This document shows, piece by piece, positions 1 to 48,162 of a DNA stretch of 48,162 nt. The DNA comes from Bdellovibrio sp. (GTDB taxonomy: Bacteria > Bdellovibrionota > Bacteriovoracia > Bacteriovoracales > Bacteriovoracaceae): contig DZBG01000007.1 of NCBI GenBank assembly GCA_022729855.1, positions 1 to 48,162 on the forward strand, written 5' to 3'. The notes under the pieces were generated by a model. It did no database searches, was not told the origin of the DNA, and saw only the letters and a program-made list of their open reading frames with translations. A program made the translations under genes and the position numbers. Positions within the stretch are counted from its first letter, which is position 1. The number at the start of each line of letters is the position of its first letter.

Positions 1-58
1 ACCTTATGAAGTTATGATGAAGAAAAGTTGCACTAGGAAATGGTAGTTGGGTAAACTT

Positions 59-418
59 ATGGCCGTATCATTACTCATTATAGACGACGAGCTTATGCTA
101 GCTGAGAACCTCAAGGAGTTTTTAGAGGCAGAAGCCGAGACTATTTATATTGCTATTAATGGGCAGGAAGGTCTCGAAATTCTTGAGCGCGAAACCATTG
201 ATTGTGTCATCTCAGATGTAAATATGCCCATCATGGGTGGGCTTCAATTGATTGAGGAATCACGCAAACGTGGCCTAGAGATGCCATTCATTTTTTATAC
301 TGGCCATGGAGATGATAACTTGAAAAAGAAGGCGGCCCAACTTGGAGCACATGATCTCGTTGTTAAGCCTAACCTTCATTTATTGGAAGAATGTCTTCAG
401 AATGTTTTAAAAAAATAG
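59..418 (+). CDS. Stand-alone response regulator receiver domain
   Basis: A CheY-like receiver domain of 119 aa with no output domain, so it probably acts by protein-protein contact in a phosphorelay. The acidic pair DD lies near residue 9, the phosphoacceptor Asp in the SDVNMP motif is at residue 53, the Thr of YTGH is near 81 and the conserved Lys of VKP is near 103. I chose the ATG at 59. An in-frame TTG at 47 would add four residues and has no better ribosome binding site. No sensor kinase is next to it, so the partner cannot be read from context. The family is certain and the pathway unknown. Confidence 0.85.
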   Translation: MAVSLLIIDDELMLAENLKEFLEAEAETIYIAINGQEGLEILERETIDCVISDVNMPIMGGLQLIEESRKRGLEMPFIFYTGHGDDNLKKKAAQLGAHDLVVKPNLHLLEECLQNVLKK

Positions 419-419
419 T

Positions 420-1226
420 TTATTGCCCTTGATTCGTGCTTTCAAAAATCTTATCAGCAGAGGCTGCCACAAAGCCTGTATAGAGATTACCATTTGGCAT
501 TGCATATCTCTTTGCAAACTCATAGTAACAAGCTGGTACAGAAATTGTCTTATCATCAAATTTTACGTCAATATTATTGGCCAGAGTTGAAGATTGCTCC
601 AGAAGAACTTCTTTAGAGCCTTTCACTTCTCCACCACTTGCATTTAATTTAATACCTTTCTCTTTTAAGTAAGTATTAAGAAATAAAATATCTGAGAATT
701 TTTTTAGCTTGTTAATGAATACAGTAAAGTGATTTGGACGATAACCAAAAGCCGCAAGCCAAGCTGCATAGTCGCTTTCTTTGAGAAGATTCTCGTAAGT
801 CGCAGTTGAAACATTCCAAGGACGACCAATAGAAGTGAAATCAAATTTGTGCTCAAGATCTTTTGGCATTTGATCAATAAGCGAGTTTATCGTTTTTTGA
901 AGTTCTGCTGAAAAATCTTGAAGTTTAAGTTCAGAGATAAAGATTTTAGGAAAAGCTGCATTTTCATGTTCGTAGTGTTTGGCATAAAGTTTTTTTTCAG
1001 TGAAGTGATAGTCTCCACCATACTTGTAGCCAGCTTCGATAAATGGTTTTGCAATTACATCAATCGTCACTCTTGGATGATTAAATGTTCTGAGTGCAAT
1101 ATGATCATTCACGATCTCTTCGCCTTCAGTTTTAAAAATATCATAAATTTTTTGGGCCAGTGGATTGATGGCCACATAATCTGCCCACATTTTATCCAAT
1201 AGTCCTGACATCGTTTTAACTTCCAT
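420..1226 (-). CDS. DUF1338 family protein (2-oxoadipate dioxygenase/decarboxylase-like)
   Basis: A 268-aa member of the DUF1338 family. Characterised relatives (HglS) are Fe(II) enzymes that convert 2-oxoadipate to D-2-hydroxyglutarate in lysine breakdown. The putative metal triad is visible: His42 in NDHIALRTF, His166 in RPNHFTVF and Glu236 in PACYYEFAKRY. I chose the ATG at 1226 because AAGGAGA sits 4-5 nt upstream; the longer open frame to 1271 has no such site. It is divergent from an aldehyde dehydrogenase gene across a gap of about 140 bp, which may hold both promoters. This shorter form resembles those of Bacteroidetes and plants more than the long HglS/YdcJ form, so the exact substrate is inferred. 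Confidence 0.8.
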   Translation of the reverse strand: MEVKTMSGLLDKMWADYVAINPLAQKIYDIFKTEGEEIVNDHIALRTFNHPRVTIDVIAKPFIEAGYKYGGDYHFTEKKLYAKHYEHENAAFPKIFISELKLQDFSAELQKTINSLIDQMPKDLEHKFDFTSIGRPWNVSTATYENLLKESDYAAWLAAFGYRPNHFTVFINKLKKFSDILFLNTYLKEKGIKLNASGGEVKGSKEVLLEQSSTLANNIDVKFDDKTISVPACYYEFAKRYAMPNGNLYTGFVAASADKIFESTNQGQ

Positions 1227-1368
1227 AAAATCTCCTTGAATCTTTCCCCAATGTAGCAGAAAAGCGATCAAACCTCTAAAAATATCTTAAGCGACTTGAC
1301 GCATAAATGTATAAGTTTCGCGCCCACAGGAGTATGATAAAGATCATTTTTTAAGCAAAGGATCCGTT

Positions 1369-2892
1369 ATGAATATGCAACTTCTTGGAGATTACTTTTC
1401 AGGCCAATTCTCTCACCCACAAGGTGTTGATTTGTCGTCAGCTGATGAGAAAATCATTAAAACCTGCCCAGCCGAGTTAAATATGAAGCTTTGGGAAGCG
1501 GGAGTATTCTATAAGCATATCGATAAAGTCGTTGAGTCGGCCCAGCGAGGATTTGAGACTTGGCGAAAACTTAGCCTTAATGAACGTGCTAATTATCTTA
1601 AAAAATACCAAGAAGTCGTTCGCGCTCGCAAAGATGAAATCGCCATGGCCATTGCACTTGAAGTGGGAAAACCACTTTGGGAAGCAAAAACTGAAGCCGC
1701 GGCTGTTGACGGAAAAGTCTCTGTCACAATTTCTGATTCAATGAAGAGAATTGAGCAAGAAACATTAAAAGATGTCATGCCAAAGATCGATGGCCATGTC
1801 GTTTATAAGCCTTTAGGTCCATCACTTGTGATTGGCCCATTCAATTTTCCTTGTCACCTTGCTAACGGACAGATTTTAAGTGCGCTTCTTGCTGGTAACT
1901 CAATTATTTTTAAGCCGTCAGAAAAAACGATCTACTCATCACAACTATTGATTGAATGTTTTCACCAAGCTGGTTTCCCAGAAGGTGTGATCAATTTTAT
2001 TAATGGGACAGGGGTAACTTCTTCTAAACTCACAGGACACAAAAATATTCGCGGTGTTTTCTTCACAGGCTCAAAAGCTGTGGGGCTTCGTATTCTAGAA
2101 AATACTTATAAAGATCTAAGTAAGCTTGTGGCCTTGGAACTTGGGGGGAAGAACACTACGATTCTTCACCATGATACAAATATGGATCATGCCCTTCCTG
2201 AACTTCTTCGTTCATGTTTTTTAACAACTGGACAACGTTGTACTTCAACTTCACTTATCCTTGTTCATAGAAAGATTGAACAAGAAATGATTGCAAAGTT
2301 TAAAGCAGTAACTGAAAGAATCTTAGTTGGGCATCCGACAAAATCAAAAGTTGATCCATTTATGGGATCTCTTATTGATGGCCATGCAGAAAAACTTTAT
2401 TTTGATTTCTGCGCCACAGGACTTAAAGAAGGGGCCGAAGAAATTATTAAGCCCACAAAACTTGATATTGGTTTTGAAGGACATTATGTCTCGCCTTCAA
2501 TTCATTATTTAGCAAAACCACAACTCGAAGGTAAATTTATCCAAGATGAAATCTTTGGGCCAAATTGTACTTTCATTCCTTACGATTCTATTGAAGAGGC
2601 CATTCATATTGCCAACTCAACTGAATATGGATTAGCGGCTTCGATTTTCACTCGTGATACTGAGATTTATAAACTTTGTCTTCGTGATATCGACTCTGGT
2701 CTTCTCAATCTTAATCGCTCAACAGTGGGGGCGACAGCACGTCTTCCATTTGGTGGAGTCAAGAGTTCAGGGAACCACCATCCAGCAGCTGTTTCAATGA
2801 TTGATCATTGTGTAAGTACAGTGGCTAGCTTAGAAACTTTAGATGATACGAGTAGTAAAATTGATGATGTAGTAGGACTTAAAACAATATGA
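1369..2892 (+). CDS. Aldehyde dehydrogenase, AstD-like
   Basis: A 507-aa NAD(P)-dependent aldehyde dehydrogenase. The family residues are present: Asn159 in GPFNFP, Lys182 in FKPSE, general base Glu257 in LELGGKN, nucleophile Cys291 in GQRCTS and Glu394 in DEIFGP. The stretches GPFNFPCHLANG and LLAGNSIIFKPSE closely follow succinylglutamate-semialdehyde dehydrogenase AstD, but the N-terminus is longer and no other ast gene is in view, so the substrate is open. AAAGGA precedes the ATG. It is the first gene of a run with the MFS gene (ATGA overlap) and the RarD-like gene. The divergent DUF1338 gene would fit a lysine or 2-aminoadipate route, by inference only. Confidence 0.8.
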   Translation: MNMQLLGDYFSGQFSHPQGVDLSSADEKIIKTCPAELNMKLWEAGVFYKHIDKVVESAQRGFETWRKLSLNERANYLKKYQEVVRARKDEIAMAIALEVGKPLWEAKTEAAAVDGKVSVTISDSMKRIEQETLKDVMPKIDGHVVYKPLGPSLVIGPFNFPCHLANGQILSALLAGNSIIFKPSEKTIYSSQLLIECFHQAGFPEGVINFINGTGVTSSKLTGHKNIRGVFFTGSKAVGLRILENTYKDLSKLVALELGGKNTTILHHDTNMDHALPELLRSCFLTTGQRCTSTSLILVHRKIEQEMIAKFKAVTERILVGHPTKSKVDPFMGSLIDGHAEKLYFDFCATGLKEGAEEIIKPTKLDIGFEGHYVSPSIHYLAKPQLEGKFIQDEIFGPNCTFIPYDSIEEAIHIANSTEYGLAASIFTRDTEIYKLCLRDIDSGLLNLNRSTVGATARLPFGGVKSSGNHHPAAVSMIDHCVSTVASLETLDDTSSKIDDVVGLKTI

Positions 2893-4115
2893 GTATAACA
2901 GACGAGACAGTAGAAGATCTTCGTAAAGAAAAATTCTATGTCATTATTTTAGCTGCGATTCAATTCTCGCATATTCTAGACTTTGTGATCATGATGCCTT
3001 TGGGCCCTAATTTCATGCGCGTCTTTAATATAACAACCACACAATTTTCTACTCTTGTTTCTGCTTATACCTTTAGTGCAGGGATTGTGGGTTTTCTTGG
3101 CGCTCTCTACGCCGATCATTTTGATCGTAAGAAATTTCTTCTTTTCAATTTTACAGGATTTATTATTGGGACTGCCATGTGTGCCATGGCCCAAGGATTT
3201 GCCTCACTTCTCATTGCACGTATTATAGCGGGTGCCTTTGGTGGAGTTCTCAATGCTTGTGTTCTCTCACTTATTGCTGAACTTATTCCTTTCAAAAGAA
3301 GAGGAATGGCGATGGGTGTAGTGATGTCTGCATTTTCAGTTGCAAGCGTTGTAGGTATCCCTATAGGCCTTTATCTGGCCAATATTTTTGACTGGCACGC
3401 AGCCTTTATCTTCATCTGTATTGTGGCGACGGTTTTCTGGATTGCCTCGGCAATTATTCTACCTCCTGTAAAAGTTGATCATGAGCCAACATCACTTGTG
3501 CAAAACCTTAAAAACTTTAAGAAGATTCTTGTTCAACCAGATTATTTGATTAGTTTTTCTCTGACTGTCATTTTAGCATTTGGTGTTTTTGGAATAGTTC
3601 CTTTCATTTCTCCCTATATGGTGAAGAATGTTGGGTTGACGGAAAAAGATCTCCCCCTCATTTATTTAATAGGGGGAACTTGTACCATTATCTCATCACG
3701 AATTATTGGAAAGGCTTGTGATAGAATAGGAAGTTTTAAAGTTTTTAGATTTCTTGCCATCATCTCAATTCTTCCGATGTTACTTATTACCAATGCTCCC
3801 GCACTTCCGATTTGGGGTGCACTCATCATTACTTCATTATTTATGGTTTTTGTTTCAGGAAGATTTATTCCGGCCATGACTTTAATCTCAGGAGTAGTAA
3901 AACCTAAAGAGCGTGGAACTTTTATGAGTCTTGAAAACTCTTTCCGTCAATTGGCCGCAGGAGCTTCTTCGCAAATTGCGGGGATACTTATCACAACTGG
4001 TGTCACCGGAGAGCTCGTGGGTTATAATCGTGTCGGATATATTGGAATCATGACTTCAGTGGTAGCAATATTTATCGCTCTTAAAGTGACAAAAAAAGTC
4101 ATTACAACAAAGTAA
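2889..4115 (+). CDS. MFS transporter, DHA1-type
   Basis: A 408-aa major facilitator permease of the inner membrane with about 12 hydrophobic segments. The cytoplasmic loop 2-3 motif A is recognisable as GALYADHFDRKK (residues 71-82). The first helix carries DFVIMMPLGP, typical of drug or metabolite/H+ antiporters related to AraJ and Bcr. Its start overlaps the stop of the aldehyde dehydrogenase gene by 4 nt (ATGA), so the two are probably translationally coupled, and the transporter may export or import a compound of that pathway. The substrate cannot be read from the sequence. Confidence 0.88.
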   Translation: MSITDETVEDLRKEKFYVIILAAIQFSHILDFVIMMPLGPNFMRVFNITTTQFSTLVSAYTFSAGIVGFLGALYADHFDRKKFLLFNFTGFIIGTAMCAMAQGFASLLIARIIAGAFGGVLNACVLSLIAELIPFKRRGMAMGVVMSAFSVASVVGIPIGLYLANIFDWHAAFIFICIVATVFWIASAIILPPVKVDHEPTSLVQNLKNFKKILVQPDYLISFSLTVILAFGVFGIVPFISPYMVKNVGLTEKDLPLIYLIGGTCTIISSRIIGKACDRIGSFKVFRFLAIISILPMLLITNAPALPIWGALIITSLFMVFVSGRFIPAMTLISGVVKPKERGTFMSLENSFRQLAAGASSQIAGILITTGVTGELVGYNRVGYIGIMTSVVAIFIALKVTKKVITTK

Positions 4116-4118
4116 TCT

Positions 4119-5015
4119 ATGATCACTAAAGCTCATCTTGCTGCCATGGCCGCGTTCACAATGTGGGGGACTCTCCCCCTTTATTGGAAGTGGTTGGATG
4201 AAGTTTCTACTTTGGATATTTTTGGCCACCGAATTATTTGGTCTGTTTTCACTCTCCTCATTATTCTTGGATTTAAAAAGAAACTTGGGGTGATAAAAGA
4301 GATCTGGTCCAATCATCGCAGCAGATACCTTCTCATTCTTTCCGCCATCCTTATTTCTTCGAATTGGTTTATTTACATGTATGCCGTACATGCACATAAA
4401 GTGCTTGAGGCGAGTATGGGATATTTTCTCAATCCCATCATCAATGTCTTTTTAGGATGGCTCATTCTTAAAGAGAAAATCCGTCTCACACAATGGCCAA
4501 GTATTATTCTTGCTATCATTGCGATTCTTCTCATTGCCTTCAATACTGGTTTTGAAAATTTTCCTTGGGTGGCGATTAGTCTCTCACTTACTTTTGCGGC
4601 CTATGGTCTGGTGAGAAAAATTGTTCATGTCGCCTCTCTTGAAGGCTTGGCCTTTGAAACCCTCGTGATCATCTCTCCTGTCCTCTGGTACTGGCTTCAA
4701 CAAAGTTCGGGCCCAATCTCAAGTATAGAGGCCTTGCCTCCTTACAAAATACTGGGACTCATGATGTGCGGAGTAGTGACTTGTGTGCCTCTGGTTCTTT
4801 TTGGATATGCGGCGAAGAGGCTCCCCTTTGGAACTCTGGGTTTTCTTAGTTATCTCTCACCTAGTTTTAAATTTCTTTGTGGGCTACTTGCCTTTCATGA
4901 ACTACTCACACCTGAAAGGCTTCAGGCCTTTGGTATTATTTGGATCGCGCTGATTCTGTATACCATTGAGGCCTTTGTGAATCAGAGGAAGATGAAGAGG
5001 TTAGTTAATACTTAA
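4119..5015 (+). CDS. rarD: RarD-type EamA/DMT transporter
   Basis: A 298-aa inner membrane protein with ten predicted helices and two EamA halves. The start MWGTLPLYWKWL, the HRIIWS segment, the SSNWFIYMYAV stretch and the ASMGYFLNPI motif are hallmarks of RarD. The family is named after a chloramphenicol-sensitivity phenotype; its natural substrate is unsettled. The ATG lies 3 nt after the MFS stop, so the gene belongs to the same transcript. Its 3' end overlaps the convergent oxyR gene by 15 nt. Confidence 0.88.
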   Translation: MITKAHLAAMAAFTMWGTLPLYWKWLDEVSTLDIFGHRIIWSVFTLLIILGFKKKLGVIKEIWSNHRSRYLLILSAILISSNWFIYMYAVHAHKVLEASMGYFLNPIINVFLGWLILKEKIRLTQWPSIILAIIAILLIAFNTGFENFPWVAISLSLTFAAYGLVRKIVHVASLEGLAFETLVIISPVLWYWLQQSSGPISSIEALPPYKILGLMMCGVVTCVPLVLFGYAAKRLPFGTLGFLSYLSPSFKFLCGLLAFHELLTPERLQAFGIIWIALILYTIEAFVNQRKMKRLVNT

Positions 5016-5939
5016 AATCTCTGCCTTCTTCGGACTCTTCTTTAAATGCACAGGAAGTTGTTTTTTAATCATCTCAATAAGTCCTTCTTGAATCGAAAGC
5101 TTAATGGCAAATGGTCCAGTGACAAAACTAATCTCTCTCACAGGAACAAATGATTTAAAGGGACGAAGATTTTTTTGATCAGCAGCACTCATCTGGCTTG
5201 AACAAAGTTCAGGCAAGAAAGTAAATCCTTCTCCATTTTTCACCATCTGAATTAATGTCTCTAAACTACCCGCTTCAAAATAGAGATTGGTTTGAGTTGA
5301 TTGATGTTTCACATGGCAAAGCTGAAGTGCCTGAGCTCGCAGACAATGACCTTCTTTTAAAAGCCATGCCTCTGATGAATTTAATTCTTTATCATCGATT
5401 TGTTTTTTCTTAAGTAACTCATGCTTGGGAGAGAAAAATAAAGAGAATGGTTCATAAAAAAGATGCTCTTCATTTAGGCCCTTCTCTTCAAGCGGGGTCG
5501 CTAAGATGGCACCATCAATTTTATCTTCTTTCAGTAACTGAATAATCTCATGAGTTTGATATTCAAATATTTTAAGTTTTACTTGAGGATGCAGTTTAAC
5601 AAATTTTTCTGCGAACAATGGAACTAAATAAGGAGCAATAGTCGGAATCACAGCGAGGGAGAACTCGCCTTTCATCTCTTTTCTCAGGCTCATTCCCAGC
5701 TCTTCGAGTGCATCAGCTTCTTGAACAAGTTTTCTGGCCCTTTCCAAAACCTTAATCCCTAAAGCCGTTGGAGCGGTGGGAGTTTGAGTACGGTCAAAAA
5801 TTTGAATTTGCAAATAATCTTCGAGCTTATGAATTTGGGCACTTAACGTCGGCTGAGTTACAAAGCACTCTCGGGCCGCTTCCCCAAAGTTTCTGCAACG
5901 ATCTACGGCGAGAATATATCTGAGCTGAGTCAAAGTCAT
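5001..5939 (-). CDS. oxyR: LysR-type peroxide sensor OxyR
   Basis: A 312-aa LysR-family regulator with an N-terminal winged helix-turn-helix (residues 1-60) and a periplasmic-binding-like sensor domain. The redox cysteines sit at residues 199 and 208 in the context KEGHCLRAQALQLC, the same numbers as in E. coli OxyR, where they form the peroxide-induced disulfide. This supports OxyR over other LysR proteins. I chose the ATG at 5939 because AAGGAA lies just upstream; an in-frame start at 5960 would add seven residues. The gene is divergent from a DMT-family gene across 60 bp, and LysR proteins often control such a neighbour. No catalase or peroxidase gene is adjacent. Confidence 0.93.
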   Translation of the reverse strand: MTLTQLRYILAVDRCRNFGEAARECFVTQPTLSAQIHKLEDYLQIQIFDRTQTPTAPTALGIKVLERARKLVQEADALEELGMSLRKEMKGEFSLAVIPTIAPYLVPLFAEKFVKLHPQVKLKIFEYQTHEIIQLLKEDKIDGAILATPLEEKGLNEEHLFYEPFSLFFSPKHELLKKKQIDDKELNSSEAWLLKEGHCLRAQALQLCHVKHQSTQTNLYFEAGSLETLIQMVKNGEGFTFLPELCSSQMSAADQKNLRPFKSFVPVREISFVTGPFAIKLSIQEGLIEMIKKQLPVHLKKSPKKAEILSIN

Positions 5940-5999
5940 AAGTTTTCCTTTTACGTTCAAGTCATTATACTCTAAATGTATCTAATTTTTGGAGTACTT

Positions 6000-6443
6000 A
6001 TGATCATTGTTCTCGTTATTATCGCTGTTTTAGTAGGAAGCTTGATGCCAATTCAGGCCGGAATCAACGCCCAGCTCTCTCAAGCACTTAAAAATCCATT
6101 TTCTGGCGCACTTGTTTCCTTCATGATGGGAACCACAGCACTTTTCCTCCTTTCACTTACGCAATCAACTTCTCTAGGAGAGCTAAGAAAAGTTCCTTCT
6201 CTCCCACCTTATATGCTCCTCGGTGGAATAATGGGTGCTACCTTTGTAGGTTCATCAATTTATTTGATCCCTAAACTTGGTGCAACGACAATGATCGCAG
6301 CTTTTGTGACAGGACAATTAATAATGTCATTGGTAGTGGATCATTACGGAATTCTTGGTCTTGCTTCCCATCCTATTAATATGATCCGTCTTGCTGGCGT
6401 CATTCTTCTGTTTATAGGACTCATCCTTATTTTGAAATTCTAA
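6000..6443 (+). CDS. DMT family protein, YdcZ/DUF606 type
   Basis: A 147-aa protein with about five membrane helices and a short cytoplasmic loop, matching the half-size DUF606 (YdcZ-like) members of the drug/metabolite transporter superfamily. The GSLMPIQAGINAQL motif after the first helix is characteristic. I chose the ATG at 6000 because GGAG lies 5 nt upstream; the in-frame ATG at 5976 lacks a binding site. Half-size members usually work as dimers. It is divergent from oxyR and separated by only 3 nt from the following ABC ATPase, so those two are probably co-transcribed. The substrate is unknown. Confidence 0.85.
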   Translation: MIIVLVIIAVLVGSLMPIQAGINAQLSQALKNPFSGALVSFMMGTTALFLLSLTQSTSLGELRKVPSLPPYMLLGGIMGATFVGSSIYLIPKLGATTMIAAFVTGQLIMSLVVDHYGILGLASHPINMIRLAGVILLFIGLILILKF

Positions 6444-6446
6444 AAT

Positions 6447-7442
6447 ATGATCAAGCTTACTCATCTCAGAAAAATTTTTGATAAACGAGGAATAGCAGGT
6501 CTTCACGATATTAACCTCACTTTTTCAGGATCAAAGCTTTTTGCTATTTTAGGTCCTTCTGGAAGTGGGAAGACCACACTGCTCAAAGTTATTTCAAAAG
6601 AAATTCTCCCTGATTCAGGAACGATTACTGGAAATGAAAGTGTGGGTTACCTAGATGCCAATACTCATCTTGATCCCACAAAAACCATGCACCAAACTCT
6701 TTTTGATGCTGTCACTGTGACTGATGATTCTGATCAAAAGATTCAGCTCATCCGTGATATGAGCATGCTCTTTGAGATGACGGGGAAACTCAAAACTCTC
6801 GTCTCTGAACTCTCGGCCGGACAATATCAACGCGTCCTTCTCGCGAGCTTTTTTATCAATCGTCCAACGGTTCTTCTCTTAGATGAACCCTTTAGTAATC
6901 TCGATGAAACTCTTCGAAGTGAGCTGATGACTCAATTAAAGAGTCTTATTCTTGAGCGCGAGATCACTGTTCTTTGGGTCACTCATCAAACCACTGAGGC
7001 CCTAAGTTTTGCAGATCACCTCACTCTTCTTCATCATGGATCTGTTGAGCAAGAAGGTGATGCTTACCAGCTCTATTTCAAACCACGTACATTATTTGTG
7101 GCCCAGTTTTTTGGATACAATAATCTTTATGCTATTAAGCGCACTCAAGATAACTCAACATGGACAACTCCCTGGGGAGAACATCTCTTACCTATTACTT
7201 CATCTGCCCCTGAAGTTGTGCTGGTTATTCCTGAGGAATCTATCAGTTTGGATAGTGGCCCCTATGAAGGTCTGATCCAATCTCTACAATTTCAAGGGAC
7301 CTATACAAAAGTAGAAATTGAAGCCGAGGCCCAATTATTAGTGGTAAAAATTCCTAGTAAAATGGCCATGGCCCTTTCTCTAAGTCAGAAGATCAATTTT
7401 AATATTAAGTGGCTAGATTGTTTTGAAATTAATTGCTTATAA
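6447..7442 (+). CDS. Orphan ABC transporter ATPase (FbpC/PotA-like)
   Basis: A 331-aa ATP-binding protein. The Walker A motif GPSGSGKTT is at 36-44, a slightly altered signature LSAGQ (LSGGQ in most) at 122-126, Walker B LLLDEP at 143-148 and the switch His180 in WVTHQ. After about residue 235 comes a small beta-rich extension resembling the TOBE-type domain of importer ATPases for iron, spermidine or sulfate. No permease or binding-protein gene is adjacent, so its membrane partner must lie elsewhere. Two strong hairpins follow the stop. Confidence 0.87.
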   Translation: MIKLTHLRKIFDKRGIAGLHDINLTFSGSKLFAILGPSGSGKTTLLKVISKEILPDSGTITGNESVGYLDANTHLDPTKTMHQTLFDAVTVTDDSDQKIQLIRDMSMLFEMTGKLKTLVSELSAGQYQRVLLASFFINRPTVLLLDEPFSNLDETLRSELMTQLKSLILEREITVLWVTHQTTEALSFADHLTLLHHGSVEQEGDAYQLYFKPRTLFVAQFFGYNNLYAIKRTQDNSTWTTPWGEHLLPITSSAPEVVLVIPEESISLDSGPYEGLIQSLQFQGTYTKVEIEAEAQLLVVKIPSKMAMALSLSQKINFNIKWLDCFEINCL

Positions 7443-7448
7443 AAAAAT

Positions 7449-7476
7449 GCCCAAAAATGTTAGCGCATTTTTGGGC
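7449..7476 (+). terminator. Perfect 11-bp stem after the ABC ATPase gene
   Basis: GCCCAAAAATG (7449-7459) and its exact complement CATTTTTGGGC (7466-7476) flank a 6-nt loop, starting 6 nt after the stop codon. An A-run lies before the hairpin but there is no T-run after it on the + strand. It may protect the 3' end or terminate the opposite strand; the better + strand terminator is the next hairpin. Confidence 0.6.
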
Positions 7477-7484
7477 GGTAATTA

Positions 7485-7528
7485 AGCTAAAAACCGGAGG
7501 GCCTTGCCTTGCGGTGTTTTTATTATTT
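7485..7528 (+). terminator. Intrinsic terminator containing the first copy of an 18-nt repeat
   Basis: An A-run is followed by a hairpin: ACCG (7493-7496) pairs with CGGT (7512-7515), and AGGGC (7498-7502) pairs with GCCTT (7506-7510) across a CTT loop. A T-rich tract (TTTTTATTATTT) follows. This is a standard intrinsic terminator for the YdcZ-like/ABC ATPase unit. The first 18 nt, AGCTAAAAACCGGAGGGC (7485-7502), recur exactly at 7737-7754. Confidence 0.72.
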
Positions 7529-7604
7529 AACTTTTCATAAAAAAATTCAACTTTATTTCAACTTTGGAATTTAATCGCTGCTCAAAAGATTTTAATTACC
7601 ATCC

Positions 7605-7790
7605 CTTATAAGAATAAGCCATAAAGCCATGCGGGGAAAACTCCTCTCTAAGGGGGTGATTTTTATGCTGATATGGCTCTTAGTAGTCATAGCGAAGTTT
7701 CTTGAGCTGTTAGTGGCTCTTTTAAACTTCCCATCTAGCTAAAAACCGGAGGGCGTGATTAGCGTCGCGTCCTCCTTTCCCTTTCCAATC
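7605..7790 (+). ncRNA. Candidate structured small RNA in the 7443-7920 gap
   Basis: The 478-bp gap holds no credible gene but has nested inverted repeats. Stem A is AGCCATA (7617-7623) with TATGGCT (7672-7678). Inside it are two mutually exclusive hairpins that share the CTCC at 7641-7644: GGGG (7633-7636) with that CTCC, or ACTCC (7640-7644) with GGGGT (7653-7657). Stem C is GAAGTTT (7694-7700) with AAACTTC (7724-7730), with an inner GAGC/GCTC. Stem D is 10 bp (7748-7757 with 7766-7775), including two G-U pairs, and is followed by a pyrimidine tract as in a terminator. The ends are estimates. A TTATAAG at about 7605-7611 could be a -10 element. I recognise no known RNA family, including 6S, SRP, tmRNA, RNase P or common riboswitches. 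Confidence 0.45.
7737..7786 (+). terminator. GC-rich hairpin with the second copy of the 18-nt repeat
   Basis: AGCTAAAAACCGGAGGGC (7737-7754) repeats 7485-7502 exactly. Its GGAGGGCGTG (7748-7757) pairs along 10 bp, with two G-U wobbles, with CGCGTCCTCC (7766-7775) around an 8-nt loop; TTTCCCTTTCC follows. It is the likely 3' end of the candidate RNA. The T-tract is interrupted by C, so termination may be incomplete. Confidence 0.55.
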
Positions 7791-7920
7791 AATATCTTAG
7801 ACTAAGACTGTCTAATTCTTATACACCCCTTGTAGATTCTTCACTTCCCCCCAATTTTGTCCCTAATTGAGAGATCATAGACCTACTTTATTTATCGATG
7901 ACTCTGACTAAGGATTATTA

Positions 7921-8619
7921 ATGAAAACTCTTCTACTAGCTTCACTTGTTGCCCTTTCATTCAACACTCATGCAGTTTGTAATGATGCTACTCTTAACCA
8001 ACTTGAACTTTCAGTAGATCAATTAGAAGAAGTAGTGAATGCCTCAATGGACCAAGATAAAGATTCATTTAAACGCAGAACATATTCTGGTTACGATATG
8101 CTGGTGAAAATCAATACTAACTTCACTGCTCCAGTAGTAGGAAATGGTAAGTATTTTGGATATATCTATACAGTTCCAGGTAACTCATCAACAGTAAAAT
8201 ATCGTGATGAGATCACAGCAGATGATCACTATAAACAAGAGATCAATGATCCATCTTCACAATACATGTCATCATATAAGGTAAATGATTTTAGAGCAGC
8301 AAACGGACTTGAACTTATCAATGCTGCCGGAGCCTATGTTCGTCTTAAGTCATCAGATTTTACAATGGCAAATGGTGGAACACTAAAACTAAGCTTCAAG
8401 ATCCCTCTTCAAAAATCAGGGTCAGTTGATATCGTCGTCAAAAAAGTGAATGGAAAGCTTAAGACTCATGTGAAAAATGCTCAAGGAAAATTAGTTCCTT
8501 TTGACTCACTGAATCTAAATGCTAAGAAAACATTCGTGACAGGGACAAGTATCTTAAATGGCGTGAGTAACATCCAATTTGTAAGTGGTGGCCGTACAGT
8601 TCATACCTATTCAATGTAG
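7921..8619 (+). CDS. Exported protein of unknown function
   Basis: A 232-aa protein with a signal peptide: Lys2, a hydrophobic core and a likely cleavage after THA near residue 18. AAGGA lies 6 nt before the ATG. The mature part has no motif I recognise. It is hydrophilic, beginning with a short Leu/Glu-rich stretch that may be helical and continuing into an alternating pattern that suggests beta structure. It stands between the structured 7.4-7.9 kb region and lipA, and could be co-transcribed with the lip genes (23-nt gap). Function unknown. Confidence 0.75.
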   Translation: MKTLLLASLVALSFNTHAVCNDATLNQLELSVDQLEEVVNASMDQDKDSFKRRTYSGYDMLVKINTNFTAPVVGNGKYFGYIYTVPGNSSTVKYRDEITADDHYKQEINDPSSQYMSSYKVNDFRAANGLELINAAGAYVRLKSSDFTMANGGTLKLSFKIPLQKSGSVDIVVKKVNGKLKTHVKNAQGKLVPFDSLNLNAKKTFVTGTSILNGVSNIQFVSGGRTVHTYSM

Positions 8620-8642
8620 GCCCAAAGTGATAGAGTTCGCCC

Positions 8643-9548
8643 ATGGCCGTTACATACTTTGATAAAGAAAATTATATTAGAAAACCTGAGTGGCTTAAAG
8701 TTAATCTCCCTACCGGAGATAACTTTAAGGACCTCAGAGATAATATGCGCCAAAAAGGTCTCGCCACTGTTTGCGAAGAGGCCAAATGTCCAAATATTTC
8801 TGAATGCTGGAGCTCACGAACAGCAACTGTGATGATTCTCGGAGATACATGTACTCGTGCTTGTAAATTCTGCCACGTCAAAACAGGAAATCCCAAAGGT
8901 TTCATTAATCATACCGAAATTGAAAATACATCTCAGATGGTTGCCATGATGTCTCTTCGCTATATCGTGATCACGAGTGTGGATCGTGATGATCTAGAAG
9001 ATCATGGCGCCGGACATTTTGCGGCCGTTATTCGTAGAGTAAATACAGATCACCCTGAAACAAAAGTTGAAGTGCTCATTCCAGATTTTGCTGGAGACGA
9101 AGTTCGTATGCGTGTTCTAGGTGATAGCAATCCTTTTGTGATTGCACAGAATATTGAAACAGTCAGACGCCTCACCCACCCAGTTCGTGATATTCGCGCG
9201 GGCTATGATAAAACCATGAGCTGTCTTAAATTTTACAAAGATAATTATCCTCATATTCAAACTAAGACATCCATCATGGTTGGCCTTGGTGAAGAGTGGG
9301 CAGAAATTCAAGAAACACTTGAAGACGCCCGTGCCGCTGGTGTTGATATCGTGACTTTCGGACAATACCTTCAACCTAGTAAGCGCCACCTTGATGTGAA
9401 GAGATACTACACTCCAGAAGAGTTTGATGAACTCAAACGTATGGCCTTAAAACTGGGCTTTAAATTTGTGGCCTCAGGACCGCTTGTGAGAAGCTCATAC
9501 AAGGCCGGAGACTTTCTTGATTATGTTGAATCAACTCAATCTAAATAA
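8643..9548 (+). CDS. lipA: Lipoyl synthase
   Basis: A 301-aa radical SAM enzyme that inserts two sulfurs into protein-bound octanoyl groups. The auxiliary cluster motif is Cys44, Cys49, Cys55 (CEEAKCPNISEC), the SAM-cluster motif is Cys70, Cys74, Cys77 (CTRACKFC), and the C-terminal RSSY at 283-286 supplies the serine ligand. Length and motif spacing match the family. The ribosome binding site is weak. The 3' end overlaps lipB, which makes the two steps of lipoate synthesis one unit. Confidence 0.97.
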   Translation: MAVTYFDKENYIRKPEWLKVNLPTGDNFKDLRDNMRQKGLATVCEEAKCPNISECWSSRTATVMILGDTCTRACKFCHVKTGNPKGFINHTEIENTSQMVAMMSLRYIVITSVDRDDLEDHGAGHFAAVIRRVNTDHPETKVEVLIPDFAGDEVRMRVLGDSNPFVIAQNIETVRRLTHPVRDIRAGYDKTMSCLKFYKDNYPHIQTKTSIMVGLGEEWAEIQETLEDARAAGVDIVTFGQYLQPSKRHLDVKRYYTPEEFDELKRMALKLGFKFVASGPLVRSSYKAGDFLDYVESTQSK

Positions 9549-10248
9549 TTACGGTCTAACAGAAGAGAATCTTTCTCATTTTGATGAGCGCACTCTTATT
9601 GTCAAAAAATGGAATTGGGATTATCAGACGGCACTCTCATTTCAGAAGGCTTGTGTAGGTCTTTTTCAAGAAGGTGGGAATCAAAGAGTCTTGATCGTTT
9701 GCAATCATCCTAATCTTTTTACGAATGGACGTGGACTTCAAAAAGCAAAAAAAGGTCAAACCCTAGATCTTGTGGATTTTGATCCGGCAATGGCAAATCT
9801 TCTCCCCTATCCAGTTCATCAAATTACTCGTGGTGGAGGACTTACATTTCATCACCCAGGTCAGTATATTTTTTATCCTATTGTAAAACTTAATCCAAAA
9901 ACGCTCTCACTTTCAAAAATGATTGATGATATTTTTGATTCGGCAAGACTCACTCTTGAGTCTTGGGGAGTAGAAAATCTTTCAAGTGAGAATGAACTTT
10001 TGGGACTTTGGAGAGGAAAAAACAAAGTGGCTTCTATGGGGATTGCGATTGAGAAGCTCACTACTTTTCATGGCATGGCCCTGAATATGTATAAAAATGA
10101 TGAAATAAAAAATGCCATGAGATCTCTTAATCCTTGTGGCCTTAATCCAGAGACATATATCAGTGTTGAGGAATTGCGTCCGCTCGATAGTAATGCCCTT
10201 GAAGACTTTCATACTGAGTTTATCAAAAGGCTTCAACATGCGTGGTAA
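9523..10248 (+). CDS. lipB: Octanoyl-[ACP]:protein octanoyltransferase
   Basis: This enzyme transfers octanoate from acyl carrier protein to lipoyl domains, the step before LipA. Family motifs are present: RGGGLTFHHPGQ, catalytic Lys168 in NKVASMGI, FHGMALN and the nucleophile Cys205 in LNPCG. The start lies inside lipA. The ATG at 9523 is used here, but the in-frame TTG at 9517 sits 6 nt after GGAG, an ideal distance, and could be the true start (243 aa instead of 241). The 3' end overlaps aroC by 11 nt. Confidence 0.95.
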   Translation: MLNQLNLNNYGLTEENLSHFDERTLIVKKWNWDYQTALSFQKACVGLFQEGGNQRVLIVCNHPNLFTNGRGLQKAKKGQTLDLVDFDPAMANLLPYPVHQITRGGGLTFHHPGQYIFYPIVKLNPKTLSLSKMIDDIFDSARLTLESWGVENLSSENELLGLWRGKNKVASMGIAIEKLTTFHGMALNMYKNDEIKNAMRSLNPCGLNPETYISVEELRPLDSNALEDFHTEFIKRLQHAW

Positions 10249-11245
10249 TCAGTTTGGAAAATTCTTCTCTATCACAACCTTTGGAGAATCTCATGGAGAA
10301 GCTCTAGGTGTTGTTATTGATGGAATGCCAGCTGGGGCCTTAGTTGATATTGAACAATTAAAAAAAGAACTCAAGCGCCGAGCTCCTGGCCAGCACGCTG
10401 TTCATACAAATCGTAAAGAAGATGATCTCCCTGAAATACTCTCTGGAGTCTTTGAAGGAAAAACACTTGGTACACCAATCACTGTGATTGTGAGAAATAC
10501 CAATCAAAAATCTGCTGACTACGATAAATTAAAAAATGAATACCGTCCCGGACATGCTGATCAAACAACTATGGATAAGTTTGGTATTCGTGACCACCGA
10601 GGTGGAGGACGTGCTAGTGGACGAGAGACAGTGTCTCGAGTCATTGCAGGATACTTCGCAAAACTAATTATCCCGAAGATTTCTTTCTATGGATATATCT
10701 CTCAAGTGGCTCACTTAAAACTGGCGACTCATCCAAAAAATCATCAAGTCTCTCGTGGGGAAATAAATATTCCTGATTCAAAAATGGAAGCTGAAGTCAT
10801 TGCCTTTTTAAAAGAGTGTAAAGAGAAAGGTGAATCTGCAGGCGGACTAGTGACTCTCTCTATACAGGGTGTCCCTAAGGGCCTTGGTGAGCCTGTCTTT
10901 GATAAACTTAAGGCAGATCTTGCTAAAGCGATGATGTCACTTCCTGCATGCGTAGGTGTGAGTCTCGGGGCCGGATTTGAATTTGCTAACTTACTTGGGT
11001 CTCAAGTTTCTTCAAATTCAAAAAACTTTGGAGGAATGGAAGGTGGAATTTCTAATGGCGAAGAGATTGTGATGACTCTTGCCTTTAAAGCTCCATCAAC
11101 AATTGGAGAGAAAGCAAAAGAAGGCAGACATGACCCTTGTATTTTACCAAGAGTCATTCCTGTCGTTGAGGCCATGGCAGCGATTGTTATTGCAGACCAT
11201 GCTCTTCGCCAAGAGACTTCGACTCTCGCAAAAATTCATCGGTAA
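10238..11245 (+). CDS. aroC: Chorismate synthase
   Basis: This enzyme makes chorismate from 5-enolpyruvylshikimate-3-phosphate using reduced FMN, the last step of the shikimate pathway. Signatures are GESHG near residue 16, RPGHADQT, the Gly/Arg-rich GGGRASGRET stretch, and a conserved DPC near the C-terminus. The 335-aa length is at the short end for bacteria. I chose the ATG at 10238 because it gives the family N-terminus MRGNQFGKFF and has AAAGG 7 nt upstream; the open frame extends further upstream through lipB. The last 59 nt overlap the opposite-strand LtaS-like gene. Confidence 0.96.
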   Translation: MRGNQFGKFFSITTFGESHGEALGVVIDGMPAGALVDIEQLKKELKRRAPGQHAVHTNRKEDDLPEILSGVFEGKTLGTPITVIVRNTNQKSADYDKLKNEYRPGHADQTTMDKFGIRDHRGGGRASGRETVSRVIAGYFAKLIIPKISFYGYISQVAHLKLATHPKNHQVSRGEINIPDSKMEAEVIAFLKECKEKGESAGGLVTLSIQGVPKGLGEPVFDKLKADLAKAMMSLPACVGVSLGAGFEFANLLGSQVSSNSKNFGGMEGGISNGEEIVMTLAFKAPSTIGEKAKEGRHDPCILPRVIPVVEAMAAIVIADHALRQETSTLAKIHR

Positions 11246-13235
11246 TCGCAATCATTCCTGATCTAAAATTCCAAAGCATTGATAGATTCTCTGCACAGTT
11301 ATTTAGTTTTGAATAACTAAGATCCGTCCAACAGTATGGACGACCTTCAATCATGACACCTTTCTTTGAGCCCACAATTCCTGAAACATTAATAGCCACT
11401 CCCTCTTCATGAATTAAATCTTCTCCTAACTTCATGTATTCGATGTTTGATAAAGACAACTCATAAAGCGTCGGTAGAATATCTTCGTGAGAACCAAAAT
11501 TGAGAGGATCATAACTTTTGGGCCTTAGATTTTTAGGAGCATAGATATAAAATGGCACAGCATTTTTTGTAAAAAGTTTTTCTTCGGGAATATTCTTAGC
11601 AAGCCAAAAACTATGATCACCAGTTAAGGCCACCACAGTCTTCTCTCTTAAGTCTCCACCTTTAATATGGCCCACAAATTCTGCAAACTTTTGATTACTA
11701 TACTGCAAAGTGAGAAATCTCTGAGCTACAGTTTGTTTATCTACCGCCATCTCGCTCATAAGAGGATCACTCAATTCAAGAGGACGCGGATTATACGTGC
11801 GTGGAAATTCAAAAGGGGGATGATTTGTAGTCGTAAGAACTAAAAAAAACTGAGGCGTTTTAGCTGTTTTAATTTTCTTTTCGATATAATCGTAAAGATA
11901 CTCGTCAAATATACCCCACTCATTTCCAAGATCGCGGGCCTCTATTTTACTCAGTTCAGGCATTTCATTTTTAATTTCATCGGCACCATGAAGCTCGGTA
12001 TAGTTCTGCTTTTTGAGATATTCACCTAGATCACGCCAGCCTAATTTCCCACCATACACAAAATGCGTATCATACCCTGCTCTCAGATAAGGAATATTTG
12101 CAGATGAAAGGAGTGAAGTTCTCATATACTGGCTTTCTGATAAAAATCTCGCTCCAGGTCTGATCACTTGTCCTTGAGAGACAGAAAGAATACTACCGAT
12201 AGTTCCATTCTCTCCTGAGAGAAAATTCCTAAAAAGAATATCCTCTTTAAAATGCCTATCAAGATCACCTAAAAAATTAAAACTATCGGATTGATAATCA
12301 AGCCAGTAGCTACCAAAGCTCTCCATCACCACAAGGACAACATGAGGAGGAGGAGTGGGTTTAACTGATGTTTTGGTCTTTAGATTATTTAAGAATATAT
12401 TCTCATCAATGACTTTTTTATTAGTAGCGGCGAGAGCTTGTTTCCAGTCCGAGAAGCCCATTTCCTTTATATAAGAAATCTCTGCACGAGAAAAATACTT
12501 TCTAATTTTCATGGCACGGTTAAAACTGATGACTCCATTCACACTCAGTTTATTAATAAAGTCATTATTAGAAAGGAAGGCATCCTCAATGGAGATAGGA
12601 AGTCTTGAAAAGTTTCCTCTTCCACCAAAACCAAGAATTGTAATCCCTAAAAGAAATAAATTGGCCTTAAAAACATAGGTCGAATTTGTAAGGGTAAAAG
12701 TCTCTCGTTTAAAGAACTCTTTCATTAATTTATAGAGAATTAAATGCACAGTCACAATGACTGCTCCCCAGAGAGCAATATTGTAATTTTTAGCAATTGA
12801 GGTTAGAAGAGCGACAGTGTCATCCTCCAGAAATCCAAAAAAAAGAATATTTAAATGATCATGAAAATAAGAATAAAATCCATAATCAAAGATATAAATC
12901 CAAATCAAGAGACTATAGAAAATAAAAAAGTAAAACTGAAAAAACGTTGAAACAATCTTTACCACAAGTGGACTCTTAAAAAATTGCATGAGATGCAAAA
13001 TTAAAAAAGGAAGAACAAAGATATAGCAAACTGGAACCCAGTCAAAACGCAGTCCCAAGAAGAGTGCTTTCATCAGTGGCTCAGGGGTTTGTAAAACCTC
13101 CGTCCATGACCCGAAGAAAGTAATAAACCCTAGGCGCAAGAGACTGAGGACCCCAAGCGTGATAAAGTGAAAATAAAAAAGTGTTTTTAACCAAGGACGG
13201 TAAACAAGTCCGGGTGTAATGATAAGACGATTCAT
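11187..13235 (-). CDS. LtaS-like membrane sulfatase/phosphoglycerol transferase
   Basis: A 682-aa protein with about five N-terminal membrane helices (to about residue 205) and a periplasmic alkaline phosphatase-fold domain. Residues expected for the LtaS/OpgB group are visible: Glu305 in MESFGSYW, a Thr nucleophile at 345 in GENGTIGS, GIFDE near 441-445, NHPPF near 471 and GDH near 549. Gram-negative relatives move phosphoglycerol or phosphoethanolamine to periplasmic glucans or lipids; the acceptor here is unknown. AGGA precedes the ATG. It lies 12 nt downstream of pilT and may be co-transcribed. Its 3' end runs 59 nt into the convergent aroC. Confidence 0.87.
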   Translation of the reverse strand: MNRLIITPGLVYRPWLKTLFYFHFITLGVLSLLRLGFITFFGSWTEVLQTPEPLMKALFLGLRFDWVPVCYIFVLPFLILHLMQFFKSPLVVKIVSTFFQFYFFIFYSLLIWIYIFDYGFYSYFHDHLNILFFGFLEDDTVALLTSIAKNYNIALWGAVIVTVHLILYKLMKEFFKRETFTLTNSTYVFKANLFLLGITILGFGGRGNFSRLPISIEDAFLSNNDFINKLSVNGVISFNRAMKIRKYFSRAEISYIKEMGFSDWKQALAATNKKVIDENIFLNNLKTKTSVKPTPPPHVVLVVMESFGSYWLDYQSDSFNFLGDLDRHFKEDILFRNFLSGENGTIGSILSVSQGQVIRPGARFLSESQYMRTSLLSSANIPYLRAGYDTHFVYGGKLGWRDLGEYLKKQNYTELHGADEIKNEMPELSKIEARDLGNEWGIFDEYLYDYIEKKIKTAKTPQFFLVLTTTNHPPFEFPRTYNPRPLELSDPLMSEMAVDKQTVAQRFLTLQYSNQKFAEFVGHIKGGDLREKTVVALTGDHSFWLAKNIPEEKLFTKNAVPFYIYAPKNLRPKSYDPLNFGSHEDILPTLYELSLSNIEYMKLGEDLIHEEGVAINVSGIVGSKKGVMIEGRPYCWTDLSYSKLNNCAENLSMLWNFRSGMIAITDEFLRESKSLGEEHGLQ

Positions 13236-13247
13236 AGAATCATCCTA

Positions 13248-14345
13248 TCACTCCTCTTGCCCTTCCCCAAACATTAAGTTGCGCTCAAAATCTTCTGGTT
13301 TAGAGGCATTCGATTTTGCCTCTTCCATTGAAATTGTTCCGGCCTTATAAAGTTTGGTGATATGTTGGTCAAAGCTTTGAGACCCTGAACCATTTTTACC
13401 TTTTTCAATATAAAGATAAATTTCTTTGGTCTTAGTAGCATCAAGAATACTTTCACGGATACCAGGATTATTAATCATGATTTCCTGTGTCGCGACACGG
13501 CCTTTCCCATCAACTGTCTTCAAAAGACGCTGTGAAATAGTGGCATGAAGGTTATCTGCAATACGATTTCTCACCGCATGTTGCTCATCAGGTGGAAACA
13601 TTGAAATAAGTCGGCCAATTGTACTTAAAGCATCAGTAGTATGGACCGTTCCGAAAACTAAGTGACCAGTCTCTGCCGCTTTAATAGCAATACCAATTGT
13701 TTCCGCATCTCTCATCTCTCCGATCAAGATAATATCTGGGTCCTGTCTGAGGGCCGCACGAAGGGCCAGACCAAAATCATCTGTATCTTGTCCGATTTCT
13801 CGTTGAGTGATTCGGGCCTTAATGGGTTGGTGAACAAACTCTACAGGATCTTCTAGGGTGAGAATATGAACAGCTGAAGTTTTATTAATATAATTAATCA
13901 TCGCTGCAAGAGTCGAACTTTTCCCTGACCCTGTAGCACCTGTTACAAGAACAAGCCCAGCATTGGCCGAAGCAATTTTATTAATAACAGGAGGAAGTTT
14001 TAATTCTTCTGTTGTTGGAATTTTATCCGAGATAAGACGTAGGATAAGTCCCATCTTCCCTTGATACCGGAAGAAGTTATAACGAATTCGACATAGGCCA
14101 GGAATAGAGAACGATCCATCGTGTTCACGAATATTATCCAAGTTCTTAATCACTTCTGCATTTTTGATCATGATCTGACAAACAAGCTTAATGTCTGCTG
14201 CCGTCGTTGGTTCAGTATTTACCGGAACTAAATCCCCTCTCAAACGAAAGCAAGGCTTCTCATCAGTTCTAATATGAATATCACTCACACTAGAGGCCGA
14301 AGCGGACTTTACTAATTTTAAAAAACCTTCTTTAGTTAAGGCCAT
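13248..14345 (-). CDS. pilT: Type IV pilus retraction ATPase PilT
   Basis: A hexameric ATPase that depolymerises type IV pili and powers twitching. Motifs, numbered from the chosen ATG: Walker A GATGSGKSS near 136-144, an Asp box around LTLEDPVEF, Walker B ILIGEMRD near 206-213 and a His box GHLVFGTVHTTDA near 227-239. The N-terminal SDIHIR corresponds to the SDLHL motif of PilT. The ATG at 14345 is preferred; an in-frame GTG at 14357 would add four residues, and neither has a clear ribosome binding site. No other pilus genes are adjacent. Several pilT paralogs are common in predatory relatives, so this may be one of them. Confidence 0.9.
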   Translation of the reverse strand: MALTKEGFLKLVKSASASSVSDIHIRTDEKPCFRLRGDLVPVNTEPTTAADIKLVCQIMIKNAEVIKNLDNIREHDGSFSIPGLCRIRYNFFRYQGKMGLILRLISDKIPTTEELKLPPVINKIASANAGLVLVTGATGSGKSSTLAAMINYINKTSAVHILTLEDPVEFVHQPIKARITQREIGQDTDDFGLALRAALRQDPDIILIGEMRDAETIGIAIKAAETGHLVFGTVHTTDALSTIGRLISMFPPDEQHAVRNRIADNLHATISQRLLKTVDGKGRVATQEIMINNPGIRESILDATKTKEIYLYIEKGKNGSGSQSFDQHITKLYKAGTISMEEAKSNASKPEDFERNLMFGEGQEE

Positions 14346-14478
14346 AAAGCGACTCACAATATATTAAAGGGTTAACTAATACCTTTATCGTAATTTCCAA
14401 AAGATAGTTTAATAAAAACTGTTACCAGAGCAGTACACTCCACTTTAGTTAATTCTTTAATTTTCGATAAGTTACTCT

Positions 14479-15636
14479 ATGAGAAAAGTTTTTCTTCCAG
14501 CAAGCTGGGAGACAGAGAAATTATTTTTTGAAGGGGATGATTATTTTGGATCACTCCTTAGTGATATGGATTCGGCTACAGAATCTATCACAATGGAAAT
14601 GTATATTTTTGAACAAGATCAAGTGGGTGAATTATTTGCAGATAAACTCAAGCACGCTGCAAAACGTGGAATCAAAGTTCAGCTCATTGTTGATGGAGTG
14701 GGAAGCTATCATTTCTTTGATAAATTTTACGGAGAACTTTTAGAAAGTGGAGTCGAAGTGAGAATGTATAATCCACTTCCCTTTTATCACCCAACCTTTG
14801 AAGATTTATCCCTTTGGCAAAAGATTCGCCTTTTAGGTGTTCGTCTTTGGCACATAAATAAAAGAAATCATCGAAAAATTACTATTATTGATGAAAAGAT
14901 TCTTTATACCGGAAGCTATAATATTACTTCTGATCACTCTGCCCGCTTCAATAAAAATTCATGGCTTGATGCTGGCGTGAGACTCACTGGTGACGCTGTC
15001 AAATTTGCAGTGATGTATTTTAAAAGAACTTGGAAGATGAAAGAGTACCGCACTTATAGGAAGCAGTTAAAAAAACAATATAAACTGAACTGGAAACGCA
15101 TGCCACTAAGACTCAATACGAGTATTAGAATGCGTATGTTTATGGCGCGAGATCTCAAGAAAAGAATTAAAACTTCAACCTCAAGAGTTTGGATTACAAC
15201 TCCTTACTTCATTCCGACGAGAAGTTTTATTAAAGAGCTTGCACGAGCCTCAAGAAGAGGAGTTGATGTAAGACTTCTTATTTCTGCCAAAACAGATGTG
15301 AAAATTTTTAACTTCCTTCAGTATTTTTATTATCCTTATTTATTAAAGAATAAAGTCAAAATTTTCAGATATACTGCCCGAGTCCTGCATGCCAAAAATT
15401 ATATTATTGATGACTGGATGATATTGGGAACTACAAACCTTAATCATCGCTCCTTAATTCATGACCTTGAAGTAGATACGGTTATTGGGAATCATGATAA
15501 TAAACTGATGATGGCCAAACACTTTACGGATGAGTGCGCTTCAGTCAGTGTCTTAACTTTAGAGGATCTTAAAAAAGAAAATATTTTCACACGTTTTATT
15601 ACTACTATTATTTTTATCTTTAGATACTGGATGTAA
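14479..15636 (+). CDS. Cardiolipin synthase-like phospholipase D protein (ClsB-like)
   Basis: A 385-aa protein with two HKD motifs: His131/Lys133/Asp138 in HRKITIIDEK, followed by GSYN, and His304/Lys306/Asp311 in HAKNYIIDD, followed by GTTNLNHRS. There is no N-terminal membrane hairpin, which fits ClsB better than ClsA. Such enzymes join phosphatidyl groups to make cardiolipin or related lipids. The following gene is an EEP-family hydrolase, the same pairing as clsB-ybhP in E. coli, which strengthens the call. No good ribosome binding site is seen. It is divergent from pilT. Confidence 0.85.
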   Translation: MRKVFLPASWETEKLFFEGDDYFGSLLSDMDSATESITMEMYIFEQDQVGELFADKLKHAAKRGIKVQLIVDGVGSYHFFDKFYGELLESGVEVRMYNPLPFYHPTFEDLSLWQKIRLLGVRLWHINKRNHRKITIIDEKILYTGSYNITSDHSARFNKNSWLDAGVRLTGDAVKFAVMYFKRTWKMKEYRTYRKQLKKQYKLNWKRMPLRLNTSIRMRMFMARDLKKRIKTSTSRVWITTPYFIPTRSFIKELARASRRGVDVRLLISAKTDVKIFNFLQYFYYPYLLKNKVKIFRYTARVLHAKNYIIDDWMILGTTNLNHRSLIHDLEVDTVIGNHDNKLMMAKHFTDECASVSVLTLEDLKKENIFTRFITTIIFIFRYWM

Positions 15637-15638
15637 AA

Positions 15639-16391
15639 ATGAAATTAAAAATTCTCAGCTATAATATTCACAAAGGTTTTAATATCGGGAACAGACTTTT
15701 TGTTCTTAAAGAGATTAAAACAGCTCTTAAAGAGATGGATGCAGACATCCTTTTCCTTCAAGAAGTTCAAGGGGATCACTCCCATAAGAAGTGGAAAATT
15801 GATAACTGGAAAACAGCAGCTCAGTTTGAATATTTGGCCGATACTGTTTGGGATCATTTTGCTTACGGTAAAAATGCCATCTACCCTCAAGGCCATCATG
15901 GGAATGCTATCTTAAGTAAATATCCTATTATGAAATGGCATAATCACGATCTCTCTCTTCATAAGTTGGAGCAACGTGGACTTCTTCATGCTGAAATTAA
16001 AATTCCGGCCTTAGGTGGAAAACCGATTCATCTTCTCAACACGCATATCAATCTTTTAGAATACCAACGTATTAAACAAATGCGCATGATTCAGGATTAT
16101 ACGAATAATCATATTAATGAATTAGAGTCTCTTCTCTTTGTAGGCGACTTTAACGACTGGACTAAAAAAGCGGCGAAACTCGTTTTAAAAGAGTTTCAGA
16201 TGAAAGAAATTTTTCATGAACTATACGGAAAATTCCCACCGACTTTCCCTTCAAGACTTCCTGTCCTCTCACTTGATAGGGTCTTTTATCGCCATTTAAA
16301 GCCTGTGGGTTCAATGACTTTAAAGGATGGGATTTGGAGAAAGCTCTCTGATCACTTACCTGTTTATGCGGAGTTTGAAGTTATCGAATAG
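15639..16391 (+). CDS. Endonuclease/exonuclease/phosphatase family protein (YbhP-like)
   Basis: A 250-aa metal-dependent hydrolase of the EEP fold. Visible signatures are SYNIHKG at the N-terminus, LFLQEV with the metal-binding Glu, LLNTHINLL, VGDFNDW and the C-terminal SDHLPVYAEF. It starts 2 nt after the ClsB-like gene, so the two are coupled. E. coli has the same neighbours (ybhP and clsB), and a phospholipid or head-group phosphodiester substrate is a reasonable guess rather than DNA. No signal peptide is seen. The substrate is unproven. Confidence 0.85.
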   Translation: MKLKILSYNIHKGFNIGNRLFVLKEIKTALKEMDADILFLQEVQGDHSHKKWKIDNWKTAAQFEYLADTVWDHFAYGKNAIYPQGHHGNAILSKYPIMKWHNHDLSLHKLEQRGLLHAEIKIPALGGKPIHLLNTHINLLEYQRIKQMRMIQDYTNNHINELESLLFVGDFNDWTKKAAKLVLKEFQMKEIFHELYGKFPPTFPSRLPVLSLDRVFYRHLKPVGSMTLKDGIWRKLSDHLPVYAEFEVIE

Positions 16392-16420
16392 ACCTCTGTC
16401 AAATTATTAGACAGAGGTCT
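16390..16420 (+). terminator. 11-bp stem-loop at the end of the ClsB/YbhP-like pair
   Basis: AGACCTCTGTC (16390-16400), which overlaps the stop codon, pairs perfectly with GACAGAGGTCT (16410-16420) around a 9-nt loop. No T-run follows, so it may act as a 3' stability element or a weak terminator. Confidence 0.55.
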
Positions 16421-16494
16421 GTAATAACTCCTTCTTAGCAGTATTTGGCCTCAATATAAGAGATGATTACATCATTCTTTTTCATGAGGTCTAT

Positions 16495-17118
16495 ATGCGC
16501 CATTTTTTTATTCTCCTTACTCTTTTAAGTAGTCTTTCTGCTTATGCTAAGAAGAGCTATGGGGACGCCTATAATCAAACAATTAAAGAGAATATTGTTT
16601 TCCAGGAAGAAGCGCTCAATTTAATTGGGGGAAGACTTGTTAACCGCCATGATAAATCTGAGATTCTAGGACATTGTAGTGAGATAAATAAGATTTCTGA
16701 ATGTGAAACCATGAACTATATTCTTCATACTCAAAATAAATACTTCCAACTCATTGATCGCAACGGAAATCCGGCCATCGTCAATTTATCAAATTTAAAA
16801 GGAAAAATAGCGACGGAGTATTTTGAGTTAAATTCTAGCTACGAGAGAAATGCTGGGGACTTTACAGGCGCTCTTGCCATGAATTGCGCCTATAATAAAG
16901 CTGCTTGCCCATTACTTATCCTTCTCCCTTTGTCTATCGCTGCAGATTTAATCATGCTACCAGCTGATCTCATTGGACCTAAAATTGCTGGTGCTTTAAA
17001 CAAAGAAAGTAAAAGAGTGAGATATACTTCAAAAATAATTTATGATGAAGTTGAGAATTCTAAAAAATTATCTCATCGAAATTTCAATCTTTTTTTAGAT
17101 TCTATTTCTGAACAATAA
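16495..17118 (+). CDS. Exported protein of unknown function with an internal hydrophobic segment
   Basis: A 207-aa protein with a signal peptide likely cleaved after AYA near residue 18. GAGGT precedes the ATG. Around residues 137-163 a hydrophobic stretch includes LLPLSIAADLIMLPADLIG. Its P-L-S...D...LP.D pattern recalls small YceK/YidQ-type (DUF1375) envelope proteins, but the resemblance is short and I do not assign the family. Six cysteines are present in the mature part. The 3' end overlaps the convergent peptidase gene by 17 nt. Confidence 0.7.
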   Translation: MRHFFILLTLLSSLSAYAKKSYGDAYNQTIKENIVFQEEALNLIGGRLVNRHDKSEILGHCSEINKISECETMNYILHTQNKYFQLIDRNGNPAIVNLSNLKGKIATEYFELNSSYERNAGDFTGALAMNCAYNKAACPLLILLPLSIAADLIMLPADLIGPKIAGALNKESKRVRYTSKIIYDEVENSKKLSHRNFNLFLDSISEQ

Positions 17119-17767
17119 TCTTCTTTCCTTGGTAGTACCCAAAGGTTTTACCAATGAAAGTCAGTTTATTATCATCCACAACAATCCCTGAACCATCTGG
17201 ACTGGCGTAAATTATTTTCTCTGTTTTTTTAGAGATGATTTTAAAAGCATTATCATAACGAGTACTTTGTCTAAAATGCGGAAAGAAATAGAAATCCACT
17301 AAATTCATCGATTTTAAATTTGTCAGGTGAACAGTGTTCTCATCACGATCAAATTCAGGTTCTCCGGCCATAGTGATATCACTGGTCATCATAATCGCAC
17401 CGGCACTGAGTCCTGTGAGAATTCCCCCTGCTTGAGCGAAGGCCTTAAGATAAGTCAGCATTTTTGATTGGCGGAGATATTTTAGGAAATAGAATGTGTT
17501 TCCACCGGCGAGGTGAATAATATCTGACTTCATGACCTCTTTAAACATTGTCTGATCAAAGGGAACATCCACAGGAAAGTGAATGAAACGAGTCACTTTG
17601 TACTTACTATAATGCCTAACAAACTCGCGAAATTCGACTTCAGAGAGATAAGATGAAGATGGGATAAAAGTCATCACAGGGTTCTTTTTTTGAACCATAT
17701 CAAATAAAGTGCGATCTAAAGATTGATTCTCTTTATCGTCCCCTCCACTATAGAGAACAAGTTTCAT
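17102..17767 (-). CDS. Peptidase E-like (S51) protein
   Basis: A 221-aa member of the class I glutamine amidotransferase-like fold, peptidase family S51 (PepE/cyanophycinase type). The catalytic Ser121 lies in the nucleophile elbow GLSAGAI, with AGGNTF at 87-92 and a His at 164 in FFPHFR. Family members are cytoplasmic and cleave Asp-X dipeptides or related substrates. The start overlaps the stop of the SelO-like gene by 4 nt (ATGA), so the two are translationally coupled. The C-terminus of about 40 residues forms a beta-rich tail as in the family. Confidence 0.82.
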   Translation of the reverse strand: MKLVLYSGGDDKENQSLDRTLFDMVQKKNPVMTFIPSSSYLSEVEFREFVRHYSKYKVTRFIHFPVDVPFDQTMFKEVMKSDIIHLAGGNTFYFLKYLRQSKMLTYLKAFAQAGGILTGLSAGAIMMTSDITMAGEPEFDRDENTVHLTNLKSMNLVDFYFFPHFRQSTRYDNAFKIISKKTEKIIYASPDGSGIVVDDNKLTFIGKTFGYYQGKKIIVQK

Positions 17768-19596
17768 ATCCCCTCGCGATTCTCGCGTACAATGGAATGA
17801 AATCCTCTCACTAAGTTCTGGTGACGAACAGGAAGAGCGGCCGGAATCACTTCATGATCCGGATCAAGATTCTGATAATTTCTAAATTCATTCATTAATT
17901 GATAAACTTCTTCTGCACCAAGCTTTGGACGACTCTTTCCTACTTTCTCAACCACAAATGAAATCGAGTTCCCTGTGACACGGTCATATTTATTGATAAC
18001 CGATGATCTCATCGTTGTCTCTAATAGGACCTTTGAGCTTGTTTGATTAAACTCTTTTGAAAGAGAATCTATAATTGCCCAGTATTGTTTCTGGAATTGA
18101 TTGATATATTTTAAACGCTTGCTGCTAATAACAAGATCTCTTTTCTTCGCATAAGATGATTTCATAATCTCTATGAACTCTTGGGGTGAGACCTTATCTT
18201 GGCGGGCCAGATACATTTGTGGAAGCTCTCTGAAGAGATCTCTCATACAAAAGATAGCATCTCTTGTAATCCCATCTGCCACTTTATAAATCCCACGCTT
18301 AGACTTTTCTCTTTCAAAGAATGAAAAAGTTTTTCTAAAATTTTCAACTAGCGGAAGGTGTTTTTCTAAAAGGAATTTTTGATACTTTTCTTTGAGTCCC
18401 ATTTTCTCTAGGATATTTTCATTTTTCTTTTCTTGGAAATATTTATCAAAGTTTTTCACGATCTGATGATTCTTAAACTGGGCCAGAGGTCTTTTCTTCC
18501 CTGTAACAATATAATCAGCAATTTGAGCAAAACATTGAACGATATAACGGGCCTTAAGCCTTTGCTCTAAGATCGTTGTTGAAAATCTTTCAACATCATC
18601 ATAACGATATTCAGCATGGAAGAGTCCAAACTGACGGATTGAACCATAATCAATGATCCCACCATCCATCAAAATATTATCTCCATCCCAATCTAACCAA
18701 CAAAAAATATAATCATCTTCGAATTTAGCGGCGATATTTGCAAAGTCACGGGCCACTTGATCGGCCAAGGCAAAATATCTTTTCGCCGGTGAGAGAGTTG
18801 TAATATCAGGGAGCTTCTTATTCTCGATTTGACGTGAGATATGATAATCAGTGACTTGTTTGAGGGCCTTTAGATTTCCTTGCTTTAAATGGCAAAAGAA
18901 ATGACTAGGCCTCATGAGATTTGGATAAGCACGAACATTGATCGCGAGACCTTTCTCATACTCCAAGATCGCCAGAACTCTTTCAGTGGGAAGCCCATTG
19001 CGGTGGAAAACTTCACTAAAAAATAAAGTCTCTAATCCTTCTGCGACTTCTGATAGTCCACAACCATAAGAAATTGAGGGATCACCAGTTTGATAAAACT
19101 TTTTATTATTATTACAGGCCGGACTAAGTTTAGTGGCACCAGTTCCACAGCTTGAAATATCCCAAGTCACTCCACCAGACTTAACAGTTCCGTTCCAAGC
19201 AGTTCTTCCATCTCCGGAAGTTCTTCCTGTTTTATCAGCATGTTGAAGCTGGAGATAACGAGTGGCCATATAAGTATTTGGGAGAATTTCATCTTCAGGA
19301 AACTGAATATTATTGATGAGGTCATACTCATTAATAATTACAATACTAAATGTCTCAAGAATTTCTTTTTCAAGATCGGGGTTTAACTGATGAGCGTGAG
19401 TTTTTGGGATAATTCCCATCTCTTTGGCGAGTTCAAAATTAAAAAAGGCAACTTTTCCGCCTTTCTTATAACGTGCCTTATACTCCACTCTTCCCTCTGG
19501 AACTTGCGTTTTAAAAGGGTGTTCACCATTAATTTTGGCAAAATGTGGGTAGTGACGTTTTTGAATTTCGTCCTGAGGTTTTTTGATTTGCCCCAT
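17764..19596 (-). CDS. Divergent SelO/YdiU-like protein (putative protein AMPylase)
   Basis: A 610-aa protein that I place as a distant relative of SelO, a pseudokinase that AMPylates proteins. Supporting pieces appear in the family order: SGDGRTAWNG (128-136), GLSEVAEGLETLFFSEVF then GLPTERVLAIL (180-211), RPSHFF, and WDGDNILMDGGIIDYGS (303-319), which parallels the SelO metal-binding TDN and IDYG block with Asp306, Asn307 and Asp316 kept. The usual YAGHQFG motif is not evident and the region 141-180 is Gly/Asn/Cys-rich. About 240 C-terminal residues are largely helical. AAGGAG lies 10 nt upstream of the ATG. It is coupled to the peptidase E-like gene. Confidence 0.6.
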   Translation of the reverse strand: MGQIKKPQDEIQKRHYPHFAKINGEHPFKTQVPEGRVEYKARYKKGGKVAFFNFELAKEMGIIPKTHAHQLNPDLEKEILETFSIVIINEYDLINNIQFPEDEILPNTYMATRYLQLQHADKTGRTSGDGRTAWNGTVKSGGVTWDISSCGTGATKLSPACNNNKKFYQTGDPSISYGCGLSEVAEGLETLFFSEVFHRNGLPTERVLAILEYEKGLAINVRAYPNLMRPSHFFCHLKQGNLKALKQVTDYHISRQIENKKLPDITTLSPAKRYFALADQVARDFANIAAKFEDDYIFCWLDWDGDNILMDGGIIDYGSIRQFGLFHAEYRYDDVERFSTTILEQRLKARYIVQCFAQIADYIVTGKKRPLAQFKNHQIVKNFDKYFQEKKNENILEKMGLKEKYQKFLLEKHLPLVENFRKTFSFFEREKSKRGIYKVADGITRDAIFCMRDLFRELPQMYLARQDKVSPQEFIEIMKSSYAKKRDLVISSKRLKYINQFQKQYWAIIDSLSKEFNQTSSKVLLETTMRSSVINKYDRVTGNSISFVVEKVGKSRPKLGAEEVYQLMNEFRNYQNLDPDHEVIPAALPVRHQNLVRGFHSIVRENREGI

Positions 19597-19641
19597 TCTA
19601 GTTAGACTCCTTGATTAAGACATCAACTGTATCTAAATAAA

Positions 19642-19647
19642 ATTATA
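19642..19647 (-). promoter_or_regulatory. Possible -10 element for the SelO-like gene
   Basis: Reading on the minus strand, a perfect TATAAT lies about 45 nt upstream of the SelO-like start codon. No convincing -35 was found at the expected distance, so this is a weak call. Confidence 0.35.
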
Positions 19648-19669
19648 AGACAGTTCCGCACGGATACCT

Positions 19670-19695
19670 AAAAAAAAATAATTGTAGGTAAAAAA
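19670..19695 (-). terminator. Short hairpin after the first DUF4105 gene
   Basis: TACCTA (about 19670-19675) and TAGGTA (about 19686-19691) form a 6-bp stem around an A-rich loop, in the gap between the DUF4105 stop and the next gene's promoter region. On the minus strand the preceding loop is T-rich. Possibly a weak terminator. Confidence 0.35.
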
Positions 19696-19708
19696 GTCCC
19701 CAAGTCAC

Positions 19709-21460
19709 TTAAAATGCTCGAACCCAACCAACATTCCATTGCGCTTGATCAAACTTCTTATTATCCCATTGATGATAAAAAAGTAATTCTGCTCGAATCC
19801 AATCATTATCTCCTAAGGAATAACGAAACTCTTCAGTGGATTCAAAGAATTGTTGATCCTTTGTTTTCTCCCAGCGTTGGGCAAAACGAAACTTTTGTAA
19901 AAAACTAAACTTTTCATACGTTCCAAGAATGATCCATTCGGGATCTAAATTAAATGCATAACCTTGAGCAAAGTGATTAGAAAAATCAAAATGACCTGTT
20001 AATAAAAAGCTTGTGACCAAACCTTCACTTAATTCAAAACTAATCCCTGCACCAGAGAGAATTTTGTCTAAACGTCTTCCGTTAACACTTATTTCATTTT
20101 GTTGATGAGAGAGCTCTCCCCTCCAACTCAAACGCCGTGACCAATATTTCCAGGGCGTAAATGATGAGGTATCAATCAATGTGAAGTTCTGAAGGTTTAA
20201 TTCATTTGATTTAGTCGAACGCAAAGTCACAGAAAGTAATTCCATCTTTGAATAAGGGAGATGCCCCTGAGGTGGATCAATCAGATCATGAGAAGCTGGT
20301 TTAAACTTGAATTGTGTTCCAAATTTTTTATTAATCTCACCGGCTCCCAACTCAAGCCTCATTGGCCCATGGGTTTGGGCGGGGTGATGTTTTAATTGAG
20401 GAACAATCACTTCGGTAACTTTCATTTTTGATTGCTCAATCAAAAGATGATGAAGCTCTTCTTTCTCTTCTTCATTCCAATTTTTTAAAGTCTGTTTTTT
20501 AAACTGCGCAACCTTAACTTTTGTCCAATTATTGTCTGGTCCTAATTTCTTATTGGTTTCATTAATTTCTCTATCTAAAGAAGCCCGGGACTTTACAAGG
20601 GCTATCATCTTGCTTTCTTCAATGGTCTTCATTGTTTCAGACGGGATGGTAATATAGTGATAGTCATCAGCGAGGTGAGAATCGATTCGGGCCAAATCAA
20701 GAAGGCGAAGCAGATAGTAAGAGCAGTTTTTTCCCAAAAAATAATAATCAAATGAACCGTTATTTCCTATTTCCCAAATAGCATCTAAGAGACGGTCAAT
20801 TTCATCAGGGGTTAAATTCAATTCGTACTCAAAAAGATCTCGTCCCTCACCATTACTGTACTCATTTACCTTGAGAAAATAAGGGGCAATATTAAAGAAG
20901 CCTTTATAGTAACCAAAAAGCCCTTTTAGTCCAAAAAAAAGACCTGTCTCTTTTTCTGTAATGGCCGCAAAGTTCACTCCATAATCAAGCAGTCTCTCAT
21001 CTTGTGGCCCATGAAGTTTTAAAAATGTATGTCCAAAGATAGACGCTGGATTATTTGAATAATATCCTGCAAATACAATGGATACCTTTTTGACGGCCAG
21101 TTGATTTTTCCAGGCGTAAAACTCTTCACACTCAGAATCATTTTTTGGCAGAGGCTCAATCTTATTTAGATATTTCCATCTTAAGGGATAAGCACAATTC
21201 GCTGGCAGCTTAAGGCTTCCAAATTTTTCATTGGTTTTAAAACGACGAAGACTTTCATCTAATTCTTTTTTGGGATCGATATTTCCAGAGGGTGATAGAT
21301 AGAATGATTTTTCGGAAACAAGGCCTTTATCACCTTCATACCAAAGAATCTTTTTCCAGTAGGGATCTAGAGAGGAGTTCGCAAATAACGGGCAGCTAAA
21401 AAGAAAGAGGGCCATTAAAAAAATGGCCCTCTGATTTTTTAAATTGAAGCGTAAGTACAT
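19709..21460 (-). CDS. DUF4105 protein: periplasmic Cys/His domain plus probable outer-membrane barrel (copy 1)
   Basis: A 583-aa exported protein. The signal peptide (residues 1-28) ends near LFANSS. The N-terminal half is a DUF4105 domain: His144 in SIFGHTFLKL, LLDYGVNFAA, RDLFEYELNLTP and Cys246 in GKNCSYYLLRLLDLA, a Cys/His pair consistent with a papain/NlpC-like fold. After a charged linker (about 290-370) the last 210 residues alternate in a beta-strand pattern and end in Phe, as in outer-membrane barrels. Role unknown; an envelope or peptidoglycan role is inferred. The start lies 22 nt inside the DUF3015 gene. A 626-aa paralog lies at 23621-25501. Confidence 0.8.
   Translation of the reverse strand: MYLRFNLKNQRAIFLMALFLFSCPLFANSSLDPYWKKILWYEGDKGLVSEKSFYLSPSGNIDPKKELDESLRRFKTNEKFGSLKLPANCAYPLRWKYLNKIEPLPKNDSECEEFYAWKNQLAVKKVSIVFAGYYSNNPASIFGHTFLKLHGPQDERLLDYGVNFAAITEKETGLFFGLKGLFGYYKGFFNIAPYFLKVNEYSNGEGRDLFEYELNLTPDEIDRLLDAIWEIGNNGSFDYYFLGKNCSYYLLRLLDLARIDSHLADDYHYITIPSETMKTIEESKMIALVKSRASLDREINETNKKLGPDNNWTKVKVAQFKKQTLKNWNEEEKEELHHLLIEQSKMKVTEVIVPQLKHHPAQTHGPMRLELGAGEINKKFGTQFKFKPASHDLIDPPQGHLPYSKMELLSVTLRSTKSNELNLQNFTLIDTSSFTPWKYWSRRLSWRGELSHQQNEISVNGRRLDKILSGAGISFELSEGLVTSFLLTGHFDFSNHFAQGYAFNLDPEWIILGTYEKFSFLQKFRFAQRWEKTKDQQFFESTEEFRYSLGDNDWIRAELLFYHQWDNKKFDQAQWNVGWVRAF
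21397..21432 (-). terminator. Intercistronic terminator-like hairpin inside the start of DUF4105 copy 1
   Basis: Reading on the minus strand, AGAGGGCCAT pairs perfectly over 10 bp with ATGGCCCTCT around TTTTTTA and is followed by TTCTTTTT, a standard intrinsic terminator. It begins 6 nt after the DUF3015 stop codon and lies within the first codons of the DUF4105 gene. It could make the downstream gene a low-level read-through product. On the + strand the stem is also followed by GATTTTTT, so it could work in both directions. Confidence 0.7.
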
Positions 21461-21921
21461 TGGCCCTGAAGAGAGCTATTCTCTTTAATAACTGCTTTCA
21501 CAGAATTAAGCATCTCAAGTGGAGTTGTGTTTGAAGTTGGAAAAATTTTAGAAAAGTTTTTCTGAGTTTCATTACTAAATTGTTTTTTCAAATTACTAGG
21601 ACAACCTAGTGCTTCTGCAAAAGTAGTAAGGTACTCGCCTTCTCCACGTGCCATATCGATTTTTAATTCTTCTTTATTAGCTTCAGCATAATAAACTGGC
21701 GCCATATCACGTTTTACAAGTGAATGTTGTGAACAACCAGATGTTCCTGATGTGATACCAAAGAGCTGAGATGAAAATGAATGATTTGTTGTTGAACGAA
21801 ATAATGCTGAAATAATTGTATTTTCTTTCCAGATTAAGCTTCCAAGTCCACATCCAGTTGAACTATCGGCCATTGCTGAAAATGATGTTACGAGAACCAC
21901 TATTGCTAAAATCTTCTTCAT
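21439..21921 (-). CDS. DUF3015 family exported protein (copy 1)
   Basis: A 160-aa secreted protein with a signal peptide ending near FSAMA. The DUF3015 hallmarks follow: GCGLGSLIW at the mature N-terminus, then a Thr/Ser-rich QLFGITSGTSGC block, and further cysteines near LGCPSN and QGC that may form disulfides. GGAGG lies 4 nt before the ATG, a strong site that suggests high expression. It is followed at once by a terminator-like hairpin and the DUF4105 gene. A paralog of the same pair lies at 25542-26006. Function unknown in the literature I know. Confidence 0.85.
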   Translation of the reverse strand: MKKILAIVVLVTSFSAMADSSTGCGLGSLIWKENTIISALFRSTTNHSFSSQLFGITSGTSGCSQHSLVKRDMAPVYYAEANKEELKIDMARGEGEYLTTFAEALGCPSNLKKQFSNETQKNFSKIFPTSNTTPLEMLNSVKAVIKENSSLQGQCTYASI

Positions 21922-21965
21922 AAAACCTCCGTATTTTAAGTTATTAACTTTATTATGAACTAATT

Positions 21966-22808
21966 TTAAAGAGAATCAATGAGTTTGATAAACTCAGTTC
22001 TATGCTTTCCTTCATCAATATGAAAAACATCAATATGCTGACCTTCATCAAGTTTCCAAATCCATTTCTTATTTGCTTTAGAATACTTATGAATTTTTTT
22101 TCCAAATTTAGCAGGAACAGCTTTATCTTTCTCACCAACAACTACAAGTAATGGCATTCTCACCTGATCAAGTGTGTCATCAGCAGCATAACTATCTGAA
22201 ACTAAGACGTAGGCCAGTGGACTAAAAGGAAATAAAAACCAGACTGAAGCAAGTTTATCAAACCCTATGTCTTGGTATGACATAAAGGTTGAGTCCATCA
22301 CAAGTAAAGAAACCTTATCTTTAAATTCAAAGTCAGCAATCGCACGCAATGAAATGATCCCACCAAGACTTTGACCATAAATAATAAACTTTTCTTTATC
22401 ATCTTTTTTTCGTTGATTAAAAAGCTCAAGTCCAAAATTCATGGCCGTCAAAGCATCTTCATAAATACCTTTCTGACTTGGATCCCCTTCTGACTTACCG
22501 TAACCACGGTAATCAAAAATAAAAACATCAAATCCTTCTTTGGTCGCCCAAGCAAGGTTAAGAAAATGTGAAGAAAGATTTTGCGCATTTCCATGAAAAT
22601 GAACAATGAGACCACGGCGTTTCACTGCAGGATCGGCCTTTACTAACCAACTATCAAGCTCAGTCCCGTCTTTACTTTTAAGCTTATAGTCTTGGTACTC
22701 TAGTTTGAACTGATCTGGAGTGTAGTACACATGCTTAGTGGGGTAATAAAAGAGGTGTCCGCAGCCACTAATGACAAACAAGACTGCTAGTAACAATAGG
22801 TTTTTCAT
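21966..22808 (-). CDS. Alpha/beta hydrolase lipoprotein
   Basis: A 280-aa protein of the ABHD13/BEM46-like hydrolase group. The N-terminus is a lipoprotein signal with Cys16 in VISGC. Motifs are the oxyanion HFHGNA (70-75), nucleophile Ser147 in YGQSLGG, an acid in VGEKDKAVP and a His in EGQHIDVF. I chose the ATG at 22808 because it gives the lipoprotein signal and has AAGGA upstream; a start at 22841 would put 11 polar residues in front. Attached to a membrane facing the periplasm, it likely acts on esters or lipids. It lies between the two DUF3015-DUF4105 cassettes and reads in the same direction. Confidence 0.83.
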   Translation of the reverse strand: MKNLLLLAVLFVISGCGHLFYYPTKHVYYTPDQFKLEYQDYKLKSKDGTELDSWLVKADPAVKRRGLIVHFHGNAQNLSSHFLNLAWATKEGFDVFIFDYRGYGKSEGDPSQKGIYEDALTAMNFGLELFNQRKKDDKEKFIIYGQSLGGIISLRAIADFEFKDKVSLLVMDSTFMSYQDIGFDKLASVWFLFPFSPLAYVLVSDSYAADDTLDQVRMPLLVVVGEKDKAVPAKFGKKIHKYSKANKKWIWKLDEGQHIDVFHIDEGKHRTEFIKLIDSL

Positions 22809-22889
22809 CTCTAATCCTTGATCTTGATCAAATCCTAACAAGCCTTCCTCCAGTAACTGAACTATCTTTGAGTTATCAGGGAGGACGTG

Positions 22890-23045
22890 ATGAACATATT
22901 CGCTAAAATATTACTAATGATCGTTTCACCAGCACTTCTTATTCTTTATTGGAAAAATGAACTTAAAGACCTTACTCTACATCAAAATCAAAATACTGAT
23001 GAGGATATGGTTCTTTCACTAATGAATAGTGCCACCATTCTTTAG
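22890..23045 (+). CDS. Small membrane protein gene (51 aa)
   Basis: A 51-codon open frame. GGGAGG (22879-22884) sits 5 nt before the ATG, one of the best ribosome binding sites in the window. The product has a hydrophobic helix at residues 3-21 (IFAKILLMIVSPALLILYW) followed by a charged tail with a short Gln/Asn run. Its last 74 nt overlap the 3' end of the convergent VanX-like gene. It is the only + strand gene in this minus-strand block. Function unknown; a small membrane regulator is only a guess. Confidence 0.55.
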   Translation: MNIFAKILLMIVSPALLILYWKNELKDLTLHQNQNTDEDMVLSLMNSATIL

Positions 23046-23634
23046 AGAAGTTTTTAAATCCATGTTTTTCCATAAGAGCTTTCAGTAGCTGTCTATTTTT
23101 TGTCTGCTCATGTGTAATATTATTATTTTCAGTATGAGACAGGTCATCAAAAAAATCAAAATGAGTTCCCATATCTAAACTCTCCCCCGTCTTACGGTGG
23201 GCCAGAGTCAAATCAAGTGCACTACCACGTGAGTGACTCGATTGTTTTGCAATATAACCGAGCTCAAAGAGTTCCGGTTTATTATGCTTAGGATAAAAAA
23301 TATCTTTAATCGCAAGATTAGATTCAGGTAGCTTTGCCCATTCCATAAAATAGGCCACGGCCTTAGCAGGTCTGTATCCATCAAAAATTTTAATCGTAAG
23401 GTCTTGCTTTAAAGCATCCTCTTGAACTTTACATAAAGCCTCCACAGCTTCTTTTGATGTAATAGCGGTGACTCTTTTATAACCACGAACAACAGTTCCT
23501 GTGAAATTCATCTCTGTCGCATAATCAGCATTGATCAGAATTGAGGGACAATATTGTTTAATATCGACAAAACCTTTTTCCATAGAAAATCCAAGTGTTG
23601 AAAAAAATAAAATCCATAAACTAATAATATACAT
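22972..23634 (-). CDS. VanX-like D-alanyl-D-alanine dipeptidase, exported
   Basis: A 220-aa zinc peptidase of family M15D, which cleaves D-Ala-D-Ala. An N-terminal hydrophobic signal is followed by the family motifs: Arg88 in DGYRPAKA, zinc ligands His134 and Asp141 in SSHSRGSALD, catalytic Glu199 and zinc ligand His202 in EWWH. I chose the ATG at 23634 because GGGG precedes it; the longer frame to 23679 would put a polar stretch before the signal. The start lies 14 nt inside the DUF4105 copy 2 gene, which implies translational coupling and links that protein to cell-wall peptides. In this organism it probably recycles or remodels wall rather than giving vancomycin resistance. Confidence 0.87.
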   Translation of the reverse strand: MYIISLWILFFSTLGFSMEKGFVDIKQYCPSILINADYATEMNFTGTVVRGYKRVTAITSKEAVEALCKVQEDALKQDLTIKIFDGYRPAKAVAYFMEWAKLPESNLAIKDIFYPKHNKPELFELGYIAKQSSHSRGSALDLTLAHRKTGESLDMGTHFDFFDDLSHTENNNITHEQTKNRQLLKALMEKHGFKNFSKEWWHYSLVKEPYPHQYFDFDVE

Positions 23635-25501
23635 AAAACCCCAGCTCACTCCATTGATTCGTTTGTGACTTAATATCATACCAATCAGTTTTCATGAAAA
23701 GACTCCATGTCTTATTCATATTCCATCTAAACTCTCCTCCACGCTGAAAAGCTGTTGAAGAAAAATCATTGTCAGTAAAATAGTGACGCCATTTATATGA
23801 AGTAACGAGTCCAAGACTTAAGTGATCACTAAAAACAAAGCGTGTTGAAATTTCTGGACCTGCCGCCATCCTCCAGCCATGTGCAAACTGATCTTGCTGT
23901 GTGAGTTCAACCTTAGATAAAAGTGTTAGTAGGTTCCATTGATTTTGTCCTAATCCAACAGTTCCCCCACCACCTAACTCAATCGTACTCCCAAGCTGAT
24001 CTTTAAATGATTCATCTCTTAAAGTCCCCATTCCAATTCTGGCATTCCAAGAAAAGTTTTGCTGCCATGGAGTCACGGGCTGATAACTTTTCACTCTAAA
24101 AATATCGAGATGATTGATCAAAAGTTTTCGAGGAGCATGATAGTCTTGTTGTTGAAGACGAAGACCAACATCACCAAAAGTAATTTCAGAGAATGGTGGT
24201 TGTCCTGGAAGTGGGTCGAGCATATCATGAAGAGCAAATCGCATTGAAAGAGTTTGATAGCTTCCTTCTCCTGCACTATATCCATGGCCGAGTCCTACAC
24301 GTTGCGATCGGTGGGCCTGATCAGGAAACATATCTTTTCTGACTTTATATTCTTTATCTTTAGAAATTTCAGGGTTTTCAGCACGAATCATTAACAGTTC
24401 ATGCTTATCATTTCTTTTTTGACCTTTTTCTAAAAGAAGATCTTTGGCAAAAAGAAAATCCATGGCCTCAATTGCACTATCCAAAATTGTCGCTTGTTGA
24501 GCAGAAGTGGTAAGATCTTTTAAACTGCTTTCACATTTTTTAGGATCAGCGGCAAGATTTTTTACAAGAGTGAGTTCTTTAACACTCATCTCTTTTGTTC
24601 CAGCTTCTAGTCTTGTGAGAGCAGAAGGACGGAATTTCTTCTCAATAACCAGTCCCTCTTCCTCTACTGCGGCTCTTACTGTATCCGCAGGAATAACATA
24701 AAAAGGAATACGATCCACAAGTCTAAACTTAGGATCAACGAGATCAATCATGGCAAGAATTTGATATGAACAATTCTCTGTAAAATAATAATAATCAAAA
24801 TTTGTCTGACTCATCTCCCAAATATGGGCCACCATTAAATCAATTTGTGCTTGAGAGAGATTTAATTCATACTCCCAAAGATCACGAGATTCATGATCAT
24901 TGTATTCTCTGACTTTGTAATAATATGGTACTGAAGTGAAGACACCATTAAACATTCCTGCGATCGCCTTCACGGCATAGATAAGAGCATTATCTGTATC
25001 CATTAAAGCGGCATAATTAATTCCGTAATCCAAAAGCTCAGTTCTATCTTCTTTCTTTGCTCCATGGGCATGTCGATTCATTCGAAGGAATGTATGTCCA
25101 AAAGCTGAAGCAGGAGTATTGATATAATAAGACGAGAAAATAAGGCTTGCTGATTTTGCCTGAAGCTTATCCGAAAAGACTAAAAACTCAGTACATTCTT
25201 TAAAACTCTGGGCAGGTAATCCCAAGATTTTTGATAACCAAATATATCTGGCCGGAAAACGACAAATCGCCGACTGATTATTTTGTTTAAAGGCTTCTAC
25301 TGTTTTTTCTAATTCATGAAGCGGATGTGTTTTTCCGTCTTTAGAAAGAAAGAATTTATCATTGTCTGCTTCACTCTCCACACCAAACAATGTGGGTTTG
25401 TAATGAACAAGCCTTTGCCAGGTAATGTCTTTAGATAATGAAGGGAGATCTTGTGAGAAGGCCGAGAAACTAAGGAATAAGAGAAAAAATGTTATTTTCA
25501 T
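23621..25501 (-). CDS. DUF4105 protein with C-terminal barrel-like region (copy 2)
   Basis: A 626-aa paralog of the 19709-21460 gene. It has a signal peptide (residues 1-17) and a DUF4105 domain with His136 in SAFGHTFLRM, LLDYGINYAAL, RDLWEYELNLS and Cys244 in TENCSYQILAMIDL, then a long charged linker. The last 220 residues have alternating beta pattern and aromatic girdles and end in two Tyr, suggesting an outer-membrane barrel. Both paralogs keep the His/Cys pair and the flanking motifs while the barrel part differs strongly. The gene is preceded by DUF3015 copy 2 and overlaps the VanX-like gene. Confidence 0.8.
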   Translation of the reverse strand: MKITFFLLFLSFSAFSQDLPSLSKDITWQRLVHYKPTLFGVESEADNDKFFLSKDGKTHPLHELEKTVEAFKQNNQSAICRFPARYIWLSKILGLPAQSFKECTEFLVFSDKLQAKSASLIFSSYYINTPASAFGHTFLRMNRHAHGAKKEDRTELLDYGINYAALMDTDNALIYAVKAIAGMFNGVFTSVPYYYKVREYNDHESRDLWEYELNLSQAQIDLMVAHIWEMSQTNFDYYYFTENCSYQILAMIDLVDPKFRLVDRIPFYVIPADTVRAAVEEEGLVIEKKFRPSALTRLEAGTKEMSVKELTLVKNLAADPKKCESSLKDLTTSAQQATILDSAIEAMDFLFAKDLLLEKGQKRNDKHELLMIRAENPEISKDKEYKVRKDMFPDQAHRSQRVGLGHGYSAGEGSYQTLSMRFALHDMLDPLPGQPPFSEITFGDVGLRLQQQDYHAPRKLLINHLDIFRVKSYQPVTPWQQNFSWNARIGMGTLRDESFKDQLGSTIELGGGGTVGLGQNQWNLLTLLSKVELTQQDQFAHGWRMAAGPEISTRFVFSDHLSLGLVTSYKWRHYFTDNDFSSTAFQRGGEFRWNMNKTWSLFMKTDWYDIKSQTNQWSELGFYVYY

Positions 25502-25502
25502 G

Positions 25503-25534
25503 AATGGGACCCGCTTTTATTTGCAGGTCCCATT
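25503..25534 (-). promoter_or_regulatory. 12-bp hairpin directly in front of DUF4105 copy 2
   Basis: Positions 25503-25514 and 25523-25534 form a 12-bp stem with one G-U pair around an 8-nt loop, in the gap between the DUF3015 stop and the DUF4105 start. The stem ends 1 nt before the ATG, so the ribosome binding region is inside the 3' arm. There is no T-run. It may limit translation or protect the DUF3015 message. It occupies the same junction as the terminator-like hairpin of copy 1, with unrelated sequence. Confidence 0.6.
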
Positions 25535-25541
25535 ATAAGAA

Positions 25542-26006
25542 CTAGATATTAGTGTTGCAAGAAGTAGAAGCAACAGAGTTTAAGCTGTTTGTGATTTCTA
25601 CTGAAGAAGCGTCAGCGTTAGAAAAAATGCTTCTGTAGTTTGATTTAAGAGCTTTTCCGAAATCAGCAGTATTTGAACAACCATAAACTTTTGAAAGGTT
25701 CATGATAGTTTCGCCATTTCCTTTAGCGATATCGTTAGCAAGAGCAAGCTTGTTAGCTTCAACATAAGCTTGAACTTGAGATACTTTTAGAGGAGCTGGT
25801 GAATCACAGTTAGATGTACCAGTCGTGATACCAAAAGTTTGAGATCCAGAAGTACCGTTTGTAGTAGCAGTAAGAACTTGCTTCCACCAAGTTTGGTCAC
25901 CTTCGAAAATCATTGAACCAAGACCACATCCTGCTGAACCGTATTTCGCAGCAAAAGCAGAAGAAGCCATAAGAGCTAGAGAAACAACAACCAGAATTTT
26001 TTTCAT
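25542..26006 (-). CDS. DUF3015 family exported protein (copy 2)
   Basis: A 154-aa secreted protein with a signal peptide ending at SAFA. The DUF3015 motifs are clearer than in copy 1: YGSAGCGLGSMIF, then TNGTSGSQTFGITTGTSNC, with cysteines later near YGC and SC. I chose the ATG at 26006 because GGAG lies 6 nt upstream; an in-frame ATG at 26018 would add four residues. Codon use looks more selective than in the neighbours (frequent GCA/GCT, AAG, GTA), compatible with high expression. It is the first gene of the DUF3015-DUF4105-VanX-like run. Confidence 0.87.
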   Translation of the reverse strand: MKKILVVVSLALMASSAFAAKYGSAGCGLGSMIFEGDQTWWKQVLTATTNGTSGSQTFGITTGTSNCDSPAPLKVSQVQAYVEANKLALANDIAKGNGETIMNLSKVYGCSNTADFGKALKSNYRSIFSNADASSVEITNSLNSVASTSCNTNI

Positions 26007-26078
26007 GTAACACTCCATTGTAAAGGGTTGGTTGATAAGGACTAAAATTAATAAGCTTTATTATCAATGGAGGGGACT

Positions 26079-26100
26079 GTTTATTTCAACTGAAATAAAC
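26079..26100. promoter_or_regulatory. 22-bp palindrome upstream of DUF3015 copy 2
   Basis: GTTTATTTCA and TGAAATAAAC form a perfect inverted repeat with a 2-nt centre, about 75 nt upstream of the DUF3015 copy 2 start and about 60 nt beyond the stop of the gene at 26161. It could be an operator or a terminator without a T-run. Confidence 0.45.
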
Positions 26101-26160
26101 AAAATTCGCTCATACTGGAGTAATACACTTGTTTGATTCAATGAGATGTATTGATTTACC

Positions 26161-26697
26161 TTAATTCAACCCAAACGCTTTAAGCGTCAAATAGGTCAGC
26201 CTCAATCTTTTTTCTGATGATTCATCCATAGCAAGCAAGAGCTGCTCTAGTTCATCGGCCAGTCCAAGATCACAGACAAATTTATCCGCTTCGATTTCGG
26301 CCATCATATGATCCATTTCAGGCATCTCAAGTTCGTAAACAAGGAAGGCCACTTCATGAGCAAGATAAGCTTCTGCATAGTTCTTATTTGAACGAACAAG
26401 GCTTTCAAATTGTGGAAAGACCACAACTGTATTTTTAAGAGAGTAATTTTTTTCACGGGCATTTTTGAATTCAGAACTTGGAACAAAAACAATGGCGTGT
26501 TGATAAAGAAGTTTTTCAATAAGGCCAAACGGAAGACGCTTGAGCATCATTTCAAAATTTGTTTTTACTTGTGCATCGTTATTGATCCACGCATGTTCAG
26601 GTTGAGTAAAAAAATATTCTTGAAATTTTAGACGTAGTTCTTTTTTCTTTTGGTGGTCTGAATTTACAGTAAAGAATTTTCCGAGCAGATTTAACAT
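26161..26697 (-). CDS. Hypothetical protein with a degenerate metallopeptidase-like motif
   Basis: A 178-aa protein, probably cytoplasmic, with no signal peptide. Around residues 112-140 it reads AYLAHEVAFLVYELE then AEIEADKFVCDLGL. This resembles the helix pair of gluzincin proteases (HExxH then ExxAD), but the second His is replaced by Phe, so zinc binding is doubtful. A pseudo-enzyme or scaffold is possible. It is followed by a 140-nt gap before the DUF3015 copy 2 gene. I do not assign a family. Confidence 0.65.
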   Translation of the reverse strand: MLNLLGKFFTVNSDHQKKKELRLKFQEYFFTQPEHAWINNDAQVKTNFEMMLKRLPFGLIEKLLYQHAIVFVPSSEFKNAREKNYSLKNTVVVFPQFESLVRSNKNYAEAYLAHEVAFLVYELEMPEMDHMMAEIEADKFVCDLGLADELEQLLLAMDESSEKRLRLTYLTLKAFGLN

Positions 26698-26750
26698 AAT
26701 AAACTCCCTAGTAACTACTTTTCGGGAGTTTATTACGGTTCTAAAGCTAT

Positions 26751-27032
26751 TTATTGAAAAGATGGTTGAGCGTCTGGATCTGTTGAAGCAGTAAGAGGTA
26801 GAGTATATTTCTCACCAATTAGCTCAATAAGATCATCAGGGATTTTTGTCGCCTTATATTTCTTACCGTTAGTCGTTCTAATCCAGAATCCATTGATAAG
26901 TCTATCAGGACGATTGATACGAATTGGTTTTAATGAAACGATATGATCAAGATTAAATAACATCTCAACCTCTTCCATATCCCTACCTAGGGTATCTTTT
27001 GGTGTTAAAACAACAAACTTTCTAAAATTCAT
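26751..27032 (-). CDS. Small hypothetical protein
   Basis: A 93-aa protein with AAGGAG about 6 nt before the ATG, a convincing start. The centre (LFNLDHIVSLKPI, then WIRTTNGKKYKA, then IPDDLIELI) looks like a small beta sheet with an NGKKY turn, slightly reminiscent of FlbD-type proteins but with a longer insertion; the link is weak. The last 15 residues are polar and likely disordered. It sits 54 nt upstream of the gene at 26161 on the same strand. Function unknown. Confidence 0.65.
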   Translation of the reverse strand: MNFRKFVVLTPKDTLGRDMEEVEMLFNLDHIVSLKPIRINRPDRLINGFWIRTTNGKKYKATKIPDDLIELIGEKYTLPLTASTDPDAQPSFQ

Positions 27033-27100
27033 GGAAGACTCCTTTATACTTGAGGTATTTTAAGGGTGTTCAGATTTATTACCAGACTAAAGGTATTTAG

Positions 27101-27763
27101 TTGAAAATTTTACAGGATCCTCATATTCAGCGTGTTCAATTTAGTGCCCCTGCATTTATGGACCTCGTCACTCGCATCCCGCCAGAATCTAAAGAGGTTT
27201 ACCTTCTTTTGCATGGCCTGGGTGAGAGAGGAAAGAGAATTTACCGAAAGTTCATCTCTGCCCTTCCTAAGGATGTGGCTATTCTCGCACCAAATGGGAT
27301 CTATCCCATTAGTACGATGAAGAATGGAGAGGTTCGTTATACCTATGCTTGGTATTTCTATGACCGCACGACAAGCAGCTATCTTATCAATCAAGACACT
27401 CCTGTGGCGTGGCTTGGTGAGATGATTAATACTCTTGATCTGGGCCATCTCCCCTTAACTATTATTGGCTTCTCACAGGGTGGATATCTTGCTCCCTTTG
27501 TTGGCCAGGCCCTCCCTCAAACTAAACATGTTATTGGTATTGGATGTGAGTTCCGTACTCCCCTTCTAAAAGAGAATTTTAATTTTAAGCTAAGTGCTGT
27601 TCATGGACTTGAAGACAAGACGATTCTTCCAGAGTGGGCAAAAAAAGAAATCACTTTTCTGAAATCAAAAAATATAGATTGTGAGTTTTATCCTGTGAAA
27701 GAGACAGGACATGAAATTAGCTCTCAGGTTGTGGAAACAATCACTCAGATTATAAGGAAATAG
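27101..27763 (+). CDS. Carboxylesterase/phospholipase-type alpha/beta hydrolase
   Basis: A 220-aa serine hydrolase with LLLHGLGERG as the oxyanion region (35-44), nucleophile Ser125 in IIGFSQGGYLA, acid Asp172 in HGLEDKTI and His204 in ETGHEI. The fold and length match the Abhydrolase_2 (carboxylesterase) family. The start is a TTG: AAAGG lies 7 nt upstream and the first in-frame ATG would remove the first strand. It is followed after 1 nt by a Nudix gene, so the two form a transcript. The substrate is unknown. Confidence 0.8.
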   Translation: MKILQDPHIQRVQFSAPAFMDLVTRIPPESKEVYLLLHGLGERGKRIYRKFISALPKDVAILAPNGIYPISTMKNGEVRYTYAWYFYDRTTSSYLINQDTPVAWLGEMINTLDLGHLPLTIIGFSQGGYLAPFVGQALPQTKHVIGIGCEFRTPLLKENFNFKLSAVHGLEDKTILPEWAKKEITFLKSKNIDCEFYPVKETGHEISSQVVETITQIIRK

Positions 27764-27764
27764 A

Positions 27765-28286
27765 ATGGAAGATTTAAAATATAACGGAAATATTATTCAA
27801 GTCACTGAAGAGAAGATTGATAATATTGTGTGGGAGAGATGTTACCTTCCAGATGGAGTGATTATTTTTCCATTCACAAAAGAAGGAAAAGTCTTATTCA
27901 TCAAAGAGAAACGCCCTCATGAAACTCCCACTATAAGACTCAAGCCTGTATCAGGAATTTTAGAAAAAGAAAAAGGCAGTCCGGAAGAAAATGCCAATCG
28001 AGAGCTCCAAGAAGAGATTGGATTTAAATCTGCCAAACTCCATCACTACTTCACTCTTTCGGCCAACGGAACTGTAAACAACACACAATACTTTTTCTAC
28101 GCCACTGAACTAATTGCGAGTAAACTTCCGAATCCAGACGGAGAAGATACTGTGATGGAAGTTTTGGAATTAGATATTGATGAGCTCTATCAAATGTATC
28201 TCACTGATAAAATTCGCTGGTCTCATTCGACGCTGGGCTTCTTGAAGCTTTACCACCTGATCAAGGCCGGAAGTCTAACTATATGA
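27765..28286 (+). CDS. Nudix hydrolase (ADP-ribose pyrophosphatase-like)
   Basis: A 173-aa Nudix protein. The Nudix helix is present as SPEENANRELQEEIGF (about 72-87), with the metal-binding RE and EE pairs. The residue usually Glu before SPEE is Gly, and one extra residue separates it from the first Gly, so the N-terminal half of the Nudix box is slightly altered. Overall layout follows NudF/ADP-ribose pyrophosphatases, which clear nucleotide sugars. It starts 1 nt after the esterase gene. Confidence 0.82.
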   Translation: MEDLKYNGNIIQVTEEKIDNIVWERCYLPDGVIIFPFTKEGKVLFIKEKRPHETPTIRLKPVSGILEKEKGSPEENANRELQEEIGFKSAKLHHYFTLSANGTVNNTQYFFYATELIASKLPNPDGEDTVMEVLELDIDELYQMYLTDKIRWSHSTLGFLKLYHLIKAGSLTI

Positions 28287-28330
28287 TTTCATGTTGCCCA
28301 CTGCAAACTTTACCTAGATAGCTATAACTA

Positions 28331-28359
28331 TTGTTTGATTAGCCGAACAGATATATACT
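28331..28359 (+). promoter_or_regulatory. Sigma-70-like promoter of bfd
   Basis: TTGTTT (28331-28336) and TATACT (28354-28359) are separated by exactly 17 nt, and a start site near 28366 would leave a short leader before bfd. No Fur-box-like palindrome was recognised. Confidence 0.5.
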
Positions 28360-28384
28360 GATTAAGACCATAAGGGTGGAACCA

Positions 28385-28588
28385 ATGTATATTTGTATTT
28401 GTAAAGGCATCACAGAAAAGCAACTTCAAGAAGTGATCTCTGCTCGTCCTGCACATAATTCAAAAGATATTCTTAAGGCCCTAGGAATCGGATCAGACTG
28501 TGGAACATGCGTTGAAGACGCTATTAACTCTATTCTCCAAAAGTCATCTGCACCTATCGAATTGAAAGATACCTCAAACAAATCTTAG
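28385..28588 (+). CDS. bfd: Bacterioferritin-associated ferredoxin
   Basis: A 67-aa [2Fe-2S] protein. Cysteines 4, 6, 39 and 42 in CICKG and SDCGTC match the Bfd pattern. Bfd gives electrons to bacterioferritin so that stored Fe(III) is released as Fe(II). I chose the ATG at 28385, which puts the first Cys at position 4 as in E. coli and has AAGGGTGG upstream; a GTG at 28376 would add three residues. bfr follows 66 nt downstream. Confidence 0.92.
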   Translation: MYICICKGITEKQLQEVISARPAHNSKDILKALGIGSDCGTCVEDAINSILQKSSAPIELKDTSNKS

Positions 28589-28620
28589 TACAATAAAACC
28601 TTCTTTCCTTCTTTCATCAC

Positions 28621-28650
28621 ACCTCTTAAAATAGCTCTCATAAGAGAGGT
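28621..28650 (+). promoter_or_regulatory. Hairpin covering the bfr ribosome binding site
   Basis: ACCTCT (28621-28626) can pair with AGAGGT (28645-28650), which includes the ribosome binding site 4 nt before the bfr ATG. An alternative small hairpin CTCT/AGAG (28635-28646) competes. A TAAAAT at 28627-28632 could be a -10 element, in which case the upstream arm would not be in the shorter transcript. Confidence 0.4.
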
Positions 28651-28654
28651 ATTT

Positions 28655-29140
28655 ATGAAAGGTTCTGCAAAAATTATCGAAGCGCTTAATTCAGTTCTCA
28701 CAAAAGAACTTACAGCGATCAATCAATATTTTCTTCATGCACGTATGCTCCAGAATTGGGGTCTTGAAAAAATCGGAAAGCTTGAATACGAAGCTTCAAT
28801 CGATGAAATGAAACATGCCGATATGGTTGTCAAAAGAATTCTTTTCCTTGATGGTTTACCAAATCTTCAAAAGATCGGAAAACTTCGCGTAGGACAAAGT
28901 ATTAAAGAAGTCATCGAAGCAGATCTTGAAGTTGAACTTGAGGCCATCCCTCATTTAAAAAATTGTATCAAGCTTGCTGAAGCTGATCACGATTATGTCA
29001 CTCGAGATCTTTTCCTTTCTATTCTTGCATCCGAAGAAAAGCATGTTGATTGGTTAGAAACACAACAATCACTTATCAAAGCTGTTGGAGTTCAAAATTA
29101 TATTCAATCACAAATTGACCCAGATAAAGGTGCTGACTAA
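28655..29140 (+). CDS. bfr: Bacterioferritin
   Basis: A 161-aa four-helix ferritin that forms a 24-subunit iron store. Ferroxidase ligands sit at the canonical numbers: Glu18, Glu51, His54, Glu94, Glu127 and His130; Met52, the haem ligand between subunits, is present. All key residues are intact, so it should be active and haem-binding. It pairs with bfd. Its stop codon overlaps the stop of the convergent receiver gene. Confidence 0.96.
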   Translation: MKGSAKIIEALNSVLTKELTAINQYFLHARMLQNWGLEKIGKLEYEASIDEMKHADMVVKRILFLDGLPNLQKIGKLRVGQSIKEVIEADLEVELEAIPHLKNCIKLAEADHDYVTRDLFLSILASEEKHVDWLETQQSLIKAVGVQNYIQSQIDPDKGAD

Positions 29141-29544
29141 GCACTGATCTTTTTAATCGGCAGATGAGGGGTGAGCTCTTTCACAAAGTCACTCCTCTCA
29201 ATCGGTTTACTAAATGCTCGGACTTTTCCGCTTTTTGAATTGATACTTTCTGCAAGAATTGAATCAATTGATCCAGACACGATAATAACTTTCGGCGCTT
29301 TAGAATTCATTTTTATATGATACATATTCTGATTACTCTGAATGGATTTCAGCAGCTCGGCCCCAGTCAGCTTGGGCATTTTAAGATCAGTGACAACCAC
29401 GCTAAATTCATCGTTACGAAGTTTATTCAAAGCTTCCATTCCATCACTGGCCTCAAGGACACTAACTTCAAAATGTTCAAGAATGATTTCTTTTAAAATT
29501 TGTCTAAATTCAACTTCATCATCTACGAGTAATACTTTTTTCAT
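29137..29544 (-). CDS. Stand-alone response regulator receiver domain
   Basis: A 135-aa CheY-like protein with the acidic pair Asp8-Asp9, phosphoacceptor Asp53 in VVTDLKMPK, Ser90 in IVSGS and Lys113 in FSKP. A short insertion before the fourth strand (NQNMYHIKMNSKAP) is longer than in CheY. There is no output domain and no kinase nearby. It is the second single-domain receiver in the window; the two sequences are not close. Transcribed toward bfr with overlapping stop codons. Confidence 0.87.
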   Translation of the reverse strand: MKKVLLVDDEVEFRQILKEIILEHFEVSVLEASDGMEALNKLRNDEFSVVVTDLKMPKLTGAELLKSIQSNQNMYHIKMNSKAPKVIIVSGSIDSILAESINSKSGKVRAFSKPIERSDFVKELTPHLPIKKISA

Positions 29545-29630
29545 ATGCAGTATTATCGAATCTTTTCTTAAGATTCCTTATCAAATTTTAAAATATGTGG
29601 AAAAAACATTGATTATCGAGGATCAAATAT

Positions 29631-29663
29631 TTAATCCCTCTTAACATATGCTAGAGGGAATAA
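29631..29663 (-). terminator. Hairpin after the exported PLD-like gene
   Basis: TCCCTCT (29635-29641) pairs with AGAGGGA (29653-29659), and TTA/TAA extend the stem beyond one mismatch. The hairpin lies about 15 nt after the stop of the 29679 gene and is followed on the minus strand by an AT-rich tract. Probably a terminator. Confidence 0.55.
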
Positions 29664-29678
29664 ATATTCGTGAGATGA

Positions 29679-30932
29679 CTAAGGAAGAACATAGTCTCTT
29701 GACATATCTTCAGCACGTGTACTCATCTTGTCCCAGTAACGGGCATATTGATTCGAGAACGCTGAGACAACAGAAGGAATTTTAATAATATAAAAATTCT
29801 CATAGTTTTTAGAAAAAGCTGAGGTCGTTAGATTCCCTGCTCCTGCAAAAACTGCTTTGTTATCAAAAATAAAAAACTTACTGTGCTGTAATTGATAAAC
29901 ATTTTGATTTGTTTCAAGATAACGAACATCAAATCCGCTTGTGATTAACTTCATAATCGCAAAAGCTTCAAAACGAGTATTACGGCCCACATCTTTTTTG
30001 AGATTAGCTGACCAATAGATATCATCGTCAAAAATAAAACGAACATTCTTTTCTGCCGTTTTTAATTTTTCAATAAGCCCTAAAAAGATTCCACTAAAAC
30101 GGTGACTCATTCCTTGAACTAATTTTGAATCCATTGCTAAAGCTTCTAGATTCTGGAATGTATCTTTATCTACTGGAGAGAAATAAGCACGAATATCGTC
30201 TTCCGGCTTTACTGTAATTTTTGTACGACATTCTTTCACATAAGCTTTAAATGTTTTGGCCGCCTGACCTGCTTCAACCATACCATTAAAAACACATAAA
30301 TGATCTTGGATGAAAAATGATTTTGTTGTCGTCGTGATGAAGTTCCAGTTCTCATGATTAATTGATGTTCCACCTGTCATATTTCCAGAAGAGAAAATCA
30401 GTTTTACATCATTTGATGAATTGGGATTAACCATCATAATTTTATTATGAGCATAACCTAGGCCACCTTCATTTCCGCGATAATGAACAGCAACATTAGC
30501 TCCACATTTCTTAATTGATTCAGCTTCTCTATTATCTTTATGATCTTTAGGATTATGATCAAGGATGATTGTAATCTTCACATCACGTTTAGCCGCTTCA
30601 CAAAGAGCTTCAGAAACATTCTTTGAACTAAATGAGAGGTAAGCAAAAAAGATCTCTTTTGTATTTTTGTCACTAATCCATTCTACAATTCTGTATTGAG
30701 GAGAATTTTTTCTCACAACAGATTTAGCTTCATCTGCTGGCTTACAATAAACATCTTGAGGTTTTTGAGAAAGAGTTTTCCCTGAAGTCGTGATGACAGC
30801 ACGGTCATATTTATAAGTCTCACAAACTGGGTTAGTGAAGAGAACCTCATAATTAAATGGCTTCATTTCACTTAATTTGGCAGCTTGTGCAGTGGCTGCG
30901 AGCATCAAAAAGAAAACAACGAGTGATTTCAT
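29679..30932 (-). CDS. Exported phospholipase D-like protein
   Basis: A 417-aa protein with a signal peptide ending near AQA (residue 17) and two PLD motifs. The second is intact: HSKFFIFD followed by GAGNLT. The first, HNKIMMVN (His162, Lys164) followed by SSGNMT, has Asn where HxKxxxxD needs Asp, but both His/Lys pairs remain. Relatives include secreted phospholipases and periplasmic nucleases. Export in a probable predator suggests a role on prey or on the cell's own envelope, which is inference. GAGG lies 7 nt before the ATG. It has its own promoter region facing the gene at 31079. Confidence 0.83.
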   Translation of the reverse strand: MKSLVVFFLMLAATAQAAKLSEMKPFNYEVLFTNPVCETYKYDRAVITTSGKTLSQKPQDVYCKPADEAKSVVRKNSPQYRIVEWISDKNTKEIFFAYLSFSSKNVSEALCEAAKRDVKITIILDHNPKDHKDNREAESIKKCGANVAVHYRGNEGGLGYAHNKIMMVNPNSSNDVKLIFSSGNMTGGTSINHENWNFITTTTKSFFIQDHLCVFNGMVEAGQAAKTFKAYVKECRTKITVKPEDDIRAYFSPVDKDTFQNLEALAMDSKLVQGMSHRFSGIFLGLIEKLKTAEKNVRFIFDDDIYWSANLKKDVGRNTRFEAFAIMKLITSGFDVRYLETNQNVYQLQHSKFFIFDNKAVFAGAGNLTTSAFSKNYENFYIIKIPSVVSAFSNQYARYWDKMSTRAEDMSRDYVLP

Positions 30933-31035
30933 AGTTTGGCCTCATTTTTAAATAAATTATACTTGTTAGAGGCTACTTATCGCGGCGACTCCAAGGGGTA
31001 AAGGGCCAAATCATTTTTTTGACGAACAATTTATT

Positions 31036-31051
31036 GTTTGGTATATCAAAC
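31036..31051. promoter_or_regulatory. Inverted repeat GTTTG-N6-CAAAC upstream of the 31079 gene
   Basis: GTTTG (31036-31040) and CAAAC (31047-31051) flank GTATAT, about 30 nt before the start codon, next to a second small palindrome (AACAATTTATTGTT, 31024-31037). The position fits an operator controlling the small exported protein or the divergent PLD-like gene. Confidence 0.4.
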
Positions 31052-31078
31052 CACCTGTTTACAACGAAGGAATTTAGA

Positions 31079-31453
31079 ATGAAATCAGTTTTAACTTTAG
31101 CGTTTCTTTTATCTGCAACTTCTGCTTTTGCTCGTCAGTATATCCAGTGCTCAAGCCTTGATTATTCAACAACAGATGTAGCTGTTGTCAATCTTCAAAC
31201 AGAAAACGGTGGAACACTATTCATCTCATCTGGAATGCAAAATGATGAATCAGAAAGAACTCTTGTGAAGATTGAAAAAGAAACAACAAAACAAGGTAAA
31301 GTATTTTTTAAAATTGTTAACGATAATATTAATGGAAGTGTTGTTCTTAATAAAAAAGACATTGGTGTAAGCTCGGATTTCATTCTTGTTGATTTAGATT
31401 TCAATGGTTATATGGTTAATTATTCGTGCTTCTCACGAATTTATAATGACTAA
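31079..31453 (+). CDS. Small exported protein of unknown function
   Basis: A 124-aa protein with a signal peptide (MKSVLTLAFLLSATSAFA) and a beta-rich mature part. One Cys near the new N-terminus (QYIQCSS) and one near the end (VNYSCFS) could form a disulfide joining the termini. I chose the ATG at 31079 because AAGGA precedes it and it gives a clean signal peptide. It overlaps the next gene by 8 nt. Family not recognised. Confidence 0.72.
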   Translation: MKSVLTLAFLLSATSAFARQYIQCSSLDYSTTDVAVVNLQTENGGTLFISSGMQNDESERTLVKIEKETTKQGKVFFKIVNDNINGSVVLNKKDIGVSSDFILVDLDFNGYMVNYSCFSRIYND

Positions 31454-31925
31454 AATTCCCCTCTTCTTAATTGTCTCTTTTTCTATATGGTGGGGATGCA
31501 CAGTCCTCACCGATTTTTTCATCGTTCCTACTATTTTTAAAACCATTCCCGATTTTTTTATGGCCGGTGGACTTGGGTTAAAAGTCTTTACCAAATTAAA
31601 TTATTTAGAAGTTATTTTGGCCGTTTTCAGCCTCACTCTTTCTTTAATTCCTCGCCGAGAAAAAGTCCTTATGGCCCTTAGTTTTCTCCTTCTTGGAATA
31701 TCGTCGACTTATATTTTTTATCTCACTCCTAAAATCCAAACTCTCACACTCTGGTGGCAAGAAGCTGAATCTCTTGGATTAACATCTCTTCATGGAGTCG
31801 CTGATATTCAGCAAGACCATCAATTTTTTCATCGTCTCTACGTCTGGATTGACGCAGTTAAGCTAATTCTGCTAACAAGTGGCATTGGTTTTTTAATCTT
31901 TAAACGTAATCAGGTCCATGCTTAG
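31446..31925 (+). CDS. DUF4149-like inner membrane protein
   Basis: A 159-aa membrane protein with four hydrophobic segments. The pattern FSIWWGCTVLTDFFIVP, followed by an AGGLGLKVF segment and HRLYVWIDAVKL, resembles DUF4149/TMEM205-type proteins, whose function is unknown. I chose the ATG at 31446, inside the end of the preceding gene; the longer frame from 31404 would add residues read from that gene's overlap. It overlaps the DusC-like gene by 8 nt, so three genes form one tightly overlapped unit. Confidence 0.7.
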   Translation: MTKIPLFLIVSFSIWWGCTVLTDFFIVPTIFKTIPDFFMAGGLGLKVFTKLNYLEVILAVFSLTLSLIPRREKVLMALSFLLLGISSTYIFYLTPKIQTLTLWWQEAESLGLTSLHGVADIQQDHQFFHRLYVWIDAVKLILLTSGIGFLIFKRNQVHA

Positions 31926-32874
31926 TCCAATTCCTTACGGTTCAGTTTTTTTCGCTCCAATGGAGGGAATTACTGACGAAACTTTCAGAAAAGTTATTTT
32001 GAAGCTCTACCCAGAGTGGGATTATCTTGCGTGCGATTTTTTGAGAGTTCCTGCAGCTGGAGCTTATCCTCAAAAACATCTCTTGAGACATTTTGGGAAT
32101 GATCTTTTTCAAATCCCTTGGGTACGTGAGAAGACCATGTATCAAATTTTAACTTCTAAAAAATCTTTTACTGACATGATAGCAACTCAACTTCAAGAAC
32201 TTGGTGTGCCTTGGCTTGATGTCAATTTGGGATGTCCTTCAAATACTGTTTGTAAGCATGGAGGAGGATCATTCCTTCTTACTGATCTCGTTTCTTTACG
32301 CCAAATCATTAAAGGGATTAGAGAAAATTTTAAAGGTCGCTTTACAGCTAAAATAAGAATTGGATTTCAAGATACTTCAAGTTTTGAAGACTCTATCAAA
32401 CTTCTTAACGATGAAGGTGTTGAGCTTATCACTGTCCACGGGAGAACCCGTGAGGATATGTATAAGACTCCTGCTCGCTGGGAATATATCGCTCGTGCAG
32501 TTCAACTCTCACAGGTTCCAATTATTGGAAATGGTGATACATGGAAGCCGTCAGATATTGATCGGATGTTGAAGGAGACGGGTTGCCATGGAGTGATGGT
32601 AGCTCGTGGTGCTTTAAAGTTTCCATGGATGGCCCAAGATTATAAACGTGGTCAATTTGAATTGAATCAGGAAGAACATCTTAAACGAGTCAAAGACTTT
32701 TTGATTGAGTATCAATCTCATATGGAGAACGTCACTCCACGAGGGATTTTAAAACAATCAAAATCAATTTCAAGATTTATGTTTGATGACGTTGAAGATG
32801 GACCACAGATGAGAAGAAAACTTCTTCTCAGCCAAACAGTGCCAGATTTTTTTAATGTGGTTCATTCTCTTTAG
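31918..32874 (+). CDS. tRNA-dihydrouridine synthase, DusC-like
   Basis: A 318-aa FMN enzyme that reduces a uridine in tRNA. It has an N-terminal APMEGITD, the catalytic Cys106 in VNLGCPSNTV followed by a GGGSFLL loop, KIRIGF, VHGRT and GNGDTW and VMVARGAL for FMN phosphate binding. The GGG loop and the HGRT...W spacing fit DusC (U16-type) more than DusA or DusB. It overlaps the DUF4149-like gene by 8 nt and the convergent GLUG-repeat gene by 4 nt. Confidence 0.9.
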   Translation: MLSPIPYGSVFFAPMEGITDETFRKVILKLYPEWDYLACDFLRVPAAGAYPQKHLLRHFGNDLFQIPWVREKTMYQILTSKKSFTDMIATQLQELGVPWLDVNLGCPSNTVCKHGGGSFLLTDLVSLRQIIKGIRENFKGRFTAKIRIGFQDTSSFEDSIKLLNDEGVELITVHGRTREDMYKTPARWEYIARAVQLSQVPIIGNGDTWKPSDIDRMLKETGCHGVMVARGALKFPWMAQDYKRGQFELNQEEHLKRVKDFLIEYQSHMENVTPRGILKQSKSISRFMFDDVEDGPQMRRKLLLSQTVPDFFNVVHSL

Positions 32875-34220
32875 TGAGTTGGATATTGGCCTCCTACTAT
32901 TTTCCAAAGTGACGTTGACCAACTAGCATCACTATAAGTAGAAGCTGTTTTCATTTCTGCTGTTGTCAAAGCTCCAGCCGTATCTAGTCCTGCACCATTT
33001 GATGAAGTGCCAATAGATGAAATCTCTGCATCCCAAAAGCATCCTATATTTTCAACTCCACTGTATCCATGTAATCCACCAACAGCAGATGTTCCTGTAA
33101 GACTTGCTGATGAAGAATAGCTATTAAGTGTTTGGGCGTAATTAACTCCGCCTAAAGCCCCAATATAAGTACCACCAGAAATAGAACCATTAAAGTATGA
33201 ATTCTTGATTCCATAGTTAAGATAGACCCAACCAGAAATCCCTCCAATATAATTTTGTGCAGTCACTTGAGAAGAAGAGTACGAGTGATCAATATACCCA
33301 CTACCTGATCCTTGACCAATACTCCCTGAAATTCCACCGACATAATTTCTTCCATTCACATTTCCTGTTGAATGCGAATCAAGAATATAGCCTCCAATGA
33401 TACCAATTAATCCACCAGTAAGATCTCGACCTGTCACAGCTCCAGTTGCATAACAGCCCTCAATTTGTCCCTGATCAACAGTTCCTACTAATCCACCAAT
33501 TCTATCTCCTGCAGATGTCACCACACCTTTTGCATAACTATCTTTTATCTTTCCTCTTACCCATCCGACTAACCCCCCAACAAATCCTGTTCCATTTACT
33601 GTGGCTTCAGAATAGCTATTTCTAATAGTACTAACCCCAGATGCTGACTCCCAAAATCGACCTGCAAGGCCACCAACTCGTGTTTGACCAGAAACAGAAC
33701 CTTTTGTGTAGCAGTTTTCAACTAAACCACTATTTTCTCCCACTAAAATTCCAACATCATTTTGGCCAACAACTGTTGAGTTGATCAAACCCAAATTCTT
33801 AACAACACCGTTAGTTCCGATCTTGCTGAAGAGTCCAACAAAGTCAGTTGTGGCAGCACTATAATTAAAATCTGAGATTCTATAATTTCCACCATCAAAG
33901 CTTCCAATAAATGGATTTGTTGTTGAACCAATTAAGTTAACCGTCAAATCAGAAAGGCTTATATCTTTTTTTAATGAAAAATTTTTATCTAGATAATTTA
34001 GGTCTGAACCGATTTGATTGAATTGAGTACTTGAACAAATAATATAAGGCTCATCGACTGTCCCTACTCCATCAGCAAAAGGTGAGTTAAGTTCTTTGCC
34101 ATTACAAATAATAATGTCTTGAATCTTTGCACTCAACAACTCTTCATCACTACTATTATTCCTACAGCCAACAAGTCCAAAAATTAAGAGAAGGGGAAAA
34201 AAATAAATAATCTTTTTCAT
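32871..34220 (-). CDS. GLUG-repeat lipoprotein
   Basis: A 449-aa lipoprotein with Cys19 in the lipobox LVGC. From about residue 120 to 420 it consists of some ten repeats of roughly 25-30 residues with the consensus VGGLVG...G.I.NSY..G.V, the GLUG motif. These stack as a right-handed beta helix and occur in surface adhesins and IgA-protease-like proteins of predators and gut bacteria. The repeats are diverged, so this is not recent tandem duplication. No enzyme domain is seen. AAAGG precedes the ATG. A cell-surface binding role is plausible. Confidence 0.83.
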   Translation of the reverse strand: MKKIIYFFPLLLIFGLVGCRNNSSDEELLSAKIQDIIICNGKELNSPFADGVGTVDEPYIICSSTQFNQIGSDLNYLDKNFSLKKDISLSDLTVNLIGSTTNPFIGSFDGGNYRISDFNYSAATTDFVGLFSKIGTNGVVKNLGLINSTVVGQNDVGILVGENSGLVENCYTKGSVSGQTRVGGLAGRFWESASGVSTIRNSYSEATVNGTGFVGGLVGWVRGKIKDSYAKGVVTSAGDRIGGLVGTVDQGQIEGCYATGAVTGRDLTGGLIGIIGGYILDSHSTGNVNGRNYVGGISGSIGQGSGSGYIDHSYSSSQVTAQNYIGGISGWVYLNYGIKNSYFNGSISGGTYIGALGGVNYAQTLNSYSSSASLTGTSAVGGLHGYSGVENIGCFWDAEISSIGTSSNGAGLDTAGALTTAEMKTASTYSDASWSTSLWKIVGGQYPTH

Positions 34221-34305
34221 AAAACAGCCTTTAATAAAGTCAGTACCCTATCTTTATCGGCAACTATTCATTTTTTCTTAAAATATTTAGGTAACAACGT
34301 AGGTA

Positions 34306-35259
34306 TTAGAAGTTTTTCATCGAATATTCAACACGTTGGCGCGCCAAGAGATTGCTTTCGCCCTCTAACCTGATTTTCTCAAGTCTTGGAACAAGGCCGG
34401 CCAGGTTAGCAATTTGAATACCGAGACCTGGACGCGCATTAAGCTCTAAAAGAATGGGGCCTTGGTCTGGAGTGAGAACAATATCTGCTCCTAAATAGCC
34501 AAGTCCAACCATATCGTAACATCTAGCTGCAAGTTCCAAGATCTCTCGCCAAAATGGCATTTGGAGATCTGAGAGCGTGTGATTTGTATCAGGATGAAAA
34601 TCCACCACTTGATTTCTAATCACAGCATTATTAGTGTGGCCATTTGAAAGATTGAGTCCTGCTCCAATTGCACCTTGGTGAAGATTAGCGCGTCCATCAG
34701 ATGATTTTGTTGGAAGGCGAACCATACTCATCACAGGGTATCCCATAAAAACGATCACTCGAATATCGGGAATTCCACCGTAGCTGTATTTATCAAAGAT
34801 GGGATGCTTATCAATTTTTTGCTGAATGATGGCCGTATCACTTTGTCCAGCAAGTGAATAAAGACCAGAGAGGATTCCTGAAATATGATGCTTTAATTCA
34901 TCAAGCTCCATAATTTTATCATTGGATCTTCGAAAACTTAGACGAATTCTTCCATCTTTCTCTTCACGTATTACTTCTTTAATAACAATGATTCCATTTC
35001 CTTGAGAACCGTTGGCCGGTTTGATCACAAATGAATCATAGTTCACAATTTTAGTTTCAAAATGCTTAAGGGAACCATAGTTTTCAATGATGAGATAATT
35101 CTCAGGCATAGCTATTCCCCACGCCTTCGCTCTTTGAGCGGTATAGACCTTATTATCAACGAGTGGATAGCTTGATCGTGCATTATGGCGAAGGATATAC
35201 CTTCCCACTCGATTATTAATCCCAAGAACTCCAAGATTTTTTAATTGAGAGAAAATCAT
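34306..35259 (-). CDS. Alpha-L-glutamate ligase-like ATP-grasp protein
   Basis: A 317-aa cytoplasmic protein of the RimK-like ATP-grasp group. ATP-binding segments are FVIKPANGSQGNGI (76-89) and a metal-binding LLELNARPG (about 270). The family is known from comparative genomics beside an inactive transglutaminase membrane protein and a retropepsin-like protease, exactly the neighbours here. It presumably ligates an amino acid or a peptide to a target; neither substrate is known. The start overlaps the upstream stop by 4 nt. The three genes read in the order protease, membrane protein, ligase. Confidence 0.88.
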   Translation of the reverse strand: MIFSQLKNLGVLGINNRVGRYILRHNARSSYPLVDNKVYTAQRAKAWGIAMPENYLIIENYGSLKHFETKIVNYDSFVIKPANGSQGNGIIVIKEVIREEKDGRIRLSFRRSNDKIMELDELKHHISGILSGLYSLAGQSDTAIIQQKIDKHPIFDKYSYGGIPDIRVIVFMGYPVMSMVRLPTKSSDGRANLHQGAIGAGLNLSNGHTNNAVIRNQVVDFHPDTNHTLSDLQMPFWREILELAARCYDMVGLGYLGADIVLTPDQGPILLELNARPGLGIQIANLAGLVPRLEKIRLEGESNLLARQRVEYSMKNF

Positions 35260-36857
35260 GATCTTTTCTCATCCTTTAATTGACGTTGTTTTACCAAATC
35301 TCTGAATCGAATAAATTCTGAAAGACGGTATCCCTTGTATTTCCCAAGAAGAATGAGAATACCAATGATTGTTAAAAGAAGCTCAGGATTGGTAAACATA
35401 AACATTTCAAGGGTATGAATAAAAAACATTGCGTAAGTGAGAAGTGAAATAAACAAAGTACCAATCAGTGTTTTCAGAGTTGAGAAGACTCCTTCTTCAG
35501 CGATCATAATAGAGAGACGTTCAATATTTGTTGTCACGATAACAATTGGAAAAAATGACAGATGCTTTTGGGAGATGAAGCTCACATCCACACTCCAGAA
35601 GGAGTATCCAATCATAAAGACGATAACCAAGGTCAAAATAATCGACATTCTTGGGACGGCCAGAAGATAAAATTTATCTAAGACATATCTTTGCCCAATC
35701 CCAATAAGAACAACGATAAAAAAGAATATAGTACCGAACCCAAGAGAAGTTTCTTTAAAAAACAGAGCGAGAAGAATAGGAGAAAAGATACCAAAAGTAG
35801 GAATGCCTATTACATTTCGAGCAAGTGAGAGAACAATCGCTCCCAGTGGGATTAAGAGAATGGTTGTAAACATTGCCTGAAGTGGCAATGGCAATTTATA
35901 GAGTGAGACTTTGGCGAAGATTGAATCCGATTTGGCCACTTCTTTACGGTACTCTTTTCTATTAAATTTATTAACCCGAACTCTTTCTGCAATGATCTTA
36001 TAGGTTACATTTTTACGCGAAATCATCTTTTCAATTTCTTCATAATTATGGTGAAGGACTAAAAATGAATCCGGACGTTCAGCGAAGTGTCCTCTATTTG
36101 TATCAATTGGGATCCATCTATTATTTAAAAAAACCTCATTGGCAAAAGTGAATCTAATTTTGGCCTTCGCCTCATCCTTCACCTCGGGAAGTCTTACCAT
36201 GACGACAACTCTTGCCGGAACTTTTTGACGACGTGCCATTAAGTTAAAAAGCTTGGCCTTAACGAGAGGCGAGCCCTTCCCAGTCACAAGTGTTTCATGA
36301 ATGGTTTTAATGGCAGTATTCCGTTGAACTTCTTCTTCAATATAATAATAAATTTTTCTGATGGCAGAAGTTTTACTTTCTGTTTTTTCAAGGATTGCAT
36401 TTTCAAGTAAAGAAACTGCTTCCTCGTCTTCGGGTAAAATTTTAGGTATTTTTAAATACTGTAAAAGTCCCTTAGGATAACTGTCAGTTGTATCTTTTGT
36501 GACTTTGTATTTAATAGGCTTCACATCTACTCGTGCCGAATACTGAACGCGACGGATAATGGGAGTTTTTGAAGTCCATGTCATTACAATAGAGTCAGCA
36601 GTATTTGAATCTGAGAATACTGTGTAATTTTGTTTTTTAAATCTTTCGTCAGAAACTCGTACACCCTGGCCAGACTTTGGTACGGGGAAAGAGAAACTAT
36701 TAACAACACCCTTAGGTCTTATTGATAAATGAAAATCCCAAACATCATCCACCATTTGAGGAACGAGAGACATCTTCAGAACCTGAGACTTATAAATAAG
36801 AATCAAGAGCGGAAAGAGAAGTAAAAAACCCGTTATATAAGGAACATACTTTTTCAT
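35256..36857 (-). CDS. Inactive transglutaminase-domain membrane protein (7-TM type)
   Basis: A 533-aa inner membrane protein. One N-terminal helix (7-23) leads to a periplasmic region with a transglutaminase-like fold (about 150-270), followed by about seven helices from residue 325. The core residues are lost: GSP at 195-197 replaces the G-x-C of active enzymes, and FANEVF at 238-243 replaces the HxWxE-type motif, while D252 remains. It is therefore a binding or scaffold domain. It begins 3 nt after the protease stop and overlaps the ligase gene by 4 nt, a tight three-gene unit. Confidence 0.87.
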   Translation of the reverse strand: MKKYVPYITGFLLLFPLLILIYKSQVLKMSLVPQMVDDVWDFHLSIRPKGVVNSFSFPVPKSGQGVRVSDERFKKQNYTVFSDSNTADSIVMTWTSKTPIIRRVQYSARVDVKPIKYKVTKDTTDSYPKGLLQYLKIPKILPEDEEAVSLLENAILEKTESKTSAIRKIYYYIEEEVQRNTAIKTIHETLVTGKGSPLVKAKLFNLMARRQKVPARVVVMVRLPEVKDEAKAKIRFTFANEVFLNNRWIPIDTNRGHFAERPDSFLVLHHNYEEIEKMISRKNVTYKIIAERVRVNKFNRKEYRKEVAKSDSIFAKVSLYKLPLPLQAMFTTILLIPLGAIVLSLARNVIGIPTFGIFSPILLALFFKETSLGFGTIFFFIVVLIGIGQRYVLDKFYLLAVPRMSIILTLVIVFMIGYSFWSVDVSFISQKHLSFFPIVIVTTNIERLSIMIAEEGVFSTLKTLIGTLFISLLTYAMFFIHTLEMFMFTNPELLLTIIGILILLGKYKGYRLSEFIRFRDLVKQRQLKDEKRS

Positions 36858-36860
36858 TTT

Positions 36861-37343
36861 TTAATCACCTAGTACGTGTGAGCGTGCAACATCAACAATA
36901 AATCGCCCTAGCAGAAGATTTCTCCCCACGAGAATTTTATAATCCATTCCACCACGATCATTTAAGTTAAGTAAAACTTCACGTTCTATATCACCCATTT
37001 TAACTTTTTCTTTAATAACATAACGTTTTGAAACAAACCCTGCTGTGTTAGAAACCTTTTGCGTTGTATCTACTTTGCGAGTAAGGACAACTGGCTTCCC
37101 TTCAGGTGTTGTTGTTTGGAATTTAACGAAGAGCTCACCATTCTGAAGAACCTCTTCAATATTTGAAGCATGAAGTGAGGTTGTTTTTGCTCCTGTATCA
37201 ATACGGGCCTTAAATTTCAATTTAAGCTCTGGGAATTCTACCCATTCAATTCTTCCAATAATCACTTTTTCTTTTAATAGCTGAGCATGTACTGGGAGTA
37301 CCAGAATGAAGCTTAAAAATAATAACGACACTATCCCTTTCAC
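36861..37343 (-). CDS. Retropepsin-like aspartic protease, exported
   Basis: A 160-aa protein with a signal peptide ending PVHA (residue 20). The active-site motif DTGAKTTS begins at Asp49. The domain matches the single-lobe family once called ATP-dependent zinc protease (RimB-like), which needs to dimerise like retroviral proteases. Other family features are RGGMDYKILVGRNLL near the C-terminus. The start is a GTG with GAGGG 7 nt upstream. Periplasmic location puts it with the outer half of the membrane protein encoded next. First gene of the trio. Confidence 0.87.
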   Translation of the reverse strand: MKGIVSLLFLSFILVLPVHAQLLKEKVIIGRIEWVEFPELKLKFKARIDTGAKTTSLHASNIEEVLQNGELFVKFQTTTPEGKPVVLTRKVDTTQKVSNTAGFVSKRYVIKEKVKMGDIEREVLLNLNDRGGMDYKILVGRNLLLGRFIVDVARSHVLGD

Positions 37344-37465
37344 ACTAGAACCCTCTTAAAATATGGCCGAATTGAAGTAATCATAGTGCTTCCCTAGGGT
37401 CTCGGCAATAGAGACTGGGCCTTCAACCTTAGGATTTTCTTCAATATAGCTTTAGTTTACTTAAG

Positions 37466-37491
37466 TTCTTTTCGGAGATCGCCGAAAAGAA
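37466..37491. promoter_or_regulatory. Perfect 10-bp inverted repeat before the 52-aa gene
   Basis: TTCTTTTCGG (37466-37475) and CCGAAAAGAA (37482-37491) flank AGATCG, ending 18 nt before the start codon. It can act as an operator in DNA or a leader hairpin in RNA. No T-run follows, so it is not an ordinary terminator. Confidence 0.55.
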
Positions 37492-37508
37492 TTGAGAGAG
37501 AGGTACGT

Positions 37509-37667
37509 ATGACTGATAAATTTTTTGGTTTTTGGATGACAGCTTGTATGTGGGTATTCTTAGTGGCTCTTGGGTTTCACTACGGAAGCCTTAAGACTCC
37601 CGTAGAGGGTCGAAGTGTAGCAAGTACTCAGGTGAAGCCTTGGTACGATGCTCAGTTCAAAATGTAA
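37509..37667 (+). CDS. Small membrane protein gene (52 aa)
   Basis: A 52-codon gene on the + strand between two minus-strand operons. AGAGAGG lies 5 nt before the ATG. Residues 5-24 form one hydrophobic helix with several aromatics (FFGFWMTACMWVFLVALGF), followed by a short polar tail. The stop codon abuts the stop of the aldehyde dehydrogenase gene. A perfect inverted repeat stands just upstream. It is divergent from the protease/transglutaminase/ligase set, so a link to that set is possible but unproven. Confidence 0.6.
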   Translation: MTDKFFGFWMTACMWVFLVALGFHYGSLKTPVEGRSVASTQVKPWYDAQFKM

Positions 37668-39038
37668 TTATCCTACGAAGAACTTAATCCAATTCAATTT
37701 GCCTTTATAGGGTGGATATCTCAATGGGAGATCCACCTTATTCATTTGCTTAAAGACTGATTTTTCATGTGAGAAAGTCGTAAAACTTTTTTCCCCATGA
37801 TAACTCCCCACTCCACTATGCCCAGTTCCACCAAATGGTAAATTTGGATTCACCAAGTGAATCATAGTGTCGTTTACACATCCTCCACCAAAAGAAATTC
37901 GGTCAAGAACTTGCTTCTCAGCTGAGCTGTCTTCTCCAAAAAAATAGAGAGCTAGTGGACGAGGATGGTCAAGAATAGGAGCAATCACTTCATTGAGTGA
38001 GCTAAAAGAAATCATCGGAAGAAGTGGCCCAAAGATTTCATCTTCCATAATTTTATCATCCCAGCTGATATCTGTTAAAAGCGTCGGAGCAATATAGCGT
38101 CCTTCGCGATCATGATCTCCACCCTCTATCACTTTTGATTGATCTAAAAGTGAAATCAAACGATCAAAATGTTTTTGATTAATGATGCGTGAAAAGTCAG
38201 GGCTTAGTTTTGTTTCATCTCCATAAAATTCTTTGATGGTAGATTTAAACTTAGCGATAAATTCATCTTTTACTGATTCATGGACAAGCAGGTAATCAGG
38301 CGCCACACAGGTCTGCCCTGCATTTAAAAATTTTCCCCAGACAATACGTTTAACTGCTGTTCCAATGTCTGCCGACTGATCAACAATACAAGGGCTCTTA
38401 CCACCAAGCTCTAATGTCACAGGAGTCAGATGTTCTGCGGCTGCTTTCATCACAACCTTTCCCACTGAAGTTGAGCCTGTGAAAAAGATATAATCAAATT
38501 TTTGCTTAAGAAGTGTTGTTGTTTCTTCTACTGCCCCTTGAATCACCGTGACTTCATCATCTTCAAAAACATCTTCGATAATTTCTTGAATAATAAGAGC
38601 TGTCTGAGAAGCAACTTCAGATGGCTTCACTACCACTCTATTTCCTGCAGCAATAGCTCCTATTAGGGGAGAGAGGCATAATTGAAATGGATAATTCCAA
38701 GGAGCAATCACAAGAACAACACCATGGGGTTCAGAATAAACAACACTCTTTCCAGGAAGCAGAACCAAAGGAGTTGAAACTTTTTTTGGACTCATCCAAC
38801 TATCAATATTTTTTTTAATAAAGTTAAGCTCATCGAGGATAAATCCAACTTCACTTACATAAGCTTCAAACTCTGACTTACCTAAGTCTAAAAGAAGGGC
38901 CTTACTGATAAGAGCTTCCTTAGCAGTGATCACACGCTTTAATTGTTTGAGACGCTCTTTTCTCAATCCTGCCGAGAGGCCTCCATTCATATGGTAAGCA
39001 TCTTTTACTTTTTTTACTTTTGAAATGACATCACTCAT
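37668..39038 (-). CDS. Aldehyde dehydrogenase, ALDH3/coniferyl-type
   Basis: A 456-aa short-form aldehyde dehydrogenase lacking the long N-terminus of most families, as in class 3 and coniferyl aldehyde dehydrogenases. Key residues are Asn115 in APWNYP, Lys138 in VKPSE, Glu210 in TLELGGKSP, nucleophile Cys244 in GQTCVAPDY and DEIFGP near 330. GGAG precedes the ATG. Last gene of a four-gene run with a FAD amine/amino-acid oxidase and a peptide-binding protein; it could oxidise the aldehyde formed by that oxidase. Confidence 0.88.
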   Translation of the reverse strand: MSDVISKVKKVKDAYHMNGGLSAGLRKERLKQLKRVITAKEALISKALLLDLGKSEFEAYVSEVGFILDELNFIKKNIDSWMSPKKVSTPLVLLPGKSVVYSEPHGVVLVIAPWNYPFQLCLSPLIGAIAAGNRVVVKPSEVASQTALIIQEIIEDVFEDDEVTVIQGAVEETTTLLKQKFDYIFFTGSTSVGKVVMKAAAEHLTPVTLELGGKSPCIVDQSADIGTAVKRIVWGKFLNAGQTCVAPDYLLVHESVKDEFIAKFKSTIKEFYGDETKLSPDFSRIINQKHFDRLISLLDQSKVIEGGDHDREGRYIAPTLLTDISWDDKIMEDEIFGPLLPMISFSSLNEVIAPILDHPRPLALYFFGEDSSAEKQVLDRISFGGGCVNDTMIHLVNPNLPFGGTGHSGVGSYHGEKSFTTFSHEKSVFKQMNKVDLPLRYPPYKGKLNWIKFFVG

Positions 39039-39054
39039 ACATTCTCCGTAAGAA

Positions 39055-40791
39055 CTAATCTTCGTATTTTAAATATTTTACATAATTGCGAATCAAGGTC
39101 GATTTTCTATAGTTTTTTATCCCAGGTCTATTTAGAACAAATGAGCTCTCATACATGAGCGGAATCCAAGGAACCTCATCCATTACGACTTCTTCAATCT
39201 TTTGCATCAACTGATCTTTCTCGTCTGGACCAGGCCCATCTTTAAGTCGTAAATAATAACTATCCACTTCCTTATTTGAGTAAGCACTTTTATTGATTCC
39301 TGGAAAATTCTTAGAATAAAGAAGCTGAAGAATATTCTCCCCATCTGGATAATCAAAAAGCCAGTTGTCTGTGAAGAACATCAACTCTCCCGCTCTTCCT
39401 TTTTGGAGAAACTCTGAAAAAGTGAGAACTTCAATTTCTACTTTGAGTCCAATCTTCTCTAATTGTTCTTTAACAAAATTAGCTTCAATAATATTAATTT
39501 CTTGATTTCCTCGAGTTGAATAAATAAGAGTTGGCCTATCTTCCACTCTTTCAAGACCACCCATTTTTAAGTATTCAACAGCAAGATCTGGACGGTATTC
39601 GTACTTTAGTTTTTGAGTTGGATGATAGCCCCAGATTCCAGGAACAAGAATTGAGTTAGATCTAAGATTAGTATTCTGAGAAAGGATTCTCAAATATTCC
39701 TGGTAATTAATACTATAAGCGATCGCCTTTCTTAAATAATTATTCTTTCCCACAATGGGATGCTTCATATTAAAGCCAAGCCAGCGATTCGCGAGGATTG
39801 GGAAATGTTGAATTTGGAAATTTTTCTCAGCTAATTCTTTTGTAAGCTCTCCCCTCTCATTAAAGAGATTAGGGATATAGGACTTAGGAACTGTGACAAT
39901 ATCTAATTGTTCATCTATGAACTTATCCCATCTCTCTTTCTCTCCACTAAGAACATAAAAGCGAACACTTGGAATAAAAGGAATCTTTTGTTTTGAAGAA
40001 TCGAGAAGATTCTGAACATTAGCAAATCGGTCTCCTACACTAGGATAAAATTCAAGACGGTAATCTGGATTTTTGAGTAAATCATAGTACTCGCTATCTT
40101 TAAAACCACCATACTGGTAAGGACCAGTTCCAACCAACTCTTTTGACAAATTATTATTTAAACAAGTCATCAGCTCTTCTGGAACAGGAACAATAAAATT
40201 AAGTGAAAGATAGTAAATTAAATTTGGTTCTGCTCTTTCAAGCTCAATAATTAATTCATCACCTTCAATATGAAGACCTCTAATATTTTCAGATTTCAGT
40301 TTTGAGAGACTATCGCCTACTTTGTGACCAAACTCTTGATAACCTTTAATCACATTCGCAAATAATGATTTACCTGGGCTCTTGAGAGGCTCAAAAGCAA
40401 GACGTTTGAACTGCATAATAATATCGCGAGGCTCAACCATTCTTCCCGGAACTAAACATCTATGGGGATGATAAAAAACATTTTTTCTTATTTTGATTCG
40501 ATAAGTTTTCCCATCTGTACTAATTGAAGGAAGACCTGAGGCTAGAAGTGGCTCAATCTCAAAAGGACGTTTTAAATAATGATACTGATAAAGTGGTTCA
40601 ATAACCTGAGCAGAAAGAACAAGTCCATCATCACTATAAGTGATAGCAGGATCTAAGTTTTCAACAGGATTATCAAGCGCGAGCCTAAGGGCATCAGGCC
40701 CGGCCAGCTTTTTTTGATAGTCTATCCAACTAAAATAACAAATAGTCGTCACAACAATAAATGAGATTCCAGCAATAATAATTTTTTTCAT
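39055..40791 (-). CDS. Family 5 extracellular solute-binding protein (DppA/OppA-like)
   Basis: A 578-aa protein of the peptide/nickel-binding family. One N-terminal membrane helix lacks a normal lipobox, so it is either a signal anchor or a cleaved signal. Family segments include LDPAITYSD near the start, a central LVGTGPYQYGG and NRWLGFNMKHP followed by LRKAIAYSINYQEY. No ABC permease or ATPase genes are adjacent. It overlaps the FAD oxidoreductase gene by 4 nt (ATGA), which suggests it captures the substrate or a precursor of that enzyme. Confidence 0.87.
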   Translation of the reverse strand: MKKIIIAGISFIVVTTICYFSWIDYQKKLAGPDALRLALDNPVENLDPAITYSDDGLVLSAQVIEPLYQYHYLKRPFEIEPLLASGLPSISTDGKTYRIKIRKNVFYHPHRCLVPGRMVEPRDIIMQFKRLAFEPLKSPGKSLFANVIKGYQEFGHKVGDSLSKLKSENIRGLHIEGDELIIELERAEPNLIYYLSLNFIVPVPEELMTCLNNNLSKELVGTGPYQYGGFKDSEYYDLLKNPDYRLEFYPSVGDRFANVQNLLDSSKQKIPFIPSVRFYVLSGEKERWDKFIDEQLDIVTVPKSYIPNLFNERGELTKELAEKNFQIQHFPILANRWLGFNMKHPIVGKNNYLRKAIAYSINYQEYLRILSQNTNLRSNSILVPGIWGYHPTQKLKYEYRPDLAVEYLKMGGLERVEDRPTLIYSTRGNQEINIIEANFVKEQLEKIGLKVEIEVLTFSEFLQKGRAGELMFFTDNWLFDYPDGENILQLLYSKNFPGINKSAYSNKEVDSYYLRLKDGPGPDEKDQLMQKIEEVVMDEVPWIPLMYESSFVLNRPGIKNYRKSTLIRNYVKYLKYED

Positions 40792-41933
40792 TTCGTCATT
40801 TGTACCAATTGGGGTTCGTTAATTTTGCCTAAGAGTAAAAGTGCCATCTCTTGAGCGGTTTTAAATCCCCATCCCATTCCATGGCCACTAAACCCAGCGG
40901 CCACATAGCATGAATCGAAGTTAGATATTTTCCCGACATAAGGAAGTTCATTTTTTGTAAAGCCCATTGTTCCCGCCCATGTATTCAATTGCTCACCTGA
41001 GTAATTTAACTCATTAGTGACATACTGATAGAGGGCCTCTTGAATTTTTGGACTCACATTTGTACTTATTGTATTTTCATTGGCTTCATCTGCCAATCTC
41101 TTACCACCTACAAGTAAATATCCTGGACGATCGAATTTAAAATAGACCCTTGCCTCAGGGTCGTAAAACAAACCACTTGCGTAGATTGGTGTTTTTAATT
41201 TCATCGCTAGCATTTGCGCACGTTGAGGCACTATATCTAATTTTAACTCTGGCAGCAAATAAGACTCACCGTTCGTACAAACCATCAATTGCTCACATGA
41301 AAAATTCCCAAAGCTTGTCTCGATTTCAGGTTTTGATCCCGCGTTCACCTTTAGAACTTGTGCTCCTAGAATAAAATCCACTCCAAAATCTTTTACTTTT
41401 TTCTCTAAGAGAGAAAGAAGTCTAGTGGGATGAATTGAAAACTCTCCACTTCCAGTGAAAACTTTTTTCATTGGAGTTGCATGGCGAACTGGGGCCTCAT
41501 CTAAATGAACCTCAGTATAATCTTTGAGAATGCCTTGAGGGATTTTAGAAATTTTCTCCAAAGCAGCATCAGTACGTATAAAAGTCCAAGCAGCAGTAGG
41601 TGCTGCAATCGAATCACAAACCAAATCAAACTCAGCACTTAAAAGATTGATCGAGTTCTGAGCATACTCATAAAGCAAGTTCGCTTTTTCAGCTCCCCAA
41701 GTTTCAGTTAAGTGGGAATAAAATAACAAACTTCCCTTTGTCAGAAAACCCGCATTCCTCCCACTGGCACCAGATCCAATCGAATCTTTTTCTATGATCG
41801 CAACTTTTAGTTCAGGATTATGCTTTTTAAGCCAGTAAGCCGTTGAAAGGCCAAGATACCCAGCTCCAATGATAATGACATCATATTGGCGTGAATAAGA
41901 CTTAGAAGAATGTGTCCAATAAATTGCGCTCAT
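40788..41933 (-). CDS. FAD-dependent amino acid/amine oxidoreductase (DAO/PuuB-like)
   Basis: A 381-aa flavoprotein. The dinucleotide-binding GAGYLGLS is at 23-30, followed by the EKDSIGSGASGRNAGF loop characteristic of the PuuB/glycine-oxidase branch of the DAO family. The C-terminal AAGFSGHGMGWG closes the FAD site. PuuB-type enzymes oxidise gamma-glutamylputrescine to an aldehyde that a dehydrogenase then clears; an aldehyde dehydrogenase is encoded two genes downstream. The amine could also be a D-amino acid. No glutamine synthetase-like ligase (PuuA) is in the operon, so the full Puu pathway is not supported. Confidence 0.83.
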   Translation of the reverse strand: MSAIYWTHSSKSYSRQYDVIIIGAGYLGLSTAYWLKKHNPELKVAIIEKDSIGSGASGRNAGFLTKGSLLFYSHLTETWGAEKANLLYEYAQNSINLLSAEFDLVCDSIAAPTAAWTFIRTDAALEKISKIPQGILKDYTEVHLDEAPVRHATPMKKVFTGSGEFSIHPTRLLSLLEKKVKDFGVDFILGAQVLKVNAGSKPEIETSFGNFSCEQLMVCTNGESYLLPELKLDIVPQRAQMLAMKLKTPIYASGLFYDPEARVYFKFDRPGYLLVGGKRLADEANENTISTNVSPKIQEALYQYVTNELNYSGEQLNTWAGTMGFTKNELPYVGKISNFDSCYVAAGFSGHGMGWGFKTAQEMALLLLGKINEPQLVQMTK

Positions 41934-41936
41934 AAA

Positions 41937-42806
41937 TTATCTCAACAGTCTAAAATTTAACGTGTAGTCAAACCCACCGAAAGTTTCTCCCTCTTTATGT
42001 CTTTTTGAAAATTCAAAATAAGTTGTATCTTTTAATAGATCAGTAATCTCTTCATTTTTAAAGGCAAATGAACCAGTGATCAAACGATCATCAGAATTAA
42101 GCTCAATCAACATATCTGCGAGTGCCTTAATCTCCCTTCTCATTTGAGCAAGAACAGCTCCACCTTCAGGGTTTCGAGTTGTGTAAACAGCAATCGCAAG
42201 ATCAATGATAATCGATGAAAGCTTTTGCATTTCTTTGATATCATCCCCATCTGACTCTATGATTCCATAATCTACAATTAAGTGATTTTGGGGAACCTTA
42301 GCGGGAATACCAACTAATGGAAAAATCGCACGATCCACTTCATTAAAAAAGAATGATTGTCCCGATTTTGTATCTTTGTAGATGCTTGTAATTTTTCCCG
42401 TTGGAATCACACCATCGGTAATAAAATAATAAGCATAGACATCATCAGAAAAAAGATCTGACTGACGTTTGATATCTAATTTGAAAGCATGAAGAGAAAT
42501 AGCGGGTGCCAGTGCTGCCACTTCTGTTTGTGATGGCTGATTTTCAATCATCAAATCATATTCATCTTTTTCGGGAAGAGTTGAATTTGTTTTTTTTGCA
42601 AGGATGTTTTGCAAATAGATTGGATCAATTTCTTTTTCTTTTAAAATATTAATGATCTTAAATAAATCAGGTCTCACTACAAAATCTACAGTTTGATTTT
42701 GAACATATAATTCCATGGCCTCAGTCACTACAGGAATAACAGCCGAGTCAGTAGCAAAAAGATTAAAAGAATACAGAAACGTTAAAATAACGATTAAAGA
42801 CTTCAT
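41937..42806 (-). CDS. Exported protein of unknown function
   Basis: A 289-aa protein with a signal peptide (to about residue 18, NLFA). AAGGAG lies 7 nt upstream of the ATG. The mature part starts with a helical segment (to about 75), then a beta-rich domain containing YYFITDGVIPTGKITSIY, and a C-terminal strand pair YTLNFRLLR. The middle pattern is compatible with a calcium- or lectin-like sandwich, but no family is recognised. It is the first gene of the operon with the FAD oxidoreductase (3-nt gap), so it may help present or sense the substrate. Confidence 0.72.
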   Translation of the reverse strand: MKSLIVILTFLYSFNLFATDSAVIPVVTEAMELYVQNQTVDFVVRPDLFKIINILKEKEIDPIYLQNILAKKTNSTLPEKDEYDLMIENQPSQTEVAALAPAISLHAFKLDIKRQSDLFSDDVYAYYFITDGVIPTGKITSIYKDTKSGQSFFFNEVDRAIFPLVGIPAKVPQNHLIVDYGIIESDGDDIKEMQKLSSIIIDLAIAVYTTRNPEGGAVLAQMRREIKALADMLIELNSDDRLITGSFAFKNEEITDLLKDTTYFEFSKRHKEGETFGGFDYTLNFRLLR

Positions 42807-42883
42807 TCTAGGGCTCCTTATCTAAGCATTTATATCTTAGTGGAACCTAGCACTAACAGTCTCTAAAGTTAGTAAATGTCAGT

Positions 42884-43126
42884 TTAACTGGCCTTCTTGT
42901 GTGACTTTAATTCAGGATAGAAAAATTCCAAATAGTCGGCTTTGTATTTCATGAATAACTGATAATTATGATATTCCGTTTCGGCCATCATTCCTATCTG
43001 TTCATCTAAAGATTTCTTGAAACACATCTCGATAAAATTCAGCTGAAATGGATCGAGATCCGAAAAAAAATCCTCATTGAGCTGAACCGATTTGAGGAGA
43101 TCGCGAAGTGTTTTGGCGTGGTACAT
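42884..43126 (-). CDS. Small hypothetical protein
   Basis: An 80-aa, mostly helical, acidic/aromatic protein with AAGGAG about 9 nt before the ATG, which supports it as a gene. There is no signal peptide, membrane segment or motif I know. Tyr/Phe/Glu-rich helices (TEYHNYQLFMKYKADYLEFF) could form a small bundle. It lies 77 nt upstream of the 41937-42806 gene in the same direction; a weak inverted repeat (ACTAAC/GTTAGT) lies between them. Confidence 0.6.
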   Translation of the reverse strand: MYHAKTLRDLLKSVQLNEDFFSDLDPFQLNFIEMCFKKSLDEQIGMMAETEYHNYQLFMKYKADYLEFFYPELKSHKKAS

Positions 43127-43263
43127 AATAGCACTCTCCTTGAGCTGTCACTCTTATCGGTATTTTTTAAGGCGGGATGAGAACTCTTTTAAGTCCGATT
43201 AATAAACTCAAAGACACTACGGAGTATTAATGATTTAATCTTTTTTATCGGAGTATCCTTTCT

Positions 43264-44022
43264 GTGAATTACCAGACCTTTTTCATCTGTTTTTTTCTTA
43301 TTATCGCTATCTGCATGAAGTTGGTGGCCTATCTTTTAGAAAAATACCAAAACAGAAATCCCGATTTTAGATTTGTTTTTCTCTCTCCTCTCCTTAGTAC
43401 TAAAAGTTACCAATGTCTCCGTGATCATCAAGTATCCCGAGGACAGCTATTTTTAAAAGCAGTCATTTTTGGTGCTCTGATGGTGATGTATTATTCTTCG
43501 TGTTACCAAGTTCAAAATAATTTATCGCCAATAGGATTTAGCTATTTAGTAGCACCAGGGATTTATCTCATCACTCTCTGGATGTCTGCTTCCCTTCAAC
43601 TTCTGTTCTCTCTCACTGGTGTTATCTTTTCAGATATGCATGATCGCCCTTATCTCTCAATTTCTCTCACAAATTTTTGGGGCAGAAGATGGAACCGTTG
43701 GGTTCGTGACTGGCTCAATCACCTCACTTACGGATTAAAGTCTTTAAATTTAAAATATGCTGTCATGATTTCTTTCCTGATCTCAGGTCTGTTTCATGAA
43801 ATTATGTTCAATCTTCCCTATTTTATTTTCACAGGAAAAGCCTATTTAGGCTCAATGATGGTATTCTTTTTCTTACAAGGACTGGGTGTTCTTTTTGAAA
43901 AATCTTATTTAAAAAATGCCCCCATTATCCTGCGCAGGATTTTTATGTTTATAATGATTATTGGACTCTCTCCATTTTTTGTTCAGCGTCCATTTCTCGC
44001 AATCATAGGACTAGCAAAATGA
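43264..44022 (+). CDS. Wax synthase-like MBOAT membrane acyltransferase
   Basis: A 252-aa membrane protein with about seven helices. The wax-synthase-type MBOAT_2 signature is visible: SISLTNFWGRRWNRWVRDWL (about residues 132-151), then the conserved His in FLISGLFHEI (about 178-187). Such enzymes join a fatty acyl group to an alcohol or lipid head group. The start is GTG; GGAG lies 10 nt upstream. It is shorter than plant wax synthases. It overlaps by 4 nt a tiny one-helix protein that may be a subunit. The acyl acceptor is unknown. Confidence 0.75.
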   Translation: MNYQTFFICFFLIIAICMKLVAYLLEKYQNRNPDFRFVFLSPLLSTKSYQCLRDHQVSRGQLFLKAVIFGALMVMYYSSCYQVQNNLSPIGFSYLVAPGIYLITLWMSASLQLLFSLTGVIFSDMHDRPYLSISLTNFWGRRWNRWVRDWLNHLTYGLKSLNLKYAVMISFLISGLFHEIMFNLPYFIFTGKAYLGSMMVFFFLQGLGVLFEKSYLKNAPIILRRIFMFIMIIGLSPFFVQRPFLAIIGLAK

Positions 44023-44276
44023 TTTGGTGGCAAATTTTGGGTGAGATGGCCCTTCTTTCATTACTTGGTGTTGGCTATTATTTTTTTCAAAAGAAGAGAT
44101 ATCTCCGCTGGCTCAAAGAAGAACCACAAGTGGTAGCAAAAGATTTATTTTTATATCTTAACGATGAAAAAAATATCCCCGATTCAAATGAACTAGCAGC
44201 ACTCCTAATTTCTCTCGAAGATTTTCTTGAACAAAGACGAGACAGCTGGCCCATGCAAGAATTAGAAGCCTTTTAG
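44019..44276 (+). CDS. Small one-helix membrane protein partner
   Basis: An 85-aa protein with one N-terminal membrane helix (about 4-23, EMALLSLLGVGYYFF region), a basic patch KKRYLRWLK, and an acidic cytoplasmic tail of about 50 residues. It overlaps the MBOAT-like gene (ATGA), so it is translationally coupled and likely works with that enzyme. No family recognised. Confidence 0.65.
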   Translation: MIWWQILGEMALLSLLGVGYYFFQKKRYLRWLKEEPQVVAKDLFLYLNDEKNIPDSNELAALLISLEDFLEQRRDSWPMQELEAF

Positions 44277-44367
44277 CTTTCACTTCCAGAATCAATTCCT
44301 CAGAATGTAATGAAAAAAATTAAACAATCAAAAGACCTTATTACTTCTGTTTTTGGATAAGAGAATT

Positions 44368-44898
44368 GTGAACACAAGAAATAATTATATTACTCCCCAA
44401 GGACATCAAAGACTTCAAGACGAGCTTCATCAGCTCTATCGTGTAGAACGTCCTGAGGTCACTCAGCTTGTGACTTGGGCCGCCAGTAATGGAGACCGAT
44501 CAGAAAATGCTGATTATCTTTATGGAAAAAAACGCCTCAGAGAAATTGATCGCCGTGTGCGCTTTTTAACAAAAAGACTTGAGGCGGCTCAAGTGATCGA
44601 CCCCAGCTCTATCACCTCTCAAAAAATTCAATTTGGCGCCACCGTGACAGTTGTTGACGAGAATGGCCTCGAAAAAACTTACTCTATTGTTGGCGTCGAT
44701 GAAGTTGATACGAGTAAAAATCATCTAAGTTGGCAGTCACCCATAGGGAAGGCCCTTATTGGAAAAGAAGTGGGAGATGAGGCCATCATTCATACTCCCA
44801 ATGGGGAGATTGTTTTTGAGATTATCTTTCTTAAATATCAAACCTTAAGCGAAGCTCACAACTCTCCGCGCATCAAGTGTTTACTCACCTTTTCCTAG
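44368..44898 (+). CDS. greB: Transcription elongation factor GreB
   Basis: A 176-aa Gre factor that stimulates transcript cleavage by backtracked RNA polymerase. The N-terminal coiled coil begins NYITPQGHQRLQDEL, and its tip carries the acidic SNGDRSENADY motif; the C-terminal FKBP-like domain follows. The patch RRVRFLTKRLEAAQV and the length fit GreB more than GreA. I chose the GTG at 44368 because it gives the family N-terminus and has a purine-rich AAGAGA nearby; a TTG at 44353 would add five residues. It extends about 15 residues beyond E. coli GreB at the C-terminus. Confidence 0.9.
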   Translation: MNTRNNYITPQGHQRLQDELHQLYRVERPEVTQLVTWAASNGDRSENADYLYGKKRLREIDRRVRFLTKRLEAAQVIDPSSITSQKIQFGATVTVVDENGLEKTYSIVGVDEVDTSKNHLSWQSPIGKALIGKEVGDEAIIHTPNGEIVFEIIFLKYQTLSEAHNSPRIKCLLTFS

Positions 44899-44912
44899 GC
44901 AAATAGATCCTT

Positions 44913-44931
44913 CCTCTGGTCCTACCACAGG
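44913..44931 (+). terminator. Weak hairpin after greB
   Basis: CCT-C-TGGT (44913-44920) pairs with ACCA-C-AGG (44924-44931) across a 3-nt loop with one C-C mismatch; an A-rich rather than T-rich tract follows. Low confidence. Confidence 0.3.
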
Positions 44932-44963
44932 AAAAACTCAACTTTGGGGTATGATGTTTCGAT

Positions 44964-44992
44964 AGTGACTTCGGTCACGTCAGGGATATAAT
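44964..44992 (+). promoter_or_regulatory. Promoter and GTGAC-TTCG-GTCAC hairpin before the exported 250-aa gene
   Basis: TATAAT (44987-44992) lies 17 nt after AGTGAC (44964-44969), a passable sigma-70 pair. The -35 overlaps a perfect 5-bp stem with a TTCG tetraloop (44965-44978), which as DNA is a 14-bp inverted repeat and could be an operator. Confidence 0.45.
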
Positions 44993-45013
44993 TTAGAATC
45001 AAAGGATTGATTG

Positions 45014-45766
45014 ATGAAAATAACAACTCAAAATTTTACTTTCGGAGTTATCCTCGGAGCTCTCCTTACAACTTCAGCTTTTGCTTCAATCGCAGAAAGA
45101 ACAGATGAAATTAATGGCGTAAAACTTGAATCAGGCAAAGTGGATTCAATCAGATTCTATAAAGGGACTGTGACAAAGACTTACCCTTACTCAATTGACC
45201 AAGTTCGTGCTTCTGTGATGAATTTTGATGAGAGATGTAATAACGAATTTAAAAGTAAAAGAGAATTTTCAGACAAGAAAAAAGACTGTCTCTTTCATAA
45301 TGATAATTTAGTTGAATCAATTGTGATCAAAGACATTGCTCATAATTACACAAAAGAAGAAAACGAAACTGAAAGATTCGTCGTGGCCCGCCGAGTTTAT
45401 AATCGTGGAACATTTTCATACAATGAGATCGTAAAAGTTTTTGAATATAAGAATGATGAAAATCAAAAAGTAGTTAAAATCGATCAAATCATGATGGATG
45501 ATAAAGAGACTAAAACTTATACAAAACCACTTGTTTCAAAAGACACTGCTTTTGATTCAACGACTGGTACATTCGTTCTGACTCAAGTTGGACCAAGTGA
45601 AACAAAACTTGAATACTCTTATAACTCTGAAACAACTCACTGGATTTTAAACAAAGAAGTTTCAGTTTCTCAGGTTTTCTCATCAATCAGTAAAAGTCTT
45701 AATGACCTGCTTGAAGTTGTAGAGAAGGAATCATCGAACTATTCTAGAGATATCGCCTCCAAATAA
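45014..45766 (+). CDS. Exported protein of unknown function
   Basis: A 250-aa protein with a signal peptide ending at SAFA. AAAGGA lies 7 nt before the ATG. The mature part begins with an RFYKGTVTKTYPYSIDQVRASVMNF-type strand-helix pattern and ends in a long helix. The opening strand, helix and antiparallel sheet followed by a C-terminal helix could be a START/SRPBCC-like lipid-binding fold, but that is only a shape-based guess. Two Cys (about 58 and 73) flank a basic stretch. Family not recognised. Confidence 0.7.
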   Translation: MKITTQNFTFGVILGALLTTSAFASIAERTDEINGVKLESGKVDSIRFYKGTVTKTYPYSIDQVRASVMNFDERCNNEFKSKREFSDKKKDCLFHNDNLVESIVIKDIAHNYTKEENETERFVVARRVYNRGTFSYNEIVKVFEYKNDENQKVVKIDQIMMDDKETKTYTKPLVSKDTAFDSTTGTFVLTQVGPSETKLEYSYNSETTHWILNKEVSVSQVFSSISKSLNDLLEVVEKESSNYSRDIASK

Positions 45767-45785
45767 GCCCTAATGGCCTTTAAGC

Positions 45786-45812
45786 TATGGCCGTGGTAAA
45801 CCCATGGCCATA
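45786..45812 (+). promoter_or_regulatory. Inverted repeat ending at the radical SAM start codon
   Basis: TATGGCC (45786-45792) and GGCCATA (45806-45812) are exact complements; the 3' arm ends on the A of the ATG. No ribosome binding site is visible. The hairpin could hide the start codon or end the upstream transcript. Confidence 0.4.
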
Positions 45813-46705
45813 TGCAATTTCAAAAAATTTATATCGAAATTTCTAATATCTGCAATCTGCAATGTACCTTCTGCCCCGAAGTAGAAAGGGACAATAAGAT
45901 CATGACGGCAGAGAATTTTAAGATCATTCTTCCCAAAGTTCTCCCGTACACAGATCAGATTTGTCTTCATTTAATGGGTGAACCTCTTGCACATCCAGAA
46001 TTTAAAGAGATTTTGGATATCTGTAATTTCTATAAGGCCAAACTCAATCTCACGACCAATGGAACATTTTTAAATAAGTACGGTTTTGAAACTTTTTTTA
46101 AATCCCCTGCTCTTCACCAGATTAATTTTTCAGTTCACAGTTTTAAAGATAATTATCCGGATCAAGATATCAGACCTTATCTTTATGACATTCTCCAATT
46201 CTCGAAATTGGCCCTCACTGAAAAGCCGGAACTTTATATCAATTACAGATTATGGAATCTCCCCGGAGTGACTACAACCAGAGATGAGAATAAAGATGTG
46301 ATTGATCATATCTGTGATTATTTTCAAATGCCGATTAATGAACGCATTGATGTGGGTTTCAAAAAAAGCAAAAATATTACGGGCCGAGTTTATTTCCACT
46401 TTGATACACGTTTTGAATGGCCCTCACTCCAGTCCCCTACACGAGGCGAGCTAGGCTTCTGCCACGCCTTAACCCAACAAATTGGAATTCACGCCAATGG
46501 AACCGTGGTTCCTTGTTGCCTTGATAAAGAAGCTGGCATTCCCCTAGGTAACCTTTTTGAGCAATCCCTTGAGGAAGTTTTTGAGTCTCAGCGCTGCCAA
46601 TCTATGAAACAGGGCTTTGCCAAACACCGCCTGGTAGAGGATCTTTGCCAAAAATGTACCTATATTAAAAGATTTGATAAAAAAGTTGTTGAACTACGGA
46701 AATAA
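45812..46705 (+). CDS. Radical SAM/SPASM domain protein
   Basis: A 297-aa protein. The SAM-cluster cysteines are 14, 18 and 21 (CNLQCTFC). The C-terminal SPASM part has FCHALTQQIGIHANGTVVPCC, then a Cys-containing segment and LCQKC, enough for one auxiliary [4Fe-4S] cluster. The mid-part keeps HLMGEPLAHP. Members modify peptides or small molecules; no precursor-peptide gene was found nearby. The ATG at 45812 is the first possible start (an in-frame stop lies 15 nt upstream). Its last codons overlap the lexA promoter. Confidence 0.85.
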   Translation: MQFQKIYIEISNICNLQCTFCPEVERDNKIMTAENFKIILPKVLPYTDQICLHLMGEPLAHPEFKEILDICNFYKAKLNLTTNGTFLNKYGFETFFKSPALHQINFSVHSFKDNYPDQDIRPYLYDILQFSKLALTEKPELYINYRLWNLPGVTTTRDENKDVIDHICDYFQMPINERIDVGFKKSKNITGRVYFHFDTRFEWPSLQSPTRGELGFCHALTQQIGIHANGTVVPCCLDKEAGIPLGNLFEQSLEEVFESQRCQSMKQGFAKHRLVEDLCQKCTYIKRFDKKVVELRK

Positions 46706-46743
46706 TACGGCTACACTGATTTCAGTACGGAAAAAATACGGAG
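46689..46743 (+). promoter_or_regulatory. lexA promoter with two TACGG-N6-TACGG direct-repeat sites
   Basis: TTGAAC (46689-46694) and TACACT (46712-46717) form a promoter with a 17-nt spacer. TACGGAAATAATACGG (46695-46710) fills the spacer and TACGGAAAAAATACGG (46726-46741) lies just after the expected start site and touches the ribosome binding site; the copies are exactly 31 bp apart. Between them ACTGATTTCAGT (46715-46726) is a perfect inverted repeat over the -10. This arrangement fits repression, probably LexA autoregulation. Confidence 0.6.
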
Positions 46744-46749
46744 TCAGAC

Positions 46750-47343
46750 ATGGCATTAACTAAAAAGCAAAAAGAAGTTCTCGACTATATTACGGAATAT
46801 GTCCGTGAGAACAATTACTCTCCTACTCAAAAAGAAATTCAAGATAATTTCGGTTTTAAATCTCTGGGATCAGTCCAAGACTATATTAAATACCTTACTA
46901 ACGGTGGCCACTTGGTTAATGACTCACACTCTGTGAGAGGACTTATGCCAGCTACTGTTCAGCAAAATACAGAAGATATTCCACTTCTAGGATCAATCGC
47001 TGCCGGTGTGCCAATAGAGGCCATCGAAAATTCTGATACCATCAGTGTTCCCACGACAATGCTTGGACGTGGACGTCACTATGCTCTTAGAGTGAGTGGT
47101 CAATCAATGATTGAAGCAGGAATTCTAGACGGTGATATTGCGATCATCAGACACGTCACTCAGGCCGATAATGGTCAGATTGTTGTAGCTGTTGTTGAGA
47201 ATGAAACCACACTCAAAAAGTATTTTAAGAAGGCCAAGCAGATTGAACTTCATCCGGCCAATAGTGCGATGAAGCCAATCATCATCAAAGACCGCGAATG
47301 TGAAATTCGTGGCCTCTTAGTCGGGCTCATTAGAACCTACTAA
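46750..47343 (+). CDS. lexA: LexA SOS repressor
   Basis: A 197-aa repressor-protease. The N-terminal winged helix (1-65, with SPTQKEIQDNFGFKSLGSVQ as the recognition region) is joined to a self-cleaving domain with the Ala85-Gly86 bond in SIAAGVP, nucleophile Ser119 in SGQSMIEAG and Lys156 in TTLKKYF. The numbering nearly equals E. coli LexA. RecA filaments trigger cleavage after DNA damage. GGAG lies 6 nt before the ATG. No SOS partner gene is adjacent. Confidence 0.95.
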   Translation: MALTKKQKEVLDYITEYVRENNYSPTQKEIQDNFGFKSLGSVQDYIKYLTNGGHLVNDSHSVRGLMPATVQQNTEDIPLLGSIAAGVPIEAIENSDTISVPTTMLGRGRHYALRVSGQSMIEAGILDGDIAIIRHVTQADNGQIVVAVVENETTLKKYFKKAKQIELHPANSAMKPIIIKDRECEIRGLLVGLIRTY

Positions 47344-47401
47344 GCTTTCTAGACACACCATTTTTTCTAAGTCTTATGTATTTTCGTCAAGGAGGACGCT
47401 T

Positions 47402-47605
47402 ATGCATGCACGCGCACAATCTTATTTTCATCCCTCATTCTCAGCGATTAGTGAAAACGAAATCTCTGAAAAGTTTCAATTCCATCTTATCGAAAAATAT
47501 GGCCTTGATGAAAACGTTGCCTCAGAAATGAGCTTTGAGTTTCTTGAGATGCTACAGGCGGTGGATGCCGATCTGTCTATTTTCGAAAAGTATTTTCTAC
47601 TCTAA
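47402..47605 (+). CDS. Small hypothetical protein
   Basis: A 67-aa protein with AAGGAGG 6 nt before the ATG, one of the strongest binding sites here. After a short basic, His-rich start the rest is acidic and helical (EISEKFQFHLIEKYGLDE then EFLEMLQAVDADLSIFEKYF). No membrane or signal segment. It lies 58 nt after lexA and may be on the same transcript, or have its own promoter. Function unknown. Confidence 0.7.
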   Translation: MHARAQSYFHPSFSAISENEISEKFQFHLIEKYGLDENVASEMSFEFLEMLQAVDADLSIFEKYFLL

Positions 47606-47615
47606 AACTGCACAC

Positions 47616-47669
47616 AACACTAAAAATCCCCCTCGGCACCGAATGTTGCGAGAAGGGGATTTTTTTATT
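47616..47669. terminator. Bidirectional intrinsic terminator
   Basis: AAAAATCCCC pairs over 10 bp with GGGGATTTTT, with CTCG/CGAG extending the inner stem past a two-base bulge. T-runs lie on the proper side for both strands, between the convergent genes ending at 47605 and 47673. Confidence 0.82.
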
Positions 47670-47672
47670 AAA

Positions 47673-48143
47673 TTATTTAGCTTTAAGAGTACAAGTGAGC
47701 TCAGTGATATCACTCCACTCATTTGGTTTTTGGCACTGAATATCTACTGAATAAGACTGAGTAAATAGACCCACACTATCATTAAGCGCCTGATAAATTT
47801 CTTTTGAAAGATTACCATCAACAACTTTTGAAGTTTTCCATTCAATTTTAAAACAAGCTGGTGTTTCAATTCCTTCTGGCTTTAAACATGAAAGATTGGC
47901 CTGTGCCCAAGAAGATTCTCTTCCTTCATCTTGTGAAAGTTTAAAAACTTTTTCCGCAAGAGCACCAGTAATACTCACTGAACTTTTTAGAGCAGGAAGA
48001 GTTTCAACACTCCACTTCTCTTTTGAATAGGTAACTTTAAAACGATAAACATTTCCATCTGACATTGGAATTCTGAATTCTTTTTCTTCAATCTCTTTAT
48101 TTAAATCATCACCCGAAAAATTTTTCCTAGTGCAACTCCACAT
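47673..48143 (-). CDS. Hypothetical protein, probably a lipoprotein missing its signal
   Basis: A 156-aa frame read toward lexA. The start as read is MWSCTRKNF; SC followed by a charged stretch is what follows a lipoprotein signal, but an in-frame TAA lies immediately upstream of the ATG and no ribosome binding site is seen. The mature part is beta-rich and has cysteines near LSC, PAC, IQC and LTC that could form disulfides. Either the start is real and the protein cytoplasmic, or a frame change near the window edge has removed the signal peptide. Family not recognised. Confidence 0.5.
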   Translation of the reverse strand: MWSCTRKNFSGDDLNKEIEEKEFRIPMSDGNVYRFKVTYSKEKWSVETLPALKSSVSITGALAEKVFKLSQDEGRESSWAQANLSCLKPEGIETPACFKIEWKTSKVVDGNLSKEIYQALNDSVGLFTQSYSVDIQCQKPNEWSDITELTCTLKAK

Positions 48144-48162
48144 TTAAGTTGCTGATTTCAGA

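Follow-up and report, generated by a model that had tools for sequence, protein, structure and literature searches.

Paired DUF3015 and barrel-type DUF4105 genes in Bdellovibrio encode a candidate two-component outer-membrane system for acyl chemistry

Introduction

What is the role of a gene pair, coding for a small DUF3015 protein and a large DUF4105 protein, that is found twice in the same direction within a short region of a Bdellovibrio genome? The stretch of DNA analyzed here, hereafter the window, has a length of 48,162 nucleotides (contig DZBG01000007.1). Its first-pass annotation, made from the sequence alone, had envisaged an envelope system in which a periplasmic cysteine enzyme held by a barrel works with a secreted partner on wall peptides. 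Our analyses uphold the partnership and lead to a different view of the chemistry.

Results

Two gene pairs and their neighbours

Both pairs were recovered in the same direction, on the minus strand, at the coordinates listed below.

19709..21460, minus strand: DUF4105 copy 1, 583 aa (PF13387 Lnb_N, E 2.5e-46, 157.9 bits), with DUF7843, Lnb_N (His144, Cys246, Tyr at -7) and DUF7840 barrel.
21406..21432, minus strand: terminator-like hairpin of 11 bp with a U-rich tail (MFE -21.5 kcal/mol, z -5.4).
21439..21921, minus strand: DUF3015 copy 1, 160 aa (PF11220, E 9e-42, 142.7 bits).
21966..22808, minus strand: lipoprotein alpha/beta-hydrolase, 280 aa (Hydrolase_4, E 2e-15; lipobox ISGC, GQSLG nucleophile elbow).
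22972..23634, minus strand: VanX-like D-Ala-D-Ala dipeptidase, Peptidase_M15 (PF01427, E 1.7e-46; SxHxxGxAxD and ExWH motifs).
23621..25501, minus strand: DUF4105 copy 2, 626 aa (PF13387 Lnb_N, E 5.6e-52, 176.3 bits), with signal peptide, DUF7843, Lnb_N (His136, Tyr237, Cys244) and predicted DUF7840 12-strand barrel at 397-626.
25503..25534, minus strand: hairpin at the DUF3015-2/DUF4105-2 junction, immediately ahead of the start of DUF4105 and lacking a T-run (MFE -22.9 kcal/mol, z -6.0).
25542..26006, minus strand: DUF3015 copy 2, 154 aa (PF11220, E 2e-41, 141.4 bits).

Both large proteins exceed the curated cut-off of PF13387 (22.2 bits), the Pfam family DUF4105 that is now named Lnb_N, and both small ones are full members of PF11220 (DUF3015, cut-off 25 bits). 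The DUF4105 proteins also match PF25222 (DUF7840) and PF25225 (DUF7843), and the three domains occur together in 25 of 25 homologues. The His and Cys positions reported earlier for the two copies are correct. The reading frames of DUF3015-1 and DUF4105-1 share 22 nt. As for the surroundings, the annotated lipoprotein hydrolase and VanX-like dipeptidase are indeed present, downstream of copy 2 in the interval that separates the two pairs. PADLOC gave no credible defence-system match.

Conservation of the pair across genomes

Homologues were searched for in genome contigs with an alignment as query; DUF4105 copy 2 alone as query yielded 0 matches. Among 192 Bdellovibrionota genomes, 121 code for both proteins and 68 for neither, leaving one with the barrel protein only and two with DUF3015 only (p=1.7e-48). 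The survey of adjacency, which had been set beforehand as a possible refutation of the proposed system, came out, together with this near-perfect co-occurrence, strongly in its favour: DUF3015 adjoins DUF4105 in 75 of the 76 evaluable loci, from several phyla. Adjacent pairs exist in Myxococcota, Nitrospirota, Nitrospinota and Beta- and Gammaproteobacteria, including Vibrio, Marinobacter, Pseudomonas, and Acinetobacter, and in 12 loci repeated DUF3015 genes lie upstream of a single DUF4105. Judging from these gene distributions, DUF3015 and barrel-type DUF4105 are an obligate pair in Bdellovibrionota; elsewhere, their link is shown by adjacency. We did not find this link in the literature searched. 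The same adjacency and co-occurrence lend support to the annotated cooperation between secreted DUF3015 and a barrel-anchored periplasmic His/Cys enzyme, as predicted for DUF4105. Since the two proteins are almost never found apart, DUF3015 is probably a substrate or activator of the enzyme, and very likely its direct partner.

Two ancient paralogous pairs

The window copies share 29% identity over 474 aa for DUF4105 (E 3e-62) and 35% identity for DUF3015 (E 1e-25), with copy-to-copy distances (0.735 and 0.64) larger than those to genes of other genera. In all 82 comparisons (quartets from 18 genomes, not independent of one another), paralogous DUF3015s track the DUF4105 of the pair to which they belong; because of this, the window copies are, at the level of sequence comparison, ancient paralogous pairs. 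A recent local duplication of the pair is ruled out by the distances together with the paralogue matching. In most genomes the two pairs are located far apart, their closeness being local to the window. The earlier remark that the barrel is much more diverged than the Cys/His domain holds as an observation (20% versus 39% identity), but such divergence is ordinary for the family (21.5% versus 42%) and therefore not special to the window copies. The two pairs presumably have different acceptors or conditions.

A probably abundant small protein and a probably rarer enzyme

DUF3015 copy 2 is exported, as indicated by an AxA-type signal peptide identified by eye, and carries an invariant GCGLG motif whose Cys27 is kept in 169 of 169 sequences; C110 and C150 are lost together. 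Cys27 was rejected as a lipobox cysteine, as some homologues have the Cys ~20 residues past the apparent signal-peptide cleavage site. The protein model is helical, its N-terminal half being modelled poorly, and a fold search retrieved no convincing match (best E not below 2.9).

The claim that DUF3015 is strongly translated is backed by codon usage. With the ribosomal-protein region of the same genome as reference (set mean 0.703), both copies are among the three best-adapted of the 48 window ORFs, DUF3015-2 in first place (0.825) and DUF3015-1 in third (0.743). Hairpins, in turn, characterize the junctions with the following gene. That at 21406..21432 lies directly 3' of the DUF3015-1 stop, within the first codons of DUF4105-1. 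Across genomes, hairpins occur at 34/50 DUF3015/DUF4105 junctions versus 74/360 other junctions (p=4e-11), and hairpins with a T tail at 24/50 versus 23/360 (p=1e-12). Since the DUF3015 gene comes first and a hairpin, in many cases resembling a terminator, precedes DUF4105 in most genomes, read-through would yield less enzyme. Codon adaptation and hairpins together suggest that DUF3015 is abundant and the DUF4105 enzyme rarer.

A predicted outer-membrane barrel with a cysteine domain

The C-terminal outer-membrane barrel anticipated by the first-pass annotation was borne out by the AF2 model of DUF4105 copy 2 (pLDDT 88, pTM 0.87), which displays 12 strands at 397-626. Its VIA-align matches include EstA (Z 15.6), NanC (Z 14.6), FapF (Z 13.7), and OMPLA (Z 11.8). 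The C-terminal residue is F or Y in 125 of 144 homologues, and the signal peptide was judged by eye. Model and sequences combined predict with high confidence that DUF4105 is anchored in the outer membrane by this barrel.

In the catalytic domain, H136, Y237, N243, and C244 (copy 2 numbering) are invariant in 144/144 homologues. His precedes Cys in both copies (H136...C244; H144...C246), and Y237 is placed 7 residues ahead of the catalytic Cys, the same offset as in LRAT (Y154/C161; reference in PMC3142127). In the copy 2 model, His136 opens strand 136-143 and Cys244 stands at the N-terminus of helix 244-255. His before Cys is the order of the permuted NlpC/P60 group, which has a lipid-binding pocket (PMC3142127). 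DUF4105 has been placed as the sister clade of Tox-Act1, a phospholipase, and is, according to the statement for which the same paper cites Armbruster 2024, the Bacteroides lipoprotein N-acyltransferase Lnb (PMC12994826). From the published family assignment, the motif order and the secondary-structure order, we infer a permuted papain-like catalytic fold. Canonical NlpC/P60 (PF00877), in which the Cys/His order is reversed, did not match DUF4105 at E<=1. When the catalytic domain was compared by HMM-HMM with proteins of the permuted family PF05708 and of canonical PF00877, taken from the phylum of the window, no signal emerged for or against a relationship. Foldseek and VIA-align searches with the DUF4105 model listed essentially barrels only, papain-like structures being neither shown nor excluded, and no sequence relatives of DUF4105 or DUF3015 were found in the PDB. 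We know of no activity for any barrel-type DUF4105 member. By analogy with the families above, its chemistry is likely to concern lipid or acyl groups.

Discussion

We propose, with a probability of roughly 0.6, that each pair is a two-component outer-membrane system in which a candidate acyltransferase or phospholipase acts with, or on, DUF3015. According to structure and sequence predictions, DUF4105 would be exported and set in the outer membrane by its 12-strand barrel, with the cysteine domain facing the periplasm. There, following the chemistry of the family, His136 would activate Cys244, which would accept a phospholipid acyl chain in thioester linkage and hand it on, either to an acceptor molecule, as an acyltransferase does, or to water, as a phospholipase does. 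DUF3015, a small disulfide-containing exported partner that appears to be made in excess over DUF4105, would most likely be either its dedicated substrate or acyl acceptor or its activator or carrier; a role as acceptor rather than activator is tentative, and we give it less than an even chance. The lipoprotein alpha/beta-hydrolase could plausibly take part in this process by removing lysolipid or acyl groups. It seems unlikely, although conceivable, that DUF4105 acylates the Sec-exported DUF3015 in the outer membrane, apart from Lgt/Lsp/Lnt, with the hydrolase as deacylase; the site would then be the invariant Cys27 of GCGLG, the simplest option, or the mature N-terminus.

The alternative that survives best, possible but doubtful, is an OMPLA-like outer-membrane phospholipase that clears misplaced phospholipid, DUF3015 being an activator or a carrier of lysolipid or fatty acids and not a substrate. 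The phospholipase nature of the sister clade Tox-Act1 (PMC12994826), an adjoining hydrolase that could act on lysolipid, and an abundant helical DUF3015 that fits a carrier are all consistent with it. So is the barrel, also of 12 strands in OMPLA/PldA (1qd6), with which DUF4105 would share the proposed acyl chemistry. However, likeness between barrel folds is generic, and a lipid pocket in DUF3015 is hypothetical. The active site of OMPLA is established to sit in the barrel, whereas that of DUF4105 is predicted to lie in a separate periplasmic cysteine domain.

It is improbable that DUF4105 is simply an outer-membrane N-acyltransferase for the general lipoprotein pool, with DUF3015 as its chaperone. 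Bacteroides Lnb, identified by experiment as cited in PMC12994826, contains the same Lnb_N domain, above the curated cut-off and with the conserved His and Cys. By contrast with it, the DUF4105 proteins studied here possess DUF7843 and a C-terminal DUF7840 barrel (an architecture read on the DUF4105 side alone) as well as an obligate partner, of a kind not described for Lnb in the literature searched. Canonical Lnt scores over its curated cut-off in 189 of the 192 phylum genomes, including that of the window (231.5 bits), and because it is present DUF4105 is not an Lnt substitute, N-acylation of lipoproteins requiring no further enzyme there. A single genome can hold as many as eight Lnb_N copies, which also speaks against this role.

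The action on wall peptides, by a barrel-held cysteine peptidase or amidase that would cut or transfer them with DUF3015 and VanX, is very improbable and finds no support in our results. DUF4105 is assigned to the papain-like superfamily, and the VanX-like protein (213 bits against NF033115, below the curated 320 cut-off) has intact zinc and catalytic motifs; the annotated 14-nt overlap of its gene with DUF4105 copy 2 holds if the VanX start is 23634. Nevertheless, His before Cys is the order of the permuted, lipid-acting type, Lnb shares the domain, and no peptidoglycan-peptidase Pfam model matches DUF4105. Of 80 homologous loci, no more than 6 have VanX, the main ground for a link with the wall, beside DUF4105, and all six are among the matches closest to the window; this synteny rules it out as a core part of the system and identifies it as a lineage-limited local addition. 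What recurs instead is the alpha/beta-hydrolase: in 19 of 76 loci its gene directly follows DUF4105, and a further 15 loci carry it no more than 3.5 kb away. Gene neighbourhood marks it as a recurrent third member of the module, and the genome of the window has it once.

An export pore, in which the barrel would secrete DUF3015 and the cysteine domain process it in transit, is no less improbable: abundant secreted DUF3015 is closely matched to its own barrel and the amyloid exporter FapF is among the barrel matches, but that likeness is common to unrelated porins, and both an open pore and surface DUF3015 are hypothetical.

For the proposed two-component system, two further permuted NlpC/P60 proteins offer comparisons. 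Tox-Act1, a phospholipase effector of the Salmonella T6SS, has the same His-Cys spacing as DUF4105 copy 2 (H43/C151, 108; PMC12994826). It is, however, a toxin directed at bacteria and paired with an immunity protein, whereas barrel-type DUF4105 has the appearance of a protein that resides in the envelope, and its loci showed no secretion-system context. LnsAB of Staphylococcus aureus is a precedent for an acyltransferase of this group that requires a second protein; LnsB, however, is a CPBP-type integral membrane protein and not small and exported like DUF3015, and no barrel has been described for LnsA (PMC7387801).

DUF3015 and barrel-type DUF4105 (DUF7840/DUF7843), both without known function, thereby gain a shared and testable role, and the recently described Lnb family is set in a context much wider than Bacteroides. 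Known outer-membrane enzymes are few (OMPLA, PagP, PagL, and LpxR). If the proposed acyl chemistry is true, DUF4105 would represent a new type of outer-membrane enzyme, with a catalytic cysteine domain under a barrel, in organisms that bear Lnt. Should DUF3015 itself be acylated, bacteria would have a second way to lipidate proteins, this one in the outer membrane.

Gene organization

Six consecutive genes lie on the minus strand of the window, in a genome of 2.8 Mb:

25542-26006, minus strand, DUF3015-2
23621-25501, minus strand, DUF4105-2
minus strand, VanX-like dipeptidase
minus strand, lipoprotein alpha/beta-hydrolase
21439-21921, minus strand, DUF3015-1
19709-21460, minus strand, DUF4105-1

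Re-reading these genes confirmed the coordinates and residues that the first-pass annotation had given for both pairs. Pfam assigns PF11220 (DUF3015) to both small proteins, and DUF7843, Lnb_N (PF13387, the renamed DUF4105) and DUF7840 to both large ones. DUF3015-1 and DUF4105-1 overlap by 22 nt, as do DUF4105-2 and the VanX-like gene by 14 nt; DUF3015-2 and DUF4105-2 are 40 nt apart.

A conserved gene pair

DUF3015 and DUF4105 form a gene pair with obligate co-occurrence. Across 192 Bdellovibrionota genomes, the DUF7840 barrel (PF25222) and DUF3015 occur together in 121, the barrel alone in one, DUF3015 alone in two and neither in 68 (Fisher p=1.7e-48, made optimistic by kinship among genomes), a pattern stable over all families sampled. 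DUF3015 is present in 122/122 genomes with a strong Lnb_N match versus 1/70 others, and absent from 27 of the 28 whose Lnb_N matches are all weak. Among the best 150 listed DUF4105 genes, a listed DUF3015 lies no more than 2.5 kb away for 121; it is upstream in the same orientation for 114 and downstream for 6. Scanning GTDB contigs with a profile yielded 80 DUF4105 loci, titled, among others, Myxococcales, Nitrospira, Nitrospinales, Nitrosospira, Vibrio, Marinobacter, Alloalcanivorax and Pseudomonas; DUF3015 adjoins DUF4105 in 75, a contig end cuts four and one lacks it. The pair also occurs in annotated Salinivibrio and Pseudoalteromonas records, and DUF3015 lies immediately upstream of DUF4105 in an Acinetobacter baumannii locus (L257). 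In the papers searched, the passages naming DUF4105 or DUF3015 describe neither the barrel form nor the pair.

A MAG contig titled Streptomyces griseus (L088) carries the barrel gene pair; its bin is probably mislabelled, since the pair is not expected where there is no outer membrane. On A. baumannii plasmid pJ9-3 (L254:4755-10180), DUF4105 and the beta-lactamase gene blaADC-176 lie between two ISAba1 without DUF3015; the element apparently took up only one member of the pair.

Judging from their divergence, the window copies are ancient paralogues: they differ by 0.735 (DUF4105) and 0.64 (DUF3015), each being closer to genes of other genera. DUF4105 genes lie less than 12 kb apart in only three of the genomes listed. 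The two families have evolved in step, DUF3015 falling in the same lineage as the adjoining DUF4105 in 82/82 quartets from 18 genomes with two full pairs, quartets that share genomes and hence are not 82 independent tests. Identity is lower in the barrel than in the catalytic domain, both family-wide (21.5% vs 42%) and between the window copies (20% vs 39%).

The DUF4105 enzyme

DUF4105 is predicted to combine a periplasmic cysteine domain with a barrel. The AlphaFold2 model of DUF4105-2 (25-sequence alignment; pLDDT 88, pTM 0.87) has 12 C-terminal strands, and residues 397-626 align with the outer-membrane barrels of EstA (Z 15.6), NanC (14.6) and OMPLA (11.8). All 144 full-length homologues keep H136, Y237, N243 and C244. 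In the predicted structure the His opens a strand and precedes the Cys, which opens a helix, the order found in permuted NlpC/P60 enzymes; these possess a hydrophobic S1 pocket (PMC3142127). Barrel matches filled the fold-search lists and so masked the catalytic domain, for which local HMM-HMM comparisons gave a signal too weak to inform on fold. A 2026 phylogeny nests DUF4105 within the permuted NlpC/P60 clades, with the phospholipase Tox-Act1 as its sister, and reports the Bacteroides lipoprotein N-acyltransferase Lnb to be a DUF4105 protein (PMC12994826). A role of DUF4105 as stand-in for the canonical lipoprotein N-acyltransferase Lnt does not apply, as Lnt scores above cut-off in 189/192 Bdellovibrionota genomes, the window's own included.

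The same genome encodes a third, barrel-less Lnb_N protein with a weak match (L003:87-2000, contig C58, minus strand). Its N-terminal DUF7844 region bears an HExxH-type motif, HELTH, making a metallopeptidase-acyltransferase fusion possible; no DUF3015 neighbour was found in the stretch analysed around the gene.

The DUF3015 partner

The DUF3015 model is confident for a C-terminal helical bundle (72-150) and poor for the glycine-rich N-terminal half; a fold search found no relative. Cys27 of the GCGLG motif is invariant (169/169) and Cys67 nearly so (166/169), while Cys110 and Cys150 disappear together (both in 113, neither in 53, one in 3), which suggests a disulfide between them. In codon adaptation, the two DUF3015 genes rank 1 and 3 among 48 window ORFs. 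Tandem DUF3015 genes, two of them in several genomes, lie ahead of a single DUF4105 (G079, G019, G109, G021, G183, G163, G120, G113, G093, G091, G062, G154). Such tandems are explained only if one enzyme serves several DUF3015 proteins, and fit DUF3015 as a substrate better than as a subunit in 1:1 ratio. Elsewhere in the window's genome lies an isolated, weak DUF3015 relative without GCGLG (L006:1411-1869, contig C138, minus strand), and no DUF4105 was found on that contig.

Junction hairpins

Hairpins of at least 6 bp with at least 4 GC occur 3' of the DUF3015 stop at 34/50 DUF3015-DUF4105 junctions versus 74/360 other close same-strand junctions (p=4e-11), and with a T-rich tail at 24/50 versus 23/360 (p=1e-12). 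Each window junction carries such a hairpin (z -5.4 for copy 1, -6.0 for copy 2), that of copy 1 alone having the T-rich tail. As the median gap of 34 nt leaves little space for a separate DUF4105 promoter, partial termination is the simplest reading, and would leave DUF3015 in excess over DUF4105. The copy-2 hairpin (25503-25534) may instead act on translation, because it stops just 5' of the DUF4105-2 start codon and lacks a T-run.

Neighbouring genes and proposed mechanism

The lipoprotein alpha/beta-hydrolase is a recurrent third component of the module: of the 76 loci long enough to assess, 19 have it directly 3' of DUF4105 and another 15 within 3.5 kb. VanX-like genes adjoin DUF4105 in only six of the 80 loci. 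Across 39 genomes (the window's own and relatives) the hydrolase is nearly always single copy where found, and coordinates place it beside DUF4105 in G028, G112, G124, G153 and G014. The PDB sequence nearest to it is that of an esterase, and a monoacylglycerol lipase is among the weaker matches.

A precedent exists in LnsAB, a permuted NlpC/P60 acyltransferase dependent on a second protein (PMC7387801), although the LnsAB partner is unrelated to DUF3015. We propose that an acyl group would pass from phospholipid via DUF4105, with DUF3015 as acceptor or activator of the transfer, and that the neighbouring lipoprotein hydrolase would serve as the deacylase.
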